Positions 1 to 64,000 of a stretch of 64,000 nt of DNA are shown here, piece by piece. The stretch is from Actinomadura rudentiformis (GTDB taxonomy: Bacteria > Actinomycetota > Actinomycetes > Streptosporangiales > Streptosporangiaceae). Numbering within the stretch: position 1 is the stretch's first letter; each line of letters starts with the position of its first letter. Where the stretch lies: contig NZ_WBMT01000036.1 in NCBI RefSeq assembly GCF_008923185.1, positions 1-64,000 on the forward strand. The letters are read 5' to 3'. The notes beneath the pieces were generated by a model. The model worked only from the letters and a program-made list of their open reading frames with translations, did no database searches and was not told the DNA's origin. The position numbers and the translations under genes are program-made.

Positions 1-100
1 GAGCGGCGAGCGCGGCCGAGGCGGCAGCGCCCGCGCTCGCCAGTCCCGCGCCGCGCAGGAAGCCGCGCCGTCCCGTGCCGGTCAGATGGTCGTCGGTCAT
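1..100 (-). CDS. Tat-exported protein, N-terminal fragment
   Basis: The reverse strand from an ATG at 98-100 encodes about 33 residues before leaving the window. They form a twin-arginine signal: a polar start, RRGFLRGAG at residues 11-19, then an Ala/Gly-rich hydrophobic stretch. The mature enzyme lies outside the window, so no function can be given. The gene is divergent from the LysR regulator, the usual arrangement for a LysR protein and its target, but that link is inference. Confidence 0.7.
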   Translation of the reverse strand, partial: MTDDHLTGTGRRGFLRGAGLASAGAAASAALAA

Positions 101-467
101 GAGGAGCCCGTCCCGTCGTGCGTAGGTCGATCGGTCCGACACTGGACGAGATATGAGAATGATTCGTGAACGCCGGGCGTACGTTTCGGCTGGCTCGGCG
201 TGAAGATCATGCTGAGGTGGGCGACCGTGATGTCCATCCACGCCCGATCCCGCTGCGAAGCTCTGTCCCATTAGGATGGCGGCGCCGGCGCTGGGCTTGG
301 ACGGAAAGACGAACGGCACGAGTCCTGCCGATTGATCACCCTCGCGTCCGGTGCTGTGGATTCACTGTGGTCGGCGAGAACGTGATCACCCAGAAGATCA
401 TGGTGATGGGCGTGTGCATGAATTTCACGACGAAGCCGGGCGCCGCGTGACTGCTGGCGGTGGGGCC
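101..467. promoter_or_regulatory. Divergent intergenic region
   Basis: No credible gene lies between the Tat-signal protein and the LysR gene; the open frames here lack coding character. The palindrome GTGATCAC occurs at 382-389. This space should hold both promoters and any LysR box, but I could not place a clear T-N11-A motif or -35/-10 pair. Confidence 0.4.
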
Positions 468-1403
468 ATGGGCGACCACGGTGCCAGGGACTCGGCGGCG
501 GCCGAACCGAGCGTTCATCAGCTGCGGTTGTTCCTGGTGTTGAGTGAGGAGCTTCATTTCGGCCGTGCCGCCGGGCGGCTGTTCATCAGCCAGTCCGCGC
601 TCAGCCAGCAGCTCAAGGACATGGAGAAGCGGCTGCGAGTGCGGTTGTTCGAACGCACCAGCCGGACGGTCGAACTCACCACGGCAGGGCGGGCACTGCA
701 GGCAGAAGCCCGCACGGTCGTCGAGGGCATCGACCAGCTACGCCGTACCGCCGACGCCCAACTACGCCAGCTGACCGGCCGGCTCACCGTCGGAACCGTC
801 GGCGCCGAGGCCGCCATGCCCTACACCCGTGCAGTCCTGCAGGAACTCAACCACCAGCACCCCCACATCACCGTGCAGGTCCTCAGCCTCAACCTTGTCG
901 ACCACTTCGCCGATCTGATGCAGCAGAAAGTCGACGTGGTATTTCTACGACCTCCCGTGCCTGACGGCATCGAACTGCACCAGCTGGCCATCGAACCCAG
1001 AGTGGCCTGCCTCCCGGCCGATGACCCCCTGGCCAACGAGCCACAGATCATGCTGGAACAGCTCGCCGACCGTCCCGTCGTCGACGTTCCCCCACAGGTA
1101 CCGAGAACGTGGTGGGACTTTTGGGCAGTGGATCCGCGGCCTGACGGCAGCCGAGTCCGCTACGGACCCGTCGTCACCGATCTGGAAGCACTGCTCCACA
1201 TCGTCGCCCAAGGCAAGGCGATGTCCTTCCTGCCTGCAGCCGCCCGCGACTTCTTCCCCCGGCCCGGCATCCGCTACGTCGACGTTGTCGATCTGTCCCC
1301 ATCCACCTGCAGCCTGGCCTGGCTCAGCAAGCGCCGCAACGAACCCACCATCACCGCCATCCGTCAGGCTGCCCGAACCCACACCCGGCGACCCGGACCA
1401 TGA
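468..1403 (+). CDS. LysR-family transcriptional regulator
   Basis: A 311-residue LysR-type regulator. The N-terminal winged helix (about residues 14-75) contains the typical LHFGRAAGRLFISQSALSQQ helix-turn-helix followed by VRLFERTSR. The co-inducer domain follows from about residue 100, beginning LTVGTVGAEAA. The frame is open further upstream, but the ATG at 468 is preceded by a GGTGGGG ribosome site and gives the standard LysR length, so it is preferred. The likely target is the divergent Tat-exported protein gene (inference). Effector unknown. Confidence 0.9.
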   Translation: MGDHGARDSAAAEPSVHQLRLFLVLSEELHFGRAAGRLFISQSALSQQLKDMEKRLRVRLFERTSRTVELTTAGRALQAEARTVVEGIDQLRRTADAQLRQLTGRLTVGTVGAEAAMPYTRAVLQELNHQHPHITVQVLSLNLVDHFADLMQQKVDVVFLRPPVPDGIELHQLAIEPRVACLPADDPLANEPQIMLEQLADRPVVDVPPQVPRTWWDFWAVDPRPDGSRVRYGPVVTDLEALLHIVAQGKAMSFLPAAARDFFPRPGIRYVDVVDLSPSTCSLAWLSKRRNEPTITAIRQAARTHTRRPGP

Positions 1404-1839
1404 GGTTCCAGCGCGCTGCCGTGCTGTCAACACCGAGAGCAGCAGACGCGCACGCTGCCGGGGCCACTCGTCGTTCAAGCATCCGCTGATCAACCCGGAC
1501 GTAGGTGGGCGTCGGCGGTACGGCGTCGCCGGCGCGCGGTCCCGCCGCCACCGGGTTCCTGGCGCCAGTGTCCATGGCCGCTCTGCCAGCAACCATAAGC
1601 CGTGCATTATCAATCAGGGCGGGTTTTCGATGGCTCGTTTGCTGACAGTCTTACCGCCGCCATGCAAGCTTTTAACGCTGGCCGAATCAGGCCGCCGAAG
1701 GGCTGGCGCCTGCCGGGAACACCCCGACTCCAGTCGTGGCGGCCCTGCTGGTGCTGGACAGGTATGCCAGGGCAGAGCACCGCCAGGGGTACCGTGCGAT
1801 TTGGAGTATCCCAGTGCGATTCTCAGTGAGGCCATGACC
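1404..1839. other. Intergenic region, no gene recognised
   Basis: About 435 bases between the LysR and GlxA-type genes. Long frames crossing it, including an upstream extension of the GlxA frame, show no recognisable protein. The last bases hold the TCTCAGTGAGG ribosome-site segment (1821-1831), which also precedes the paralogue at 13458. Confidence 0.4.
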
Positions 1840-2880
1840 ATGGGTTTTCGTAGGGTCGTGGCGTATGCGCCGAAGGATGTAAGCACCTTGGGGTTGGCAT
1901 TGGTCGGTGAGGTGTTCGCCGACCGGTCCGACCTGGGGCTTCCGGCCTTCGATCTGGAGACGGCCACCGAGGTGCCGGGCCCGGTGCGTACGGATCTGGG
2001 ACTGACGCAACACATCGAATTCGGCCTCGACCGGCTGCCGGAGGCTGGACTGGTCGTGCTACTGCCCGGGAACGAGAGGCCGCTCTATCCGTCGCCGGCG
2101 GTCGCCGCCGCGATCCGGGCCGCTCATCACCGGGGTGCCATCATCGTGGCCTTCTGCACCGGGTCGTACCTGCTGGCCGCCACGGGGTTGCTTGATGGCC
2201 TGCGCGCCACGACGCATTGGAGTTTGACGGCTGATTTCGCCGCCCGTTTTCCGAAGGTGAAGGTCGTCCCGGGTCCTTTGTACGTCGATGCGGGCTCGCT
2301 GGTGACCGGTGCGGGTGGTGCCTCCGGCCTCGACATGTTCCTGCATGTGCTGCGTCGTGAACATGGTTCGCCGGCCGCCAGTGCGATCGCGCGTGAGCTG
2401 GTGGCCTCGGCGCATCGCCTCGGTGGTCAGGCCCAGTACACCCCCTATCCGATGCAGGCGGACTCCGGCGACGATCACATCGCGAAGGCGATCGCCTGGG
2501 CAGGGCAGAACCTGCACCGATCGCTCTCGGTGGACGATCTGGCGGTCCGGGCGCTGATGAGTTCCCGCACGTTCGCCCGGCGCTTCAAGGCGGTCACCGG
2601 CACCACCCCGCACGCCTGGCTCCTCAACCGGCGTCTCGATCGTGCCGAGGAACTCCTCGAGACCACCGACCTGAACATCGAAAAGATCGCCGAGCGGGTC
2701 GGCTACCGCAGCGCGACCGTCCTGCGCGAGCAATTCGTCAAGCGCCGCGGCATGCCGCCCCGTGCCTACCGCAACAGCGCCAACCGCCAATTCGCGATGA
2801 CAAACAATCGGATACACAGAAACGGTCCAGTCGTGGCGGCGGAGCGAAAAATCAAGCTGGCACCTGATCTGGCAACGTAG
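1840..2880 (+). CDS. GlxA-type AraC regulator with DJ-1/PfpI domain (copy 1)
   Basis: A 346-residue regulator with an N-terminal DJ-1/PfpI (GATase1-like) sensor domain (about residues 5-185) and a C-terminal AraC-type double helix-turn-helix (about 220-320: SSRTFARRFK, then EKIAERVGYRSATVLREQF). The putative nucleophile elbow reads FCTGSYLLAATG. The frame is open far upstream. The ATG at 1840 is chosen because it aligns with the GTG start of the paralogue at 13458 and both follow the same CAGTGAGG ribosome site. In the C-terminal helix-turn-helix 59 of 70 residues match copy 2, but copy 2 has Gly instead of Cys at the elbow (FGAGSYLL). Targets unknown. Confidence 0.88.
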   Translation: MGFRRVVAYAPKDVSTLGLALVGEVFADRSDLGLPAFDLETATEVPGPVRTDLGLTQHIEFGLDRLPEAGLVVLLPGNERPLYPSPAVAAAIRAAHHRGAIIVAFCTGSYLLAATGLLDGLRATTHWSLTADFAARFPKVKVVPGPLYVDAGSLVTGAGGASGLDMFLHVLRREHGSPAASAIARELVASAHRLGGQAQYTPYPMQADSGDDHIAKAIAWAGQNLHRSLSVDDLAVRALMSSRTFARRFKAVTGTTPHAWLLNRRLDRAEELLETTDLNIEKIAERVGYRSATVLREQFVKRRGMPPRAYRNSANRQFAMTNNRIHRNGPVVAAERKIKLAPDLAT

Positions 2881-3300
2881 AGCATTCGTGCCCACCTCGA
2901 TGGAACAGGCCGGGCTGCCGCGGGCAGCGGCTCGCACCCGCCAGTCCGACGGGGTGCGGCCCCCGGTTTCCAGATACCTGCCGGAACGACCCTGGCCTGG
3001 TCGGTTCCTCGAAAATTGTGCCCCACTGGTCGGTCACATCCTCGGGAGGTGGCAGGAAAGAGGAGATCTTTTGGCAGAGCTGCTGCTGGTTTGGTGCCTG
3101 CCCGTAATGGCAGTCTCTCCACGCGTGACCGGAGCGTCACGTAGCGACGACTTCCTGTTCGTCGCGCAAGGAGAGGGAGATCGTGTCATGGAGACAGCGA
3201 AACGGGGCCGGTCCATCCGGATCATCCGGAGTCGGCCTCCGCAAAGCGGCGACGCCCGGAAAGACCGGCCAGTCTCTCCGGCCCCGAGGACGAACGGGGC
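2881..3300. other. Intergenic region at edge of lanthipeptide cluster
   Basis: About 420 bases between the ends of two convergent genes. A rightward frame of about 146 codons runs through it but resembles no family I know. Several short inverted repeats occur, for example CCGGATCATCCGG near 3217, and may help terminate one or both genes. No promoter or RNA gene recognised. Confidence 0.35.
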
Positions 3301-5211
3301 TCAGGTCGCCAGGAACTGTTCGGCTTGAAGGCGGTACATGGCGGCGTATCTACCATTCGTGCTCATCAGTGCCGCATGCGTTCCCCGCTCCACCACCTGT
3401 CCCGCGTCGAGCACGTAAATCCGGTCGGCGCGGGCGACCGAGGCGAGGCGATGGGTGATCAGGATGACCATCGTGCCGTTCGCGGCCAGTTCGGTGATCT
3501 TGTTGAAGACGTCGATCTCGGCTGCGGGGTCCAGCGCGGACGTGGGCTCGTCCACGACCAGGACCGGTGCGCCGCGGTACCAGGCCCGAGCGAGGCCGAG
3601 GCGCTGCCACTGGCCACCGGACAGGTTGGTGCCGCCGAAGAACTCCCGGGCCAGCAGCGTGGACCAACCATCGTCGAGGCGGTCCACCACGACGTCGGCG
3701 CCGGTGGACCGCGCCGCGTTCGTCAGCCGGCGCCCCTCGGCAGGGCGGTCCGATCGGCCCACCACGATGTTCGCGAGCGCGGTGAACGGCCACTGGACGA
3801 AGTCCTGGGACACCAGGGACACCTGTTCCCACAGGGTGTCGCGGTCGAGTTCGGTCGTGGGCACGCCGTTCCACCGGACGCTTCCGGAGGACGGCAGGTA
3901 GAGGCCGGTCAGCAGTTTGGCGAGGGTCGACTTGCCGGACCCGTTCTCGCCGACGAGGGCGACCACCTGGCCGCGCTGGATGTCGATGTCGACGCCGTCC
4001 AGCGCCGGCGTCCGCGCGCCCGGATAGGTGAAGTGCAGCCCGTGGGTGCTGATCGTCTCCACCGGCGGTATCAGCGGTCGCGCGCGCACGGGGACGGCCT
4101 CGGCCCGTGCATGGCCGCAGACCTCGCGCCACTCGATGGTGAGCAGCCCGTCCTGGTACAGCTGCTGGAACTGCATGACGAACCCTGTCAGGCTCATCAT
4201 GCTGGACCGGATTGCGAACGCGGCGGTGCCGGCGGTCGCGAACGTCGTCCGGCCGTCGATCACCAGCAGCAGCAGCACACCATAGGTCGCGAGTGCGGCC
4301 AGCCCGCTCAGCGCACCGGCCAGCGAACGGGTGAACGCCTCTCCGCGCGCCAGCCGGGCCTGCTCATCCGCCGACAGCGTGGCCAGCCGGCGGTAATGCG
4401 CCAGCAGAAAGCCCCCCACCCGATGGGCGCGCACCTCCTCGGCGCTTTCGTGGTGGGTCATGAGCTGGGCGAGCAGGTCGACCTGCCGGGCCAGCTCCAT
4501 CCAACGCTTAGTCGACGCGTGTCGTGCGCCGGCGGTGCGTGCGACCCCCCACGCCCGTGGCGCCAGCGCGACGAAGAGCAGGGGCGTCAGCAACGGGTTC
4601 AACGCGACAAGCACCCACAGGGCGGCGAGGATCGACACTGCTCCGCCGCACAGGCCCACGGTGCTCTGGGTCACCCGTGCGGTGGCATCGGCGCCCTGCC
4701 GGGCGGTGCTGAGCCGGTTGTGGAAGTCGGCGTCCTCCATCGTGACTTGCTCGACCCGGACGGCCTGCTCCAGCAGGGTCAGCTGGGCCATCTGGGCGAT
4801 GCGCGGCCCGAGCCGCCCTGAGGCGGCGACGGCCACGGCCTCGCACAGACCCCGGATCGCCATCGCGCCGGCCACGAACGCCGCGACCGGCAGCAGGGAA
4901 TGGATCTTCTCGTCGGCCGGCGCCGCCGAGAACAGACCGGTGAGCAGCCGTTGCGCTGTGAGATAGGTCGCCGAGGTCGCGACACCCATCACGAGCTGAC
5001 TCACCGCCACGGCCGCCAGCGCGGCGGGATCGGCGCGGTAGCCGAGCCGGAGGGTGATTCCGATGATGGAGGGCAACTTGCGCAGTGCCGCGCGGGTACT
5101 GGCGTCCGCGGAGGAAGGCGGGTCGTACGAGAAGCGAAACCCCCGCCCGAACAACGGATCGGTCTCCGCTGAACGGGTGGGGGCTTGCCGGTGGCTCGCG
5201 CGCCTCACCAC
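3301..5211 (-). CDS. ABC transporter, LanT-type exporter (TMD-NBD fusion)
   Basis: A 636-residue half-transporter: a six-helix membrane domain (about residues 35-345) fused to an ATPase domain. The ATPase shows Walker A GENGSGKST, Q-loop VSQDF, signature LSGGQWQR, Walker B VLVVDEPTSALD and switch ITHRL. It presumably exports the modified lanthipeptide as a homodimer. No N-terminal C39 peptidase precedes the membrane domain, so it is not a leader-cleaving type. There is no suitable ATG. Two adjacent GTG codons at 5211 and 5208 lie just after the precursor stop at 5219, suggesting translational coupling. The second GTG could be the true start. Confidence 0.88.
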   Translation of the reverse strand: MVRRASHRQAPTRSAETDPLFGRGFRFSYDPPSSADASTRAALRKLPSIIGITLRLGYRADPAALAAVAVSQLVMGVATSATYLTAQRLLTGLFSAAPADEKIHSLLPVAAFVAGAMAIRGLCEAVAVAASGRLGPRIAQMAQLTLLEQAVRVEQVTMEDADFHNRLSTARQGADATARVTQSTVGLCGGAVSILAALWVLVALNPLLTPLLFVALAPRAWGVARTAGARHASTKRWMELARQVDLLAQLMTHHESAEEVRAHRVGGFLLAHYRRLATLSADEQARLARGEAFTRSLAGALSGLAALATYGVLLLLVIDGRTTFATAGTAAFAIRSSMMSLTGFVMQFQQLYQDGLLTIEWREVCGHARAEAVPVRARPLIPPVETISTHGLHFTYPGARTPALDGVDIDIQRGQVVALVGENGSGKSTLAKLLTGLYLPSSGSVRWNGVPTTELDRDTLWEQVSLVSQDFVQWPFTALANIVVGRSDRPAEGRRLTNAARSTGADVVVDRLDDGWSTLLAREFFGGTNLSGGQWQRLGLARAWYRGAPVLVVDEPTSALDPAAEIDVFNKITELAANGTMVILITHRLASVARADRIYVLDAGQVVERGTHAALMSTNGRYAAMYRLQAEQFLAT

Positions 5212-5218
5212 CGTTTTG

Positions 5219-5431
5219 TCAGCAAATGCACGGCTTGCCAGTGGCTCCGCAGGTGTGACTGCAGGTGCCGCAGAAGGTGCCCCCCGGCCGCGAGGGGTCG
5301 CACGCATAGACACAACCATCGCTGTCGCCGGCCATCCTGACGCCGTCGGCGGGCGCGGCATCGCGGAAGTGAGCCTCCCAGCCGAAGCCCGCGGCGCCCT
5401 CCATCCTCGGATCGAGGTCGAATTCACCCAT
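5219..5431 (-). CDS. Class I lanthipeptide precursor (LanA)
   Basis: A 70-residue peptide. The leader starts MGEFDLDPRM and carries an FDLD box (residues 4-7) like the FNLD/FDLD motif recognised by class I dehydratases. The acidic leader runs to about residue 33. The C-terminal part has seven Cys (40, 44, 54, 57, 61, 68, 70) and exactly seven Ser/Thr (37, 47, 52, 56, 58, 60, 64), ending Cys-Ile-Cys, with Asp at 36, 38 and 45. The ATG at 5431 follows AGAAAGG. It is the first gene of a leftward unit with the exporter and is divergent from LanB. Cleavage site and ring pattern are not visible. It belongs to no named lanthipeptide that I recognise. Confidence 0.9.
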   Translation of the reverse strand: MGEFDLDPRMEGAAGFGWEAHFRDAAPADGVRMAGDSDGCVYACDPSRPGGTFCGTCSHTCGATGKPCIC

Positions 5432-5639
5432 ATCAAGAGACCTTTCTGCATGGGAACTTTCCGGCCCGGCTTGGAAATGTCTCCGGCACACTCGCTAAAA
5501 GAGCAGTGCCGACCGGGTAACGCCACTCTATCTCGGCCAGTCAGCCCTAAAGCGGTCATTTCGAGGATCCTAGAAATATGCAGGGAATGGCGTGCGCTCG
5601 GCCTATTTTGGTCCTGGTCTGAGTCGTTGGGAGGGGGCC
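5432..5639. promoter_or_regulatory. Divergent lanthipeptide promoter region
   Basis: These 208 bases separate the precursor start from the LanB start and must hold both cluster promoters. The region is less GC-rich than its surroundings. It contains a 20-bp palindrome (5558-5577), and the LanB ribosome site GGGAGGGGG lies immediately before the ATG at 5640. I see no convincing -35/-10 pair in either direction. Confidence 0.6.
5558..5577. promoter_or_regulatory. Palindromic operator candidate in lanthipeptide promoter
   Basis: ATTTCGAGGATCCTAGAAAT is a dyad in which nine of ten base pairs match (arms ATTTCxAGGA and TCCTxGAAAT, one mismatched pair). Its position between the divergent precursor and LanB genes suggests a binding site for a cluster regulator. 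The best candidate is the winged-helix protein encoded at 11111 (inference). I did not see a second copy in the promoter of that regulator. Confidence 0.5.
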
Positions 5640-8600
5640 ATGGCACAGGAGCCGTTGTTCCGTGCACCGGATTTCGCCATTGTGCGGATGTCCGCACTGC
5701 CTGCAGGATCCTTGGCGCCGGCACCGCCGGACGACCTTGCCTCGCCAGAGGCGATGCGCCGTTATCTGCGTGAGGTGGCGGCCGATCCCGGTGTGCGCGA
5801 GGCCATCGCCGTGTCCAGCGCCGGGCTCGACGGTGCCCTGCACAAGGTCATGTCCGGGGCCGGGATGTCGACAGCCGGGCTGCGGCGGGCCGTGCTGGCG
5901 ACCACCCGGTATCTGTCCCGGATGACGCATCGGCCCACCCCCTTCGGGCTCATGGCCGGCGTCACCAGGGCACGGTTTGACGCGGAGCCCAAGTTCCGGA
6001 TCGGTTCCGAACATCGCAAGCATGCACGCGCCGACATGGGCTGGCTCATCAAGGTGATCCGGCCGTGGGAATCCGATCCAGCGGTGCTCGCACGCCTGCG
6101 TCTGGTCGCCAACGATCTCTGCTACGTCCGTGGTGACCGGCTCGTACTGCCTCTCGTCCGGCAGGAGACCGGCGAGCGGGCCCCGGATGACCGGGAGCAG
6201 ACGGTACGGGCGACGCGCGCGGTGCACGCCGTGATGGCCGCGGCGGAACATCCGATCGGCCATGGCGAGCTGGTTGACCGGTTGTGCGGACAGTTCCCGG
6301 ACGCGCCGCCGGAGGTCGTGCGGCGAATGGTGGCGCAGCTGGTCGAACGCGAGTTCCTGCTCACCGATCTACGCCCTTCGGCCACCACGGACGATCCCCT
6401 CCGGCATGTGCTGGAGCTGCTGCCGGAGGAGAGCGCGCTTGCCGGTGTCCGCGACGCGCTGGCGACGTATGCCGCGACCTCTCCAGGACAGGGGAGAGCG
6501 GCGTGGCGGGCGGCGACGTCTGCGATGCGCCGCCTGCACGCCGATGACCGGCTGATCCAGGTGGACCTCGGCATGGACGCTGATGTCGTCCTGCCCGACG
6601 AGGTGGCGGCCGAACTGGTGGAGGCGGCCACGATCGCCCGGCGGATCCTCCCGTCCCGCTTCGCACCGTTCGATCAGCTGGCCGGCTACCGGGCCGCCTT
6701 CATCGAGCACTACGGAACCGGCGTGCTCGTCCCGGTCAAGGAGGTGATCGACCCGGAGACGGGCATCGGGCCGCCGGCCGGCTACCTGCTGCCCCCGGGC
6801 CACCGGCGGGACCCTGATCGCCCGGCGTCGGACGGAGAACGGGACACGCTGCTGCTCGGCCTGGTACAGCGTGGTGGCCCGGAGATCGTGCTGGACGACG
6901 AGCTGGTCGAGCGGTTGGCCCGATTCGGCGGCGCGGACGAACCCGCCTCCTACGCGGAGGTGTGCGCCGAGCTCGTCGCCGATTCGGAGGACGAGCTGCG
7001 AGACGGCGACTTCCAGCTGGTCGCGACCGCGATGAACTTCACCCGGCCCGGCGCGATGGCCGGCCGTTTCCTGCACATCTTGCCCGAGCTCGGCCCTGCA
7101 GTGGCGGAGGTCGCCCGCGACGAGGCGGCCCCGGCGACCCCGGCGCAGGTTGTGGGTCCAGTGCTGGATTCCCGCCTTTCCAACGTCGCCCAGGTCCCGC
7201 TGCTGGCCGACGACCTGGTGGCAGCCGGCGTGTTCGCTGACCGCCCGGAGGCGCTCGATCTGGACGATCTGCTCATCGGCGCCGACCATGATCGCTTCTT
7301 GGTGATCTCCCGGCGGGACGGCCGTGAGCTGGCCCCCATGCCGTTCAACGCGCTGAACCCCCAACTCACCCTGCCGAACGCGGTCCGGCTCCTGATCGAG
7401 ATCGGTGAGAGCTGCACTCCGCCGTGGCCTCTGTGGAGTTGGGGCGCCGCCGGGGGAATGCCGTACCTGCCGCGTGTGCGGCGGGGCCGGACGATCCTGG
7501 CCCCGGCCCGATGGCTCCCCGACTCCCGGCTAACAGAGGAGTCGGATTGGGCCACCTGGGTGCGAGCCTTCGAGCGTTGGCGCGCCGACTGGGCGGTGCC
7601 CGACATCGTGTATGCGACCTACACAGACCATCGGGTGCGCCTCGACCTGACCAGCCCTGCGCACCTGCAGATGCTCCGCGCGGACTTGCGTAAACGTCCG
7701 GCCACGGTGCTCCAGGAGGCCCCGGCCGGCGGCCGCTACGGTTTCGGATGGGCGCGCGGGCACGCCACAGAGATCGTCGTTCCGATGCGGCCGGTCCGGC
7801 GCCGGAAGATCTCGGACACCACTCGACGCCGCACCACCCGGCAGAGCCATCCACCCGGCGGCGAATGGCTGTACCTGAAGGTCTACGCCAGTCCGGGACG
7901 GCACGGGGAGCTGCTCGGGCGTCACGTTCCCGCGCTCGTGCGCCGGGCGGCGGCACTCACCGACCGCTGGTTCTTCATGCGCTACCGGGACGAGGAACCC
8001 CATTTGCGGCTGCGCTTCCATGGCGAGCCGGCGGCGCTCGGCACGCATCTGCTGCCCGTCGTGCACGGCTGGGCCGCCGACCTGACTGCGGCCAAGCTGA
8101 TCAGCGGGATCGTCCTCGACACCTACCGCCCCGAGATCGACAGGTACGGCGGCCCAGAGCTGATCGAGGCGGCCGAACGGGCCTTCGGGGCTGACTCCGA
8201 CAGCGTCCTCGACCAGCTCGCGCTGCGCGCCCACGGACCGCTGGACGTGCCGATGCCGTTGCTGCTCGCGGCCAACCACCTCGATCTGGCGAAACACCTG
8301 CACGGCGAAGGGTGGCAGGAGTGGCTGCTGGAGACCTTCCCCAAGGGCCCGCGACACAAGGCGTTCCAGCAACATCGCCGGGAGGCGGTGCGGCTGCTGG
8401 ATCCGGCGACGGGCTTCGCGGAGCTGGCGTGCCTGCCCGGTGGACAGGCCTTGCTGGAGAGTTGGCGACGCCGAGCCGAGCTGATCACGGCCTACGGCAG
8501 GTCGGTCCGCGAGGCTCTGGACGATCCTTCGGACGTCTTCGCGAGCGTGCTGCACATGCACCACAACCGGCTCGCCGGGATCGACCCGTACGCGGAGCAG

Positions 8601-8669
8601 GACGCCTATGCCATCGCCCGCGGCGCCCTACAAGCCCACCAGGACCGAGAGCGACACCTGAACAGATGA
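5640..8669 (+). CDS. lanB: Lanthipeptide dehydratase LanB (full length)
   Basis: A 1009-residue class I dehydratase. By family knowledge it uses glutamyl-tRNA to glutamylate Ser/Thr of the precursor and then eliminates glutamate to give Dha/Dhb. The N-terminal glutamylation domain includes the THRPTPFGLMAGV segment near residue 97. The C-terminal SpaB-type elimination domain (from about residue 740) includes WLYLKVYASPG and WFFMRYRDEEPHLRLRFHG. Both domains are in one chain, as in NisB. The ATG at 5640 is fixed by the adjacent GGGAGGGGG. The stop overlaps the LanC start (ATGA), so the two are translationally coupled. Confidence 0.95.
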   Translation: MAQEPLFRAPDFAIVRMSALPAGSLAPAPPDDLASPEAMRRYLREVAADPGVREAIAVSSAGLDGALHKVMSGAGMSTAGLRRAVLATTRYLSRMTHRPTPFGLMAGVTRARFDAEPKFRIGSEHRKHARADMGWLIKVIRPWESDPAVLARLRLVANDLCYVRGDRLVLPLVRQETGERAPDDREQTVRATRAVHAVMAAAEHPIGHGELVDRLCGQFPDAPPEVVRRMVAQLVEREFLLTDLRPSATTDDPLRHVLELLPEESALAGVRDALATYAATSPGQGRAAWRAATSAMRRLHADDRLIQVDLGMDADVVLPDEVAAELVEAATIARRILPSRFAPFDQLAGYRAAFIEHYGTGVLVPVKEVIDPETGIGPPAGYLLPPGHRRDPDRPASDGERDTLLLGLVQRGGPEIVLDDELVERLARFGGADEPASYAEVCAELVADSEDELRDGDFQLVATAMNFTRPGAMAGRFLHILPELGPAVAEVARDEAAPATPAQVVGPVLDSRLSNVAQVPLLADDLVAAGVFADRPEALDLDDLLIGADHDRFLVISRRDGRELAPMPFNALNPQLTLPNAVRLLIEIGESCTPPWPLWSWGAAGGMPYLPRVRRGRTILAPARWLPDSRLTEESDWATWVRAFERWRADWAVPDIVYATYTDHRVRLDLTSPAHLQMLRADLRKRPATVLQEAPAGGRYGFGWARGHATEIVVPMRPVRRRKISDTTRRRTTRQSHPPGGEWLYLKVYASPGRHGELLGRHVPALVRRAAALTDRWFFMRYRDEEPHLRLRFHGEPAALGTHLLPVVHGWAADLTAAKLISGIVLDTYRPEIDRYGGPELIEAAERAFGADSDSVLDQLALRAHGPLDVPMPLLLAANHLDLAKHLHGEGWQEWLLETFPKGPRHKAFQQHRREAVRLLDPATGFAELACLPGGQALLESWRRRAELITAYGRSVREALDDPSDVFASVLHMHHNRLAGIDPYAEQDAYAIARGALQAHQDRERHLNR

Positions 8670-9949
8670 CAGCGCAGATCGTTGAAGCCATCGCCGGCAA
8701 GCTCGCCGATCCTCAGGAGGTCGCGGCCATCGCTGCCCGCCCGGGGAACGAGCTGGTCCTCCCCACGGCGACGATGAGGCAGTGGGAGACGCACGGGCTG
8801 TCGGACTCGTATCCGGCCGTGTCGCTGCTGTTCGCCGAACTCGGCGCCACCGATGCGGCCCAGCGACCCCGTGCGCACGCCCACCTGGCGGCGGGTCTTG
8901 CCGCGGACGCACCTCCACCGGTCCCCGCACTGTACGGCGGTGCCATGTCCCTCGGCTTCGCCGCCCACGCGGCGGCCCTCGCATCGGGCGGGTACACGAC
9001 TCTGCTGTCGCGACTGGACCAGGCCATCGTCGGGCAGGTTCGGCGCTGGGCTCGTGATCGGCGGTCGGCCGGCGCCCCCATCGGTGACTGGAGCGGTTAT
9101 GACGTCATCACCGGTGGGGCGGGGCTGGGCCGGTATCTGCTGGCCCGCCACGAACGGACGGGTGATGAAGGGGTCGGTGAGGCGCTGCGCGAGACCCTCG
9201 ACGTACTGGTGAACGTCGCGCTCGCCGCGGACACCAAGGTCGACGGACGGCCGGTGCCCGCCTGGTGGGTCCACCACGGTGTGACGCACGATGACACCGC
9301 CGGCCACCTCAACCTCGGTCTGGCGCACGGCCTGGGTGGTCCGCTCGCGCTGCTGGCCGTCGCCTGGCGCGCGGGCGTACGGGTGGACCGGCACGCGGAG
9401 GCGGCCGCCGCCATCGTGGCACTGCTCGATGACCGGCAGCTCGAAGATGAAGCTGGTCCCTACTGGCCCTACTGGGTGTTCCTCGACGGGGCCGATGATC
9501 CGGCCAGGATCCGTGATGTCTGGTGCTACGGGGCAGCGGGGGTGGGCCGTTCCCTGTACCTGGCGGGTTCGGCTTTCGACGAGAAGGAGTGGCGGGACAC
9601 CGGCGACGCCGCGGTGCGCGGTGCGCTCACCGGTCCCGCCGAGCACGCCATTCACGATGTCGCGTTGTGCCACGGCTGGGCGGGGTTGCTGCACATCGCC
9701 TCCCGGATGGCTCACGACACGGGCGATGCCGCGTACACGGCCGCCGCAGACGGGTTCGCCACTCGGATCGGCGAGGTCTATGACCCGGACGCGCCGTTCG
9801 GATTCCGGTACGCCCATCCCACCGCGCCGCACCAGACCGACCGTCCGGGTTTCCTCGAGGGCGCCGCCGGCATCGCCCTCGCCCTGCATTGCCATGGCAC
9901 CGGTGCGCCGCCCGTGACCGGCTGGGACGCCGCACTGCTCCTCAATTGA
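8666..9949 (+). CDS. lanC: Lanthionine cyclase LanC
   Basis: A 427-residue cyclase that adds Cys thiols to Dha/Dhb to form (methyl)lanthionine rings. Zinc ligands are visible: Cys287 in the WCYG motif, and Cys335 and His336 in CHGW. The other family signatures are the Gly-rich toroid repeats, such as VITGGAGLGRYLL and HLNLGLAHGLGGPLALL. The length is normal for the family. The start overlaps the LanB stop by four bases, and the JmjC gene follows 37 bases downstream. It would work with LanB and the exporter at the membrane. Confidence 0.95.
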   Translation: MTAQIVEAIAGKLADPQEVAAIAARPGNELVLPTATMRQWETHGLSDSYPAVSLLFAELGATDAAQRPRAHAHLAAGLAADAPPPVPALYGGAMSLGFAAHAAALASGGYTTLLSRLDQAIVGQVRRWARDRRSAGAPIGDWSGYDVITGGAGLGRYLLARHERTGDEGVGEALRETLDVLVNVALAADTKVDGRPVPAWWVHHGVTHDDTAGHLNLGLAHGLGGPLALLAVAWRAGVRVDRHAEAAAAIVALLDDRQLEDEAGPYWPYWVFLDGADDPARIRDVWCYGAAGVGRSLYLAGSAFDEKEWRDTGDAAVRGALTGPAEHAIHDVALCHGWAGLLHIASRMAHDTGDAAYTAAADGFATRIGEVYDPDAPFGFRYAHPTAPHQTDRPGFLEGAAGIALALHCHGTGAPPVTGWDAALLLN

Positions 9950-9986
9950 TACTCGCACTGCTCCCCACTGATATGGAGACCGCCGA

Positions 9987-10892
9987 ATGAGCTGGTCCGA
10001 CATCTTCGCCGACCCCGCCGACCGTGAGCGCCTGGAATGGGGCCGGGAACACCTGCGCTTCACCGCGTCCACGGCGACCACATCGCTGTTGAGCTTCCAG
10101 CGGATCGACGACTGGATCCGATACGGCCAGGTTCGCTATCCGCAGTTCCAGGTGAACATGCCGGAAGGTGGAGTGCCGCCCACGATGTTCACCGAGACAC
10201 GCCCGTATCTAGCCCTGAGCATGCCCGGCTACCCGGTCACCGCCGCGATCGCCGAACAGCTCCGGCAGGGGGCCACGCTGCGGCTCGTCGGGATCGAGGA
10301 CTGGTACCGGCCCGTCGCGGAGCTGGCCGACCGGCTCGCCGAGACCGTCGGCGCCGACATCACGACCTACGCCTTCTACACCTCCCCGGGAGACGGCGGG
10401 GTCGGTGCGCACTGGGACATGGCGGACGTCTTCGTGCTCCAGGTCGAGGGCACCAAGAAATGGAATCTCTGGGACATTCCGGGGGGCACCGACTGGCAGG
10501 ACAACCAGACCCTGCACACCGACCAGGACCCCGACCACGTGATCGAACTGACGCCCGGTGACGGCCTCTACATTCCGGCGGGCACCGGTCACCGGGCGTT
10601 CGCCGGGCCGGAGGGATCGCTGCACCTGTCGATCGCGGTGTCGGTGACCTCGCACCGCAAGATCGTGCGCACGCTGCTCGAGGAACTGATGACCGCCATT
10701 CCGCTGCTGGACCGGCTCCCGGTGGACGGTGACCGGCTCACCCCGATCGCCGCGCTGCTGCGCGAGGTCGCTGAGGCGGCCGACAAGGCCGACCCGGCCA
10801 AGCTCCTGACCAAGGCGGACCGGCGTGAACGGCGTATCAGCGAAGCGCCGCTCATCCCGGGGGTGGATCCTGCGGGTCATCGACCGTTCTGA
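9987..10892 (+). CDS. JmjC-domain Fe(II)/2-oxoglutarate oxygenase, probable lanthipeptide tailoring enzyme
   Basis: A 301-residue cupin-fold oxygenase. The iron-binding triad can be read as His142-x-Asp144 (GAHWDMAD) and His202 (AGTGHRAF). KKWNLWD at 157-163 follows and is typical of the ribosomal-oxygenase branch of JmjC proteins, where Lys binds 2-oxoglutarate. It is the last of the co-directional LanB-LanC-JmjC genes and its stop is followed by a hairpin, so it is very likely in the operon. Inferred role: hydroxylation of a residue in the precursor. The core offers Asp36, Asp38, Asp45, His59 and Arg48. It differs from CinX of cinnamycin, which belongs to another oxygenase family. Confidence 0.85.
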   Translation: MSWSDIFADPADRERLEWGREHLRFTASTATTSLLSFQRIDDWIRYGQVRYPQFQVNMPEGGVPPTMFTETRPYLALSMPGYPVTAAIAEQLRQGATLRLVGIEDWYRPVAELADRLAETVGADITTYAFYTSPGDGGVGAHWDMADVFVLQVEGTKKWNLWDIPGGTDWQDNQTLHTDQDPDHVIELTPGDGLYIPAGTGHRAFAGPEGSLHLSIAVSVTSHRKIVRTLLEELMTAIPLLDRLPVDGDRLTPIAALLREVAEAADKADPAKLLTKADRRERRISEAPLIPGVDPAGHRPF

Positions 10893-10902
10893 CCTGTCCG
10901 CC

Positions 10903-10922
10903 CGGGCCACCGCCGGTGGGCC
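10903..10922 (+). terminator. Hairpin after JmjC gene
   Basis: An inverted repeat of the form GGCCACC-GCC-GGTGGGCC with one bulge starts about ten bases after the JmjC stop. There is no T-run, as is common in high-GC actinomycetes. It probably ends the LanB-LanC-JmjC transcript. Confidence 0.45.
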
Positions 10923-11110
10923 TGTCGGCTGACCAGGAGGCGAGGGCCCTTACTGGCCTGCGTCCCAGGAATGCCGCGTACCCGACGTTCACGCCACAGC
11001 TCACTCAGAGTGATGCTCAGCCTGGTCACAGATCGGCGGGCCCGGGTGACCTGGTCTCCATCAAGGCGCAGACGTGAGGGGACGTAAGAAAGGTGACGCG
11101 GAGGTAGGAG

Positions 11111-12109
11111 GTGAAGCCCGTCCAGACGGTCACTGAACTCAGTATCGGCCAGGTCTTCGATGTGCGCGTGGCGCTCGACCCCTACGCGTCGACGCTGGCT
11201 CTGGGGCTCGACGCCCTCAGCCACCATCGTGGTGCTCCAGCACACTGGAAGCGCCGGATCCTCGGTTCGCTGACGGCCCGGAAAGCCTTGGCCATGCATC
11301 CGCTCACGGTCGAGGGCCAGTCGGTCGTCCCGGGTTCGGTCAAGCCGCTGAACCCGATCAGCGAGACCCCGGTCCGTGACCAGGTGGAACGACTCCGCGC
11401 CATTCCCGGGGAACAGTTGCTCGAGGATCTGGAAATGGCGTTCCCCTCCGGAGTCCTTCCGGCGCACTGGCGCCAGGTCGCGGACCGGCCCGAGGACTGG
11501 TTGCACCGCTACGCCGACACCATGGTGGACGTGTGGGAGGCCGTCGAACCCCTCTGGAAACACGCTCTTCCTCTGCTGGAGCGCGAGATAGAACGCATCG
11601 GCATCGCCTCCGTGCGGAACGGGCTCGGCACCGTCCTGGCCGGCCTGCATCCCGCCGCCTCGTTCGAGGACAACGTCCTCCGCATCCCCGATCCCGAACC
11701 CGCCCGGTTCGATCTCGGGGATCGTCCTCTCGTCCTGGTCCCGATGCTGGTCGGCGAGGATGCGCTGATCTGCGACTTCGACGACCCGGCGGGGGCCTGG
11801 ATCGCCTATCCGCTGCACGTCGTCCATGACCGGGCGCGCGGCCTCGAAGAACCCGGCTCGCTCGTCGCACTGGTCGGCCCCGTGCGCGCCACGCTGCTGT
11901 GTGCCGCGGCGCTGCCGGTCACCATGGGTGAATTGGCCAAGCTGACTCAGCTTGCCCCCAGCGCCGTGACCCATCACTGTGAACGGCTGGTGGCCAGCGG
12001 GCTGGTCCACCGCGAGCGGCAAGGCCGCGAGATCCGCATCCACCAGACCGAACGAGGCCGCAAAATCGTCGAGCTCTTCCCTCCAGACCCGCGCACCCTC
12101 GCCCCATGA
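11111..12109 (+). CDS. Winged-helix (ArsR-like) regulator with large N-terminal domain
   Basis: A 332-residue protein. Residues 1 to about 240 form an alpha/beta domain of the DUF5937-like kind, found by family knowledge in actinobacterial regulators. The C-terminus (about 250-325) is an ArsR-type winged helix (TMGELAKLTQLAPSAVTHHCERLVASGLVHRE). No metal-binding Cys pair is visible in the helix-turn-helix. The GTG start at 11111 follows GCGGAGG with good spacing. It is the first gene past the lanthipeptide operon terminator and probably controls the cluster (inference). Confidence 0.8.
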   Translation: MKPVQTVTELSIGQVFDVRVALDPYASTLALGLDALSHHRGAPAHWKRRILGSLTARKALAMHPLTVEGQSVVPGSVKPLNPISETPVRDQVERLRAIPGEQLLEDLEMAFPSGVLPAHWRQVADRPEDWLHRYADTMVDVWEAVEPLWKHALPLLEREIERIGIASVRNGLGTVLAGLHPAASFEDNVLRIPDPEPARFDLGDRPLVLVPMLVGEDALICDFDDPAGAWIAYPLHVVHDRARGLEEPGSLVALVGPVRATLLCAAALPVTMGELAKLTQLAPSAVTHHCERLVASGLVHRERQGREIRIHQTERGRKIVELFPPDPRTLAP

Positions 12110-12156
12110 CACGTTCCGCTGTCACCAGCGCACCCTGAAATCGAGTTCGCCGTAGC

Positions 12157-13137
12157 TCAGCCAGCATGTCTCGCCATGCACTGCCGGCGGAACTCGCGCG
12201 GCGAAAGGCCGTAGGCACTGCGAAACGCCCGGCTGAAATGGGCGGGACTGGTGAACCCCCACCTGGCCGCGATCATGCTGATCGGGTGGGCGGCGAGCAG
12301 AGGTTCGGCCAGGTCTCGTCGGCACCGTTCCAGGCGGCGCTCCCGGATCCAGCCCGTGATGGTGTGCCCGTCCTCATGGAACAGTTTCTGCAGGTGTCGC
12401 AGGGAGATGTGGTGCGCCGCGGCTATGGCACCCGGAGTCAGGTGCGGGTCGCCCAGGTTCTCTCCGACGAAGGCGTGAATCTGCGCCATCAGCGCTCGCT
12501 GCCTGGTGTGCGGCGGCACCGCCTTCTGGGCGTCCAGCGCGCCGGCGAGGGCTGCGGTCAGCACGTCGAGCGTCAGGTTGGACAGACGGGCGGCGTCGGC
12601 CGGGCTGAGTTCGTCCATGTGCCGGGCGAGCTGCAGCAAGAACTGCGACGACAACGCGCCGATGCCCAGCTCGCCCTGGAGCCGGACCGCGCTCAGCCGC
12701 CGCAGATCCCGGTCGGGAAAGGGCAGCAACGAGCGCGGAAAACGCAGGAGCAGCAGCCGGTTCGCCGGAAGGTCCGGCGGGCACTCGGCTTGGTAGGGAC
12801 GTGAGGTGTCATACAGCACGAGATCTCCGACTCCGAGATCCGCACGCCGGCCGCCCTGCTCCATCACGGAGCCACCGCTCACGACGCAGGCGAGCTTGAA
12901 CACCTCGGGATCGGCCTGACGGATGCGCTTGGGAGTACGGTGAACCGAATGCGGCGTCGCGGTCATCAGCGTCGCCTGCACCGGGCCGAACTCGCTGATG
13001 CCGACCCGAGCCTGAAATCGGCTCTCCCACTGCGGCCGGCAGCGTAAGTCATAGGGCACCCAGGTGCTCGACGTTGCCTCGGACCAGAAGGCGAACCGGT
13101 CCTTGGCCGGGACTCCCGCCGTACTGACCACGTCCAT
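12157..13137 (-). CDS. AraC-family transcriptional regulator
   Basis: A 326-residue regulator with an N-terminal AraC-binding-like cupin domain (about residues 30-190) and a C-terminal double helix-turn-helix (about 220-320). The second helix-turn-helix reads ISMIAARWGFTSPAHFSRAF and ends with LSPREFRRQ. The start at 13137 (MDVVSTAGVPAKDRFAFWSE) matches the usual beginning of this subfamily. It is convergent with the winged-helix gene and divergent from GlxA-type copy 2. Effector unknown. Confidence 0.9.
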   Translation of the reverse strand: MDVVSTAGVPAKDRFAFWSEATSSTWVPYDLRCRPQWESRFQARVGISEFGPVQATLMTATPHSVHRTPKRIRQADPEVFKLACVVSGGSVMEQGGRRADLGVGDLVLYDTSRPYQAECPPDLPANRLLLLRFPRSLLPFPDRDLRRLSAVRLQGELGIGALSSQFLLQLARHMDELSPADAARLSNLTLDVLTAALAGALDAQKAVPPHTRQRALMAQIHAFVGENLGDPHLTPGAIAAAHHISLRHLQKLFHEDGHTITGWIRERRLERCRRDLAEPLLAAHPISMIAARWGFTSPAHFSRAFRSAYGLSPREFRRQCMARHAG

Positions 13138-13457
13138 GAGCCATCACCTTGTGTTCGTCACATCGCCTGCTGAGGTCCGGCCCGTGCCAACGCCCCCTCA
13201 ACTTGGCGCGCACGGTCAACAACCTGACGCTGCCCGACAACATTCCACGAGTGTCAGCTCCTACGGTTACCTCTCGTGAGGAGAACAGCGCTTTGCCTTC
13301 CCGGCGTCCCGGCCCGGCGCCGACTCGGGGATTCCCTTGGACAAGCAGCGGTAGGTGCAGGGCAACGCGGGGCTTTCGCCGAAAAGTGAGCCGCTAGGCA
13401 CAGCACCTGAGCGGCTCAATGGAATCCCGAAGCGCGTCAATCTCAGTGAGGTCAATC
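13138..13457. promoter_or_regulatory. Divergent region between AraC and GlxA-type genes
   Basis: About 320 bases with no credible gene; it should hold both promoters. A small dyad CCTCTCGTGAGG lies near 13270. TCTCAGTGAGG at 13441-13451 is the ribosome-site segment shared with GlxA-type copy 1. Confidence 0.4.
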
Positions 13458-14480
13458 GTGGGCTTTCATGCCGTCGTGGCGTACGCGCCGGAGAATCTGG
13501 ACACCCTCGGGTTGGCCCTGACCGGCCAAGTGTTCACCGACCGCTCCCACCTGGGACTTCCGGCCTTCGACCTGATGACGGTCACCGAGACACCGGGTTT
13601 GGTGCGCACGGATCTGGGGCTGACCCAGCACATCGAAACCGGCCTCGAGAAGCTGCCGGAGGCCGAGCTGGTCGTGCTGCTGCCGGGTGATGAGGGGACC
13701 TCGAATCCTTCCCTGGCAGTGATCGAGGCGATCCGGGCCGCCCATCGCCACGGCGCGATCATCGCCGCCTTCGGCGCCGGCTCGTACCTGCTGGCCGCCA
13801 CGGGACTGCTCGACGGCCGGCGCGCCACGACGCACTGGAGCCTGACGGCCGGCCTCGCCGCCCGCTTCCCGAAGGTCAAGGTCGTCCACGAACCCCTGTA
13901 CGTCGACGAGGGTCGCCTGGTGACCGGCGCGGGCGGGGCCGCCGGCCTCGACATGCTCCTGCACCTGCTGCGTCGCGACCACGGCTCGGCGGTCGCCAAC
14001 ACGATCGCACGCGAGCTGGTGGTCTCGGCGCATCGCCTCGGCGGGGAGGCGCAGTACATCCCCCATCCCATGCCGGTGCACTCCGGCGACGAACGCATCG
14101 CGGCGGCGATCGCCTGGGCGGGCGAGAACCTCCGGCGGTCATTGTCGGTGAACGAACTGGCCGCACGGGCGCTGATGAGCTCCCGCACCTTCGCCCGCCG
14201 GTTCAAGGAGAGCACCGGCACCACCCCGCACGCCTGGCTTCTCACTCAGCGCCTCAACCGCGCCGAGGAACTCCTCGAAACAACCGACCTGAGCATCGAA
14301 GAGATCGCCGAGCAGGTCGGCTACCGCAACGCCACCGTCCTCCGCGAACTCTTCGTCAAACGCCGCGGCATGCCTCCTCGCACCTACCGCACCATCTTCA
14401 ACCGCCGAACCACCCAACGGAACACATGCCGCGAACGGCCCCCCTGCGGCGATGGAATGGGAAACTCGATCCCAGCTTGA
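13458..14480 (+). CDS. GlxA-type AraC regulator with DJ-1/PfpI domain (copy 2)
   Basis: A 340-residue paralogue of the gene at 1840, with the same DJ-1/PfpI plus AraC layout and the same orientation. The start chosen is a GTG at 13458, six bases after GTGAGG, so that the protein begins VGFHAVVAYAPENL in register with copy 1; an in-frame ATG at 13419 is less likely. The elbow reads FGAGSYLLAATG, with Gly where copy 1 has Cys, so a Cys-based activity is not expected here. The C-terminal tail diverges from copy 1. Confidence 0.88.
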   Translation: MGFHAVVAYAPENLDTLGLALTGQVFTDRSHLGLPAFDLMTVTETPGLVRTDLGLTQHIETGLEKLPEAELVVLLPGDEGTSNPSLAVIEAIRAAHRHGAIIAAFGAGSYLLAATGLLDGRRATTHWSLTAGLAARFPKVKVVHEPLYVDEGRLVTGAGGAAGLDMLLHLLRRDHGSAVANTIARELVVSAHRLGGEAQYIPHPMPVHSGDERIAAAIAWAGENLRRSLSVNELAARALMSSRTFARRFKESTGTTPHAWLLTQRLNRAEELLETTDLSIEEIAEQVGYRNATVLRELFVKRRGMPPRTYRTIFNRRTTQRNTCRERPPCGDGMGNSIPA

Positions 14481-14527
14481 CCAGCCAACAGAAGCCCCCT
14501 GGAGCACGGCCACTGTGGTGAGCCGGG

Positions 14528-15145
14528 TCAGCGAGCGGGCGGCGAGGTGGGTCGCGGCACGTTCGATGGCGGCGCCCAGTATGGCCACCGGCCCCAGTAG
14601 GGCGGCTGTGAGGAGTGTGACCACGGCTGCCACCACGGGTTGGGGGTGTGCCAGCCGTACCCGGAAAATGGCGGCGAGGAGTAGCCGGGCCCGGGCGTCC
14701 GGCGTTGCTGTGTCCCGTTATTCGACGGTGGCGGCGCGGTGGGACGTTCAGTCAGTGAGATTGAAGTCTTGCCCTTATCGGATGTGTCGAGCACGTGGGG
14801 TTTGCTGGCCGGCTGCGGCGCGACCGGCGGTGCCGGCCTCGATTTCGGTGGCTGCTCGGGTTCCTTGGCCGGCGGGGGTGTCGGCTTCGGGATGATGCCG
14901 CCCGGTGTCGTGGGCGGTGTTTTCGATGGATAGGTCCGAAGCTCCTGTGCGGAGAGCTGGGAGAGGGGCGGCCGGGTGTGCTCTGCGTCCAGCGACGTCG
15001 CGATTCCGTGAAGGGATGCGCCGACTGCGATGGCGAGCAACGCCATTCCGATCCACAGGCCGTACCGGGAGGGCGGCCGGCGAGGGTTGGGTGGCCGGCG
15101 GTGTCGTCCCGCGCGCAAATCGAACAAGTAACCCCTAGGGAACAT
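14528..15145 (-). CDS. Hypothetical single-pass membrane protein with Pro-rich outer tail
   Basis: A 205-residue protein of unrecognised family. A basic N-terminus (about 1-30) precedes one transmembrane helix (YGLWIGMALLAIAVGASLHG). The long Pro/Ser/Thr-rich tail then becomes rich in Trp, Tyr and Pro near the C-terminus (GYGWHTPNPWWQPW). The tail is probably outside the cell. ATG 15145 is preceded by GGGAGATGGGG. The frame extends upstream with CGQCG, so a longer start is possible. Low-complexity composition lowers confidence. Confidence 0.55.
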   Translation of the reverse strand: MFPRGYLFDLRAGRHRRPPNPRRPPSRYGLWIGMALLAIAVGASLHGIATSLDAEHTRPPLSQLSAQELRTYPSKTPPTTPGGIIPKPTPPPAKEPEQPPKSRPAPPVAPQPASKPHVLDTSDKGKTSISLTERPTAPPPSNNGTQQRRTPGPGYSSPPFSGYGWHTPNPWWQPWSHSSQPPYWGRWPYWAPPSNVPRPTSPPAR

Positions 15146-15432
15146 TCGGCCCCATCTCCCGCATTGCCCGCAAGCGACACTTAGGTAAGTAGTTACGCCC
15201 CACTGTCGGTGATCGTCAAGAGGATGGCCTGCGATGTGCTTACCGGTGGCGGGCGGACGCCGGACACTCTTGGCGCACCCGGGTTCAGTGCAACAGCCGT
15301 AGATCGCGGGTAGTGACCGATGCATCGGGCGGGGGCGAAGAGTGCGAAACCGGATGCCGTCGCAGCAATGAGTCTGCCGGCGCCCACAGGTCTATCTTCC
15401 GATCGCGAAAACCAACACATCGGGAGTTAGGC

Positions 15433-16077
15433 ATGGGCATCATCCACATCGAGCTGTTCGCAACCCTGGATCTCGTCGGGCAGGCGCCCGGAGGCCCCGA
15501 CGAGGATCCGCTGGGGTTCCCGTTCGGCGGCTGGCAGGCGCCCCTGCTGGACGAGGTCACCGGGGCGCAGATCGGTGCCGCGTACGAGGGCACCGACGCT
15601 CTCCTGCTCGGTCGGCGGACGTATGACATCTTCGCTGCCTTCTGGCCCTACCAGGAGGGCGGCCAGGACAACGAGATCGCCACGCTCTTCAACAGCGTCC
15701 CGAAGTACGTGGCCTCCCGCGGCAAGCCCGACCTCTCGTGGGCCGGGTCCACGCAGCTCGGCCCGGACCTGGCCGGCGCGGTGCGTGAGATCCGTGACCG
15801 GCACGAGCACGTGAAGGTCGTCGGGAGCCTGAACCTGGTGCAGACCCTTCTGCGCGAGAAGCTCTTCGACCGTCTCGACCTCTGGGTGCACCCGATCGTG
15901 CTGGGCGTCGGGAAGAAGGTGTTCGACGGTGGCGCGGTGCCCACGAACGTCACACTCCTCGAACCGCCGGTAGCGGGTCCGAAAGGCACCGTGTACCTGC
16001 GCTACGGGCTCGCCGAGGGCACGCCCGGGACGGGGGACATGAGCGCACCCGATCGCGGCGTCGGGCGTGACGACTGA
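15433..16077 (+). CDS. Dihydrofolate reductase / RibD C-terminal family protein
   Basis: A 214-residue protein. It begins MGIIHIELFATLDLVGQAPGG, like actinobacterial members of the family, then shows LLLGRRTYDIFAAFWP and KVVGSLNLVQTLL, the nucleotide-binding pieces of the RibD C-terminal fold. ATG 15433 follows CGGGAG, and upstream codons in the frame look non-coding. These stand-alone proteins are presumed NADPH-dependent reductases, but substrates are generally unknown. No operon partner. Confidence 0.88.
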   Translation: MGIIHIELFATLDLVGQAPGGPDEDPLGFPFGGWQAPLLDEVTGAQIGAAYEGTDALLLGRRTYDIFAAFWPYQEGGQDNEIATLFNSVPKYVASRGKPDLSWAGSTQLGPDLAGAVREIRDRHEHVKVVGSLNLVQTLLREKLFDRLDLWVHPIVLGVGKKVFDGGAVPTNVTLLEPPVAGPKGTVYLRYGLAEGTPGTGDMSAPDRGVGRDD

Positions 16078-16272
16078 AGCCGCCCGCGTTGCACGCTGCA
16101 CGTTGCACGCCCGCGCGCCTGCGCAGTTGCGGGGCGGCCCGGATGCCGTTACCGGCTGGGTGACTTCGGCCGGACCGGCGAAGAGGCGGACGGACGCTTC
16201 GCCAAGTGCTTGACGAAACGCTGAGATCGCTTTAACAACCCTGTGCTCTGCTGGGCACAGGGGGATTTCGCC

Positions 16273-17067
16273 ATGCGTAAGACCAGCGGTCTCTTGCCTT
16301 GGGGGGACGTGGTCGTTTCCTGGACGGTCATGATCCTTCTGTCCGCCCTCGCGTGGGTGTTCATGGTGGGGCAGGCGCGCGACATGGGCGTCGAACCCGG
16401 CACCATGGGCATGGCCCTGCCGCTGTTCCTGCTGCTCTGGCTGGTCATGATGACGGCGATGATGCTGCCGTCCGTGGCGCCCGTGGCGCTGACCTGGGGA
16501 CGAGCCATCGGGCGACGGTCGGCGGGCCCGGCGCGCGTGGCGCGGACCGTTCAGTTCGTCGGCGGCTACCTGCTGGTCTGGACGGCTTTCGGCCTCCTCG
16601 CGTACGGCGGAATGTCGCTGACGGGTGACCTGGTCGAACGCGACCCCGAGATAGGGCGCTGGATCGGGGCCGGCGCGTTCGCGCTGGCCGGGCTCTACCA
16701 GCTCGGGCCGTTGAAGAGCATCTGCCTGCGGCACTGCCGTAGCCCCATGGCCCAGCTCCTGCGTTACGCCGGCTTCCGGCCGTGGGCGCGTGATCTGCGG
16801 GTCGGCGTCCACCACGGCGGTTACTGCCTCGGCTGCTGCTGGGCCCTCATGGTCGTGCTCATCCCGCTGGGCGTCATGAACGTCGCCGCGATCGCCGCGC
16901 TGGCCGCCTTGATCTTTCTGGAGAAGCTGTGGCGCCATGGGGCCGCGCTGTCGCGGGTGGCCGGAATCGTGTTCCTGATCCTCGCCGCCCTGGCCCCCTT
17001 CCAGGACTGGCTCCTGCCCGGCCTGATGATGTCGGATATGTCGGAGATGCAATCGGGCGCGTCCTGA
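16273..17067 (+). CDS. DUF2182 integral membrane protein
   Basis: A 264-residue protein with about six membrane helices and the family hallmark LVMMTAMMLPSVAPVAL in an early helix. Cys/His-rich pieces (CLRHCRSP and GYCLGCCW) could bind a metal. The C-terminus is Met-rich (GLMMSDMSEMQSG). ATG 16273 has a CAGGGGGA ribosome site and is preferred over a GTG at 16243. It is convergent with a DUF1326 gene, a family often found beside DUF2182. Function not established; metal handling is only an inference from the residues. Confidence 0.85.
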   Translation: MRKTSGLLPWGDVVVSWTVMILLSALAWVFMVGQARDMGVEPGTMGMALPLFLLLWLVMMTAMMLPSVAPVALTWGRAIGRRSAGPARVARTVQFVGGYLLVWTAFGLLAYGGMSLTGDLVERDPEIGRWIGAGAFALAGLYQLGPLKSICLRHCRSPMAQLLRYAGFRPWARDLRVGVHHGGYCLGCCWALMVVLIPLGVMNVAAIAALAALIFLEKLWRHGAALSRVAGIVFLILAALAPFQDWLLPGLMMSDMSEMQSGAS

Positions 17068-17099
17068 GAATCAGAGATCAGATTCACCCCTGGCGGTGC

Positions 17100-17723
17100 T
17101 CAGATTCGCCCGTGTGGTTGCCCTTCCTGCTGTTCCGTGGAGAAGACGTAGTCGCCGCGCTCACCGTACTCGGGCGCGAAGCCCAGGTCGAAGCCGTCGG
17201 ACTGCCCCTCGGTGCGGCCGATCTCGAATTCGGGCGCGAACCCGAACAGCGCGTTCTTCACCGTTGTCGGGGTCCCATCGGGGCCGGTGAGCGGTTGGTA
17301 CTGGACATCGCTGAGCCCCTGGATCTCGAACGCCGGCTTGTCCCCGTCCGACAGGGAGATCTGCGCCCGCCGCATGCCCAGGTACTCGCCGAAGAACTGC
17401 GACAGCTCGCCGAAGGGCCCGCCCTCGCTGCCCGTCAGGATCCGCTCGACCGCGTCCGCCTGCTCCTCGCCGGCGTCGCTGTCGACCACGAGCCCCAGCT
17501 TCCAGTCGCCTGCGGTCAGGTGGGACGGGAAGTAGTTGTAGAACGCGAAGTCGACACCCGACAGATCGACGTCGTCCAGGTATCCCTCCGCGATGTGGAA
17601 CACCGCGGTGCCCCGGCACTGCTCGTTCCCCTGTGCGTCTCTCGGCTGCGCGTCCATGGCGCACCCGCACACCAGGACGCAGGAGCAACTCGCCAGGTAA
17701 TTACCGGAAATCGTATACGCCAT
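17100..17723 (-). CDS. DUF1326 family protein
   Basis: A 207-residue protein starting MAYTISGNYLASCSCVLVCGC, with the closely spaced N-terminal Cys residues (13, 15, 19, 21) that mark DUF1326. ATG 17723 follows a GGGGGGATC ribosome site. There is no signal peptide, and the C-terminus is rich in acidic residues. It lies tail to tail with the DUF2182 gene, 32 bases apart. Role unknown; the Cys cluster suggests metal binding (inference). Confidence 0.85.
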   Translation of the reverse strand: MAYTISGNYLASCSCVLVCGCAMDAQPRDAQGNEQCRGTAVFHIAEGYLDDVDLSGVDFAFYNYFPSHLTAGDWKLGLVVDSDAGEEQADAVERILTGSEGGPFGELSQFFGEYLGMRRAQISLSDGDKPAFEIQGLSDVQYQPLTGPDGTPTTVKNALFGFAPEFEIGRTEGQSDGFDLGFAPEYGERGDYVFSTEQQEGQPHGRI

Positions 17724-18005
17724 GATCCCCCCGTTATCCAGGCGTCGCCACACGCCCGCACACGAGCGCCAAGGGGGACACGACACCCGCCGCGACCGCG
17801 TCAACGGCGACCTGATCGTTATCGAGGCCCAGGAAACCCAAGCCTCCCTGAATGCCGTCCAATTCACGCTAAGCGCGCTGATTTCCCCATGTAAACACCG
17901 CTGACGTAAAGACACTCCACAGCGCAGCACGGCCTTGTTGCAGCAGACGGTCGATCATCTCGCCGACGGCCGCTCCATCAGCCGTACGACTCGGCGGGAG
18001 ACGCA
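17724..18005. other. Intergenic region, nothing recognised
   Basis: About 280 bases between the start of the DUF1326 gene and the repeat array behind the ammonia-lyase gene. It must contain the DUF1326 promoter. No gene, RNA or clear promoter motif was identified. Confidence 0.35.
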
Positions 18006-18080
18006 TCAGGGGGTATCGCGGTGGGACGCACTCAGGGAAGCATCGCGGTGAGCCGTACTTCAGGGGAGTATCGCGGTGAG
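18006..18080. repeat. Three tandem copies of the ammonia-lyase gene 3' end
   Basis: Three imperfect direct repeats start at 18006, 18032 and 18060 with core TCAGGGnnGTATCGCGGTG. The third copy is the end of the ammonia-lyase coding sequence, reading LTAILP-stop on the minus strand. The second, outside the gene, still reads LTAMLP-stop. The array looks like local duplication of the gene's last codons. Confidence 0.7.
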
Positions 18081-19550
18081 CAGCTCGGCGGCCGTGCGGA
18101 CATCGGAGTCCAACGGCCTGTCGGGATCGACCGGCGGGATCGCGTCGACCAGGGCGTCGAGGAGTGCGGCACAGCCCGGGGACGTGGGGCGGCGGGCGCC
18201 GACGTGCACTGCCTGCCGCAGGCCCACCGCCAGCGAACCGCAGAGCAGGCGCAGGAGGGCCGCCATGTCGTAGGCGCGGAGGGCGGCCTGTGTGCCGAAC
18301 GGCACCACGTCCTGGTTGTGCAGGTTGGTCGGCAGGCTCTGCATGCCGGCCGGCACGGCGGCGCGGCGGATCTCGGCGACGAACGCGGTCGTGGCGAGCT
18401 GTACCCCCTGCATCCCGTGCTGGCGGCCGGGTCCGGCGGCGAGCATCGGGGGCAGGCCTCCATTGCGGGCGGGGTCGACGAGGAGGTCGAGCTGCCGTTC
18501 GGCGAGGTTGCCGAGCTGGCCGGTGACCATGGCCAGCATGTCGGAGGCGAACGCGGCCGGCTGCCCGAAGAAGTTGCCGCCGTGCGCGACCAGGTCGTCA
18601 TCTGGAAAGAACAGCGGGTTGTCGCTCACGCTGGACAGGTCGGCCTCGACGACACCGTCGACGTACCGCAGGGCGTCCTCGGCGGCGCCCAGCAGTTGCG
18701 GGGAGCAGCGGATGCTGTAGGGCTCCTGCAGTGCACGTGTGCCGGCCGGGGTCATCCCGGAAAGGGTCTTGCGCATGCCGTCGGCGACGTCGACCGCGCC
18801 GGGATGGCCGTACGCGTCGAGGAGGCGCGGATCGAGGAAGCCGGGGTCGCAGCCGAGCAGATCGACCAGCAGACAGGTGAGCGCCTGCGTCGCGCGGTGA
18901 GAGGACCGGATGCTGTCCAGGGCCAGGGCGGTCGCGGCGGTGGTGAGGGACGTGCCGTTGACAAGTGCGAGGGCGTCCCGGCCGTCGAGCGTCAACGGGG
19001 TCAGCCCGGCGTGCCCGAGCGCCTCGGCCGCGGGCATCCGCTGGCCGTCGGCATACGCGTGTCCCCGGCCACGCAGCGCCTGGGTGGCATAGGCGAGCGG
19101 TATCAGGTCTCCGCTCGCGCCGACCGAACCGTAGCGTGGAATCGCCGGGGTGAACGTCGTCGCGAACATCGCGGCAAGCCCGTCGACCACGTGCGCCGAG
19201 ACCCCGGACTTCCCCTGCGCGAGAGACCACACGCGCACGAGGAGCGCGGCCCGTCCGACTTCATGGGGGAGATCCGGCCCCTGCCCTGCACCGAGGTGGG
19301 CCAGGGTGTTGTCACACTGGTCCGTCTCCTCGTCCCGGCCGGGGAACCCGACCAGGGCACCGAAGCCGGTGGTGGCGCCGTAGACCGGACGTTCCTCCTC
19401 CTGCAGTACGCCACGGAGGTGGTCACGGCCGCGTTCGACGCGGCTGCGGACGTCCGAGTCGACCACGACGGACACGGGCGCCGCGGCGCGGTGCAGGTCG
19501 GCGGAGCGCAGCAAAGCGCCGAGGTTGATGGAGCCTTCTACAGCGGGCAT
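18060..19550 (-). CDS. Aromatic amino acid ammonia-lyase, tyrosine-type (TAL or tyrosine aminomutase)
   Basis: A 496-residue member of the HAL/PAL/TAL family. The MIO-forming Ala145-Ser146-Gly147 lies in GSVGASGDL, and the catalytic Tyr57 lies in RPVYGATTGFG. The substrate-selectivity pair reads His85-Leu86 (NTLAHLGAG). In known enzymes His-Leu marks tyrosine, Phe-Leu phenylalanine and Ser-His histidine, so tyrosine deamination to p-coumarate is the best call. A tyrosine aminomutase cannot be excluded. There is no histidine-degradation gene nearby. Start ATG 19550 is chosen because the upstream extension runs through the operator. Divergent from a monooxygenase-ligase pair. Confidence 0.88.
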   Translation of the reverse strand: MPAVEGSINLGALLRSADLHRAAAPVSVVVDSDVRSRVERGRDHLRGVLQEEERPVYGATTGFGALVGFPGRDEETDQCDNTLAHLGAGQGPDLPHEVGRAALLVRVWSLAQGKSGVSAHVVDGLAAMFATTFTPAIPRYGSVGASGDLIPLAYATQALRGRGHAYADGQRMPAAEALGHAGLTPLTLDGRDALALVNGTSLTTAATALALDSIRSSHRATQALTCLLVDLLGCDPGFLDPRLLDAYGHPGAVDVADGMRKTLSGMTPAGTRALQEPYSIRCSPQLLGAAEDALRYVDGVVEADLSSVSDNPLFFPDDDLVAHGGNFFGQPAAFASDMLAMVTGQLGNLAERQLDLLVDPARNGGLPPMLAAGPGRQHGMQGVQLATTAFVAEIRRAAVPAGMQSLPTNLHNQDVVPFGTQAALRAYDMAALLRLLCGSLAVGLRQAVHVGARRPTSPGCAALLDALVDAIPPVDPDRPLDSDVRTAAELLTAILP

Positions 19551-19569
19551 GCCTGGACCATAGAAGCTG

Positions 19570-19591
19570 AATCTCAGAATCCTCTGAGATT
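19570..19591. promoter_or_regulatory. Perfect inverted repeat between ammonia-lyase and monooxygenase genes
   Basis: AATCTCAG (19570-19577) and CTGAGATT (19584-19591) are perfect 8-base arms around a 6-base spacer, in the middle of a 61-base divergent gap. So short a gap means the two promoters overlap, and a protein bound here would control both directions. No regulator gene is adjacent. Confidence 0.6.
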
Positions 19592-19611
19592 TCGTCGGTA
19601 GCTTCCGGCAC

Positions 19612-21165
19612 ATGCCGCATGACTACCTGATCATCGGGGCCGGACCGGCGGGGCTGCAGCTCGCCGCATTGTTGGAACGTGACGGACACGACTATGCCGT
19701 TCTGGAACGCGGAGCCGGGCCGGGCACCTTCTTCACCCGGTTCCCACGGCACCGCCAACTGATCTCCATCAACAAGGTGCACACCGGGTACCGGGATCCG
19801 GAGCTGCGGCTGCGGATGGACTGGAACTCGTTGCTGAGCGACGATCCGGACCTGCTGTTCACCCGCTACAGCGAGCGGTACTTCCCGCAGGCCGACGATC
19901 TCGTGCGCTACCTGTCGGACTTCGCCTCGGCGACGGGCGTCCAGGTGCACTACGACACCGAGATCGTCCGGATCAGCCGGGACGACGACGGGTTCACCGC
20001 CGTCGACCACCGCGGACGGTCATGGCGGGCCCGGCGGCTGGTCGTGGCCACCGGCGTGTCCCGGCTGTACGTCCCGCCGATCCCCGGCATCGAGACCGCC
20101 GAACACTACGACACGTTCGAGACCGCCCCCGCGTCCTTCGCCGACCAGCAGGTCCTGGTGATCGGCAAGGGCAACTCGGGGTTCGAGACCGCAGAGGCGC
20201 TCATGGAGAAGGCCGCGGTCATCCACGTCGCCGGGCCGCACTCGGTCAAGATGGCCTGGCAGACGCATTACGTCGGGCACCTGCGCGCGGTGAACAACAA
20301 CTTCCTCGACACCTACCAGCTGAAGTCCCAGAACTCGGTCCTCGACGGCATCGTGGAAAGCATCGAACGCCAAGGCGACGGCCGCTACCGGGTGATGTTC
20401 CGCTACGCCCGCACCGTGGAAGCGCTGCGCGAACTGTTCTACGACCGGGTCATCGTGTGCACCGGCTTCCGGTTCGACGCCTCGGTGTTCGACGACGACT
20501 GCCGGCCGGCGCTGGTCATCAACGACCGTTTCCCCGAGCAGACGCCGGCGTACGAGTCGACCACCGTGCCCGGTCTGTACTTCGCCGGCACGCTCACCCA
20601 GCAACGCGACTTCAAGAAGTCCACCAGCGGGTTCATCCACGGTTTCCGCTACGGCGTGCGCGCGCTCTACCGGATCCTGATCACGCGCTACCACGGTGAG
20701 ACCTGGCCGGCCGAAAAGCTCGAACCCGCTCCGGACGTGATCAGTGACGCGATCATCACCCGGGTCAACCGCTCCTCCGCGCTGTGGCAGCAGTTCGGCG
20801 TGCTCGGCGACGTGGTCACCGTGGACGGCGCCATCGCGTTGTACCAGGAGGAGGTCCCGGTGGCCTATACCGCCGATGGTGGGCTCGGCGATGCCCGGCA
20901 CAGGTTCGTCATCACGCTGGAATACGGACCGGATCACGACAAGGGCGACCCGTTCGACATCTCGGTCCCGCGGGTCGTCGAGAACGACGCCGCCAACGCC
21001 CACGACGCGAGCTACCTGCACCCGGTGGTGCGGTACTACCGCGACGGCGCGATGGCCGGTGTCCACCACCTCGCGGAGAACCTCGACAACCAGTGGAATC
21101 TGCCCGCGGTGCATCAGCAGCCGCTGGCCGTCTTCGTCAAGGAATGTCTCGCCGATGCCGGCTGA
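19612..21165 (+). CDS. FAD-dependent NAD(P)H monooxygenase (FMO/FOXRED2-like)
   Basis: A 517-residue flavoprotein. The FAD Rossmann motif is at the N-terminus (DYLIIGAGPAGLQLA, about residues 4-18). A second dinucleotide motif (VLVIGKGNSGFETAEAL) lies near residue 180, and CTGFRFDAS follows near 285. This two-nucleotide-domain plan is that of flavin monooxygenases. ATG 19612 has no clear ribosome site. Divergent from the ammonia-lyase and overlapping the ligase gene by 11 bases, it probably oxidises the tyrosine-derived acid or its product (inference). The C-terminal 150 residues are extra to the basic fold. Confidence 0.85.
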   Translation: MPHDYLIIGAGPAGLQLAALLERDGHDYAVLERGAGPGTFFTRFPRHRQLISINKVHTGYRDPELRLRMDWNSLLSDDPDLLFTRYSERYFPQADDLVRYLSDFASATGVQVHYDTEIVRISRDDDGFTAVDHRGRSWRARRLVVATGVSRLYVPPIPGIETAEHYDTFETAPASFADQQVLVIGKGNSGFETAEALMEKAAVIHVAGPHSVKMAWQTHYVGHLRAVNNNFLDTYQLKSQNSVLDGIVESIERQGDGRYRVMFRYARTVEALRELFYDRVIVCTGFRFDASVFDDDCRPALVINDRFPEQTPAYESTTVPGLYFAGTLTQQRDFKKSTSGFIHGFRYGVRALYRILITRYHGETWPAEKLEPAPDVISDAIITRVNRSSALWQQFGVLGDVVTVDGAIALYQEEVPVAYTADGGLGDARHRFVITLEYGPDHDKGDPFDISVPRVVENDAANAHDASYLHPVVRYYRDGAMAGVHHLAENLDNQWNLPAVHQQPLAVFVKECLADAG

Positions 21166-22624
21166 CCCGTACCCGCGGCCGGTTCTGGATCTGCTTATGG
21201 CGGCCGGGAACCGGCCCGTCTTCGAGCACGGTGCCCGCATCGTCACCGGCGAGCAGATGCTCGGCCTCGTCCGGCGGGTCGCGGCCGGGCTGCGCGCCGC
21301 GGCCATCGGGCCGGGGGACGGCGTCGCCATGATGCTCGGCGTCACCCCGGAAGCGTTCGCCGCGATGATCGCCGGCCATGTCGTGGGGGCCCGCATCGTG
21401 GGTGTGCGGCCCGGAATGCCCGACGGGCAGCTCCGTCATGTGCTCCGGGACATCACTGCGGTCGTGACCGACGCGGCCACCGGACCGGAGCACGCGCCGC
21501 GCACGCTGACCGTCTCCGACCTGCTGGCAGCACCTGACGACCCGCTGCGTCTGTCCGGCCGGCCGCATGATGTCGCCCGGCTCCTCTACACCAGCGGCAG
21601 CACCGGCGCACCGAAGGCATGCGCGCAGACGTACGCCGCCATGAACGCCGCGTGGACGGCCCGGCCAGAGGCGTGGCCGCCGGCGATCCGGGAACTGGCG
21701 TCCCGGCTGCAGCGCTACCTGGTGTTCGGGTCCCTGAGCAGCCAGGTGATGATGGAGTACGGCGTCCTCACGCTTGCCGCGGGCGGAACCATGGTCGTCG
21801 CCGACCCGCCGGTGTTCCCCGACGCGATCACCGGACACCGGGCGTCCGCCAGCGTCATCACCGTGCCCCGCCTGTACAAGCTCGTCGCCGCCCAACGTGG
21901 CGATCCGGTCGACCTGAGCAGCCTCCGGGCGCTCATGGTGTCGGGGTCGCCGCTGGAGGCGTCCCGGCTCCGCGAGGCACTCGACGTGCTCGGCCCGGTC
22001 GTGTTCCACGGCTACGGGCAGACCGAGACCGGCACCATCTCCATGGCCACGCCGTCGGACGTCCCCCCGTCGGTCGGCTTCCCACCCGAGGTCATCGACG
22101 TCGAGATCCGGCATACCGACGGCAGTCCGGTCCCGGCCGGTGCCGACGGTGAGCTGTACGTCCGCACACCCGCGCAGGCGATCGGGTACTGGGCCGAGCC
22201 GGCGGAGACCGCGGAGGTGTTCATCGACGGATGGGTGCGCACCCGGGACCTCGGTCACTTCGACAAGGAGGGGCGCCTCTACCTGGTCGGGCGGGCGCGG
22301 GACGTCATCATCGTCAACGCCGAGCTCCACTACGCCGGCCCGATCGAGCGGGTCCTGGCCACGTCCTCTGACCTCGCAGAGGCGTACGTGATCGGCGCCC
22401 CCGACGAGGACACCGGCGAGGCCGTTCACGCATTCGTGGTCCCGGCAGCGAACCGGACTCCCGACCTAGGTGCGCTCCGGACCCTGGTCAGCCGACAGCT
22501 AGGCGACGCCTGCGTACCGCTCACCATCACCGTCCTGGACGAGGCACCGCTGGCCCCAAGCGGCAAACCAGACAAGCGCCTCCTGAAACCCGCGATCCCC
22601 CAAGCCAAGAACGCCCTCCCATGA
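21155..22624 (+). CDS. AMP-dependent acyl-CoA synthetase / coumarate ligase-like
   Basis: A 489-residue ANL-superfamily enzyme. Motifs in order: LLYTSGSTGAPKACAQ (P-loop, about residue 140), VFHGYGQTETG (about 285), RTRDLGHFDKEGRLYLVGRARD (hinge region) and the catalytic Lys in APSGKPDKR near the end. It would activate a carboxylic acid, most simply the p-coumarate or derivative made by the neighbouring enzymes, to an acyl-AMP and then a thioester. ATG 21155 overlaps the monooxygenase stop, so translation is coupled. No carrier protein is adjacent, so CoA is the likely acceptor. Confidence 0.87.
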   Translation: MPADPYPRPVLDLLMAAGNRPVFEHGARIVTGEQMLGLVRRVAAGLRAAAIGPGDGVAMMLGVTPEAFAAMIAGHVVGARIVGVRPGMPDGQLRHVLRDITAVVTDAATGPEHAPRTLTVSDLLAAPDDPLRLSGRPHDVARLLYTSGSTGAPKACAQTYAAMNAAWTARPEAWPPAIRELASRLQRYLVFGSLSSQVMMEYGVLTLAAGGTMVVADPPVFPDAITGHRASASVITVPRLYKLVAAQRGDPVDLSSLRALMVSGSPLEASRLREALDVLGPVVFHGYGQTETGTISMATPSDVPPSVGFPPEVIDVEIRHTDGSPVPAGADGELYVRTPAQAIGYWAEPAETAEVFIDGWVRTRDLGHFDKEGRLYLVGRARDVIIVNAELHYAGPIERVLATSSDLAEAYVIGAPDEDTGEAVHAFVVPAANRTPDLGALRTLVSRQLGDACVPLTITVLDEAPLAPSGKPDKRLLKPAIPQAKNALP

Positions 22625-22721
22625 CAACGACAAGGGCATCCATCAGCTGATGTGGGCCATGAACCCCGCCAAGCTCGATGCGTTCGCGCAGGCCAGGAAC
22701 CGCTTCGGCGAGAACCGCTGA
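22623..22721 (+). pseudogene. Possible remnant of a SnoaL-type / sigma-factor C-terminus
   Basis: The frame reads DNDKGIHQLMWAMNPAKLDAF and then stops after 32 codons. The NPAKL segment resembles the end of SnoaL-like domains attached to ECF sigma factors. There is no start or upstream domain, so it is at most a fragment left by rearrangement. Confidence 0.3.
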
Positions 22722-22752
22722 CCCGGGCCGCAACACCGGCACCGGGCGTCCG

Positions 22753-23277
22753 TTATCGGCGTTGCCTTAGCCGGACTTTGAGGTAGGTCCAGGTGGGGCG
22801 GGGGTGGCCGAGGAGCATGCGGAGGGCGCCGAGCGGGTTCGCCGAGGGCTTGGGGTTGATGGAGGCGTAGAGCAGGTTGTGGCTCACGTGCCCGCTCTGG
22901 TCGAAGCGCCAGAGTTCGGCGCCGTAGGTGGTCTGGCGGCCGCCGAAGAGCGTGCCCTCCCATGTGTTGACGACGGTGTCGTGCGAGGTCGCGATCAGGG
23001 TCTTGGAAATCGTCGCGTCGGCGGCGGCGAACCAGCGGTACAGGGACTCCAGCGCCGGCCGGACGGCATCGGCTCCTTCATGCACGTCGTGGACTCCGTC
23101 GCCGATCGTCTCCAGCCGGATCGCCGGCGCGTAGATGGTCATCGGCCATTCGGTGTCGCAGGTGTTGGTCGCGAGTTGTGCGCGGGCGACGAACGCGGCG
23201 GGATCGTCGGGGATCGGTGACGTGAGGCCGTCCGTCACCGCCGGGCTCGGCGAATGGAAGCGTTGTGGCTTGTTCAT
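22753..23277 (-). CDS. SnoaL/NTF2-like protein
   Basis: A 174-residue protein with the NTF2-like pattern: an N-terminal helical part, then ESLYRWFAAADATISKTLIATS and the beta-rich VVNTWEGTLFGGRQTTYGAELWRFDQSGHVSHNLLY. Its start overlaps the hydrolase stop by four bases, making it the last gene of a three-gene coupled operon. Members of this fold may be enzymes or binding proteins; no substrate can be assigned. Confidence 0.75.
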   Translation of the reverse strand: MNKPQRFHSPSPAVTDGLTSPIPDDPAAFVARAQLATNTCDTEWPMTIYAPAIRLETIGDGVHDVHEGADAVRPALESLYRWFAAADATISKTLIATSHDTVVNTWEGTLFGGRQTTYGAELWRFDQSGHVSHNLLYASINPKPSANPLGALRMLLGHPRPTWTYLKVRLRQRR

Positions 23278-24164
23278 GAGGTCTCTTGCCTTTCATGCCG
23301 GGTGGCCGGGTTGGTCGCATTGACGAAGTCGCGTATCAGCTCGGCCAAACGCTCAGGCTGGTCTTCGGGGACGAAGCCGTAGCTGTCGGCGATCGGGGCG
23401 ATGGTGGCTCTCGGCAGGATCGCGGCGAGCCTTCGGGCGTGCTCGAAAGGGAAGACGCGGTCCTCGGTGGCCCAGGCGAGGAGCACCGGTCGCCGGAATG
23501 AGGACAGCCGGGCGGCCGCGTCGAGTGTGTGGGCCGTGCCGATCGCGCGGAGGAAACGGGCGGTGTCGCGTCGCGTGGCGTGGCGGGTCTGCGCCGGTCG
23601 CAGCCAGCCGTCGACGATGTGATCGGGGATCGGCCGCTTGGCCAGCAGGCCGTACGTCATCGGCAGGCGCCTGAGCGGATGGGCGCGGAGCGCCTGGACG
23701 GCGACGTACAAGGCGCCGGGTACCTTCGCGGTGTACTGAAGCGGCCGGAACATCGGCGGCAAGAAGTTGTCGAACGCGTCACATGGCGTGAGGACCAGCC
23801 GGCCGAGCCGCCCGGGGTGTTCCGTGGCGACCATCTGTGCGATCGCCCCGCCGGTGTCGTTGGCGACCAGTGTGACGTCCTGCAGGCCCAGCACGTCGAG
23901 GAACCCGGCGACCATCCGCGCCAGACCGCACGGACTGAGATCGGCGCCTGGGCGGACCGGCGCGGTGTGCGCGCCGAGCGGCCAATCCGGAACGATGCAC
24001 CGGTGCGAGGTCTGCAGTCTCTCGGCGACCTTCCGCCACAGCGTGCCGTTGGACAGCAGACCGTGGACGAACACGATCGGCGGCCCCTGCCCGAGTTCGC
24101 GGTAGTTGATCGTGGCGTCCGCAAGCCGCACCTGACGGGACGGGATCTCCTCGAACGCCCTCAC
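23274..24164 (-). CDS. Alpha/beta hydrolase with Asp nucleophile elbow
   Basis: A 296-residue alpha/beta hydrolase. The oxyanion region reads VFVHGLLSNGTLW and the elbow reads VANDTGGAIAQ, placing Asp where esterases have Ser, as in haloalkane dehalogenases. The usual catalytic His near the C-terminus is not seen: the site reads IADSYGFVPEDQPERL. The activity is therefore uncertain; epoxide or halide chemistry, or a non-catalytic role, are possible. It overlaps both neighbours by ATGA junctions and lies in the operon divergent from the TetR gene. Confidence 0.8.
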   Translation of the reverse strand: MRAFEEIPSRQVRLADATINYRELGQGPPIVFVHGLLSNGTLWRKVAERLQTSHRCIVPDWPLGAHTAPVRPGADLSPCGLARMVAGFLDVLGLQDVTLVANDTGGAIAQMVATEHPGRLGRLVLTPCDAFDNFLPPMFRPLQYTAKVPGALYVAVQALRAHPLRRLPMTYGLLAKRPIPDHIVDGWLRPAQTRHATRRDTARFLRAIGTAHTLDAAARLSSFRRPVLLAWATEDRVFPFEHARRLAAILPRATIAPIADSYGFVPEDQPERLAELIRDFVNATNPATRHERQETS

Positions 24165-24670
24165 TTCGATCGCCGGGCCGCTCGGGCGTCATCGAACCGC
24201 CACCGCAGTATGCGCCACCACGATCGTGGTGTCCGCACGGCGGCCGACAACAGGGGCGTCACGTCCGCATAGGTGAACCTTTCGGCGGCGCGCCCGTCGA
24301 CCAGTCTCACCCGGTCGCACACGTGCACGGTCACCCGGCGTCGGCCGACTTCGGCCTTCAGGCGTAGCGCGATGTAGACCGTGTCACCGCGGTGCGCCCA
24401 TGACTCGACCGATCCCTGCACGTCGGAGAGAACACCGAAGAGCGGGCGAGCGAACGCCTCGCGGAACGCAGTGGCCCCGACGCCCACGGCGCGGGAGAAG
24501 GGGTGGACGAAGCGATAGTCCGGTTGCAGCCATGGCTCGAAATGGTCGGCCAGCGCGTCGCCGTCGGCCGGTGCCCGCCAGCCCTCCGCGAACGCCTCCA
24601 CGAACAGTCGTGCGCGCTCTCCGGCGCCGTCGCTCACCGCTGCGGGCAGCGCATCGTCTTCGACCAGCAT
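24161..24670 (-). CDS. SnoaL/NTF2-like protein
   Basis: A 169-residue NTF2-fold protein (FVEAFAEGWRAPADGDALADHFEPW, PDYRFVHPFSRAVGVGATAFREAF). ATG 24670 is chosen because GAGAAGGG precedes it; longer starts would run into the TetR operator. First gene of the leftward operon (NTF2, hydrolase, NTF2) controlled from the divergent promoter shared with the TetR gene. Confidence 0.75.
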   Translation of the reverse strand: MLVEDDALPAAVSDGAGERARLFVEAFAEGWRAPADGDALADHFEPWLQPDYRFVHPFSRAVGVGATAFREAFARPLFGVLSDVQGSVESWAHRGDTVYIALRLKAEVGRRRVTVHVCDRVRLVDGRAAERFTYADVTPLLSAAVRTPRSWWRILRWRFDDARAARRSK

Positions 24671-24704
24671 CTTCACCCTTCTCTGCATGACCATCGTGCA
24701 CTTG

Positions 24705-24748
24705 ACAGACTCGCAGTCTGTTACAGACTCATAGTCGCTCACTATGAT
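24705..24748. promoter_or_regulatory. TetR operator and leaderless promoter
   Basis: ACAGACT-CGC-AGTCTGT (24705-24721) is a perfect 7-base-arm dyad. A second, partial copy, ACAGACTCATAGTC, follows at 24723-24736. TATGAT at 24743-24748 is a good -10 box nine bases from the GTG of the TetR gene, so that transcript is probably leaderless. The operator lies where it would block this promoter and the divergent operon. Confidence 0.65.
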
Positions 24749-24756
24749 GCGGGACT

Positions 24757-25386
24757 GTGAGTGACGTCAAGTCTGGAAGACGAGAGAGATACGCCGCCCT
24801 GACGAGGGCCGCGGTGCTGGACGCCGCCAAAGAGCTCTTCGTGGCCAAGGGCTTCGAGGCGACCTCGGTTGAGGAGATCGCGCGGCTCTCCGAGACGAGC
24901 AAGGGCGCGGTCTACCACCACTTCAGCGACAAACGCGAGATCTTCGCCGAGGTGTTCCGGGGCACCCAGCTGGCGGTCATGCAGACCGCGATCGCATCAA
25001 CTGGGGACTCCGGGCAGCCATGGGACCGTGTCGAGGCCGCGACCCGCGCGTTCCTGCGCAGCTACGTCGCCGACGACGACGCCCGTGCGCTGCTCCGCCA
25101 GGCCATCGAGGTTCTGGGCTGGAGCCGTGTCCGTGCTCTCGACGAAGAGACCGCCCTGCCCCTCCTGCGGGCGACCCTTGAGGAGTTCGTGCAGGCCGGC
25201 GTGGCTCGTCCGCTTCCGATCGACGCCGCCACCCAACTCCTCTTCAGCCTCTACTGCAACGCCGTCCTGTTCATCGCCGCCGACGATTCCGACGTCGCGG
25301 GCGCGTCACGCGACATCGAGACCGTGATCTTTGCGCTGCTTCGCGGGTTGAAGGCCCCGCCGCCCGACAGCACGGAATCCCAGTAG
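24757..25386 (+). CDS. TetR-family repressor
   Basis: A 209-residue TetR protein. The N-terminal helix-turn-helix (residues 14-60) reads AVLDAAKELFVAKGFEATSVEEIARLSETSKGAVYHHFSDKREIF, a textbook match given here in part. The C-terminal ligand domain is variable and its ligand unknown. It starts at GTG 24757 with no leader. It presumably represses itself and the divergent NTF2/hydrolase/NTF2 operon through the adjacent dyad. Confidence 0.92.
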   Translation: MSDVKSGRRERYAALTRAAVLDAAKELFVAKGFEATSVEEIARLSETSKGAVYHHFSDKREIFAEVFRGTQLAVMQTAIASTGDSGQPWDRVEAATRAFLRSYVADDDARALLRQAIEVLGWSRVRALDEETALPLLRATLEEFVQAGVARPLPIDAATQLLFSLYCNAVLFIAADDSDVAGASRDIETVIFALLRGLKAPPPDSTESQ

Positions 25387-25788
25387 GGCGATCTCGGCCT
25401 GACCTGTGTCCCCAGCTGATGGCTCGTTCTGCAGACGAGCAGGACTCGGTGCCCTGTGCGGTGGTCTCCCCTCAGACCTGCTCGGTCCTGAACGGGCGAT
25501 TGCACGGGTGCGCGTCTCGGCGATCCTGCTAGGCATTCGCCTGGCGGTGCCCTGGGTCTCCGCACGGCGGCGGACTGGCCCCTCGCACGGCGGACTGGGC
25601 GTTGATCCGGCGGCGGACTGGACCCGCGTGTTGGGCGAGCTCCGCACCACCGCCCGCGATCACGGTCCGTGACGGCCAGGGGGCGTCAACCTCGCCCGGC
25701 AGGGTCACGCACCCGTTGCGGAATCCGGGGAGTCAGCCGTCGGGACGGGACGGCCCACGCCAGCCGTCTCTTGGGGTAAGAGAAGGCG
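25387..25788. other. Intergenic region with short GC repeats
   Basis: About 400 bases between convergent genes. CGGCGGACTGG occurs three times within 25565-25621. No recognisable gene; a rightward frame of 88 codons has no family resemblance. Confidence 0.4.
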
Positions 25789-25830
25789 GCGCCCGTCGCC
25801 GGCCGGATTCCCCGGCCGTGCGACGGGCGC
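25789..25830. terminator. Strong bidirectional terminator hairpin
   Basis: Perfect 11-base arms GCGCCCGTCGC (25789-25799) and GCGACGGGCGC (25820-25830) enclose a second nested stem (CGGCCGG and CCCGGCCG) with an ATTC loop. It lies between the convergent TetR gene and secreted-protein gene, 18 bases from the stop of the latter. Confidence 0.8.
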
Positions 25831-25848
25831 TGTGGTGGCGGGGTCGGA

Positions 25849-27648
25849 TCAAGGGGTGAGGCCGTAGGCCCGGATCAGGGTCTGGTCCACGGCATTGCCC
25901 CGGTCGTCTTTGGCGGTGGCGTGCAGCGACACGTGCTCGCCGTTGTTCGGATGCTGCAAGCTGGCGATCCAGCGGCCATTTTGCTTGGTGAGGTTGACCG
26001 GTTGCCAGGTTTTGCCGTCGTCGTAGGAGGCGCGCAGCGTCAGTTTCCGGATGGCGCCGATCGTGGCGCCGGTGGGATGTTCAACGTTCACGGTGAAGTC
26101 GTTGCGCGCGCCGGCCTTGGCCCGATTGTGCTCATCGAGACGCATGCCGTAGTACCGCACGGCCAGTAGCGGCAACGCTGCCTCGTCCGCCCGTTCGGAA
26201 CTGAAGGTCCAGGTGACGTCCTGCGCGGTGGAAAGGTCGGACCAGGGTGTGTTGCGCTGTACCTGTGTGCGCACCTGGTAGGTGGCGCGCTCCGGCGGCA
26301 CCTCAGCGTGGATCTCACCGGGCACCTCACTGGTGCCGGCAAGCACGCCATCACGGGTCAGCGTGGTGCGCCCGCTCGCATGTGCGAACGAGCCACCTTG
26401 ATGGCCGGGTTCGGCATCGGTGAGCATGGGCATCGTGACGGCCAGTTCGTCGCCACGCCGAACGCCACCGTCGGCTGCGGCCGGCCCAAAGGGTGCGGTA
26501 TTCCACGCCCAGGTATGGCGATCGCCGCGGGCGAGCTGCCCCGCCCTGTGGTGAAAGGTGTCGGTGTTGCCGGGGGAGAAGTCACAATCCCGGGTGGTGA
26601 CACCGAAGGAGCGTTCCCACGAATAGCCGGGAGAGAAGTATTCGGTTCGCGTCGCCGGCAGCGCACCGATGCCGGAGTACCTGCTGATTGACAGCCCCGC
26701 TGCGGGCAGGTCGGCGCCGGCGAGGGCGCCGCCACAGGCCGGCCGTCCTGGTGAGGCATGGTTCACCTGCGCGGTGGCGAGGTCGCGGGTACGGGCGTGG
26801 AAGGCCAGATCGTCACCGATGGAGCCCGAGCGGCTGAAGGCCAGGTTGTACACATAGGGGCTGCCGGTCTCGTCACCGCCCTTGGTGAACATGGCGACGG
26901 CGTTCAGCACCAGGCCGGGTGCCGACCCGGCTGCTGCCACATAGTAACGGCGGGTCATCTCGAAGGCGCTCACGAGATCCTCGTCCGCCACCTTTTGGGT
27001 GATGACGAGATAACCTTCGCGCATGCCGGCGTCGGGACGATCCGTCGTCACCGGCGGCTTTCCCCGGCGTGCGTCAAGTACGACCTCGGCTGCCTGGGTG
27101 ATGTGAACCTGCGGGTCGAACACCAGCGTCGTGGAGACCTCACCGGCTTCCGGCGTCCGCACATTCACATACAGGCTGTAGCGGCCCGCCGGGAGCTCGA
27201 CTTCGCCGCGCCCGTCGTTGAGGGGCACGCTGAAATGGTCGCCGGTGGCGAGGTCGTCGATGACCACGCGTCTGGCGTTCTCCACACTGGGAGCGTTCCC
27301 GGTGCGGTCGAGCACGGAGAACGTGACCCGGTGGGTCGGTTCGCCGCGTCTGCGGGGTGAGGGAGGGTCGGCTGGGGCCGTCGGCATGCCCAGCGCACGC
27401 CGCGTTTCCGCGGAGAGCGCTCTGCCGTCCACATCGCCGCGCACGGTCGTACGGTCGAACCGTCCTCCCTGAGCTCGCGCGCTCGGCGCATCTGCCAGCC
27501 GGTAACGGTGCAGCGAGTCCGTTCGGGTGACATCGCGTCGCTCGTTCGCATGCGCGGTACGGCCGTCCGTCGCCGACACCGTCACTGCCAGCACAGCTGT
27601 GACGGCAACGGCGAGACGGCCGACTCTTAAGGACAAGCTTCCCCTCAT
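25849..27648 (-). CDS. Large secreted protein, family not identified
   Basis: A 599-residue exported protein. It has a Sec signal (basic start, then LAVAVTAVLAVTVSATDG, ending near the AHA at about residue 34). Beta-rich domains follow: a carboxypeptidase-like segment (VELPAGRYSLYVNVRTPEAGEVSTTLV, shown by its first residues only in part) and a C-terminal Ig-like domain (LTLRASYDDGKTWQPVNL). By memory such modules form the C-terminal halves of large actinobacterial subtilases, but no Asp-His-Ser protease domain is present. ATG 27648 follows AGGAAGG. Probably binds or acts at the cell surface; role unknown. Confidence 0.7.
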   Translation of the reverse strand: MRGSLSLRVGRLAVAVTAVLAVTVSATDGRTAHANERRDVTRTDSLHRYRLADAPSARAQGGRFDRTTVRGDVDGRALSAETRRALGMPTAPADPPSPRRRGEPTHRVTFSVLDRTGNAPSVENARRVVIDDLATGDHFSVPLNDGRGEVELPAGRYSLYVNVRTPEAGEVSTTLVFDPQVHITQAAEVVLDARRGKPPVTTDRPDAGMREGYLVITQKVADEDLVSAFEMTRRYYVAAAGSAPGLVLNAVAMFTKGGDETGSPYVYNLAFSRSGSIGDDLAFHARTRDLATAQVNHASPGRPACGGALAGADLPAAGLSISRYSGIGALPATRTEYFSPGYSWERSFGVTTRDCDFSPGNTDTFHHRAGQLARGDRHTWAWNTAPFGPAAADGGVRRGDELAVTMPMLTDAEPGHQGGSFAHASGRTTLTRDGVLAGTSEVPGEIHAEVPPERATYQVRTQVQRNTPWSDLSTAQDVTWTFSSERADEAALPLLAVRYYGMRLDEHNRAKAGARNDFTVNVEHPTGATIGAIRKLTLRASYDDGKTWQPVNLTKQNGRWIASLQHPNNGEHVSLHATAKDDRGNAVDQTLIRAYGLTP

Positions 27649-28012
27649 GTGCACCTTCCTGCTCGGACACTGATTCCGCCTCACCTCCGGACATGTCCGG
27701 CACCACGGGTTTCCCTACACCTGCCCTGCGCCTGTTTCAGCGGGTAGCAAGGTGAGGTCATGGTCGAGCGCTCAATCCAGATGGCTCACGCTGTGGTCAA
27801 TGGCGATCCCACTAATGCCGGCCCGCCGAGCGGTGTGTTAGGGGCGGCAATCCACGGGCGAGCTGATCATCACAGATCACGCATGGCGATACCGGAGAAA
27901 ATACTGCCAACTTTCAACGGAATACCGCCAAGTTCGGCGGAAGCCCGTGACCAGAAGTCAAGCCCCAATTTCACTGGGCGACGTCCATGATCAGCCACCT
28001 GACCGATGTCGC
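27649..28012. other. Intergenic region upstream of secreted-protein gene
   Basis: About 360 bases, AT-richer in places than the genes, with a small hairpin CCGCC-AAGTTC-GGCGG near 27930. It should hold the promoter of the secreted-protein gene. No gene recognised. Confidence 0.35.
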
Positions 28013-28052
28013 CACAAAAAAGAAACAGGCCCGACGACACCGAGGCCGGGCT
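28013..28052 (-). terminator. Intrinsic terminator for the leftward P450 transcript
   Basis: Read on the minus strand, a GC stem (GCCCG/CGGGC around a 13-base loop) is followed by CTGTTTCTTTTTT, a rare T-run in such GC-rich DNA. It lies about 200 bases beyond the P450 stop; no gene was recognised in between. Confidence 0.55.
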
Positions 28053-28256
28053 GCAAGTCGTCCGCACGCAGCAACGTCCCACTTCACTTTCGGGCCCTGC
28101 AGAGATCGAGTCATTTCTCGCAGGCTGGGAGCCGCTCGCTCCACGCCTTACATGCCTGACCAGAGGGCACTTGGACACACCTGATGAGGTCCGGGTTAAA
28201 ACTCCGGAACGTCTGGCGTGGGACTGCGCGAAAGTCCTGAACCAAGGCGGAGGGCA

Positions 28257-29438
28257 TCACCTGACCGTCGTCATGGGGAGTGCGGCGAAACCTCGGATGT
28301 AGGGGGACTGGCGTCGACGGGCCTGGGAAAGGTCGAGGTCGAAGTCAGCGATCCGTGCAGACAACTCCTCCAGCGTCACTCTGGCCTCGAGCCGGGCCAG
28401 AGACGCGCCGAGGCAGAAGTGGGGCCCGTTGCCGAAACTGATCATTGACCCGGTATCCCGGCTCAGGTCATAGCAGTCAGGGTCGGCAAAGACCACCGGG
28501 TCACGATTGGCCGCGCCGGGCAGCAGGAGGACGCGCGATCCCTGCGGTACCGCCACCCCGTGGAGCTCGACTTCGCAAGTCAGCGAACGCAGCACCGTTG
28601 GCGCCGCAGTGTCGTATCGGAGCGTCTCTTCGACCCATTCGGGCACGTGCCCGGCAAGCGCCTTGGCCTTCTGGTCCGGATGGCGCCAGGCCCAATAGAC
28701 GGCGTTGCCAAGCAGGTTGGTGGTGGTCTCGTTGCCGGCACCCACCAGCAGGTGCAGGAACGCGACGATCTCTTCATCGGTGAGGCGATCTCCGTCGACT
28801 TGCGCGTCAAGCAGGGCTGAGACCAGATCGTCCCGCCGGCGGTTCCGGCGTTCGGCCACCAGCTCGGCGAAATGTCCGACGAGCACCAGCAGAGCATCGA
28901 GGCCCTCCTGCGTAACCTCTCGCCCGCCGACTTCGCGATGCAAAGCCACATCCGCCAGGCGACGGACCTCTGCACGGTCAGACGGAGGCACTCCCACAAG
29001 TTCAGAGATCACATCAGTAGGGACCTTGGCGGAGACGTCGGCGATGAAGTCGAACTGCTCGTTCGAGAAGGCGTTCTGAATGTGATGGTGGGCAGCCGCC
29101 CGGATGTGGGGCTCCAGTTCTGCGACCCGCCTGGGAGTGAACACCCGCGAGACAATGGCGCGCATTCTCGTGTGCCGCGGCGGGTCCATGGCTATGAAGG
29201 ACAGCGCGCGCTGGGCCGCCGGCCCCCAGACCGAGGACTCCAGCAACGGCCCGTTGGCGCTAGAGAAGCGCATCGGGTCGCGTAGCGCCGCCATGACATC
29301 CGCGTGTCGTGACAAGGCCCAGAACTCCAGCTCCTCATTGCGATAGAGCGGCGCTTCCTCGCGCAAGCGCGCGTACACCGGATACGGGTCTGAGTCGATG
29401 TCGTAATAGTCGTACGGGCTGAACGTCACATCAGCCAT
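28257..29438 (-). CDS. Cytochrome P450
   Basis: A 393-residue soluble bacterial P450. I-helix LLVGAGNETTTN, K-helix EETLRY (ExxR) and heme-ligand loop FGNGPHFCLGASLA are all intact. ATG 29438 is preceded by GGGAGGTC. The upstream co-directional gene is MetE-like, 173 bases away. No ferredoxin or reductase gene is adjacent, so it must use partners encoded elsewhere. Substrate unknown; the length and motifs are those of ordinary actinobacterial class I P450s. Confidence 0.93.
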   Translation of the reverse strand: MADVTFSPYDYYDIDSDPYPVYARLREEAPLYRNEELEFWALSRHADVMAALRDPMRFSSANGPLLESSVWGPAAQRALSFIAMDPPRHTRMRAIVSRVFTPRRVAELEPHIRAAAHHHIQNAFSNEQFDFIADVSAKVPTDVISELVGVPPSDRAEVRRLADVALHREVGGREVTQEGLDALLVLVGHFAELVAERRNRRRDDLVSALLDAQVDGDRLTDEEIVAFLHLLVGAGNETTTNLLGNAVYWAWRHPDQKAKALAGHVPEWVEETLRYDTAAPTVLRSLTCEVELHGVAVPQGSRVLLLPGAANRDPVVFADPDCYDLSRDTGSMISFGNGPHFCLGASLARLEARVTLEELSARIADFDLDLSQARRRQSPYIRGFAALPMTTVR

Positions 29439-29611
29439 CTGACCTCCCTCAACACACCCGCAAAAGGCACGCGCATGGACGTGGCGCCGCGGCACCTAGA
29501 CGCTCTTCGCGAATGCCACCCGCCCGAGCACGGGTTGGCTGCGGCCGTGCGCGCGGCCTTGAGTTGGTCCCACGAGTCGAGCGGCACTTAAAACCAGGCC
29601 GCCGGTCCCCT

Positions 29612-30736
29612 TCAGCCCCAGACCTCTTCGGCGGTCTCGACGATGAGGCGGAGTTTGGCCCTTTGCTCGTCGTGGCCGAGTACGTTGCCCTCTTCGGTGG
29701 AGGAGAAGCCGCACTGCGGCGAGAGGCAGAGTTGCTCGATCGGCACGTGACGGCTCGCCGCCTCGATGCGGCGCTTCAGGTCGTCCTTGGACTCCAGGGC
29801 GCCGCGCTTGGTGGTGACCAGGCCGAGCACGACCGTCTTTCCCTTGGGAACGAAGCGCAGCGGCTCGAACCCGCCCGACCTGTCGTCGTCGTACTCCAGG
29901 AAGAACCCGTCGACGTTCAGTTCGCTGAACAGCGCCTCGGCGACGAAGTCGTAGCCGCCTTCCGCGGTCCAGGCGGATCGGAAGTTACCGCGGCACATGT
30001 GTGTGGTGACCGCCATCCCGTCCGGTCGCCCGGCGAGTGCGGCGTTGATCTGCCGGATGTAGCGCAGGTGCAGATGCTCGGCGTCGTCGCCGCGTTCGGC
30101 GATCATCGCGCGCTGAGCGGGGTCATTGAGGTAGGCGAGGCTGGTGTCGTCGAACTGCAGATAGGTGCACCCGAGTTCGCCGAGACGCCGCACCTGCTCG
30201 GCGTAGGCCGCGGCCAGGTCGGCCCAGAACTCCTCGACGTCGGGATAGATGGCCGGATCGATGGACGCCGGGCCGCCACGGTAATGGACCATGTTGGGGG
30301 AGGGGATCGTGAGCTTGGGCGTCACACCGGTCCCGGCCGTCAGATCGCGCAGGTAGCCGAAGTCCTCGGCGAAGATGGTCTTCTCCAGGCGGATACGGTC
30401 ATGTACCCGCAGGGCAGCGGTGGTGAACTCGATGTCGCCGTTCTCGCGGTGAAACTGGACTTTGATCTGCTCGTCGGCCGGGCTGATCCCGCCGAGCCGG
30501 TAGATGAAGTCCATGTGCCAAGAGGCGCGGCGGAACTCGCCGTCGGTCGCCGAGCGCAGGCCCACATCGTTCTGCATGGCCACCACCGACCGGATGGCTT
30601 CGTCCTCGATGGCGCGCAGTTCCTCGGTCTTGATTCGCCCGGCGGCGTGCTCGGCCCGGGCGTGCCGCAGTTCGGGCGGTCGGAGCAGGCTCCCGACATG
30701 GTCGGCGCGGAATGGTGGGGTCAGTCTGGCGGCCAT
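29612..30736 (-). CDS. Cobalamin-independent methionine synthase-like protein (MetE C-terminal domain type)
   Basis: A 374-residue protein of the UROD/MetE barrel superfamily, like the single-domain YxjG group. It has FRADHVGSLLRPPEL at the N-terminus, the Zn-site pieces THMCRGN and LCLSPQCGF, and LQFDDTSLAYL in the barrel. It lacks the N-terminal half of true MetE. Probably a thiol methyltransferase; its substrate is uncertain. No folate or methionine gene is nearby, and I saw no S-adenosylmethionine or cobalamin riboswitch upstream. Confidence 0.85.
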   Translation of the reverse strand: MAARLTPPFRADHVGSLLRPPELRHARAEHAAGRIKTEELRAIEDEAIRSVVAMQNDVGLRSATDGEFRRASWHMDFIYRLGGISPADEQIKVQFHRENGDIEFTTAALRVHDRIRLEKTIFAEDFGYLRDLTAGTGVTPKLTIPSPNMVHYRGGPASIDPAIYPDVEEFWADLAAAYAEQVRRLGELGCTYLQFDDTSLAYLNDPAQRAMIAERGDDAEHLHLRYIRQINAALAGRPDGMAVTTHMCRGNFRSAWTAEGGYDFVAEALFSELNVDGFFLEYDDDRSGGFEPLRFVPKGKTVVLGLVTTKRGALESKDDLKRRIEAASRHVPIEQLCLSPQCGFSSTEEGNVLGHDEQRAKLRLIVETAEEVWG

Positions 30737-31122
30737 GACGCTCCCTTCATGAGGATCGGATCAGGCGGTGACGCCCGGTGGGGACGACGCGACGGGCAGG
30801 AACGGCATGGCGGCGACCGCGTACTCGGGTGTCCCTTTGAGCGTTGTGCAACAGGAGGAGCCGGGTGATCACCGCCGCTCTGTAGCCGTCAGGTGCGAGC
30901 CGAGGCGGCGGTCGAACGGGTCGTGCCCAACCAAACCGGCCAGAACCATACGTCCCACGCGCGCCCTCGTCAGCTCACCTGCCCAACACCCTAATACGGG
31001 ACAATGGAGGCTGGATCAGCAGTAACAGCGCGATACACGCTGCAAGATGCAGACGGACTGCTGCCGGTGGCGACGCCGAACAACTGTCGAGGTGTCCATT
31101 CAGAGGGGCGACACCGGCGCCC
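30737..31122. other. Intergenic region, nothing recognised
   Basis: About 385 bases upstream of the MetE-like gene. It should contain that gene's promoter. No coding, RNA or repeat feature was identified. Confidence 0.3.
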
Positions 31123-31306
31123 ACTTCGTTGCGGCAGATGGCCGACCACCTCGCCGCGACTGGCTACACCGTGCTCGCGCCGAACGCCTTCTACCGCCAC
31201 GGGCGAGCACCGTCGTCCCGCTGCACGACCTCTTCGGCGGTGACGACCAAAAAGGCCTCATCGCGATAATGGGGACCCCCGCGGCGGCAGCCGACGCGGA
31301 CGCCTA
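31123..31306 (+). pseudogene. Dienelactone hydrolase fragment with frameshift
   Basis: One frame reads LRQMADHLAATGYTVLAPNA and continues FYRHGRAP, typical of the N-terminal third of dienelactone hydrolases. The sequence then shifts frame near 31212 and continues VVPLHDLFGGDDQKG up to a TAG at 31304-31306. The strand-2 start of the protein and the whole catalytic C-terminus are missing. Clearly decayed. Confidence 0.6.
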
Positions 31307-32375
31307 GCTGACCTCGCTGTCCGCCCGTCCGTCCCGATGCCGGAGCTGACGCTTAAGGCGCTGAGGGCCCAGCTCGGCGCAGGCGAGCTCCGCAGCGACG
31401 TCCTCCGCGCCCCAGCCGACCTCTCGCCGCAGACGAGATTGATCGTCGACGAGATGATCCCGGCAGCCGCCCGAGCCGATCGCCGTGGTCACGGTGGCGG
31501 GACGCAGAACCGGCCGACCTGAGCATCGGAGTGCAGACGGGCAGGGAGTGAGACTGACACAGTGCTCGGCAGCGAGATCACAATTCGCACGCAGATCCCA
31601 TGGGGCAGGGTGGTCGGCCGGACCCACGCGACATCCAGGGCGATCCTCCATAGACCAGGCTGGTCGGCGCGTTGGCGAGTCAACGTTGTTCGATCTTCCG
31701 GGGCGAGGTCGGGTGCTGAAATGACCGTGATGTGCAGTTGATGGATGAGCGATCACCGTTGTAGTCGAGCATCACGTGAGCAGCGGCGGCCGACCTACTT
31801 GAGCAGTGCACCCAACCGCGTCACACCGAGTGACCGACATCTGTCGCGTTAGGTCTCCGATCTGTCGTCCGCTAATGCCGATGTGCGGACGTTGCAAGAA
31901 TCCCCATGCGGACACGTGGGTTGTTCCCCACCCTGTCCCCATGTGTGGGTCTGGGCAGTGACGGTGAACTTGTCGTGCGGGCCTCCTACGACCGACGTCA
32001 TGGTCAGCACCCGCTGCGTCCCTGCCAAGGGCCCATGTCCGCGGCGCCGCCTCGCAGCACCCGGACCCCCCGGCCACCTCGGCAAGCGGCGCATCGGACT
32101 GACGTCGCGACGGCCACGACCGGTAACGCGAGTGGCAACCCTGTACGTCGCCACCGCGCCTCGTCATCGCTCCGATCCGGCCTTGAGCGGAGCAGCAATC
32201 CCCAGATCGGCTCCCGCCCACGCAAGCGAGCATCATGCGCGTGCGCCTGGATACGACCACCCCGGCCGCCCGGTCCGGAGAGGTCCGTCATCACACCGAC
32301 AGGACCGTATCCCCACAGCCCGTACCACGATTGTGACTGCTGTCTGGTGTTCGCCCCGGTGCGCTGCCTCGGGCG
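31307..32375. other. Long non-coding stretch, probably decayed DNA
   Basis: About 1.07 kb with only unconvincing frames in all six phases, next to the dienelactone hydrolase fragment. No transposase, RNA gene or repeat recognised. It may be remnant sequence. It contains nothing that looks like the promoter side of TerD, which starts at 32960. Confidence 0.4.
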
Positions 32376-32960
32376 CTACTGCATGGCGAAACGGATCAGA
32401 GCCTGCCGGTCTCCTTGCTTGATCTTGCCGGTCCGGTTCAGCACTTCGAGCTGCCAATCGTTGCCGTTGCGGAAGGCGCGGCAGATGGCGTTGGCATTGT
32501 CGGTGCCGAGCAGAGACGGCCAGATGTCGGCCACCTGGGTGCTGTCGCCGCCTGTCGCGTCATAGACCTTGAACGAGACGTTGTTGGCCTTGTCGAACGA
32601 ACTGCCCTTCTTGAACGCCGCGGCGATGAACACGATTGCCGTGATCGCGGCCGGGACGTCGGCGAACGTGACGAGAACGGTCTCATCATCCCCGGTCGCC
32701 GCACCGGTCTGCTCATCGCCGGAATGTCTGACCGAGCCGTTGCCGAGCGGATCCAGGGAATCGAGTCCGGCGAACCGCACCGGCTCCGAGCCCTGCATGA
32801 GGACCGCGATCAGATCCAGGTCCACACCCTTCTTACGCCGGGCCTTGCCGAGTATCCCGCCGCTGGACCCGGACGAAGGGTCCCATGCAACCCCGACGGA
32901 CAGGTGGGTGATACCGCTCAGATCGGCGGCCCCGTCATCCTTCGAAAGCGTGATGGCCAT
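32376..32960 (-). CDS. TerD-family calcium-binding stress protein
   Basis: A 194-residue TerD-domain protein: VGVAWDPSSG, then GVDLDLIAVLMQ, DSLDPLGNGSVRHSGDEQTG with the acidic calcium-site residues, and IVFIAAAF. An insertion of basic residues (GGILGKARRKKG) sits between the first two strands, a variant also known in actinobacteria. ATG 32960 follows GAGGGAGAG. It stands alone, not in a ter operon. By family knowledge these proteins relate to tellurite and envelope stress. Confidence 0.88.
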   Translation of the reverse strand: MAITLSKDDGAADLSGITHLSVGVAWDPSSGSSGGILGKARRKKGVDLDLIAVLMQGSEPVRFAGLDSLDPLGNGSVRHSGDEQTGAATGDDETVLVTFADVPAAITAIVFIAAAFKKGSSFDKANNVSFKVYDATGGDSTQVADIWPSLLGTDNANAICRAFRNGNDWQLEVLNRTGKIKQGDRQALIRFAMQ

Positions 32961-33088
32961 GCGCTCTCTCCCTCTGCTTCTACCCACGATCGACCCTATG
33001 CGGTCATGCCGCGGACTGCTCCTCCCTGACGCCATGCCCTATCTGCCGCGCATCCTCATCTGCCGCACGTTGTCCGGTTGCGGGATCG

Positions 33089-33544
33089 TCAATCGGTCCG
33101 CGTGCGGAGGCTCCGCGCCAGGGTGGGGATCATCACCGTCGCAGGGACGAGGTGTAGCCCGAGGAGGGCGGTGGTGGTAGCGGTGTTCGCCCCGGAGAGG
33201 AAGGGCAAGATCAACGAGATCACGGTCAGGGACACTGTCGTCCACACGAATCGTTCGGCGGGGCGAGCGCTCCAACGAAGAAGAGCGACGGCAATGACGA
33301 TGCCCACGACCGAGAAGAAGCCGGTCACCACGGCGAACCCGGACAACGGGATCGACTCGCCACCATCGGGGACCTCGAAGTCGACGCCAACGGCCTGGGC
33401 GAGCGCGGCGGCGAGGGTGGTGGTCACCATCGCTGCGAGCGTGGCGATGAAGCCGGTGCCGGCGAGCCCTCGGAGTCGGTGAGTGTGGCCGGCCTGGTCC
33501 GATGCCGGGCCTGCGACGCCCCCGGTGTCATTCATGCTGTTCAT
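33089..33544 (-). CDS. DUF6069-like four-helix membrane protein
   Basis: A 151-residue protein with four predicted membrane helices (LAGTGFIATLAAMVTTTLAAA; LSGFAVVTGFFSVVGIVIAVALL; WTTVSLTVISLILPFL; LLGLHLVPATVMIPTLA, given in part). It resembles the DUF6069 group. ATG 33544 has AAGGA four bases upstream; an earlier in-frame ATG at 33559 is possible. It lies downstream of the ECF sigma gene in the same direction, so it may be its target or partner (inference). Confidence 0.7.
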   Translation of the reverse strand: MNSMNDTGGVAGPASDQAGHTHRLRGLAGTGFIATLAAMVTTTLAAALAQAVGVDFEVPDGGESIPLSGFAVVTGFFSVVGIVIAVALLRWSARPAERFVWTTVSLTVISLILPFLSGANTATTTALLGLHLVPATVMIPTLARSLRTRTD

Positions 33545-33785
33545 GTCGTCCTTCATCATTCGGTGACTGGCGTAGGAGTGTGTTGACGGTCATGGCCCTG
33601 GGGGTGACGATGCGCACTTTCGCGGTGCGACGGCCGGGGTTCCGCAGGGCGCGGCCGCCGGTGCCGCGGGGCCAGAACCCGGCGTCGCGTCCGAGAGCCG
33701 GCCGGGCCCGCCGTCGCACAGCTCCAGCTGCACCACTCCGCCGCGGCCACCGCGACACGGCGCAGCGCGAGCGTCTGCACCGGGG

Positions 33786-34784
33786 CTACTCCGTGCCGTC
33801 CCCCGGCAGGCGGTTCGGCAGCCTGAGCCGCGGGAACTGGTCGTCGCGGAAGGTGAAGATCTCGGTGATCGCCCCGCGGGTGACGCGCAGGACGTCGATC
33901 GTCAGCGGCAGGTAGGCGCCCTCCTGCTTCCGCCAGAGGTAGAAGGCGACGGCGGGCTGCCGGTTCACGGAGGTTTGGACAGCGCGCAGGTCCTTCATGC
34001 CCTCGAAGCCGTCCTCGACCCAGCTGTTCACCACCGCGTCGCGGCCGACGTACAGGCCCGGCGTGGGCGGCATCGAGCACCGGACGTCCTCCCGCAGCAG
34101 TGCGGCGAGGGCGTTGACGTCCGTGGCCACGCTGGCGTCGGTGAAGCGGCGCACCAGCTCGCGCGTTCCGGCGTCCTCCTCGCCGCCGGTCCAGTCCTGC
34201 CGCTCGGCGGGCAGGTGCTCCCGCATGCCGGCGCGGGCCCGCTGCAGCGCGCTGTTCACGGAGTTGACGGAGTCCCCGAGGAGCTCCGCGACGTCCTTCG
34301 CCGGCCAGCCGAGCACGTCCCGCAGGATCAGCACGGCCCGCGGGCGCGGCGCGAGGTGCTGGACCGCGACCAGGTACGCCAGCTCGATCGTCTCCCGCAC
34401 GACGGCGACAGTCTCCGGCTCGTTCGCGTCGCCCGCGGGCAGCTCGTCGAGCAGCCGGTCCGGGTAGGGCTGCAGCCACAGCACCTCGCCGCCGGTCGCA
34501 GGCTCCGGGCGGCACTTGGCGAGCAGGTCCAGGCAGGCGTTGGTGGCGATCCGGTACAGCCAGGCCCGGACCGTCGAGCGCCCCTCGAAGGTCTCCCGCC
34601 GCCGCCATGCACGGAGGAACGTCTCCTGCACGGTGTCCTCGGCGTCCTCGAACGACCCGAGCATCCGGTAGCAGTGCACGTGCAGCTCCCGCCGGTGCCG
34701 CTCCGCCAGCCCCGAGAACGCAGGCTCGTCGACCTCGCCCAGACCGCTCACGCCCAGCTCCTCCAGCCGCGTGTCCGCACTCAT
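33786..34784 (-). CDS. ECF sigma factor with SnoaL-like C-terminal domain
   Basis: A 332-residue sigma factor. Region 2 (about residues 25-95) includes HVHCYRMLGSFEDAEDTVQE and WLYRIATNACLDLL. Region 4 (about 140-195) includes LAPRPRAVLILRDVLGWPAKDV. An NTF2/SnoaL domain follows (about 205-320), as in the SigJ/ECF41-like and SigG-like families, where it is reported to modulate activity in place of an anti-sigma factor. ATG 34784 has AAGGA seven bases before it. No anti-sigma gene is adjacent. Confidence 0.9.
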   Translation of the reverse strand: MSADTRLEELGVSGLGEVDEPAFSGLAERHRRELHVHCYRMLGSFEDAEDTVQETFLRAWRRRETFEGRSTVRAWLYRIATNACLDLLAKCRPEPATGGEVLWLQPYPDRLLDELPAGDANEPETVAVVRETIELAYLVAVQHLAPRPRAVLILRDVLGWPAKDVAELLGDSVNSVNSALQRARAGMREHLPAERQDWTGGEEDAGTRELVRRFTDASVATDVNALAALLREDVRCSMPPTPGLYVGRDAVVNSWVEDGFEGMKDLRAVQTSVNRQPAVAFYLWRKQEGAYLPLTIDVLRVTRGAITEIFTFRDDQFPRLRLPNRLPGDGTE

Positions 34785-34948
34785 CACGTGATCCTTCCGC
34801 CTCGTCTTGTTCCGTCGTAGGTGTGACGGGTACGGGCGCGAAAACTCATCACCAGGGTCGGTTGGCGCGGCTCGGCAACGCTCTTACGGCCATCGGGCTT
34901 CCCCCCGGGTGCCGGGCGGTCAGGGAGCTGGTCTGGAAAGGCGATGCG

Positions 34949-35518
34949 TCAGCGCATGCCTGCCGCGTCGAGCAGAGCGGTCACCGTGGGTGCGACGAGT
35001 CCCGTGAGCTTGTCCGCTCCGATGCCCGCGCGGGCGCTGGTGCCATCGAAGACCAGGCTGAGCTGCCGGGCCAGCAAGTCGGGATCGTCTGCCCCGCCCT
35101 GCCCGGCCTCGGCGCGGAAGAAGGCGGTCAGGTTCGCCTTGACCTGATGGGCGACCCGGCTCGCGGGGTGACTCTGATCCTTGAGTTCGATCTGCACGGC
35201 CAGGTACCGGCAGCCTCGAAACTCGGGCTCCCCTGCCTGCGATTCCAGCTGCTCGAAGACGTGCAGGATCCGCTCGCGGGGTGACCGGCCGTCGTCCACC
35301 GCAGGCAGAAGAGTCGCCACGTAGGCGGCGGCGCGCTCCTTCAGGCTTGTTGCCAGGAGTTCGTCCTTGCTCTCGAACAGCTGGTACATCGAGCGCTTCG
35401 ACACCCCGGCCGCCTTGCACAGCGCCTCGATACCGATACCGACACCGTCTCGGTAGGTGAGCGTGGCCGCGGCCTCCAGCAGCCGCTCCCTGGGGCTCAG
35501 TTTCACTTCGGTGGTCAT
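34949..35518 (-). CDS. TetR-family regulator of the AAACCGATCGGTTT regulon
   Basis: A 189-residue TetR protein with helix-turn-helix GIGIEALCKAAGVSKRSMYQLF (residues 27-48, shown by its key part) and a C-terminal domain of the TetR_C_16/33 kind. The palindrome AAACCGATCGGTTT lies 33 bases upstream of its start, in the expected autoregulatory position. The same site occurs in pairs before the hydrolase at 35954 and the reductase at 39336. It probably represses itself and those two genes (inference). Confidence 0.9.
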   Translation of the reverse strand: MTTEVKLSPRERLLEAAATLTYRDGVGIGIEALCKAAGVSKRSMYQLFESKDELLATSLKERAAAYVATLLPAVDDGRSPRERILHVFEQLESQAGEPEFRGCRYLAVQIELKDQSHPASRVAHQVKANLTAFFRAEAGQGGADDPDLLARQLSLVFDGTSARAGIGADKLTGLVAPTVTALLDAAGMR

Positions 35519-35550
35519 GACGCGAGGTTAGCCCGAAGCGGACGAAATGA

Positions 35551-35564
35551 AAACCGATCGGTTT
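35551..35564. promoter_or_regulatory. TetR operator (autoregulatory)
   Basis: A perfect 14-bp palindrome, AAACCGATCGGTTT, 33 bases upstream of the TetR start codon on its promoter side. Confidence 0.7.
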
Positions 35565-35897
35565 CCGGGTTTCCGGCGGGGTCCGGCGACGATCTCGAGG
35601 AAGACCGTCGCCGGGCCTGGTGGTGTGCGCGCCTGGAGTTTCCCGTCAGGGCGACACGCGCCGGGGTCACTCCGAGCCAATGGCCCCCTCTTAGGGACCT
35701 GTCGCCATGCCGGGACGGCGGTCTTCTCGGGCGTCGTCTCCATCGGGATGCGGTGCGGCCCTTGCGGTTCGTACCGCCCCAGTACGCCGAGCCGAACAGC
35801 ACGGCCGCCATCATGACCCGCCCCCGGGTCAGACCCGCGTCGCCCTGGGCGTCGGAGTAAAGGATCGAGCAGGAGACCTCCCTGGGCTTGCGCATGG

Positions 35898-35935
35898 AAA
35901 CCGATCGGTTTACTGTGATGGAAACCGATCAGTTT
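35898..35935. promoter_or_regulatory. Double TetR operator upstream of the hydrolase gene
   Basis: AAACCGATCGGTTT at 35898-35911 and AAACCGATCAGTTT at 35922-35935, 24 bp apart start to start, both flanked by GG or GGA on the left. They end 18 bases before the hydrolase ATG, so binding would block initiation. Confidence 0.75.
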
Positions 35936-35953
35936 CCCCTTGGGGAGGCGGTC

Positions 35954-36853
35954 ATGACCACATTGAAGGACGATATGCCCAGCCACGAGTCACGTCCCAC
36001 GATCCACATTCCGGGGACCACCAGCCACACCATCGCCCCGCGCGCAGGACGCCACAGCCGCGAAGGAACGCTGCGCTACCTCAAGGCGGGCACCGGTGCC
36101 CCCCTGGTCCTGCTGCACACCGTGCGCACCCAGGCCGAGCACTTCCGCCACCTCATCCCGCTGATCTCGGACCACTACACCGTGTACGCCCTCGATCTGC
36201 CGGGAATGGGCTACTCCGAGATCGTGCCCGGCGCGTCGTACGACGAGCCGGCCATGCGCGCGGGCGTCAAGCGGCTCCTCACCGAACTCGACCTGCATGA
36301 CGTGACGCTGGTCGGGGAGTCCATGGGGGCGGTGCTCGCCCTGACCACCGCGGCCGATCTGCCGGAGCGGGTACGGCGCGTCGTCGCGGTCAACACCTAC
36401 GACTTCCGCAGCGGGATCGCCCGGTCCAGTCTCCTGGCCCGTGTGGTGGTCAGCGGTGTCCTGACGCCGGGAGTGGGCCCGGTGATCGCGGGGGTGGAGC
36501 CCAAGGCCGCCCTCCGCAAGATCCTTCATGGCGGCCTCAGCGACAAGGGCGCGCTGCGGGAGGACTATGTGGACGAGCTCCTCCAGGTGGGCGGCCGCCC
36601 CGGCTACCCGACCGTCGCCCGTGCCGTGTACCAGAGCCTGCCCAGCCTCATCGCGGCCCGCTCGCGCTACCCCGAGGTCAAGGCGCCCGTCCACCTCGTC
36701 TACGGGGAGAACGACTGGTCCCGGCCTTCGGACCGGCACGCCAACAAGCAGATGCTGCCGGCCGCCGACTTCACGCAGGTGCCGAAGGCCGGTCACTTCA
36801 TTGCCCTGGAACGGCCCGACGTGCTGGCCGACCTGTTGAACGCGGTGGCGTGA
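35954..36853 (+). CDS. Alpha/beta hydrolase (Ser-His-Asp type)
   Basis: A 299-residue alpha/beta hydrolase. Oxyanion region LVLLHTVRTQAEHF, nucleophile elbow VGESMGAVLAL, acid residue near VYGENDWS and catalytic His in AGHFIALERPD. ATG 35954 has a strong GGGGAGG ribosome site; the upstream part of the frame is the operator region. Controlled by the double operator. Possibly part of a xenobiotic or quorum response together with the NmrA-like reductase (inference). Substrate unknown. Confidence 0.88.
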   Translation: MTTLKDDMPSHESRPTIHIPGTTSHTIAPRAGRHSREGTLRYLKAGTGAPLVLLHTVRTQAEHFRHLIPLISDHYTVYALDLPGMGYSEIVPGASYDEPAMRAGVKRLLTELDLHDVTLVGESMGAVLALTTAADLPERVRRVVAVNTYDFRSGIARSSLLARVVVSGVLTPGVGPVIAGVEPKAALRKILHGGLSDKGALREDYVDELLQVGGRPGYPTVARAVYQSLPSLIAARSRYPEVKAPVHLVYGENDWSRPSDRHANKQMLPAADFTQVPKAGHFIALERPDVLADLLNAVA

Positions 36854-37150
36854 CCGCCCCGAGAGCGCCGTACCGGCCTTGACCACCATCGGGATGGACC
36901 TCACCGCAGCGGCCGGCAATCTCACCACCGGCATCCTCTCGACGGTCGGCGCTCCGGCCACGGCAGCGCCGAGCCGACCCGGCGCGGGCGGCATCCTCGC
37001 CCTCATCCAGCGCGACCACGACGCAGCCGCCGTTGTTGACGTTCCTGTCATGAGACATAGCCGGTCGGAGTGAGCAGAACACGAGCGTCGTCGCGGCGGG
37101 ATTCACCAGGCTGACGTCCCTGTATCCGCAAGGTTCTCCCGCACGGTTCG
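36854..37150. other. Intergenic region, nothing recognised
   Basis: About 300 bases between the hydrolase stop and the transposase remnant, with no gene-like frame. Confidence 0.3.
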
Positions 37151-37695
37151 TGCAAGCGGCGCTACCGCGAACGCTGGCAGCGGGCCCACGATCTGATCGG
37201 CCAAGGTGTGGGCCTGCTCGAATGCGCCCGCCGCCTCGATGCCGCCCTGGACGCCGTCGAACAGTACGCCCGCGTGAAGGAACCCACCGGCAACCGCTGC
37301 GCACCCCGTCACAAGCTCACGCTCGTCGACCCCTACGGCCACCGCCCGCGCACCCGCCGCGCGGAAGGGCTGGCCGTCTTCGTCCTTCAACTCCCCTGGG
37401 AAATCGCGGAATTGCGTCACACGGGAGCCTCAACCTGCTTACCGCTACATCACCCGCGGGCCACGCCGAGGGCGACAAGCTGGTCACCACCCCGCAGTGT
37501 TTCACCCGCCTCCCGCTCACCCGCTCCGGGACCTACGCGACAGGGGCACCGCACTCCTGCGGGAACTCACCGAAGCCTGCCCGGAGGCGAGCGAGCTGGC
37601 TCGCCTCAGCAGCGAGTTCGCTCAGCGGCTGACCGCAGCAGGGGGCAATGACTACAAGCTCACCGACTGGATCACCGCGGTTCGCGCCGCCAGGC
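37151..37695 (+). pseudogene. ISL3-type transposase remnant
   Basis: Two frames together resemble pieces of ISL3-family transposases. First comes RYRERWQRAHDLIGQGVGLL, followed by ECARRLDAALDAVEQYAR, a helix-turn-helix. Then, in another frame from about 37520, come RGTALLRELTEACPEASELA and TDWITAVRAA, matching the C-terminal region. The DDE core is missing and no terminal inverted repeats were seen, so this is a dead fragment. Confidence 0.55.
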
Positions 37696-37724
37696 GCGGG
37701 CGTTGTCCGAGCAGATCTCGATCT

Positions 37725-38140
37725 TCACGCCGACTGCGCGCCGATGCTGAACTTGAGCAGTTCTTCGACGCGGCAGATCTCGGTGATCTTGCCGTCGACA
37801 ACGCGGATGATGTCGGTGCCGTTGATATCGACCGGGTTGCCGCTGGCGGCGTGCCCGAAGGCGTCTCCGGTGTGGGTCCCGGTCATCTGCCAGTGGAGGA
37901 CCACCCAGCCGTCGGCAAGCTCCTGCTGGAAAGGATCCGGTGCTGCGTGTCGGTGAAACCGTCGCGGACCGCGGCGATCAGCACTCGCATGCCGTCGATT
38001 CCCCAGGTGGTGTCGGCAGCAGGGTTGTGGTCGATCAGATCCTGGGCGAACACCCCGTCCGTCCCGCCGACATTGCCGGTGTCGTAGAACTCAAGGTTGC
38101 GCGCGGCGACCCGCAACCCGGTGGTCGTGGCCGAGCGCAC
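37725..38140 (-). pseudogene. SnoaL-like ester cyclase disrupted by a frameshift
   Basis: From GTG 38140 the frame reads NLEFYDTGNVGGTDGVFAQD and GFTDTQHRIL. It then loses register near 37925, and the other frame continues FQQELADGWVVLHWQMTGTH and GKITEICRVEELLKF to a TGA at 37725. One missing base accounts for it. Otherwise the full-length ester-cyclase pattern is present, so the mutation is recent or is a sequencing error. It abuts the transposase remnant. Confidence 0.7.
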
Positions 38141-38238
38141 GAACTAACGGGGCGCATGCGCGATCTGAAGCACCCTCTGCCGGAACGCCCGTTCCTGACC
38201 GTGTTGGCCGGGCCATGGGCGGCGCTGATCGTGCCCGC

Positions 38239-39336
38239 CTACAACGTGCCCGTCCTGAGATCCGCGCTGCTCTTGAGGACCGCGGAGTCCATGCTCCAGT
38301 TCTCCGGCTGGACCCTCTCCCAGAGACTTCCCTTGCCGAGCTCCCTTCCCAATTGGTCTTCGCGACGAAACCACTCTTCAGCGCTTCTGATCCTGTCGGG
38401 GTGAATTTCGTCGAGCAGGGCGTAGTCCCTGGTGATGATTCCGTGCTTCCACACATTCCAGAAGCCCGTGAAATTGTCGCGGAAGCTCATGGTGCTCTTG
38501 TCGTTGGGATCGGCGTTGTATCCGGCAGGGTGATCAGCAATCCCTCTCAGGTCCGGATTGTTCCAATATGTTTCCAGATCAGTGTCGATGTACTGGGCCG
38601 GATGCCCGGTGACCTTCTCGAACGCTGCAGCCATATCGGTGTAGGTCATGTGCTCGATGGCGACTTCGAGGTCCATGCCATTGGCTCGTTCCGGATGGTC
38701 GAAGAGCCACCGGACATAGAATCCGCAGTCTTCGAGAGCCACATGCGGAACAGCTCCCTCGCCGAGCGGGACTCGCCACGTGACGACACCGTCCTCGACG
38801 GTGGGCGTCATGGGCGTGAGCGGTGAGATGACCATCTCGATGTAGGGACCTGACGTGAAGACCGCTGCTCCCATCCGGTCCCTGTTCTTTTCGTTCTGGA
38901 ACAGCACCCATTCGGCCATGCGGCCCTTGCCGTCATAGTGACCGGTGCGGAACCTGGAGTCGTAGCCTGATTTCTTCAGGGCGTAGTCGAGGTTTCCATA
39001 GACGAAGAACTTGATTCCTTCTTCGATCGCTATCTCATAACTGCGGATGGCCCAGTAGATCTCGGTCTTCTCTCCGGTGTTGAACCCGTCGATGTTAATG
39101 AACGCCCCGTCACAGCCGCGAAATCCTTCGCGCAGCACGTCCTCGTCGGCGAATGACCCTTCGAGGATGGAGACGTTGCCGAGTGCGAGGAGAGCCTGGG
39201 CCCGGGCGGAGGTGGCATCCCGGGTGAGGACCCGGACGGAGTACTTCTTGTCGGCGACGAGGGCGCGAACGATGGGTATCCCTTGAGCCCCTGTGCCGCC
39301 GATGACGAAGATGGTGGAGGTGGCATGAGCAGACAT
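38239..39336 (-). CDS. NmrA-like NAD(P)-binding reductase/regulator
   Basis: A 365-residue atypical short-chain dehydrogenase. Rossmann motif FVIGGTGAQGIPIVRAL (residues 9-25), dinucleotide selectivity region VRVLTRDA, and the NmrA-type GCDGAFINIDGF and FVYGNLDYALKKSG. No Tyr-x-x-x-Lys is evident in the usual place, which fits NmrA-like redox sensors, although catalytic members exist. ATG 39336 was chosen as the first Met before the Rossmann fold. A double TetR operator lies 132-170 bases upstream, linking it to the hydrolase regulon. Confidence 0.85.
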   Translation of the reverse strand: MSAHATSTIFVIGGTGAQGIPIVRALVADKKYSVRVLTRDATSARAQALLALGNVSILEGSFADEDVLREGFRGCDGAFINIDGFNTGEKTEIYWAIRSYEIAIEEGIKFFVYGNLDYALKKSGYDSRFRTGHYDGKGRMAEWVLFQNEKNRDRMGAAVFTSGPYIEMVISPLTPMTPTVEDGVVTWRVPLGEGAVPHVALEDCGFYVRWLFDHPERANGMDLEVAIEHMTYTDMAAAFEKVTGHPAQYIDTDLETYWNNPDLRGIADHPAGYNADPNDKSTMSFRDNFTGFWNVWKHGIITRDYALLDEIHPDRIRSAEEWFRREDQLGRELGKGSLWERVQPENWSMDSAVLKSSADLRTGTL

Positions 39337-39920
39337 GGTTTTGACTCCGAGGTCGAGTATGCACGCGCCGGGCGCGGCGCGTTCGGGACTGATCTCCGCA
39401 TCGGCTTGGCGATCAACGGCACCGACCGACTGACGCTGCGCCGATGCCCATGGGTCAAGAGACCCTGAAACCGATCGGTTTCCTCCACGGTACACCGATC
39501 GGTTTCCAAGCGGCAAGCACCCAGGTATCCGGTCCTCGACAGTTGACCGTGAGGAGGTGCCTGCGGCTCGGCGCATGGTCGCGCGCCGTATGCGTGGGCG
39601 AGCCCTGGTCATGGGGCAGCCACCGCGCAACTCTCCGGGCGGAGAGGCCCGTTCAACGAGAGGACGCGCGCCACGGGTTAGTGAGGAGGCTGGACGTGGA
39701 GTTGGCGGTAGCTGTGACTGACCAGCTTCACCAACGAGCGGATTGAGCAACCGACCTTGCTGCGGATTGGACTCGGTGCGTTGGCGAGGTGCGGGTCAGG
39801 GCGGAGAGGTGAAGCCAACCGAGCCGCGCGGGATGCCTTTCGGCAGGTCCGCCAGACCAGACGATCAAGCTAGTGGCACGTGTGTGGCACGGGACAGGCG
39901 AGATCGCTAGATGTTCGAAT
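39337..39920. promoter_or_regulatory. Upstream region of the reductase gene
   Basis: This stretch holds the double operator at 39468-39505 and then about 400 bases without a recognised gene. Around 39870 it reads GTGGCACGTGTGTGGCACGG, a motif I associate with the ends of actinobacterial integrase regions near tRNA genes. No integrase is present here. Confidence 0.4.
39468..39505. promoter_or_regulatory. Double TetR operator upstream of the reductase gene
   Basis: AAACCGATCGGTTT at 39468-39481 and ACACCGATCGGTTT at 39492-39505. The start-to-start spacing is 24 bp, identical to the pair before the hydrolase gene. The identical spacing argues that the pairs are functional. Confidence 0.72.
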
Positions 39921-39955
39921 GGCCCAGGTCGAGGATCATGCCTCTGGCCTGGGCC
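39921..39955 (-). terminator. Hairpin downstream of tRNA-Gly
   Basis: Arms GGCCCAGG (39921-39928) and CCTGGGCC (39948-39955), with a nested GAGG/CCTC pairing, lie 11 bases beyond the 3' end of the leftward tRNA. A likely transcription terminator. Confidence 0.6.
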
Positions 39956-39966
39956 TTCTGCGTGGG

Positions 39967-40037
39967 AGCGGGCGACGGGAATCGAACCCGCGTAGCCAGT
40001 TTGGAAGACTGGGGCTCTACCATTGAGCTACGCCCGC
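39967..40037 (-). tRNA. tRNA-Gly (anticodon UCC)
   Basis: The minus strand folds as a standard 71-nt tRNA: acceptor GCGGGCG/CGCCCGC, D-stem GCTC/GAGC, anticodon stem CCAGT/ACTGG around CTTCCAA, and T-arm CGGG-TTCGATT-CCCG. The anticodon TCC gives glycine. CCA is not encoded. No other tRNA is adjacent. Confidence 0.97.
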
Positions 40038-40102
40038 TTGGGTCGGGTGTTGGGCCCGATCACCATGCCGTAGCGTACCGGGTTTCCGGGGCGGTTGTGT
40101 CG

Positions 40103-40750
40103 TCAGCCGCGGGCGCTGATGTTGCGGAACTCCACCTCGGCGTCTTCGGTGTAGAGGCCTACCGAGCCCTTGGTGTAGGGGCGTTCGGCGTCGGTGAAGG
40201 TTGTGAGGGTGCGGCCGTCGGCGCGGACGGTCATGGTTGCGTTCTTTTGATCTACGCGGATGTCGTACCAGCGTTTGAGGGCGAACGCTGGGAGGCCGGT
40301 GGCCAGGAAGCGTTGGCCTCCCGGGTAGGCGGGGTCGCGTTTGCCCAGTTCCCAGCCGTTGGGCTTGAGGGCCAAGTAATAGAAGTGGTCATCGTCGGTG
40401 TAGTGCCAGATCACCCAGGCCGATTCCCAGGGGTTGGGGCGGACCTTGCGGAGTTGGGTGACGGTTCGGGCGCGGAGGCGGAAGGTGACGTTCTCGTAGG
40501 AGGTCAGGGAGACGATCAAGCCTGCGTGGGTCTCGGTGGGGGACGTTGAGGCTTGGGGGCGCATGGTGATCACGCCCTCGCGGGTGCCGTTGCGGCCGTG
40601 GCCGTCGTAGACGGCGCGCCAGGGGCCGTGGACCGTGTCGTCGCGCCACTGGACGAAGTTGGTCTTGCGGTAGTTGGGCACGACGACGACGGCCACGGCG
40701 GTGAGGGCGCCCGTCAGCGCGAGGGCCAGGGGCCAGCGGCGGTCCGGCAT
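40103..40750 (-). CDS. Exported DUF1080-like / lectin-fold protein
   Basis: A 215-residue protein with an N-terminal membrane anchor or signal (PLALALTGALTAVAVVVV). A concanavalin-like beta-sandwich follows (VTFRLRARTVTQLRKVRPNPWE, shown in part; WVIWHYTDDDHFYYLALKPNG; WYDIRVDQKNATMTVRADG), of the kind found in DUF1080 and LamG proteins that bind or cut glycans. It is separated from the epimerase gene by three bases and is the last gene of the glycan operon. A structural or glycan-binding role at the cell surface is likely. Confidence 0.75.
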   Translation of the reverse strand: MPDRRWPLALALTGALTAVAVVVVPNYRKTNFVQWRDDTVHGPWRAVYDGHGRNGTREGVITMRPQASTSPTETHAGLIVSLTSYENVTFRLRARTVTQLRKVRPNPWESAWVIWHYTDDDHFYYLALKPNGWELGKRDPAYPGGQRFLATGLPAFALKRWYDIRVDQKNATMTVRADGRTLTTFTDAERPYTKGSVGLYTEDAEVEFRNISARG

Positions 40751-40753
40751 GCT

Positions 40754-41920
40754 TCAGTCTAGGGCCGGGACGAAGAGGGCGTCCGGCCGCAGGCAGTCGC
40801 GGATGAGGGTCGTGACGATGCGGTTCGAGGCCTTGCCGTCGCCGAACGGGTTGACCGCCCTGGCCATGCCGGCTCGTTCGGCGGGATCGTCGAGGAGACG
40901 GGTGGCGGCGGCCAGGACGCGGGTCGATTCGGTGCCGACGAGGCGGGCGACTCCGGCCTCGACCGCCTCGGGCCGTTCGGTGGTGGCGCGCAGGACAAGG
41001 ACGGGCTTGCCCAAGCTGGGGGCCTCCTCTTGGACACCGCCCGAGTCTGTCAAAACCAGATCGCAGGCCGCCAAGGTCGCGGCGAAGTCCGGGTAGTCGA
41101 GGGGCTCGCAGATGGTGATCCCGGGGTGGTCCTTGAGGGTGGGGAGGAGAGATTCGCGGACGGTGGGGCTCTTGTGGAGGGGCAGGAGCACCTCGCAGTC
41201 GCCGCGGTCGGCGAGGCGGCGGAGGACGCCGGCGAGTTCGCGCATGCCGGCACCCTGGCTCTCGCGGCGGTGCAGCGTCACGAGGATGCGGAGTCCGTCG
41301 GTGCGGAAGGCGGGTTTGCCCTCGTCCTGGCGCAGCATCCAGTGCAAATTGTCGATAACGGTGTTGCCTGTAGTGATCACGTGGCGTTCGGGGACGCCCT
41401 CGGCGTGCAGATGCCGGGCGGCGCGGGTGGTCGGGGTGAAGTGCCAGCGGGCGATGCGGCCGATCAGCTGGCGGTTGAGCTCCTCGGGGAAGGGGTTGGC
41501 GAGGTTGCCGGTGCGGAGCCCCGCCTCGACGTGCGCGACCGGGATGCGCTCGTACGAGGCGGCCAGCGCGCCGCACAGCGCCGTGGTGGTGTCACCCTGA
41601 ACGATCACAAGGTCGGGCCGCCGGTCGGCGATGGCCTCGTCGAGCGCGTTCACCAGGCGGGCGGTCAGCTCGGACAGGCGTTGGCGGTTCCGCATGACGG
41701 CGAGGTCGGTGCCCGCGTCGATGCCGAGGGTGCGCAGCATCGGCAGGAGCATCTCGCGGTGCTGGCCGCTGTTCACGATGATCGGGTCGAACGCGGGCGA
41801 GGCGTTCATCGCGCGCACGACCGGGGCCAGCTTGATCGCCTCGGGCCGGGTGCCGAGGACGACCATCGCCCGGATCGGGCCGTCAGAGAGCAGGTCCAGG
41901 GCAGGTTCGATCATGGACAT
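40754..41920 (-). CDS. wecB: UDP-N-acetylglucosamine 2-epimerase (non-hydrolysing)
   Basis: A 388-residue enzyme interconverting UDP-GlcNAc and UDP-ManNAc. Conserved segments: VLGTRPEAIKLAPV, VQGDTTTA, HVEAGLRTG, PFPEELNR, LVTLHRRES and LTDSGGVQEEAPSLGKPVLV with RATTERPE. The ATG at 41920 has GAGGAG before it. It follows the membrane glycosyltransferase (95-base gap) in a leftward operon, so it probably supplies ManNAc units for a surface polysaccharide. Confidence 0.95.
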   Translation of the reverse strand: MSMIEPALDLLSDGPIRAMVVLGTRPEAIKLAPVVRAMNASPAFDPIIVNSGQHREMLLPMLRTLGIDAGTDLAVMRNRQRLSELTARLVNALDEAIADRRPDLVIVQGDTTTALCGALAASYERIPVAHVEAGLRTGNLANPFPEELNRQLIGRIARWHFTPTTRAARHLHAEGVPERHVITTGNTVIDNLHWMLRQDEGKPAFRTDGLRILVTLHRRESQGAGMRELAGVLRRLADRGDCEVLLPLHKSPTVRESLLPTLKDHPGITICEPLDYPDFAATLAACDLVLTDSGGVQEEAPSLGKPVLVLRATTERPEAVEAGVARLVGTESTRVLAAATRLLDDPAERAGMARAVNPFGDGKASNRIVTTLIRDCLRPDALFVPALD

Positions 41921-42015
41921 GACATGGCTCCTCTTCGACAGGGGCGGCGGGGAGCGCTGAGACCGCAGGGATCAGGGGCGCGGCGCCGGTCGGGGCCGCG
42001 CCGGGGAGCGGCCGC

Positions 42016-43311
42016 TCACGTTCGAGCGGTCTTGAGCCAGGTGTGCTTGCCGGTGAGGGCGCGTGCCAGGGCCCACCAGCCGGAGACGAACCAGATGTAG
42101 CCGTAGATCACGTAGATGTGCCCGAGGAGGAGGGCGAAGGCCCAGCTCACGGGCTCGCGCTTGCGGTAGACGAACGCGTAGGCGGCGGCCATGCCGAACG
42201 TCATCAGGTAGAACCAGGGAAGCCACCAGGGCGAGAGCAGGCTGTGCCCCGCCTGGAACGACGCGACGACCGCGTCCCCGATCATGATCATGAACGCGAT
42301 CGGCAGCAGTGAGGTCAGCAGAAGGAGCGCCGGGCTGGACAGGTGGTAGATCAGGTCGATCGCGGACCGCGCCGGGATCCGGCGCAGGATCAACGGGACC
42401 AGCCGGAACGCCTGCAGATGTCCCTGGAACCACCGCGACCGCTGCCGGAGCAGCCGGCCGAGCGTGAGCACGGCCTGCTGGTGAACGGCCGCCGTGGGGC
42501 AGAAGCCGTTGATCCAGCCCGCGGCGAGCAGGCGCACTCCCAGGTCGAGATCCTCGGTGAGGCAGTCGCTCCACGCCTTGCCCGGTAGCGACTCGAGCGC
42601 GGCGAGCCGCATGAACTGGCCGTTCCCGCCCATTCCGACGCTGCCGAGATGGCGTCGCGCGTTCTGGAATATCTCGCCGTAGACGACGAATTCCATGTCC
42701 TGGAGGCGGGCCAGCAGGCGCCGACGACGGTTGTACATGCGGACGCCGACCTGGACGGCCCCGGTTTTCGGATCGTCGAAGAACGGATCGACCTGTTCCA
42801 CCGCATGGCCGTCGAGGCGGCCGTCCGCGTCCACGACGCAGACGATGATATCGTTCGGGTCTTTGCCTTGGAGCAGATCCGATTTACGGAGCCAGCGCAG
42901 GCCCGCATTGAGTGCGGCCCCTTTCCCTTTCCGGGCATCCGGAAATTCACGCGTGTAGAGATGTACGTGTGGTGATGCCATGTCCCGGACGGCCGCCGCC
43001 GTTCCGTCATCTGACGCGTCGTCCACGACGAGCACCAGCAGGTCGTCCAGCGGAAGCCGGATAATCCGCGTCAGACTTTCCGTGATCACCCTTTCCTCGT
43101 TCAGGCACGCGAGCAGGAAAACATAAGTGCGCGAGCCGGTCGGGGCGATGGGTTTTTCGGTGCGTCGGCGCGACAGCGCAAACATTCCGCTGTTGTACGA
43201 GACGGCGAGGATGATGATCGCCAGACTGCCCGCCACCGCGATCCGCCCGGCCGTCGCCGTCCCGAATGTGCTGGTCAGACCGTCGATGATGAGTCCTCCG
43301 GACACGGTCAT
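42016..43311 (-). CDS. Membrane glycosyltransferase family 2 (processive synthase-like)
   Basis: A 431-residue glycosyltransferase. There is one N-terminal helix (about 20-42), a GT-A domain with VVDDASDDGT, CVVDADGRLDG, EDLDLGVRL and the processive-enzyme motif QRSRW, then about four C-terminal helices (from about 300). This is the plan of cellulose, hyaluronan and NodC-type synthases, so it probably polymerises and exports a glycan. It overlaps the upstream small membrane gene by four bases (ATGA) and precedes wecB. Confidence 0.92.
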   Translation of the reverse strand: MTVSGGLIIDGLTSTFGTATAGRIAVAGSLAIIILAVSYNSGMFALSRRRTEKPIAPTGSRTYVFLLACLNEERVITESLTRIIRLPLDDLLVLVVDDASDDGTAAAVRDMASPHVHLYTREFPDARKGKGAALNAGLRWLRKSDLLQGKDPNDIIVCVVDADGRLDGHAVEQVDPFFDDPKTGAVQVGVRMYNRRRRLLARLQDMEFVVYGEIFQNARRHLGSVGMGGNGQFMRLAALESLPGKAWSDCLTEDLDLGVRLLAAGWINGFCPTAAVHQQAVLTLGRLLRQRSRWFQGHLQAFRLVPLILRRIPARSAIDLIYHLSSPALLLLTSLLPIAFMIMIGDAVVASFQAGHSLLSPWWLPWFYLMTFGMAAAYAFVYRKREPVSWAFALLLGHIYVIYGYIWFVSGWWALARALTGKHTWLKTART

Positions 43312-43553
43312 GGACGTTCCCCCGTGGCCCGGTCGTGGGTCGCGTGCCCTGCCGGATCCCCGGTCATCCGCTCCCGGACCCTCATGCAGACCCCGGCGAG
43401 GAAAAGGCCAATAGCGGCCACGCAGTAGATGCCGAATCCCATCCCTGTCACCTGCAGGAGAACGCGTGCGACCTTGGCCGCGGGTGTGGCGCCCGGCGGT
43501 GCGACGATTCCCGCGAAGATGAGAAATGTGCTGACCGACAACTTGACGTACAC
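43308..43553 (-). CDS. Small two-helix membrane protein of the glycan operon
   Basis: An 81-residue protein with two hydrophobic helices (LSVSTFLIFAGIVAPPG and GMGFGIYCVAAIGLFLAGVC) and a polar tail. The GTG at 43553 is preceded by GGGGGAA at good spacing; a TTG at 43574 is an alternative. Its stop overlaps the glycosyltransferase start, so it is probably an accessory subunit. No family recognised. Confidence 0.65.
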   Translation of the reverse strand: MYVKLSVSTFLIFAGIVAPPGATPAAKVARVLLQVTGMGFGIYCVAAIGLFLAGVCMRVRERMTGDPAGHATHDRATGERP

Positions 43554-43847
43554 CGCACGGTTCCCCCGTTTCAACTGCCCGTCATCGAGCTGGATCCCGC
43601 AGGATGCGTAGGCCGTCTACGTCCGATGCAGGACTTCTTCGTAACGCTCTGAATCAGGGCCTCTCGGCTGTTCCGAAGGCACCGTATCCCGAAGTAAAGT
43701 CCCTGCAAAGTCGGGGGAGAGTGAACACGCGGTGGCGTTGCTCGGCAAGCCAAGATCGAGATTTGTTTAACCCGAACTTCATGCCTTGTTGGGGCCGCCG
43801 ACCACATTTCTCATTACCTCGTTCCAGCAAAGGTGGAGGGGCACTTC

Positions 43848-45689
43848 ATGAGGATGAGATGGCGAAGCCGGCGTGCAATGGCGCTGCTGACGGCCCTGGT
43901 GGTGATCTTCGCGTTCGGGGTCGTGGCCGGTTCCGGCGCCGGGGCGGCGGCGGACCACCGGGGCGATCGGCGCGGCCTGGCAGGTCCTGACGGCCGTGGC
44001 CGAGCCGAGACGATGGTGCGGACGCCGTCGCCCGCGCTCAAGCTCAAGGACTGGGCGAAGCAGCAGATCAGCGCCGACAAGCAACGGCGCAGGAATCCCC
44101 GCGCGACCAAGCCGATCCCCGGCCTGAAGATCACCTCGAAGACGGCCGGCCAGACCGGACTGGCCGCGCGCGCCGCAGACACGACCTCAGCGCTGATCCT
44201 TTACGACACGACCGGACCATACGGGTTCCTCGGCGAGCTGTACGGGATGGCCACCGCCAACCTGGCCGGGCGCTTCGGCGAGGTCACCGCCAAGCCGGTC
44301 TCGCAGTACACCGCCGGCCAGGTCGAACAGCACACCGCGACCATCTACATCGGCTCGACGTACTACGGCGGCGGCATCCCCGACGCCATCCCGGACGCCT
44401 TCTACAGCGACGTCGCCACCACCGCCAAACCGGTCATCTGGATCAACGACAACATCTGGACGCTGGCCAACAAGATCGGTATCGCCAACTTCACGGCCAA
44501 GTACGGATGGGACCCGACCAACTCCTACTTCGACCCGATCGGAGACGTCACCCGGGTCGACTACAAGACCCAGCCGCTGACCCGTACCGTCCCGGACGGC
44601 GGCGACAACGGCGTCCTGCGGCCGTACGTCACCAACCCGTCCCTGGTGACCCCGCTCGCGATCGCCAACGACACCAGCACCACGCCGGCCACGACGTTCC
44701 CGTGGGCGCTGCGGTCGTCCAACCTGACGTATCTCGGCGAGATCCCGTACTCCTACGTGAACGAGACCGACCGGATCATCGCCTGGCACGACCTGCTGTT
44801 CGACGCGCTCGCGCCGAACACGCCCACCCGGCACCGCGCGATCCTGCGGCTGGAGGACATCAGCCCGAACAGCGATCCCAACCAGCTGATGAACATCGCC
44901 CGCTACCTGGCCGGCCAGCGCATCCCGTACGCCTTCCAGGTGATCCCCGTCTACACCGACCCGAACGGCGAGTACAACGACGGTGTGCCTGAGACCGTCA
45001 CGCTGGCGCAACGGCCACTGGTCGTGAACGCGCTCAAGTACATGCTCGCCAACGGCGGCCGCATCGTCGCCCACGGCTACACGCACCAGTACAAGAACGT
45101 GGCCAATCCTTACAACGGCGTCACCGGCGACGACTTCGAGTTCTTCCGGGCGCACGTCAACGTCGACGACTACGTGATCTTCGACGGTCCGGTGCCGGAG
45201 GACTCCGAGACCTGGGCCGACGGCAGGATCGCGGCGGGCAAGGCGGAGTACGGGCCGGTCGGGCTGCCGGTGCCGACGATCTGGACGACTCCGCACTATG
45301 CCGCGTCGGCGCTGGACTACGGCGTCATCAAGCAGCACTACGCCGCACGCCTGGAGCGCAGCCTCTTCTTCTCAGGCCAGCTCTCCGGCGGGCCGGTCGA
45401 TGGCCAGCGCTACATCGGCCAGTTCTTCCCGTATCCCGTCCGTGACGTCAACGGCGCGACCGTTCTGCCGGAGAACCTCGGCAACTACGAGCCCGAGTCG
45501 CAGAACAACCACCCGGCCCGGTTCCCCGCCGACATCATCCGCGCTGCCCGCTACAACCTGGCCGTCCGCGACGGCTTCGCCAGCACCTTCTACCACCCGT
45601 ACTACCCGGTGGCCCCCCTGCGCGAGATCGTCCGCGGGATCCGCGACCTCGGCTACACCTTCGTCGACCCCGCGACCCTGATCCCGTGA
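43848..45689 (+). CDS. DUF2334 secreted polysaccharide deacetylase-like protein
   Basis: A 613-residue exported protein. Its signal peptide (RRAMALLTALVVIFAFGVVAGSG, given in part) ends near residue 35. A basic linker precedes a flavodoxin-like N-terminal domain (ALILYDTTGPYGFLGELYG) and the DUF2334 deacetylase fold (RLEDISPNSDPN, GGRIVAHGYTHQY, TPHYAAS). The Asp and two His of the deacetylase metal site are present. ATG 43848 has GGAGGGG upstream. Divergent from the glycan operon, so it may trim N-acetyl groups of that polymer (inference). Confidence 0.88.
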   Translation: MRMRWRSRRAMALLTALVVIFAFGVVAGSGAGAAADHRGDRRGLAGPDGRGRAETMVRTPSPALKLKDWAKQQISADKQRRRNPRATKPIPGLKITSKTAGQTGLAARAADTTSALILYDTTGPYGFLGELYGMATANLAGRFGEVTAKPVSQYTAGQVEQHTATIYIGSTYYGGGIPDAIPDAFYSDVATTAKPVIWINDNIWTLANKIGIANFTAKYGWDPTNSYFDPIGDVTRVDYKTQPLTRTVPDGGDNGVLRPYVTNPSLVTPLAIANDTSTTPATTFPWALRSSNLTYLGEIPYSYVNETDRIIAWHDLLFDALAPNTPTRHRAILRLEDISPNSDPNQLMNIARYLAGQRIPYAFQVIPVYTDPNGEYNDGVPETVTLAQRPLVVNALKYMLANGGRIVAHGYTHQYKNVANPYNGVTGDDFEFFRAHVNVDDYVIFDGPVPEDSETWADGRIAAGKAEYGPVGLPVPTIWTTPHYAASALDYGVIKQHYAARLERSLFFSGQLSGGPVDGQRYIGQFFPYPVRDVNGATVLPENLGNYEPESQNNHPARFPADIIRAARYNLAVRDGFASTFYHPYYPVAPLREIVRGIRDLGYTFVDPATLIP

Positions 45690-45795
45690 CGCATCGATCC
45701 CGTGAACGCATCGGTCCGTGAACGCACCGAACCCGTGAACGCACCGATCTCGTGAACGCATCGATCCCATGAATCCCGTCGATTCCGTGACTCCG
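45685..45795. repeat. Degenerate 16-18 bp tandem repeat array A
   Basis: About seven units of the type CGTGAACGCATCGATCC, starting at 45685, 45701, 45717, 45734, 45751, 45768 and 45786. The first unit includes the stop codon of the DUF2334 gene. It is too short-spaced and variable for CRISPR. Confidence 0.75.
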
Positions 45796-45848
45796 TCCGA
45801 GAGCCGATAACCGCACATGCACGACTGCTGCTGGTGGCGCCCCGAGCT

Positions 45849-46997
45849 TCAGCTGGGGCGCCACCAGCGGCGTAGGACTTGTTCGGCGGGTTTTCCATGC
45901 GGGCTGTACGAGAGGTCCGGCGGGGTCTCGGCGGCGTCCGGCCAGTCGTCCCACATCCACCAGTGAACGCCCGCCCACCACGGCCGCCCCGCGCAGCTTG
46001 CCAGCAGGGCCTCGTAGGCCGCCGCCTGCTCGGCGTTCCCGTTCGACTTGCTCAGATCCCACGCGTACGGCTCGGTCGTCGTCCCGCGCTGGCTCACGTA
46101 TCCCGCCTCGGTGAACAGAACGGGCCGCCGCCGTTCGGCTGCGAAGCGCCCCACCTTGTCGAGGATCGGCTGCCAGGCGCGGCGCAGCGCGGCGACGTCG
46201 GTGGTGGCGTGCGGAGCCAGCGGCCAGTACGCGTCGATGCCGATCAGGTCGACGGCGTCCCAGAACGCGACGTCCTCGAACTCGTCGTAGTTCGCCGCGT
46301 ACACCAGCGGCCCGCCGAAACGAGCACGCACCGACCGCACCACCGCGAGCCAGTCGGCTCGGTCGCCCGACATCCCGGCCAGCTCGGTCCCCACCGCCAG
46401 CTCGGCGACGCCGGTCTCGCGTGCCAGGTCGGCGTAGCGCACGATGAACCGGGTGTACGAGGCGTACCAGCGGGCGCGGTCATCCTTCCGCGGCCGGATC
46501 GCCGACCGGTCCTGGTCGCCGGGCAGGTTGACGTGCGGCTTCAGCATCACCTTGAGTCCGGCTCGCCGCGCCAGACCGATGATGTGCCGGAGGCTCGCGT
46601 GGCTGGCCGTCTCCTCCGTCGTGTGCAGGTCGGTTGATTGCGGCGAGTCCTGGTACCAGGTCGGATTGAGCTGGATCCAGCGCGCGCCGGTCTTCGCGAT
46701 CGCCTGGACGTAGGAACGCGCGGCAGGGCTCGCGTAGTCGTCGGTGTTCCACGAGGGCAGGGCGATGCCGCGCCGCTCTTCAGCTCCCACTCGGACCCCC
46801 GCCTTCGCTCCCGCCCCCGCCTTCGACCGCGCCTTCGACCCCGGCCCCGCCTTCGATCCCGCGTCGGCGCTCTGGTGACCTGGTCGCGGTGATTTTTTGC
46901 CGGATCCGGGCTCCGAGACCGAGCACGCGGCGACGATCCCCAGGATGATCAACAGGCCGGCCGTGCGGCCGCGCTCCCTCCCTCTCACCCGTCCCAT
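45849..46997 (-). CDS. Lipoprotein glycoside hydrolase (GH113/TIM-barrel type)
   Basis: A 382-residue protein with a lipobox (LLIILGIVAACS). A repetitive Lys/Ala/Gly linker (GSKAGPGSKARSKAGAGAKAG, in part) precedes a TIM barrel. WIQLNPTWYQDS, KVMLKPHVNL, AVGTELAG (acid/base Glu) and PVLFTEAGY (nucleophile Glu) match glucanase or mannanase barrels such as GH113. ATG 46997 lacks a ribosome site; a GTG at 47051 is possible. Probably cleaves or remodels the polymer made by the nearby operon. Convergent with the DUF2334 gene across repeat array A. Confidence 0.83.
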   Translation of the reverse strand: MGRVRGRERGRTAGLLIILGIVAACSVSEPGSGKKSPRPGHQSADAGSKAGPGSKARSKAGAGAKAGVRVGAEERRGIALPSWNTDDYASPAARSYVQAIAKTGARWIQLNPTWYQDSPQSTDLHTTEETASHASLRHIIGLARRAGLKVMLKPHVNLPGDQDRSAIRPRKDDRARWYASYTRFIVRYADLARETGVAELAVGTELAGMSGDRADWLAVVRSVRARFGGPLVYAANYDEFEDVAFWDAVDLIGIDAYWPLAPHATTDVAALRRAWQPILDKVGRFAAERRRPVLFTEAGYVSQRGTTTEPYAWDLSKSNGNAEQAAAYEALLASCAGRPWWAGVHWWMWDDWPDAAETPPDLSYSPHGKPAEQVLRRWWRPS

Positions 46998-47542
46998 TGC
47001 AGCATCCGGATATGGCCTAGGCGTAACACTTTCCCGACCCGATCCGGCCACGGCCCGGGGCGACTGTGACTGTCGAGACAGCCGGTGGTACGGGGAGTAG
47101 CCGCCACTTGCGTGGCCGACCGTGTCCCAAATACCCCCAGTGGGGCCCGCCGTTTGGGGGCCTACAGATCGGCCCGAGTCGATCTATCGGGACGCCTGTT
47201 TCGAGGGTTGTCGCTGGTCCGTGGGGCAACGCGACCTTCCGGTGTGCAACCGGATCTCTGTGGCGTTCGGGAGGCTCGTAGCTGACTGTGGTTGAGCCTA
47301 GCCAGCTTCGTAGCTGACTGTGGTCGATCCAAGCCAGGTATTGGAACTGAGTGCCCGGAATATTCCGCTGCCCTTTATTCCGGCGGTGACGGATCGATTT
47401 ACAAGGCGCCAGAAGGGCTGTTCAGATAGTCAACTTTGGGGGTGTGTACGAGGCATTGGTTTGGCTGTATGTTGCGTTGTGCTCGTCCTCCGGTGGCCAC
47501 CGCGATCGATTCAAAGCCCGTCCCGGGTAAAGGAGGAACGCT
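46998..47542. promoter_or_regulatory. Upstream region of the acyl carrier protein operon
   Basis: About 545 bases separating the divergent lipoprotein gene and the ACP gene. It contains a 32-bp tandem duplication (47276-47339) and an AT-richer segment (47340-47480). AAAGGAGGAACGCT is immediately before the ACP start. No gene recognised; both promoters should be here. Confidence 0.5.
47276..47339. repeat. 32-bp direct repeat upstream of ACP gene
   Basis: Two adjacent copies starting TCGTAGCTGACTGTGGT, at 47276-47307 and 47308-47339, differ at only a few bases. Their position in the promoter region suggests paired regulator-binding sites. Confidence 0.7.
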
Positions 47543-47803
47543 GTGGGCAACGCGACAACAATATCCAACGGTGAGCTTCAAACGTGGCTCATTGACCGGA
47601 TCGCTTTCTACCTCGACAAGCCGGCCGAAAGCATCGACCCCGCGGTCGAGCTGGCCCGTTACGGCGTCGACTCGGTCTACGCCATCAGCATCATCAGCGA
47701 CATCGAAGACCACCTCCAGGTGGAGGTCGACCTGGACGAGGCGCGCCGCCGGGAGACGGTGGACTCGCTGACCGACTATCTGCTCGACCTCATAGGCCGA
47801 TGA
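47543..47803 (+). CDS. Acyl carrier protein
   Basis: An 86-residue stand-alone ACP. The phosphopantetheine Ser is in YGVDSVYAISII (about residue 44), preceded by the expected helix. The GTG start is fixed by AAAGGAGG. Its stop overlaps the first SGNH hydrolase start (ATGA). It is the first gene of a rightward operon with a fatty acyl-AMP ligase and an acyl-CoA dehydrogenase, so it probably carries the activated fatty acyl chain (inference). Confidence 0.92.
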   Translation: MGNATTISNGELQTWLIDRIAFYLDKPAESIDPAVELARYGVDSVYAISIISDIEDHLQVEVDLDEARRRETVDSLTDYLLDLIGR

Positions 47804-48432
47804 ACGGCTGGCCCGACGACTACACCGCCCGCCGTCACCTGGTGGTCTTCGGAGACAGCGTCGCCGTGGGGCAGAACGACCCGGACCCGTCCGGAGGCTG
47901 GATCGGGTGGGCCGGCCGCCTCGCGGTCCACCTGGACATGCCGCGCGGGCACGTCGCGAACGCGGCGCGGGTGGGTGCGGTCATCGCCGACGTGGTCCGG
48001 GACCAGTTGCCCGCGGTCGAGCACCTCAGGCCCGGCCTGGTGGTGATCAACTGCGGCATGAACGACGCGCTCAACGGGTTCCAGAACGCCGACGTCGCGG
48101 ACCGCCTCGAGGAGGTCTTCGACTGGTCCGCGCGCATGGGCGCGGCGGCCATCGCCGCCCCCGTACCGCACCCCCCGTTGCTCTACCACGGCCTGATGTC
48201 CGACTTCAGAAAGAAACGAGTGCATCAACGAATTCACGAGTTCAACGACGCGCTCAGTCGGAGTGCGAAGGCCTCCGGGATGACATTTCTCCCGCCGGAG
48301 GCGGTGCCCAGAGTCGACCATCCATCGCTCTGGAGTCCAGATGGAATCCATCTTAATTCCGAAGGGCACGCCTATGTCGCGGAGGTGATCGCGGACATCG
48401 CCAGAGACCTGCTCAGCGCGCGAACGATCTGA
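47800..48432 (+). CDS. SGNH/GDSL hydrolase 1
   Basis: A 210-residue SGNH-fold protein: block I VVFGDSVAVGQ (Ser20), block II Gly in AARVGAVIA, block III GMND, block V DGIHLNSEGH (Asp and His). No signal peptide, so it is cytoplasmic. Coupled to the ACP gene by an ATGA overlap, so a likely thioesterase or acyltransferase acting on the ACP-bound acyl group. A lipase of free substrates is the alternative. Confidence 0.88.
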   Translation: MNGWPDDYTARRHLVVFGDSVAVGQNDPDPSGGWIGWAGRLAVHLDMPRGHVANAARVGAVIADVVRDQLPAVEHLRPGLVVINCGMNDALNGFQNADVADRLEEVFDWSARMGAAAIAAPVPHPPLLYHGLMSDFRKKRVHQRIHEFNDALSRSAKASGMTFLPPEAVPRVDHPSLWSPDGIHLNSEGHAYVAEVIADIARDLLSARTI

Positions 48433-48540
48433 ACCGATGATCGACCCGACGATCCACGCGAACGATCGATTTCGATGACCGGCTTGGCCGATCTTCGAGA
48501 GCGATCCGAGCGAACGATCAGAGTTCACGATCCTTTCGTG
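48419..48540. repeat. GAACGATC-rich degenerate repeat region B
   Basis: GCGAACGATC recurs near 48421, 48461 and 48511, with many intervening GATCG pentamers, in the gap between the two SGNH genes. Irregular period; the weakest of the arrays. Confidence 0.45.
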
Positions 48541-48597
48541 CGGCGAGCTGAGCGGACGACCTGATCCTCGGGGGACAGTCACCGTCTGGGGTTAGAG

Positions 48598-49476
48598 ATG
48601 AAGAGACCATTCTCCTTCGCCCACGTCACCCGCATCGCGCAGTCGACGATGTTCCTGCTGCTCGCGCCGATCCTGCTCGTGCAGGCTCGCCGGACGGCCC
48701 GCAACACGCCGCGGCTCGACCCGGCGACCGGTGCCGAGACCGGCGTCACCACCGGCACCGCGCCCGCGTTCCGCCTTCTCGTGATCGGTGAGTCCACGGC
48801 CGCGGGAGTGGGCGCCTCGGCGCACGCCGAAGCGTTGCCGGGCTTCCTCGCCGATGCCCTGCGCCATCATCTCCGCCGCAGCGTCGCCTGGTCGGTCAAC
48901 GGCAAGAACGGCGCCACGGTCCGCAGGGTCATCACCGATCTGGTGCCGGCTTCGAACGGCTTCTCGAACGGCTTCTCCTCGAACGGCTTCTCCTCGAACG
49001 GCTTCGGCCCGGACCTCGTGGTGGTCACCGTCGGGATCAACGACCTGATCCGGCGCCGCCCCCTGAAACGCTGGGCCGCCGACCTGTCCGAGCTCATCAC
49101 CGCTCTGCGCGGCAGGTATCACCATGCCAGCGTGGTCGTCGCGGGGATGCCGCCCGTTCACCGGTTTCCCGCGATCCCGCAGCCGCTGCGCATGATGCTG
49201 GGCGCCCAGGCGCGGGCCATGGACAGGATCATGCAGGAGGTCACGCACGCGCACGGCGCCTACCACGTGCCCATGGACGAAGGAATGGCGCGCGACCGCC
49301 GGCTCTTCGCCTCCGACGGGTTCCATCCGTCACCGGCCGGCTACCGGGTCTGGGCACGCGACCTGGCCCTGGCCGTCTCCTCGCCTGCGGCGTACCCCCC
49401 ATGGCCGCCGGCCCCATGGCCTCCACGTTCCACATGGCCCCCACGTCACGTCCATCCGGTGCGTTCGGCGAGCTGA
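48598..49476 (+). CDS. SGNH/GDSL hydrolase 2 with in-frame repeat
   Basis: A 292-residue SGNH-fold protein. There is an N-terminal hydrophobic anchor (STMFLLLAPILLVQA), then IGESTAAGVGAS (GES instead of GDS), NGKNGATV, VGINDLI and SDGFHPSPAGY with the Asp/His pair. A repeated NGFS/SNGFS stretch (residues about 120-136), encoded by tandem DNA repeats, sits between blocks II and III. The C-terminus is Pro/Trp-rich. Probably membrane-bound, facing outward or inward unclear; related in family to the preceding gene. Confidence 0.85.
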   Translation: MKRPFSFAHVTRIAQSTMFLLLAPILLVQARRTARNTPRLDPATGAETGVTTGTAPAFRLLVIGESTAAGVGASAHAEALPGFLADALRHHLRRSVAWSVNGKNGATVRRVITDLVPASNGFSNGFSSNGFSSNGFGPDLVVVTVGINDLIRRRPLKRWAADLSELITALRGRYHHASVVVAGMPPVHRFPAIPQPLRMMLGAQARAMDRIMQEVTHAHGAYHVPMDEGMARDRRLFASDGFHPSPAGYRVWARDLALAVSSPAAYPPWPPAPWPPRSTWPPRHVHPVRSAS

Positions 49477-49478
49477 AA

Positions 49479-49565
49479 AGCGCCGACGTTCCCGCAGCGT
49501 CGACGCTCCCTACAGCGCCGACGTTCCCCAAAGTGCCGACGCATCCCCGCAGCGCCGACGCTCCC
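49479..49565. repeat. Degenerate 17-19 bp tandem repeat array C
   Basis: Five units of the type AGCGCCGACGTTCCC with 2-4 base spacers, starting at 49479, 49496, 49514, 49532 and 49551, immediately after the stop of SGNH hydrolase 2. From 49566 to 49750 nothing further is recognised except the AAAGGAG ribosome site of the next gene. Confidence 0.75.
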
Positions 49566-49750
49566 CCGACAAATGTGCAGGTCTCCCAACGATGCAGCAC
49601 GCCCACACGACGCGGGCGCCCGAACTGCCAGCGCCTGGAAGGCGCGGGTGCTTCGGAGGGCCGGCGTCCGACCTCTGGCGAGTGCCGGCGCGGTGTCGAC
49701 GGTGCCGGCACACCCCGAACGGCGTCGCTTCACGCAAAGGAGCAGCGAAC

Positions 49751-50170
49751 GTGACCGTTCCTGGAACATTCCGTGCCGCGGTGGAGTCCAAGGACCTCGC
49801 CGCGATCACCGGGACGCTGGACCCCGCCATCGAGTTCCACAGCCCCGTGATGGTGAAGCCCTACGAGGGCCTGGACTCGGTCACCGAGCTGATTCGGGTT
49901 CTTCTCGAGGTCTTCGAGGACTTTCACTACACCGACGAACTGGTGGGATCCACCACGGCCGGCCGGCCGAGCCGGTTCGGCCTCCCGCCGGCGCAGGCAC
50001 TGATCTTCAACGCCCGGGTCATGGGCAAGCACGTGCAGGGACTCGACCTGATCAGGTTCAACGATGCCGGACTCGTCACCGGCCTGACCGTCATGGTCCG
50101 GCCTCTGCCCGCGGCGATGACACTCGCGCGGCTCGTCGGAAGGCGGATGGAGCGACACGAGTCCGCCTGA
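49751..50170 (+). CDS. SnoaL/NTF2-like protein of the lipid operon
   Basis: A 139-residue NTF2-fold protein: FRAAVESKDLAAITGTLDPA, IEFHSPVMVKPYEGLDSV, LEVFEDFHYTDEL, GLDLIRFNDAGLVTGLTVMV. The GTG at 49751 has an AAGGAG site. It precedes the acyl-CoA dehydrogenase by 27 bases. Possibly a dehydratase or cyclase of the acyl chain, but no catalytic residues can be named. Confidence 0.8.
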   Translation: MTVPGTFRAAVESKDLAAITGTLDPAIEFHSPVMVKPYEGLDSVTELIRVLLEVFEDFHYTDELVGSTTAGRPSRFGLPPAQALIFNARVMGKHVQGLDLIRFNDAGLVTGLTVMVRPLPAAMTLARLVGRRMERHESA

Positions 50171-50197
50171 CTCAGACCAGCAAGAGGGAGTCGAAAG

Positions 50198-51982
50198 ATG
50201 GAAAGCCAGGTCACCGTCCGCGCGAGATCGGGTCGCGCGGCGCTGAGTCCGGCGCACCGGATCGCCGCCGATCTGGACGCCTACCTCGGTGATCCCATGG
50301 ACGATGGCGCCGCCCCGTTCTCGTACCAGGCCATCGTGGAAGCCGAAGAGCGCGACGAACTGCCGCGCGGGGCGGTCGAGGCGGTAAGGAACTGGGGCTT
50401 CCCCGCGTACCTGGTGCCGTGCCATCTCGGCGGGCGCCTGGCGACGTTGGAGGAACTGTTCTTCGTCACCCGCGGCATCTCGCGGCGCAGCGTCACGCTC
50501 GCGGTGATGTACGGGTCCGGACTGCTGGCCGTGAACCCCGTGTGGCTGTGGGGTGACGAACGCCAGCAGCGGACCGTCGCCGACGGCGTCCTCGGCGGCG
50601 CCCTCGCCTGCTTCGGCGTCTCCGAGGCCGACCACGGCAGCGATGTCATGGCCTGCGAGGCGGAGGCCGAGCGGCAGGAGGGCGAGCTGATCCTGTCCGG
50701 CACCAAGTGGCCGGTCGGCAACGCCACCCGGGGGCGCTTCGTCACCACGTACGCGCGCACTGGCTCCCGGGACTTCTCACTCATCCTGGTCGACAAGGAC
50801 CAGCTCGATCCGGAGACCTGGTTCGTGCTCCCGCCGGTCAGGACGGTGGGGCTGCGCGGGCACGACCTCAGCGGCATCGTGTTCACGGGTGCGCGGCTTC
50901 CGGCCGACCGGGTCATCGGGCGGCAGGGGTCCGGCCTCGTCCAGACGCTGAAGACGCTGCAGATCACGCGGACGGCGATCGCGGCGCTGTCGGTCGGCAC
51001 CATCGACGCGGTGGTGCGGATCGGGATGGAGTACGCGCGCCAGCGCACGCTCTACGGCGCCGACATCTACCAGATCCCGGTGATCCGCGATCACCTGATC
51101 AAGGCGCATCTCGACCTGCTCATCGCCGAGTGCGTCGCGATCCCGGTGACCCGCAGCCTGACCGTCGCCCCAGCACGGCTCAGCCTGTGGTCGTCCATCG
51201 TCAAGTACTTCGTGCCCGTGCTGGGAGAAGAGGTCGTTGCCAGCATTGGCACGGTCCTGGCGGCACGCGGCTACCTGCGGGAGGGCGTCGCCCACGGCGT
51301 CTTCCAGAAGCTCCAGCGCGACCACGCGATCGCGAGCATCTTCGAGGGCACGACGCACGTCAACCTGTCGAACGTCGCCGGGCAACTGCCGTACCTCGTC
51401 ACCTCTCCCGAGGTCACAGGCGAGGAGGACGAGCTGCTGGCGGACCTCTTCCGCTGGACGCGCATCCCGCCCGCGTGGCGCCCCGACGGCCGGCGGCTCC
51501 AGCTCACGAACGAGGGCCTGGACGAGATCGGGCAGCGGTTCGAGGCGACCGCGTACGAAGTCCTCACCGAGGCCAAGGTGCACGCCGCACCGGGCGTGGC
51601 GGAGGAACTCGCCGATCTCCTGTCCCGCATCGCCGACCTGCGCGCCGACATGCACGCGGGCGTCCACGAGGCCGAGGGCGACACGACCTCGGTGGCGGCG
51701 CTGGGACGGGCACGGCGGTACTGCGAGATCCACGCGATGGTCTCGTGCATGCTGACCTGGCTGCACAACCGGGACGACTTCGGAGGGGCGTTCGCCGACG
51801 GGGGCTGGCTCGTGCTCTGCCTGCAGCGCCTCCTGCAACGCGTCCAGCCCGATACCGAGCTGACCGAGGACCATCTGGCCGTGATCGAGGCGGCGATGTT
51901 CAAGGGGTTCGGTGAGCGCCGCTGGTTCTCGCTGCTCTCCCTGGCCGCCGAAGACGCGCCCGACCCGCGGGCCGGGGTGTGA
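50198..51982 (+). CDS. Acyl-CoA (acyl-ACP) dehydrogenase
   Basis: A 594-residue flavoenzyme. Acyl-CoA dehydrogenase signatures: ALACFGVSEADHGSD, TLYGADIYQIPVIRDHL and the catalytic base Glu383 in IFEGTTHVNLSN. About 190 extra C-terminal residues beyond the standard 380-400 form an all-helical domain, as in longer actinobacterial members. ATG 50198 follows GAGGGAG. Between ACP and acyl-AMP ligase, it probably introduces a 2,3-double bond in the carrier-bound fatty acid (inference). Confidence 0.9.
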   Translation: MESQVTVRARSGRAALSPAHRIAADLDAYLGDPMDDGAAPFSYQAIVEAEERDELPRGAVEAVRNWGFPAYLVPCHLGGRLATLEELFFVTRGISRRSVTLAVMYGSGLLAVNPVWLWGDERQQRTVADGVLGGALACFGVSEADHGSDVMACEAEAERQEGELILSGTKWPVGNATRGRFVTTYARTGSRDFSLILVDKDQLDPETWFVLPPVRTVGLRGHDLSGIVFTGARLPADRVIGRQGSGLVQTLKTLQITRTAIAALSVGTIDAVVRIGMEYARQRTLYGADIYQIPVIRDHLIKAHLDLLIAECVAIPVTRSLTVAPARLSLWSSIVKYFVPVLGEEVVASIGTVLAARGYLREGVAHGVFQKLQRDHAIASIFEGTTHVNLSNVAGQLPYLVTSPEVTGEEDELLADLFRWTRIPPAWRPDGRRLQLTNEGLDEIGQRFEATAYEVLTEAKVHAAPGVAEELADLLSRIADLRADMHAGVHEAEGDTTSVAALGRARRYCEIHAMVSCMLTWLHNRDDFGGAFADGGWLVLCLQRLLQRVQPDTELTEDHLAVIEAAMFKGFGERRWFSLLSLAAEDAPDPRAGV

Positions 51983-51988
51983 TCCGCC

Positions 51989-53872
51989 GTGCGGTCACGC
52001 GACGGCCTCGCCGGGGGCGCGGGATTCAGCGGGAGATCCAGCGCGAGATCCAGCGCTCGTTTCAATGCGGGCTTCAGCGGCGGATTCGTCTCCGTCGTAC
52101 GGGAGAACGCGGCGTCCTACGGCGACCGGCGCTGCTTCACGTTCGTCAGCGAGGAACGCGGACCGGGCCGGACGTACCGGGAGACCGAGCTGGGGTTCGC
52201 CGAGCTCGACCGCCGCGCCCGCGCGCTGGCCGCGCGCCTGCAGGCGTACGACCTTCAGGACCGGGCCGTCATGTTGCTCTATCCGGAGGGCCTGGAGTTC
52301 GTGACGGCGTTCCTGGGCTGCCTGTACGCCCGCGTCCTCGCCGTACCGGCGCCGCTGCCCGATCTCGACGCCGGCCGTTCGGGGCGTACGCGGCGGATCA
52401 TCGCGGACGCCGACATCCGCTGGGTCCTCACCGACCGGGCGCATCGCGGACCCCTGGAGAAGTGGCTCGCGGACGCGGGCCTGGCGGGTGACGTCGGGTG
52501 CCTGGACACCGAGACCGACGTGGGCGCCCACCCCGGCGACTGGTCGACGCCGGACATCGGCCCTGACACGCTGGCGTTCCTGCAGTACACGTCGGGCTCG
52601 ACCAGCGAACCCAAGGGCGTGATGGTCTCCCACGGCAACCTGCTCTACAACGCCGAAGAGATCAAGCGCCGCATCCAGGGCTGCCCCGACACGATCGGTA
52701 CCGGCTGGGTGCCGCACTACCACGACATGGGCCTGGTCGGTCAGTTCCTGCAGCCGCTCTACCTCGGGTGCCGGTACGTGTTCACGTCGCCGATCACGTT
52801 CATCAAGCGCCCCGTCCTCTGGCTGGAGCTCGTCACCCGGCACCGCGCGACGATCATGCTGGCGCCGAACTTCGGGTACGAGCTGTGCCTGCGGCGGATC
52901 ACCGACCGGCAGCTGGAGGGGCTTGAGCTGAGCTCGCTGCGGACGGCCAAGAACGGCGCTGAGCCCGTCCGCGCCGAGACGCTGCGGCGGATGGTCGCAC
53001 GGTTCGGCCCCGTCGGGTTCCGGCCGGACGTCTGGATGCCCTGCTACGGCATGGCCGAGACGACGCTCCTCATCACCGGAGCCTCGTTCGGCGGCGGCGC
53101 CGTCGTCCGTGACTTCGACGCCGACGCCCTGACCCACGACCAGGCAATCCCCCTCGACACCCCACCCGCTACGGATGACCGACCGGCCACCGACGCGGAC
53201 GACCCTGCGGAACGGGGTGTTCGGCGGCTGGTCGGCAACGGGAGTCCGGTCACGCTGGACGTGCAGATCGTCGGGCCGGAGAGCGGGGTCGTGCGGCCGC
53301 CGGGGCGCGTGGGGGAGATCTGGGTGCGTGGCGGCAGTGTCGCCAAGGGGTACTGGAACAGGCCCGATCAGACACGCGAGACGTTCCACGCGTTCACCGC
53401 TGACGGGGCCGGGCCGTACCTCCGTACGGGCGATCTCGGCTTCGTCGTGGACGGGGAGCTGTACGTGACCGGGCGCATCAAGGATCTGATCATCGTCAAC
53501 GGGCGCAACATCCACGCCCACGACCTGGAGGAGGCAGCCCAGGCAGCCAACCCGAAGGCGCGCAACACCGCCGCGTTCTCGATCGACACCGGCGTGGAAC
53601 AGGTCGTCATCGTGCAGGAGGTGAGCACCGCACCGGGCGGGGAGGCTCCACTGTGCGACCTGGCGGCTCGGACCAAGGCCCGTGTCGCCCGTGCGTTCGA
53701 CCTGCCGGCGCTCAGCGTCGTGCTCGCCGGACGGGGTGCGATCCGCCGTACGACCAGCGGAAAGATCCAGCGTGGGCTCACTCGGCAGGCCCTGCTGGAC
53801 GGGAAGATCAACACGCTCGTAACTGATCTTCAACCAGATGTGTCAAAACAAATTAGTCAAAAACGAGACTAG
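51989..53872 (+). CDS. Fatty acyl-AMP ligase (FAAL)
   Basis: A 627-residue ANL enzyme of the FAAL/FadD32 type. It activates free fatty acids to acyl-AMP and passes them to a carrier protein rather than to CoA. Motifs: LQYTSGSTSEPKGVMVSH, WVPHYHDMGLVGQFLQPLY, the FAAL-type insertion around KNGAEPVRAETL, CYGMAETTL, RTGDLGFVVDGELYVTGRIKD and the C-terminal TSGKIQR Lys. The GTG start is six bases after the dehydrogenase stop. The obvious partner is the ACP at 47543. The N-terminus is Ser/Arg-rich and repetitive. Confidence 0.93.
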   Translation: MRSRDGLAGGAGFSGRSSARSSARFNAGFSGGFVSVVRENAASYGDRRCFTFVSEERGPGRTYRETELGFAELDRRARALAARLQAYDLQDRAVMLLYPEGLEFVTAFLGCLYARVLAVPAPLPDLDAGRSGRTRRIIADADIRWVLTDRAHRGPLEKWLADAGLAGDVGCLDTETDVGAHPGDWSTPDIGPDTLAFLQYTSGSTSEPKGVMVSHGNLLYNAEEIKRRIQGCPDTIGTGWVPHYHDMGLVGQFLQPLYLGCRYVFTSPITFIKRPVLWLELVTRHRATIMLAPNFGYELCLRRITDRQLEGLELSSLRTAKNGAEPVRAETLRRMVARFGPVGFRPDVWMPCYGMAETTLLITGASFGGGAVVRDFDADALTHDQAIPLDTPPATDDRPATDADDPAERGVRRLVGNGSPVTLDVQIVGPESGVVRPPGRVGEIWVRGGSVAKGYWNRPDQTRETFHAFTADGAGPYLRTGDLGFVVDGELYVTGRIKDLIIVNGRNIHAHDLEEAAQAANPKARNTAAFSIDTGVEQVVIVQEVSTAPGGEAPLCDLAARTKARVARAFDLPALSVVLAGRGAIRRTTSGKIQRGLTRQALLDGKINTLVTDLQPDVSKQISQKRD

Positions 53873-53934
53873 GTATGTCTTTGCCTGATAAAGTCACAGA
53901 TCACCCGGTGCACAGAGTGGAGAGAAGACGGGCC

Positions 53935-54516
53935 ATGGCGCTACGTCACGCGGTTCTCGCAGCCCTGCTGGACGGCGAGTACAGCGGTTACCAGCTCGCC
54001 AAGATCTTTGACCTGTCCGTCTCCAACTACTGGCACGCCGTTCCCCAGCAGCTCTACGCGGAGCTGACCAAACTGGAGTCCGAGGGACTGATCACCGGTC
54101 GGCGGATCATCCAGCACGACCGCCCCAACAAGCGGGTGTTCACCGTCACCCAAGCCGGGATCGACGAGTTGGAACGTTTCGCCGCGGTACCCGCCAAGCC
54201 GGGGATCATCCGCGAAAACCTCCTGGTCATGGTACAGGCCGTGGACCACATCTCCACGCCCGCCGTGATCGCACAGCTTGAGGACCGTGCTCTGGCCTCC
54301 GCCGCCAAGATCGCGATCTTCGAGCGCACTCTCGAGCACCTTCGTGGTGATCTCGACGAGGAGACCTATCTGCGTACCGGTTCTCCAATCGGGCCCTACC
54401 TGACGTGTCTGCGTGGGCTCCGATTCGAGCAGGAGAACCGAGAGTGGTTCGAGAGCACTGCCCAACTGCTGCGCGACCGAGCAATCGCGCACGCCGAGGA
54501 AGGCAAGCCATCGTGA
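53935..54516 (+). CDS. PadR-family transcriptional regulator
   Basis: A 193-residue PadR protein: winged helix MALRHAVLAALLDGEYSGYQ and YAELTKLESEGLITGR, then a C-terminal helical Vir-type domain. ATG 53935 (GGAGAG upstream) is preferred over an in-frame ATG at 53875, which would add 20 residues unlike the family. It follows the FAAL gene and probably regulates the lipid operon. Ligand unknown. Confidence 0.9.
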   Translation: MALRHAVLAALLDGEYSGYQLAKIFDLSVSNYWHAVPQQLYAELTKLESEGLITGRRIIQHDRPNKRVFTVTQAGIDELERFAAVPAKPGIIRENLLVMVQAVDHISTPAVIAQLEDRALASAAKIAIFERTLEHLRGDLDEETYLRTGSPIGPYLTCLRGLRFEQENREWFESTAQLLRDRAIAHAEEGKPS

Positions 54517-54579
54517 CCCCCGGCCCCACGCCACGCCCGCGCGGGAACCGGTCGCCACGCCCCAGCCGAGGAGGCGTTC

Positions 54580-55203
54580 ATGACGGGCGAACACCGCACG
54601 ATAGAGCGACCTAGCAACACAGCCGAGCCACACGCCGAGGCGCACGCCGCGCCCATCGCGCCCCGCGTGGCGCACCTGCCCACCGCGCCGTCCGCGGCCG
54701 CGGTCAGGGCCCACTCTCCCTCCACGTCCCCCACGGTCACGGCGGCCGCCCCGCCTGCCGTGCTCGCGGTGGCGGAGCCCCCGGAGCTCCAGCCAATGGA
54801 ACTGCTCGAACCGCAGCAAGTGCTCTTGGGCGAGCTGAACCTGCCGCCGGTGCACGCGTCCGTGCCCCTGGCCCGCGGATTCAGCCGTTCCATCACCACC
54901 GGCTGCCAGATCCCGGACGTCCGGGACGACGCCGAAGTGCTCGTCTCCGAACTGGTCACCAACGCCGTGCAGCACGCCGCGGCGTCCGGTGCCACGCTGT
55001 GCCTGCGCATGCTCCGCGTCGGTACCCGGCTCCGGATCGAGGTCCACGACCCGAGCCCTGTCCTTCCGCGCGCCGTCCAGGTCAACCTGCTGGAAGAGAC
55101 CGGCAGGGGATGGTTCCTGGTGGCGATCATCGCGGAACGGCACGGCATCGAGCAGACCTCCGCCGGCAAGTCGGTCTGGTGTGAAGTGCCCGCGTGGCCG
55201 TAG
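54580..55203 (+). CDS. ATP-binding protein of the anti-sigma (RsbW-like) kind
   Basis: A 207-residue protein. The first 90 residues are Ala/Pro-rich and likely disordered. The rest is a GHKL ATPase domain with N-box VLVSELVTNAVQHA and G-box ETGRGWFLVAIIAERHG. Streptomycetes and relatives have many such HATPase_c_2 proteins, which act as anti-sigma or partner-switching kinases. No sigma or antagonist gene is adjacent. A role with the conservon downstream is possible but unproven. Confidence 0.85.
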   Translation: MTGEHRTIERPSNTAEPHAEAHAAPIAPRVAHLPTAPSAAAVRAHSPSTSPTVTAAAPPAVLAVAEPPELQPMELLEPQQVLLGELNLPPVHASVPLARGFSRSITTGCQIPDVRDDAEVLVSELVTNAVQHAAASGATLCLRMLRVGTRLRIEVHDPSPVLPRAVQVNLLEETGRGWFLVAIIAERHGIEQTSAGKSVWCEVPAWP

Positions 55204-55374
55204 CGCCCCGCGTCAGCCCTTCACAGCAAGCCGGCCGGCGGTCCCGCCCTGCCGGTTGACCGGGAGCCCAGGTTCTGGAGCGGAAGAGCATCATGCGCGT
55301 TTACATGGCGATGTACGCCGCATCCGACAGACCCCGCAGACGTACAGACCGTCGGCGATAGGGGTGGGGATGCG

Positions 55375-55752
55375 ATGTCTGTGGACTGGTATCGAGCAGA
55401 CGGAAGACCCGCGACATCGGACGAGGCACAGCGGCTGCTGCTCGACGTGAGATCACGCCTGCTCGCGCAGGACGTCATCCGCGTCGGCCCGGTCGTGGTG
55501 GTCGTGTCGACCTGGTTCACCGTGATCGACCAAGGACTCGCGGCGAACGGTCGGCCGCTGTTGTGGCAGACCATCGCCTCCGATCTCACGATGCACGCCG
55601 ACATCGGCCAGTACACGACGCGGGAGAAGGCGGCCCGCGGGCACGCGGAGGCGGTCGCGATGATCACTGACCGGCTCCGCCGGCTGGTCGCGCGTGCCAA
55701 CGCGGGGGAGACCTGGTCGGGCGGGCACGAAGGGTGGTCCGCCGCGGGCTGA
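55375..55752 (+). CDS. Hypothetical protein
   Basis: A 125-residue protein starting MSVDWYRADGRPATSDEAQR. A hydrophobic beta segment (VIRVGPVVVVVSTWFTVIDQ) sits at about residues 34-53, and a C-terminal helix is rich in Ala and Arg. No signal peptide and no family I recognise. Codon use is typical of the genome, with third positions strongly G/C, so it is probably expressed. Between the ATPase and the conservon. Confidence 0.6.
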   Translation: MSVDWYRADGRPATSDEAQRLLLDVRSRLLAQDVIRVGPVVVVVSTWFTVIDQGLAANGRPLLWQTIASDLTMHADIGQYTTREKAARGHAEAVAMITDRLRRLVARANAGETWSGGHEGWSAAG

Positions 55753-55807
55753 TCCGCCCCGGCGGCGAGACCGCTCGGCCTCGCACGACCCGGCCCCGCA
55801 CGACCTG

Positions 55808-55952
55808 ACGTGAACGACGCACAACGACGTGCGCCCTCGACTTGAACAACGTACGACAACTTGAACGCCGTACGACGACTTGAACGGCGTACGGCTCGAC
55901 CTGAACGGCGTACGACGACGTACGACCCGGCTTGAACGACGTACGACCCGGC
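55808..55952. repeat. Degenerate 19-22 bp tandem repeat array D
   Basis: About seven units of the type CTTGAACGGCGTACGACGA (visible from 55808 through 55952) fill the 270-base gap before the conservon. Units vary, and one is followed by extra CGACGTACGAC. No gene is present here. Confidence 0.75.
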
Positions 55953-56024
55953 CTCGAATACCCGACATCGAGAAGAAGGGCGGGCCGAGCCCTGCGGCCC
56001 GATCCGACATGAGGGTGAGATCTG

Positions 56025-58799
56025 ATGGGCACCAAGAGCAAGAGCCGGCCGCCCGGCCCGCCCGGGGCGGCCGCCAGGCAGAAGGCACGTGAGAACCCCG
56101 GGGGCACGAGGAGGCGAGGCCTGCCGATTCGCCTGCGGATCACGGTGCTGCTGCTCGTGCCGCTGATGTCCCTGGTCGCCCTCTGGGGATTCGCCGCCAA
56201 CATCACGCTGGGCCCGGCGATCGACAAGTACGACTTCTCCACCACCTACGAGAAGGTCGGCCTGCCCGGCCTCTTCCTCGTCAACCAGCTCCAGCAGGAA
56301 CGTTCGCTGAGCGTCGTCGCGGTGAGCACCCGGAAGCCCGCGGACAAGCAGAAACTCGGTGCGCAACGCGCCCGCGCGAGCGCCGTGCAGGACGCGTTCC
56401 GCAAGTCGGCGTTCTCGCCCGAGGCCACGGACGCGGCGAAGGCCGACACCGGCCAGCGGCTGGCCGAGGCGATGAAGGCCCTGGACCGGCTGCCTGCGCT
56501 GCGGGCCAAGGTCGACACGGGGCAGATCGGGACGCTGGAGCTCATCGAGTCCTACGGCAACATCCTCGACCGCGTCATCCTGGTCTTCAGCGGTCTGGTC
56601 ATCGTCAACGACCTCGACATCTTCGAACAGGGCCGCGCGCTCATCAGCGTGGGCAACGCGCGCGCCTACATGCTGCGCCAGGACGCGCTGATCTCCGCTG
56701 CGCTCGCGAAGGGCGGCAGGCTGAGCGACGAGGAGAAGCTCGCCTTCGCGGAGTGGGCGGCCATCGGGCGGCGTGAGTTCCAGGTCGGGCTCGTGGACAT
56801 GAACGACGACCTCAGGCGCCCGTTGCAGCAGCTCGGGGCGACCCCGAACTTCCAGCGTTACCGGGCCATCGAGGAGGCCGTGATCAACTCGCGCGGCGAC
56901 CGGCTGCCGCCGGAGGTCGCCGAGTGGTCGGCGACCGTCGCGCCGCTGTCCCAGGCATGGGAGCAGAAGGTCACCCAGGCCAGCCTCGCGCTGAACGAGC
57001 TTGCGAAGCCGATCGGCGAGCGGGTCGTCCGCCGTCTCGTCCTTGTCGGTGGCTTCGGCCTGTTCGCGGTGGTGGCGTCCGTGCTCCTGTCGATCTTCGC
57101 CGCCCGCAGCCTGTCGCGTGAGCTGCGCGGGTTGCAGCGCGCCGCCCTCCAGCTGGCCGAGGACCGGCTTCCCAACGTCGTCGCCAGGTTGCGCCGCGGT
57201 GAGGAGGTGGACGTCGAGGCCGAGGCGCCGCCGCTCATCATCGGCAAGACCAGGGAGGTCTCCCGCGTGGGCGACGCGTTCACCCGCGTCCAGCACACCG
57301 CGATCGAGACGGCGGTCCGCGAGTCGTATCTGCGCGAGGGCATCAGCCGCGTCTTCCTCAACGTCGCCTGGCGCAGCCAGTCTCTGCTCCACCGGCAGCT
57401 GCGCATGCTGGACGAGATGGAACGCCGCGCCACCGACCCGGACGTGATGGCGGACCTGTTCCGGCTGGACCACCTCACGACCCGTATGCGCCGCCACGCG
57501 GAAGGCCTGGTCATCCTCTCCGGTGCCTCACCCGGCCGGGGCTGGAGCAGGCCCGTCCCCGTCGAGGACGTCATGCGCGCCGCCATCGCCGAGGTGGAGG
57601 ACTACACGCGCGTGGAGGTCGTCGTGCTGTCCGCCGAGGCCGCGCTGATCGGGGAGGCCGTGGCGGACGTCGTCCACCTGCTCGCCGAGCTCATCGAGAA
57701 CGCCACGGTGTTCTCGCCGGCGCCGACCGAGGTGCTGGTCCGCGGCGAGATGGGGGCGAACGGCTTCGCGGTCGACATCGTGGACCGCGGCATCGGGCTC
57801 GACCAGGCCGAGCTGAACGCCCTCAACCTGCGGTTGTCGCGGGCGCCCGAGTTCGACCTGGCCGTCACCGACCGGCTCGGCCTGTTCGTCGTCGCCCGCC
57901 TCGCGGGGCGGCACGGGATCCGGGTCGCGCTGCAGCCGTCGGTGTACGGCGGCGTCTCGGCGGTCGTGCTGATCCCGCGTGAGCTCATGGTGGACATCGA
58001 CCAGCCCGAGGACGAACGCGAATCCGCCATCAACGGCTCCAACGGGGTCGCCGCCGACGGTGTGCCCGCCCCGCGGCAGGCGCCGGACGCGATGCCGAAC
58101 GGCTCCGGCCCCTCCGGGGGGAACGGCCACACCCCATCGACCGCAGACCAGGGAAACGGTCAGCGGCAGGCACTGCTCAAGTCCAAGGCGATGCTGAACG
58201 CTCCGACGCCCTTCGACGCGCCCGCGTCCCCCGTTCAGGGGACGGGAGCGGACGCGCCACCGTCGTTCGGGACCCCCGCACCGCCCGCCGCACCGGATCC
58301 GTCCGCGCCGCCCGCCCCGTCGCCTTCACCGGGCTCACCCGAGGCGCCGACCTGGACTTCGAACACACCCGAGGCGCCGACCTGGGCTTCGGACACACCC
58401 GCGTGGGGCAACGAGACGCCGACGTGGTCGGCGACCGACACACCGAGGTGGGGCACGGAGGCTCCGACGTGGGCGTCCGAACCCGCCGACCGGCCGTCCC
58501 CGTTCTCCTCGCCGGTGTCGTTCGGCGAACCGATGGCCACTCCGCACGCGCAGCCGGGTTCCGGTTCGCGGGCCCCGCTGCCGCGGCGGACCAGGAGAGC
58601 CAGCCTGGCGCCGCAGCTGCGCAGCGATGAGCCGTCAGCCGCGTACCAGCCGGACGACACGCTCGTCGCCTGGGAGGAACGTTCGGCCGAGGCGTCCCGG
58701 GACCTGTTCGCCGATCTCCAGGCGGGCTGGATGCGCGGCCGGGACGAGGACGAGGGACCGTCCGATTACGCAGAGGGAAGGGGAGGACCGACATCATGA
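56025..58799 (+). CDS. cvnA: Conservon sensor kinase-like protein (CvnA)
   Basis: A 924-residue membrane sensor. Helix 1 is at about 38-60 (ITVLLLVPLMSLVALWGFAA). An extracellular nitrate/nitrite-sensing (NIT-like) helical domain runs to about 330, helix 2 is at about 335-358, then HAMP-like. The cytoplasmic dimerisation region has FRLDHLTTRMRRHAEGL, and the ATPase domain has N-box LLAELIENATVFSP and DRGIGLDQ. The last 260 residues are disordered, Pro-rich, with APTW/TPTW repeats. First gene of the four-gene conservon, coupled to cvnB by ATGA. Confidence 0.9.
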   Translation: MGTKSKSRPPGPPGAAARQKARENPGGTRRRGLPIRLRITVLLLVPLMSLVALWGFAANITLGPAIDKYDFSTTYEKVGLPGLFLVNQLQQERSLSVVAVSTRKPADKQKLGAQRARASAVQDAFRKSAFSPEATDAAKADTGQRLAEAMKALDRLPALRAKVDTGQIGTLELIESYGNILDRVILVFSGLVIVNDLDIFEQGRALISVGNARAYMLRQDALISAALAKGGRLSDEEKLAFAEWAAIGRREFQVGLVDMNDDLRRPLQQLGATPNFQRYRAIEEAVINSRGDRLPPEVAEWSATVAPLSQAWEQKVTQASLALNELAKPIGERVVRRLVLVGGFGLFAVVASVLLSIFAARSLSRELRGLQRAALQLAEDRLPNVVARLRRGEEVDVEAEAPPLIIGKTREVSRVGDAFTRVQHTAIETAVRESYLREGISRVFLNVAWRSQSLLHRQLRMLDEMERRATDPDVMADLFRLDHLTTRMRRHAEGLVILSGASPGRGWSRPVPVEDVMRAAIAEVEDYTRVEVVVLSAEAALIGEAVADVVHLLAELIENATVFSPAPTEVLVRGEMGANGFAVDIVDRGIGLDQAELNALNLRLSRAPEFDLAVTDRLGLFVVARLAGRHGIRVALQPSVYGGVSAVVLIPRELMVDIDQPEDERESAINGSNGVAADGVPAPRQAPDAMPNGSGPSGGNGHTPSTADQGNGQRQALLKSKAMLNAPTPFDAPASPVQGTGADAPPSFGTPAPPAAPDPSAPPAPSPSPGSPEAPTWTSNTPEAPTWASDTPAWGNETPTWSATDTPRWGTEAPTWASEPADRPSPFSSPVSFGEPMATPHAQPGSGSRAPLPRRTRRASLAPQLRSDEPSAAYQPDDTLVAWEERSAEASRDLFADLQAGWMRGRDEDEGPSDYAEGRGGPTS

Positions 58800-59215
58800 C
58801 GCAGCAGGGAGTGGGGACCGAACTGAATTGGCTGCTCAACGACCTCGTCGACCGCGTGCCCCAGGTGCGCAAGGTCGTCGTGCTGTCGAGGGACGGCCTG
58901 GTGATGGGATCGTCGCGGGACGTGGGCCGCGAGGACTCCGAATACCTGGCCGCGCTGGCGGCCGGCTTCCACAGCCTGGCGATCGGCGCCAAGCCGCAGC
59001 TGGACTCCGGTGAGATCCGGCAGACCATCATCGAGATGGACAAGGGACTGTTCTTCGTGGTCCCGGCCGGTGCCAACAGCTGCCTGGCGCTGCTGAGCGA
59101 AGTGGGCGCGAACGCCGGTCTCGTCGCGTACGAGATGACCATGCTGGTCAAACGCGTCGGCCGGCAGCTCTCCACGGGGCTGAGACCGCGCGGCCCGGGA
59201 ACGGAATCCGGGTGA
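58796..59215 (+). CDS. cvnB: Conservon roadblock/LC7 protein (CvnB)
   Basis: A 139-residue roadblock/LC7 protein: LNWLLNDLVDRVPQVRKVVV, LSRDGLVMGSSRDVG, DKGLFFVVPAGANSCLALL. These act with the GTPase as activating or docking partners. Overlaps cvnA by four bases. Confidence 0.93.
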   Translation: MTQQGVGTELNWLLNDLVDRVPQVRKVVVLSRDGLVMGSSRDVGREDSEYLAALAAGFHSLAIGAKPQLDSGEIRQTIIEMDKGLFFVVPAGANSCLALLSEVGANAGLVAYEMTMLVKRVGRQLSTGLRPRGPGTESG

Positions 59216-59221
59216 GCGGAG

Positions 59222-59623
59222 ATGGAGCCGAGCGTCTCCGGTGGCCCCCGCGGCCCGGGAAGGGAGCGGTGGATCGACGAGGCCGCCGGTCCCGTGGTCC
59301 GGCCGTACGCGATGACACGGGGCCGGACCCGGCCCCGTGGCGAGCCGCTCGACCTCGTCACCATCCTCGTCGCGATCGGCCGCGCGCCCGCTGAGCCCGG
59401 CCGCCTCACCCGCGAGCAGCGGCGGATCCTGTGGCTCTGCCGCCGCCCGCACACCATCGCCGACCTGGCCTCCGATCTGGATCTGCCGTTCGGCGTGCTC
59501 CGGGTGCTGGCCGGGGACCTCCTCGATTCGGGCCTGGTGGGCATCCAGCGCTGGACCTCGCCCGCCGCCCAGACCGATCAGAACCTGCTCAGGAGGGTTC
59601 TCGATGAACTCCGCGCGCTCTGA
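59222..59623 (+). CDS. cvnC: Conservon DUF742 protein (CvnC)
   Basis: A 133-residue DUF742 protein with the family start region WIDEAAGPVVRPYAMTRGRT and a winged-helix-like core (HTIADLASDLDLPFGVLRVL). Preceded by GGAG and overlapping the next gene by about 20 bases. Confidence 0.92.
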   Translation: MEPSVSGGPRGPGRERWIDEAAGPVVRPYAMTRGRTRPRGEPLDLVTILVAIGRAPAEPGRLTREQRRILWLCRRPHTIADLASDLDLPFGVLRVLAGDLLDSGLVGIQRWTSPAAQTDQNLLRRVLDELRAL

Positions 59624-60233
59624 CGAACTGCACGATCCGGTCGACGGCCGGTCCGACGACGAGCACGACGGCCCGCGGGTCGCGCTCAAGATCCTCGTGG
59701 CCGGCGGCTTCGGGGTCGGCAAGACGACCCTGGTCGGCGCGGTCAGCGAGATCCGCCCGCTGCGCACCGAGGAGGCCCTCACCGACGTGAGCGTCGGCAT
59801 CGACGACCTGGAGGGCGTCGCGGCCAAGCGCACGACGACCGTGGCGATGGACTTCGGCCGCATCACGCTGCGGGACGGTGTCGCGATCTACCTGTTCGGG
59901 ACGCCGGGGCAGGAGCGGTTCTGGTTCATGTGGAACGAGCTGTCGCGCGGTGCGCTGGGCGCCGTGGTGCTGGCCGACACCCGGCGGCTCACGGCCAGCT
60001 TCGCCTCGATCGACTACTTCGAGGAGAAGGGCACGCCGTTCGTGGTCGCGGTGAACTGCTTCGACGACGCCGACCGGTACGAGTCGAACGAGATCCGCGG
60101 CGCGCTCGACATCGATCCGCACGTCCCCGTCATCCTCTGCGACGCGCGCCGGGCCGACTCGGCCAAGAAGGTGCTCGTCGGCCTCGTCGAACACGCACTG
60201 CGACTGGCGGGTGCCGCCCCCGCTGGCCGGTAG
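59604..60233 (+). CDS. cvnD: Conservon GTPase (CvnD)
   Basis: A 209-residue small GTPase: P-loop VAGGFGVGKTTLVGAV, switch region LTDVSVGID, G3 FGTPGQERFWFMW, and G4-type VAVNCFDDAD (NxxD variant). ATG 59604 follows AGGAGGG inside cvnC. No conservon P450 (CvnE-type) follows; the 175 bases up to 60408 hold nothing recognised. Confidence 0.94.
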   Translation: MNSARSDELHDPVDGRSDDEHDGPRVALKILVAGGFGVGKTTLVGAVSEIRPLRTEEALTDVSVGIDDLEGVAAKRTTTVAMDFGRITLRDGVAIYLFGTPGQERFWFMWNELSRGALGAVVLADTRRLTASFASIDYFEEKGTPFVVAVNCFDDADRYESNEIRGALDIDPHVPVILCDARRADSAKKVLVGLVEHALRLAGAAPAGR

Positions 60234-60408
60234 AGGCCAGCTTTCGCGTCCCGGAGGCGTCCTGGAGACGCCCCGAGGCGCCCGGAGCCGTTCGGATCCG
60301 GGGCGAGGAGGGCGGCGAAAATGCCCGGTTGTGGCCAGCGTCTGGGCGCGAGTGGAGGTCGCGGCCAGAGGCCGGCCCTGCCGGAGGGGCAGACGGTCGT
60401 CCGGAGGG

Positions 60409-60978
60409 TCAGCCGGTCGGCTCCGAGACCGGGGCTCCGGCCGTGGGATCGGTCGCCGGAAGGTCCGGGATCACCCCCGGGAGCTGCGTGTTCTCTTCCG
60501 GCGGCTCCAGCGGCGGACGCATGATGACCTCGTTCACGCCGACGTCGTGGCCGGCCTCGCAGCGGACCTCCGCCATGACCGCCTCGCCGCAGTCGGCGTG
60601 GACGAGGGCGACCATCCGCCCTTCCTCGCTCTCGAGGTAGATGTCGCCCCATTCCATGAGGCTGACCAGGGTGGGCGCCAGGGCGAGGCCCGCCTTGGTG
60701 AGGTGGTACTCGTAGCGGGTTCGCTGTCCGGGTTCCTGGTACGGCTCCTTGCTGAGCAGACCGAAGTTGACCAGATGTCGCAGCCGGTCGGTGACGGCGG
60801 ATTCGGTCATGCCGAGGTTCCGTACGAAGTCGCCGAAACGGCTCGTACCGAGGTACGCCTCGCTCAGCACCAGCACGGCCGACGGCGGGCCGATCGCCGC
60901 AAGTGTCCTGGATACGGGGCAGTTCTGCATCGACCAGGTGGTGCGGTCGGCGAAGTGCCCCTGAAGTGCGATGGTCAC
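60409..60978 (-). CDS. HxlR-family regulator
   Basis: A 189-residue winged-helix protein. Near residue 20 it has the single Cys of many HxlR proteins (QNCPVSRTL). The helix-turn-helix FGDFVRNLGMTESAVTDRLR follows, then LLSKEPYQEPGQRTRYEYHL. An acidic extension of about 60 residues ends Pro-rich. Starts at GTG 60978 with TATAAT seven bases upstream. Divergent from the MFS exporter, its likely target. Confidence 0.88.
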   Translation of the reverse strand: MTIALQGHFADRTTWSMQNCPVSRTLAAIGPPSAVLVLSEAYLGTSRFGDFVRNLGMTESAVTDRLRHLVNFGLLSKEPYQEPGQRTRYEYHLTKAGLALAPTLVSLMEWGDIYLESEEGRMVALVHADCGEAVMAEVRCEAGHDVGVNEVIMRPPLEPPEENTQLPGVIPDLPATDPTAGAPVSEPTG

Positions 60979-61053
60979 CTACGCGATTATACGCGGAAGA
61001 ACATGCTGACTTGTATTGACCGCAGTCAGCGGGAATCGCTACGCTAGCTAACT
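60979..61053. promoter_or_regulatory. Divergent leaderless promoters of HxlR and MFS genes
   Basis: Rightward: TTGACC at 61016-61021, 18-base spacer, TACGCT at 61040-61045, ATG at 61054. Leftward: TATAAT (complement of 60986-60991) seven bases from the GTG. An inverted repeat GCTGAC/GTCAGC (61005-61010 and 61025-61030) spans the rightward -35 and is a likely HxlR operator. Confidence 0.6.
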
Positions 61054-62487
61054 ATGGGTGATCAAAGTCAGGTGCGTCCGCGAATCGCCCTCGCGGTACT
61101 CTCCGTGGCCAGTTTCATGGCCGGGCTTGACCTGTTCATCGTCAACGTGGCGTTCAACGACATCGGCCGTGACTACCCGGGCGAATCCCTGGCCGATCTC
61201 TCGTGGGTCCTCAACGGCTACACGATCGTCTTCGCCGCGTTGCTGGTCCCCCTCGGCAGGCTCGCGGACCGCTACAGCCGCAAGACCGGGCTGCTGCTCG
61301 GTCTGCTCCTCTTCGTCGCCGCCTCCCAGGCCTGCGCGCTCGCGCCGTCCCTGTGGTGGCTGGTGGCGTTCCGAGTCCTGCAGGCCATCGGCGCCGCAGC
61401 TTTGATCCCCACCAGCCTCGGGCTGTTGTTGTCCGTGTTCCCCCCACAGCGGCGCGCCGCCGCAGTACGGATCTGGTCCGCCTCCTCGGCATTGGCGGCC
61501 GCGGCGGGTCCGGCTGCGGGCGGCGTGCTGGTTGAAGCCTCGTGGCGTTGGATCTTCGAGGTGAACGTCCCGATCGGGATCGTCGCGGTGTTGCTCGCGC
61601 TGCGCTACGTGCCCGACTCCCGGGACGGCGCGTCCGCTCGCGTCCCCGACCTCACGGGAGCCGTGATCTTGACGATCTCCATAGCGTTGCTCGCGCTCGG
61701 GCTCGTGAAGATCAATGACTGGCCGGGCGAGCGGACCGCGATCGTGGTGGCCGTGTCCATGCTGACCCTTGGTGCGTTCTGGCTGCGTTCGTCGCGGCAC
61801 GCCACACCGGTGATCGAGCCGTCGCTGCTCGCGGTGCGCACCTTCGCCTCGTCGAACGCGGCGATCCTGCTCTTCTGCGTCGCGTTCGCCGGCAACCTGC
61901 TGATCGGTGTCCTCTGGATGCAAGAGGTCTGGAACTACTCGGCGATCCAGACCGGGCTCGGCGTGGCTCCCGGGCCGCTCATGGTACCGATCTTCGCACT
62001 GGTGGCCGGTCGGATGATCGGCGCGAGGATCCCGGTCGGCGTGGTCACGGCTATCGGCTGCGCGCTCTGCGCGGCCGGCATCGGCATCATGGTGACGAGT
62101 CTCGGCCCGACCCCGGCGTACGCGTCAGACCTGCTCCCGGGCTGGCTCGTCGGCGGGGCCGGCGTGGGCGTGGCCCTTCCCACCATCCTGTCGTCCGCGG
62201 CGGCCGACCTGCCGTCGCACCGCTTCGCGACCGGCAGCGCGGTGGTCAACATGAGCCGGCAGATCGGCAGCGTCATGGGCGTCAGCCTGGCGGTGGCGGT
62301 GCTCGGCACCCCGTACGGCTACCTGGACGCGCACGAGTCCTTCGTCGACGCCTGGCTCGTCATCGGCGCCTTCATGATCGTCGCAGCGTTCGCCGCCCTC
62401 GGCATGACCCCGCGCCGGGTCGCACCAGGGCACCGGGTGCCCGACAGGGGACCGGCCGTCGTCACCAGCCCCACAAAGCTGACCTGA
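61054..62487 (+). CDS. MFS multidrug exporter (DHA2, 14-helix type)
   Basis: A 477-residue transporter with about 14 helices. It begins with the DHA2 signature DLFIVNVAFNDIGRDYP, then WVLNGYTIVFAALLVPLGRL (motif of loop 1-2 follows, ADRYSRK) and RVLQAIGAAALIPTSLGL. A proton-driven drug or metabolite exporter; the substrate is not visible. Leaderless start at 61054, divergent from the HxlR gene. Confidence 0.93.
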   Translation: MGDQSQVRPRIALAVLSVASFMAGLDLFIVNVAFNDIGRDYPGESLADLSWVLNGYTIVFAALLVPLGRLADRYSRKTGLLLGLLLFVAASQACALAPSLWWLVAFRVLQAIGAAALIPTSLGLLLSVFPPQRRAAAVRIWSASSALAAAAGPAAGGVLVEASWRWIFEVNVPIGIVAVLLALRYVPDSRDGASARVPDLTGAVILTISIALLALGLVKINDWPGERTAIVVAVSMLTLGAFWLRSSRHATPVIEPSLLAVRTFASSNAAILLFCVAFAGNLLIGVLWMQEVWNYSAIQTGLGVAPGPLMVPIFALVAGRMIGARIPVGVVTAIGCALCAAGIGIMVTSLGPTPAYASDLLPGWLVGGAGVGVALPTILSSAAADLPSHRFATGSAVVNMSRQIGSVMGVSLAVAVLGTPYGYLDAHESFVDAWLVIGAFMIVAAFAALGMTPRRVAPGHRVPDRGPAVVTSPTKLT

Positions 62488-62594
62488 GCCGAGGCGCCTG
62501 CGGGTCAAGCCCCTGCCCGCAGGCGTCCAACCCCGACACCAGACTGGGCCCCAATCTGCCCGGCGGCCTGCCACCTTGGGTGTAGAACGAAGCG

Positions 62595-63290
62595 GTGAAA
62601 GATCCGCTTACGGCTGCTGGTGTCGGCACCATCGTCGAAGTTGGGCACGGTGCCGGACGGGTTGCGGAGGTCGACCCGGCGGGCGGTATGTGGCGGCCGT
62701 GCAGGGCGGGATTGTGACGGTCCATGATGCCGATGCCGGGCTGAACCCAGTGATGTCCTGTGCGCTGAACAGGCCGTTCGATCAGCTTGCCGTCCATCCC
62801 GGCGGGGAGAGTATTGCAGTGCTCGGCGAGGATCTGACGGTCGAGTTGCGGCGGCCGGATGGCGCGGTGCAACGGCTACCGAGCAACGTGGCCTACCGGG
62901 ACGGCGCGATGGAAAAGGCCGACGCAGGGCCTCGGACTCTGACTGGGCGCAGCGTGGCTGGATTCAGTTCACGGCCGACGGCAGATACCTGCTCTTTGGG
63001 GAAACTGCACCGGGGGAGCCTGCTCGGTTGCATCTGCTGGATGCGGCAACGCTGGCGCGCTTCGCCGGTGACGACACCATGGTCCTGGCCGTCGCCGACG
63101 TGGCGGAGGACCGGTTGCGGCTGTACGGGGCGGTGCCCGGCCAGATGTCGTTCGCCGAAGACATCCCCGGCGAACGGGTGATGGGGCTTGCGTTGCCGGA
63201 TTCCGGTGAGCTGGTGGTGCTCGACTCCGACGAGTGTCTGTCGACCATTCGCTGGCGTGCTCGCAGGAGCCGACGTTCCCCGGGAGGGAG
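62595..63290 (+). pseudogene. Decayed beta-propeller-like gene
   Basis: Protein-like sequence is spread over three frames. From GTG 62595 it reads GVGTIVEVGHGAGRVAEVDP. From about 62690 a second frame reads YVAAVQGGIVTVHDADAG and AVLGEDLTVELRRPDG. From about 62925 a third reads FTADGRYLLFGETAPGEP, VAEDRLRLYGAVPGQ and LALPDSGELVVLDSDE. The repeats resemble WD40/quinoprotein-type blades. At least two frameshifts; the 3' limit is uncertain. Confidence 0.6.
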
Positions 63291-63324
63291 GATCGGTGCC
63301 TCGCTCCCGGGCGGGGCTCGGAAT

Positions 63325-63747
63325 TCAGTCGGCGGTACGGGCGGGGCGGGTCCATACCTGTGCCATCAGGACGGCGCCCGCGCCGAACAGCGCGACGCCG
63401 AGGGGGACGTGGACGGCGACGGTGCCGTTGGAGCCGACCGCGAACTGGACGCTGGTGAGCACGAACAGCAGCGCAGTGACGGCCAGGTACCGTCCTGATC
63501 CGCGGCCTACGCGCCACACCAGGAGCGCGGCGGTGATCTGCAGGATCAGCGCGAACGTGACGACGCCCCCCGTGGTCTGGTGCAACTGGCTGCCGTCCTC
63601 GTTGGCCATGAGTTGTCCGGCGGTGATGCCCTGCACCAGCAGCGCGGTGGTCAGGAACGCCGTGGTCGCCTTCATCAGGCCGAAGAACCGGGGAGGCAGG
63701 GCCAGCTCCGCGTGAGCCGGGGAGGGCGGCTTGGTCGGTGATGACAT
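63325..63747 (-). CDS. Four-helix membrane protein, function unknown
   Basis: A 140-residue membrane protein with four helices (ATTAFLTTALLVQGITAGQ; GGVVTFALILQITAALLVW; YLAVTALLFVLTSVQFAV; VPLGVALFGAGAVLMAQVW). ATG 63747 follows AAGGA. Family not recognised. Convergent with the decayed propeller gene. Confidence 0.75.
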   Translation of the reverse strand: MSSPTKPPSPAHAELALPPRFFGLMKATTAFLTTALLVQGITAGQLMANEDGSQLHQTTGGVVTFALILQITAALLVWRVGRGSGRYLAVTALLFVLTSVQFAVGSNGTVAVHVPLGVALFGAGAVLMAQVWTRPARTAD

Positions 63748-64000
63748 GGGATCATTCCTTGGTGTTGCGGTGATGGGTGGGGTGACAGGCGCAAGCCGCG
63801 GCCGCGAAGGACACCCACATCTGTCGGCCGGTAATCCCGCGTCCGCGCTCATGGATCGCTCAGCGCCGATTGAGACGAGTGAGTCCCGGCATCAGGACCT
63901 CGCCGACCAGGCGGTCAATGTGATCGTCTGCGATCTCCTCACGGCACATCGTGGGGCGGTGCAGATCGTTCGCGCGGCGTCCTGACGAACACGAGACGCC
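63748..64000. other. Window end, nothing recognised
   Basis: About 250 bases upstream of the membrane-protein gene. Probably contains its promoter; no complete gene visible. Confidence 0.3.

What the first reader, a model, noticed from the sequence alone, without database searches (positions are those of the whole stretch)
3301..12109. Compact class I lanthipeptide cluster with a JmjC oxygenase
Seen: divergent units of precursor plus exporter, and LanB, LanC and a JmjC-type oxygenase with an intact His-Asp-His triad and Lys, followed by a regulator. Established: LanB and LanC together make class I lanthipeptides. Inference: the product is a hydroxylated, heavily ringed lanthipeptide. I know of no named lanthipeptide with this precursor. 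There is no protease, LanD, immunity LanI or LanFEG gene in the cluster.
Basis: partly seen in the sequence, partly recalled or inferred. Interest (0 to 1): 0.92.

Follow-up and report, generated by a model that had tools for sequence, protein, structure and literature searches.

The report
Class I lanthipeptide cassette with JmjC oxygenase
A soil actinobacterium carries a small set of genes that should make a cross-linked, antibiotic-like peptide and then oxidise one of its amino acids with an enzyme related to those that hydroxylate ribosomal proteins.

Summary
Window 3301-12109 holds a 70-aa FDLD-leader precursor (7 Cys), an ABC exporter, full LanB, LanC, a JmjC_2 (PF08007) oxygenase with intact HxD...H and Lys, and a winged-helix regulator. 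Five other genomes among 341 searched carry the same precursor and JmjC (65-83% identical). The shared block has sharp edges, and in Streptosporangium carneum the precursor-exporter half is inverted; JmjC follows LanC in every locus of its group (8 of 8, one of them a JmjC fragment). It is under purifying selection. Best reading: a class I lanthipeptide pathway with a dedicated JmjC peptide hydroxylase. The predicted fold is nearest the histidyl hydroxylase NO66, but the Tyr and Ser that hold the target His there are Phe and Ala/Thr/Met here. V-Y-x-C-D-P occurs in 6 of 6 JmjC+ precursors and in neither of two JmjC- sister precursors, so I favour Asp45 as target, then His59. JmjC_2 proteins also sit in 9 of 20 further LanC loci. 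JmjC hydroxylation is known in another RiPP (BipG, biphenomycin); I found no JmjC enzyme reported in a lanthipeptide cluster in the open papers searched. New variant of a known kind; no chemistry is shown.

The parts
3301..5211 (-). ABC exporter (permease-ATPase), no C39 peptidase domain recognised
   Evidence: PF00005 E 1.4e-29; orthologue beside the precursor in L001, L003, L034
5219..5431 (-). precursor peptide, 70 aa, FDLD leader, core with 7 Cys and 7 Ser/Thr
   Evidence: homologues in G251, G240, G305, G236, G011
5640..8669 (+). LanB dehydratase, glutamylation and elimination domains in one protein
   Evidence: PF04738 and PF14028; 5ehk E 8.9e-120
8666..9949 (+). LanC cyclase with zinc-site motifs
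   Evidence: PF05147 E 2.3e-44; alignment with NisC and 8byk
9987..10892 (+). JmjC_2 Fe(II)/2-oxoglutarate oxygenase, H142/D144/H202 and K157
   Evidence: PF08007 E 4.6e-20; conservation; model pLDDT 88 and fold match to NO66
11111..12109 (+). winged-helix (ArsR/MarR-like) regulator, optional member
   Evidence: follows JmjC in L001, L034, L042; not found in L003 nor in the 1.4 kb left in L041

Best explanation
A compact class I lanthipeptide cassette. LanB recognises the FDLD leader and dehydrates Ser/Thr of the core; LanC closes up to seven thioether rings; the JmjC enzyme uses Fe(II), O2 and 2-oxoglutarate to hydroxylate one core side chain, most likely the beta-carbon of Asp45 in V-Y-x-C-D-P, with His59 of S-H-T-C as runner-up; the ABC protein exports the peptide, a protease encoded elsewhere removes the leader, and the winged-helix protein regulates. 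Shown here: gene identities, catalytic residues, co-conservation. Inferred: rings, hydroxylation, target, export, protease, regulation. Odds: class I lanthipeptide 0.93; JmjC acts on this peptide 0.8; given that, target Asp45 about 0.4, His59 about 0.25, another residue the rest.
For: LanB, LanC, JmjC and precursor families and motifs. JmjC orthologues (65-83%) in 5 other genomes of 341, plus G186 at 39% and a fragment in G190; LanC is adjacent in 8 of 8 loci and LanB is seen in 7 of 8 (the G236 contig ends inside LanC), while 7 loci of remoter JmjC hits have neither. Sharp block edges and an inverted half in S. carneum. JmjC dN/dS 0.255-0.450 over 15 pairs. The six JmjC+ LanC rows group together (84/71), next to two JmjC- clusters. 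V-Y-x-C-D-P in 6 of 6 JmjC+ precursors, absent from the two JmjC- sisters. NO66's Tyr328 and Ser421, which hold the target His (PMC4556315 and PMC9994133, passages), fall on F130 and A217.
Against: No chemistry was tested. The target rests on six against two precursors, and in the JmjC- G027 peptide the aligned V-L-A-A-E-P could belong to the leader. The remoter JmjC clusters L035 and L040 lack C-D-P. The fold is closest to a histidyl, not an aspartyl, hydroxylase. Only 14 of 150 listed JmjC hits lie within 12 kb of one of the 50 best LanC hits, so JmjC proteins in general are not tied to LanC.
Confidence: 0.75

Rival explanations
1. The JmjC enzyme is a histidyl beta-hydroxylase like NO66/MINA53 and modifies core His59.
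For: Best fold matches are NO66 (Z 23.8) and one MINA53 entry (Z 22.9); His stands just before T-C in 5 of 6 JmjC+ precursors.
Against: The Tyr/Ser pair that holds the His in NO66/MINA53 is F130 and A217 here. Two other MINA53 entries score Z 18.3 and 18.0, no better than the arginyl hydroxylase YcfD at 18.5. In G011 the residue before T-C is Asp, with His one earlier; JmjC- peptides also contain His.
Confidence: 0.2
2. The JmjC enzyme acts on another protein, for example a ribosomal protein giving self-protection, and not on the peptide.
For: The nearest solved relatives act on ribosomal proteins; no immunity gene was recognised.
Against: Its group was seen only beside LanC (8 of 8), and other JmjC_2 proteins recur in 9 of 20 further LanC loci, which fits peptide tailoring better.
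Confidence: 0.12
3. The cluster is decayed or unexpressed and makes no peptide.
For: No protease or immunity gene was recognised nearby; expression is unknown.
Against: Every frame is intact, catalytic residues are kept, and dN/dS of JmjC is below 0.5 in 15 of 15 pairs.
Confidence: 0.06

Closest known systems
Class I lanthipeptide clusters of Actinobacteria (NAI-107/microbisporicin type; families I 1-4 with an isoaspartate O-methyltransferase, PMC7268733, passages)
   Same: LanB (best solved relative 5ehk, listed as lantibiotic dehydratase; that it is MibB is recalled), LanC, FxLD leader
   Different: No methyltransferase or P450 recognised in the cassette; a JmjC_2 oxygenase follows LanC; precursor with V-Y-x-C-D-P
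Ribosomal oxygenases NO66, MINA53, YcfD
   Same: PF08007 domain, HxD...H triad, same-position Lys as MINA53/NO66
   Different: 301 aa against 373-489 in the solved chains; His-holding Tyr and Ser missing; gene in a lanthipeptide operon
BipG of biphenomycin biosynthesis, JmjC ornithine hydroxylase (PMC12707348, passages)
   Same: A JmjC protein as a tailoring hydroxylase in a RiPP pathway
   Different: No lanthionine chemistry there; target is ornithine; sequence not compared here
CinX/DurX-type Asp hydroxylases of cinnamycin/duramycin (PMC10373908, passages; CinX recalled)
   Same: Hydroxy-Asp in a lanthipeptide would be the analogous product
   Different: DurX belongs to duramycin, whose cluster class and enzyme family were not compared here (recalled: class II, not JmjC_2)

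Membership tests
Class I lanthipeptide biosynthesis | LanB with glutamylation and elimination domains | tested here: met
   PF04738 and PF14028 far above cut-off; full-length match to 5ehk, partial to NisB
Class I lanthipeptide biosynthesis | separate LanC cyclase with zinc-site Cys, Cys-His | tested here: met
   PF05147; WCYG, CHG, LAHG aligned with NisC
Class I lanthipeptide biosynthesis | FxLD-type leader motif and Ser/Thr/Cys core | tested here: met
   FDLD at residues 4-7; core 7 Cys, 7 Ser/Thr
Class I lanthipeptide biosynthesis | lanthionine rings in the product | not testable with these tools
   needs mass spectrometry
Named precursor families of NCBIfam and Pfam | precursor scores against a precursor model | tested here: inconclusive
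   no match at E<=0.1; whether an FxLD precursor model is in the library was not checked
JmjC_2 (PF08007) oxygenases | domain score above cut-off, HxD...H triad | tested here: met
   71.9 bits against 22; triad invariant in 29 rows
NO66/MINA53 histidyl hydroxylases | Tyr and Ser that hydrogen-bond the target His | tested here: not met
   F130 and A217 at these places; position 217 is A, T or M in seven orthologues
Class I families I 1-4 with isoaspartate methyltransferase | O-methyltransferase PF01135 in the cluster | tested here: not met
   no PF01135 among the 18 scanned ORFs
BipG-type RiPP JmjC hydroxylases | sequence relationship to BipG | not tested
   BipG sequence was not fetched

The most novel reading that the evidence does not exclude
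This is a first lanthipeptide pathway with a JmjC hydroxylase: a NO66-like enzyme without the histidine-holding pair that beta-hydroxylates the Asp of V-Y-x-C-D-P. It is one member of a wider set of LanC clusters in this bacterial family that recruited JmjC_2 enzymes, including class I clusters with a second LanC and DUF4135 clusters with two JmjC-like genes in a row.
Probability: 0.3. Interest if true: 0.65.

Novelty: new variant of a known kind. Interest (0 to 1): 0.5.

Why it matters
It is a five- to six-gene test system for a tailoring step that I did not find reported in lanthipeptides, with a named target residue to check, and it shows that PF08007 oxygenases recur beside LanC in this family. 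If hydroxylation is confirmed it adds a compact peptide hydroxylase for RiPP engineering and a bacterial comparison point for how ribosomal-oxygenase-like enzymes change substrate.

Tried and rejected
Chance neighbours: rejected, since the block is conserved with sharp edges and purifying selection. LanC of a class II-IV synthetase: NCBIfam's best hits are LanL and LanM but far below their cut-offs, and a complete LanB is adjacent. Wider spread of this JmjC group: not found; among 394 genomes drawn from the class (some of the window's own family) the best hit other than the window's was 96.9 bits, and one scan of genome contigs, which needs exact short stretches of P0005, gave 3 relatives, two Actinomadura and one Streptosporangium. 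In plasmids all 69 matching records were under 60% identity. A basic target residue (as for YcfD): the position before P-C is K, R, R, R, N, H in the six precursors. Tandem repeats: none in the first 15 kb.

Literature: searches (some listings capped: 20 of 345, 15 of 629); I read listings and passages, no whole paper. None of what I saw describes a JmjC enzyme in a lanthipeptide cluster. PMC12710340 (passage) notes bacterial JmjC relatives in RiPP-like contexts, and most subscription papers are not held, so an existing report cannot be excluded. One search was for ribosomal-oxygenase active sites.

Faulty runs: (tblastx) was too noisy and was replaced. The LanC trees held wrongly extracted rows and were replaced. 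One search failed for a sign in a search term.

Full report
What is there. The window lies in a genome of 10,703,167 bases in 50 contigs. The genus is probably Actinomadura: the same-genus genome G251 has a contig of the same length (710,297) as the Actinomadura macra contig of L001. The cassette reads exporter (3301-5211, minus), precursor (5219-5431, minus), LanB (5640-8669), LanC (8666-9949), JmjC (9987-10892), winged-helix regulator (11111-12109). Pfam recognises all but the precursor.

The precursor begins MGEFDLDP. Taking the core to start after R-M-A (my assumption), it has 7 Cys and 7 Ser/Thr and the leader has no Cys. Seven rings is therefore an upper limit.

Relatives. A JmjC search of 341 genomes of the family gives a tight group: own genome, G251 83%, G240 81%, G236 76%, G305 76%, G011 65%, then G186 39%; the other listed hits score 97 bits or less. 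One of these, G190, is nearest to G186 but its JmjC lacks the HxD part. Of 14 fetched loci, tblastn finds LanC beside JmjC in 7 (L001, L003, L034, L035, L040, L041, L042) and LanB in 6 of these; L042 ends inside LanC, beside an adapter-like string. The other 7 loci, remoter JmjC hits, have neither. A profile of four precursors finds strong matches in the window's genome and the five with 65-83% JmjC; in G236 and G011 the peptide lies on another contig than JmjC. Seven further genomes gave weaker matches, E 3.5e-8 to 0.007.

Cassette behaviour. DNA similarity to A. macra runs from window 3292 to 10885, then 11103 to 12094 for the regulator. In S. carneum the precursor-exporter half is inverted and the regulator is not found in the 9 kb after JmjC. 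Flanks show no DNA match longer than 120 bases except an AraC-type gene (window 13530-14390) near the cassette in A. macra and G240. JmjC dN/dS is 0.255-0.450 over 15 pairs. In a LanC tree of 26 rows the six JmjC+ members group together (84/71; the five nearest 100/100), next to the JmjC- clusters G006C1 and G027 (joins 85/80 and 81/44), with three DUF4135 clusters outside. JmjC presence needs five changes on this tree, three of them forced by well-supported branches; 7 of 500 label shuffles are as low, mean 8.2. In 20 wide LanC loci, 9 have a JmjC_2 protein; 11 gave no hit with seven JmjC queries at E<=0.05.

The JmjC enzyme. H142, D144, K157 and H202 are invariant in 29 aligned rows. The model has mean pLDDT 88.1, the last 20 residues below 50. 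Its best matches are NO66 (Z 23.8, rmsd 5.4 over 273) and MINA53 entry 4bxf (22.9); two other MINA53 entries (18.3, 18.0), YcfD (18.5) and B. subtilis YxbC (18.5) tie below. The rmsd values are high. NO66 entry 4y33 has 466 residues and aligns 99-246 to P0005 76-217; its paper names the construct 176-C, so chain position plus 175 gives residue numbers. That puts Tyr328 on F130 and Ser421 on A217, and the printed alignments of 4ccn and 4e4h show Y and S there. These two residues hydrogen-bond the target His in NO66, as do Tyr167 and Ser257 in MINA53 (PMC4556315, PMC9994133, passages). F130 is invariant in seven orthologues; position 217 is A, T or M. The metal and 2-oxoglutarate site is kept; the known His-holding pair is not.

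The target. In six JmjC+ precursors the invariant core residues are V-Y-x-C-D-P, one Cys, and T-C-x-x-T-G-x-P-C-x-C. The JmjC- peptide of G027 keeps T-C-C-A-T-G-I-P-C but aligns V-L-A-A-E-P to V-Y-x-C-D-P (possibly leader); that of G006 has neither. The residue before P-C varies. His stands just before T-C in five of six; in G011 it is Asp with His one earlier. I therefore put Asp45 first and His59 second. The set is small, and the remoter clusters L035 and L040 lack C-D-P.

How it works. Shown by sequence: enzymes with catalytic residues, co-conservation. Established for the families: LanB dehydrates, LanC cyclises, PF08007 enzymes hydroxylate. Inferred: target, order of steps, export, protease, regulation.

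Novelty. BipG, a JmjC protein, hydroxylates ornithine in biphenomycin biosynthesis (PMC12707348, passages). Hydroxylated lanthipeptides are known: duramycin by DurX, NAI-107 by a P450 (PMC10373908, passages). In the searches named under Tried and rejected I saw no JmjC enzyme in a lanthipeptide cluster. I rate this a new variant of a known kind.

Noticed in passing
L078, L079, L080 (G181, G182, G154): Clusters with a LanC close to the window's (50-52%) but no LanB hit: in L079 a DUF4135 (LanM-dehydratase-like) protein, a JmjC_2 protein and, just before it in the same direction, a second protein about 28% identical to that JmjC with no Pfam match; L078 and L080 show the same JmjC pair.
   Followed up: partly
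L082, L084, L085, L089, L092: Class I clusters with LanB, two LanC-like proteins, an ABC exporter and a JmjC_2 protein; the second LanC of L089 was confirmed by Pfam.
   Followed up: partly
window 1021-2880 and 13419-14480: Two AraC/DJ-1-type regulators lie on either side of the cassette; an AraC-type relative of the second is near the cassette in A. macra and G240.
   Followed up: no
L040 9018-9629: The JmjC of G190 matches PF08007 only from profile position 34 and lacks HxD: truncated, frameshifted or an assembly fault.
   Followed up: no
L042 position 6656 (Actinomadura fibrosa contig end): A string that I recall as an Illumina adapter sits where the contig ends inside LanC.
   Followed up: no
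window 18060-19613 and 19612-21165: An aromatic amino acid lyase (PF00221, E 8.6e-133) and a flavin oxidoreductase-like protein; no visible tie to the cassette.
   Followed up: no
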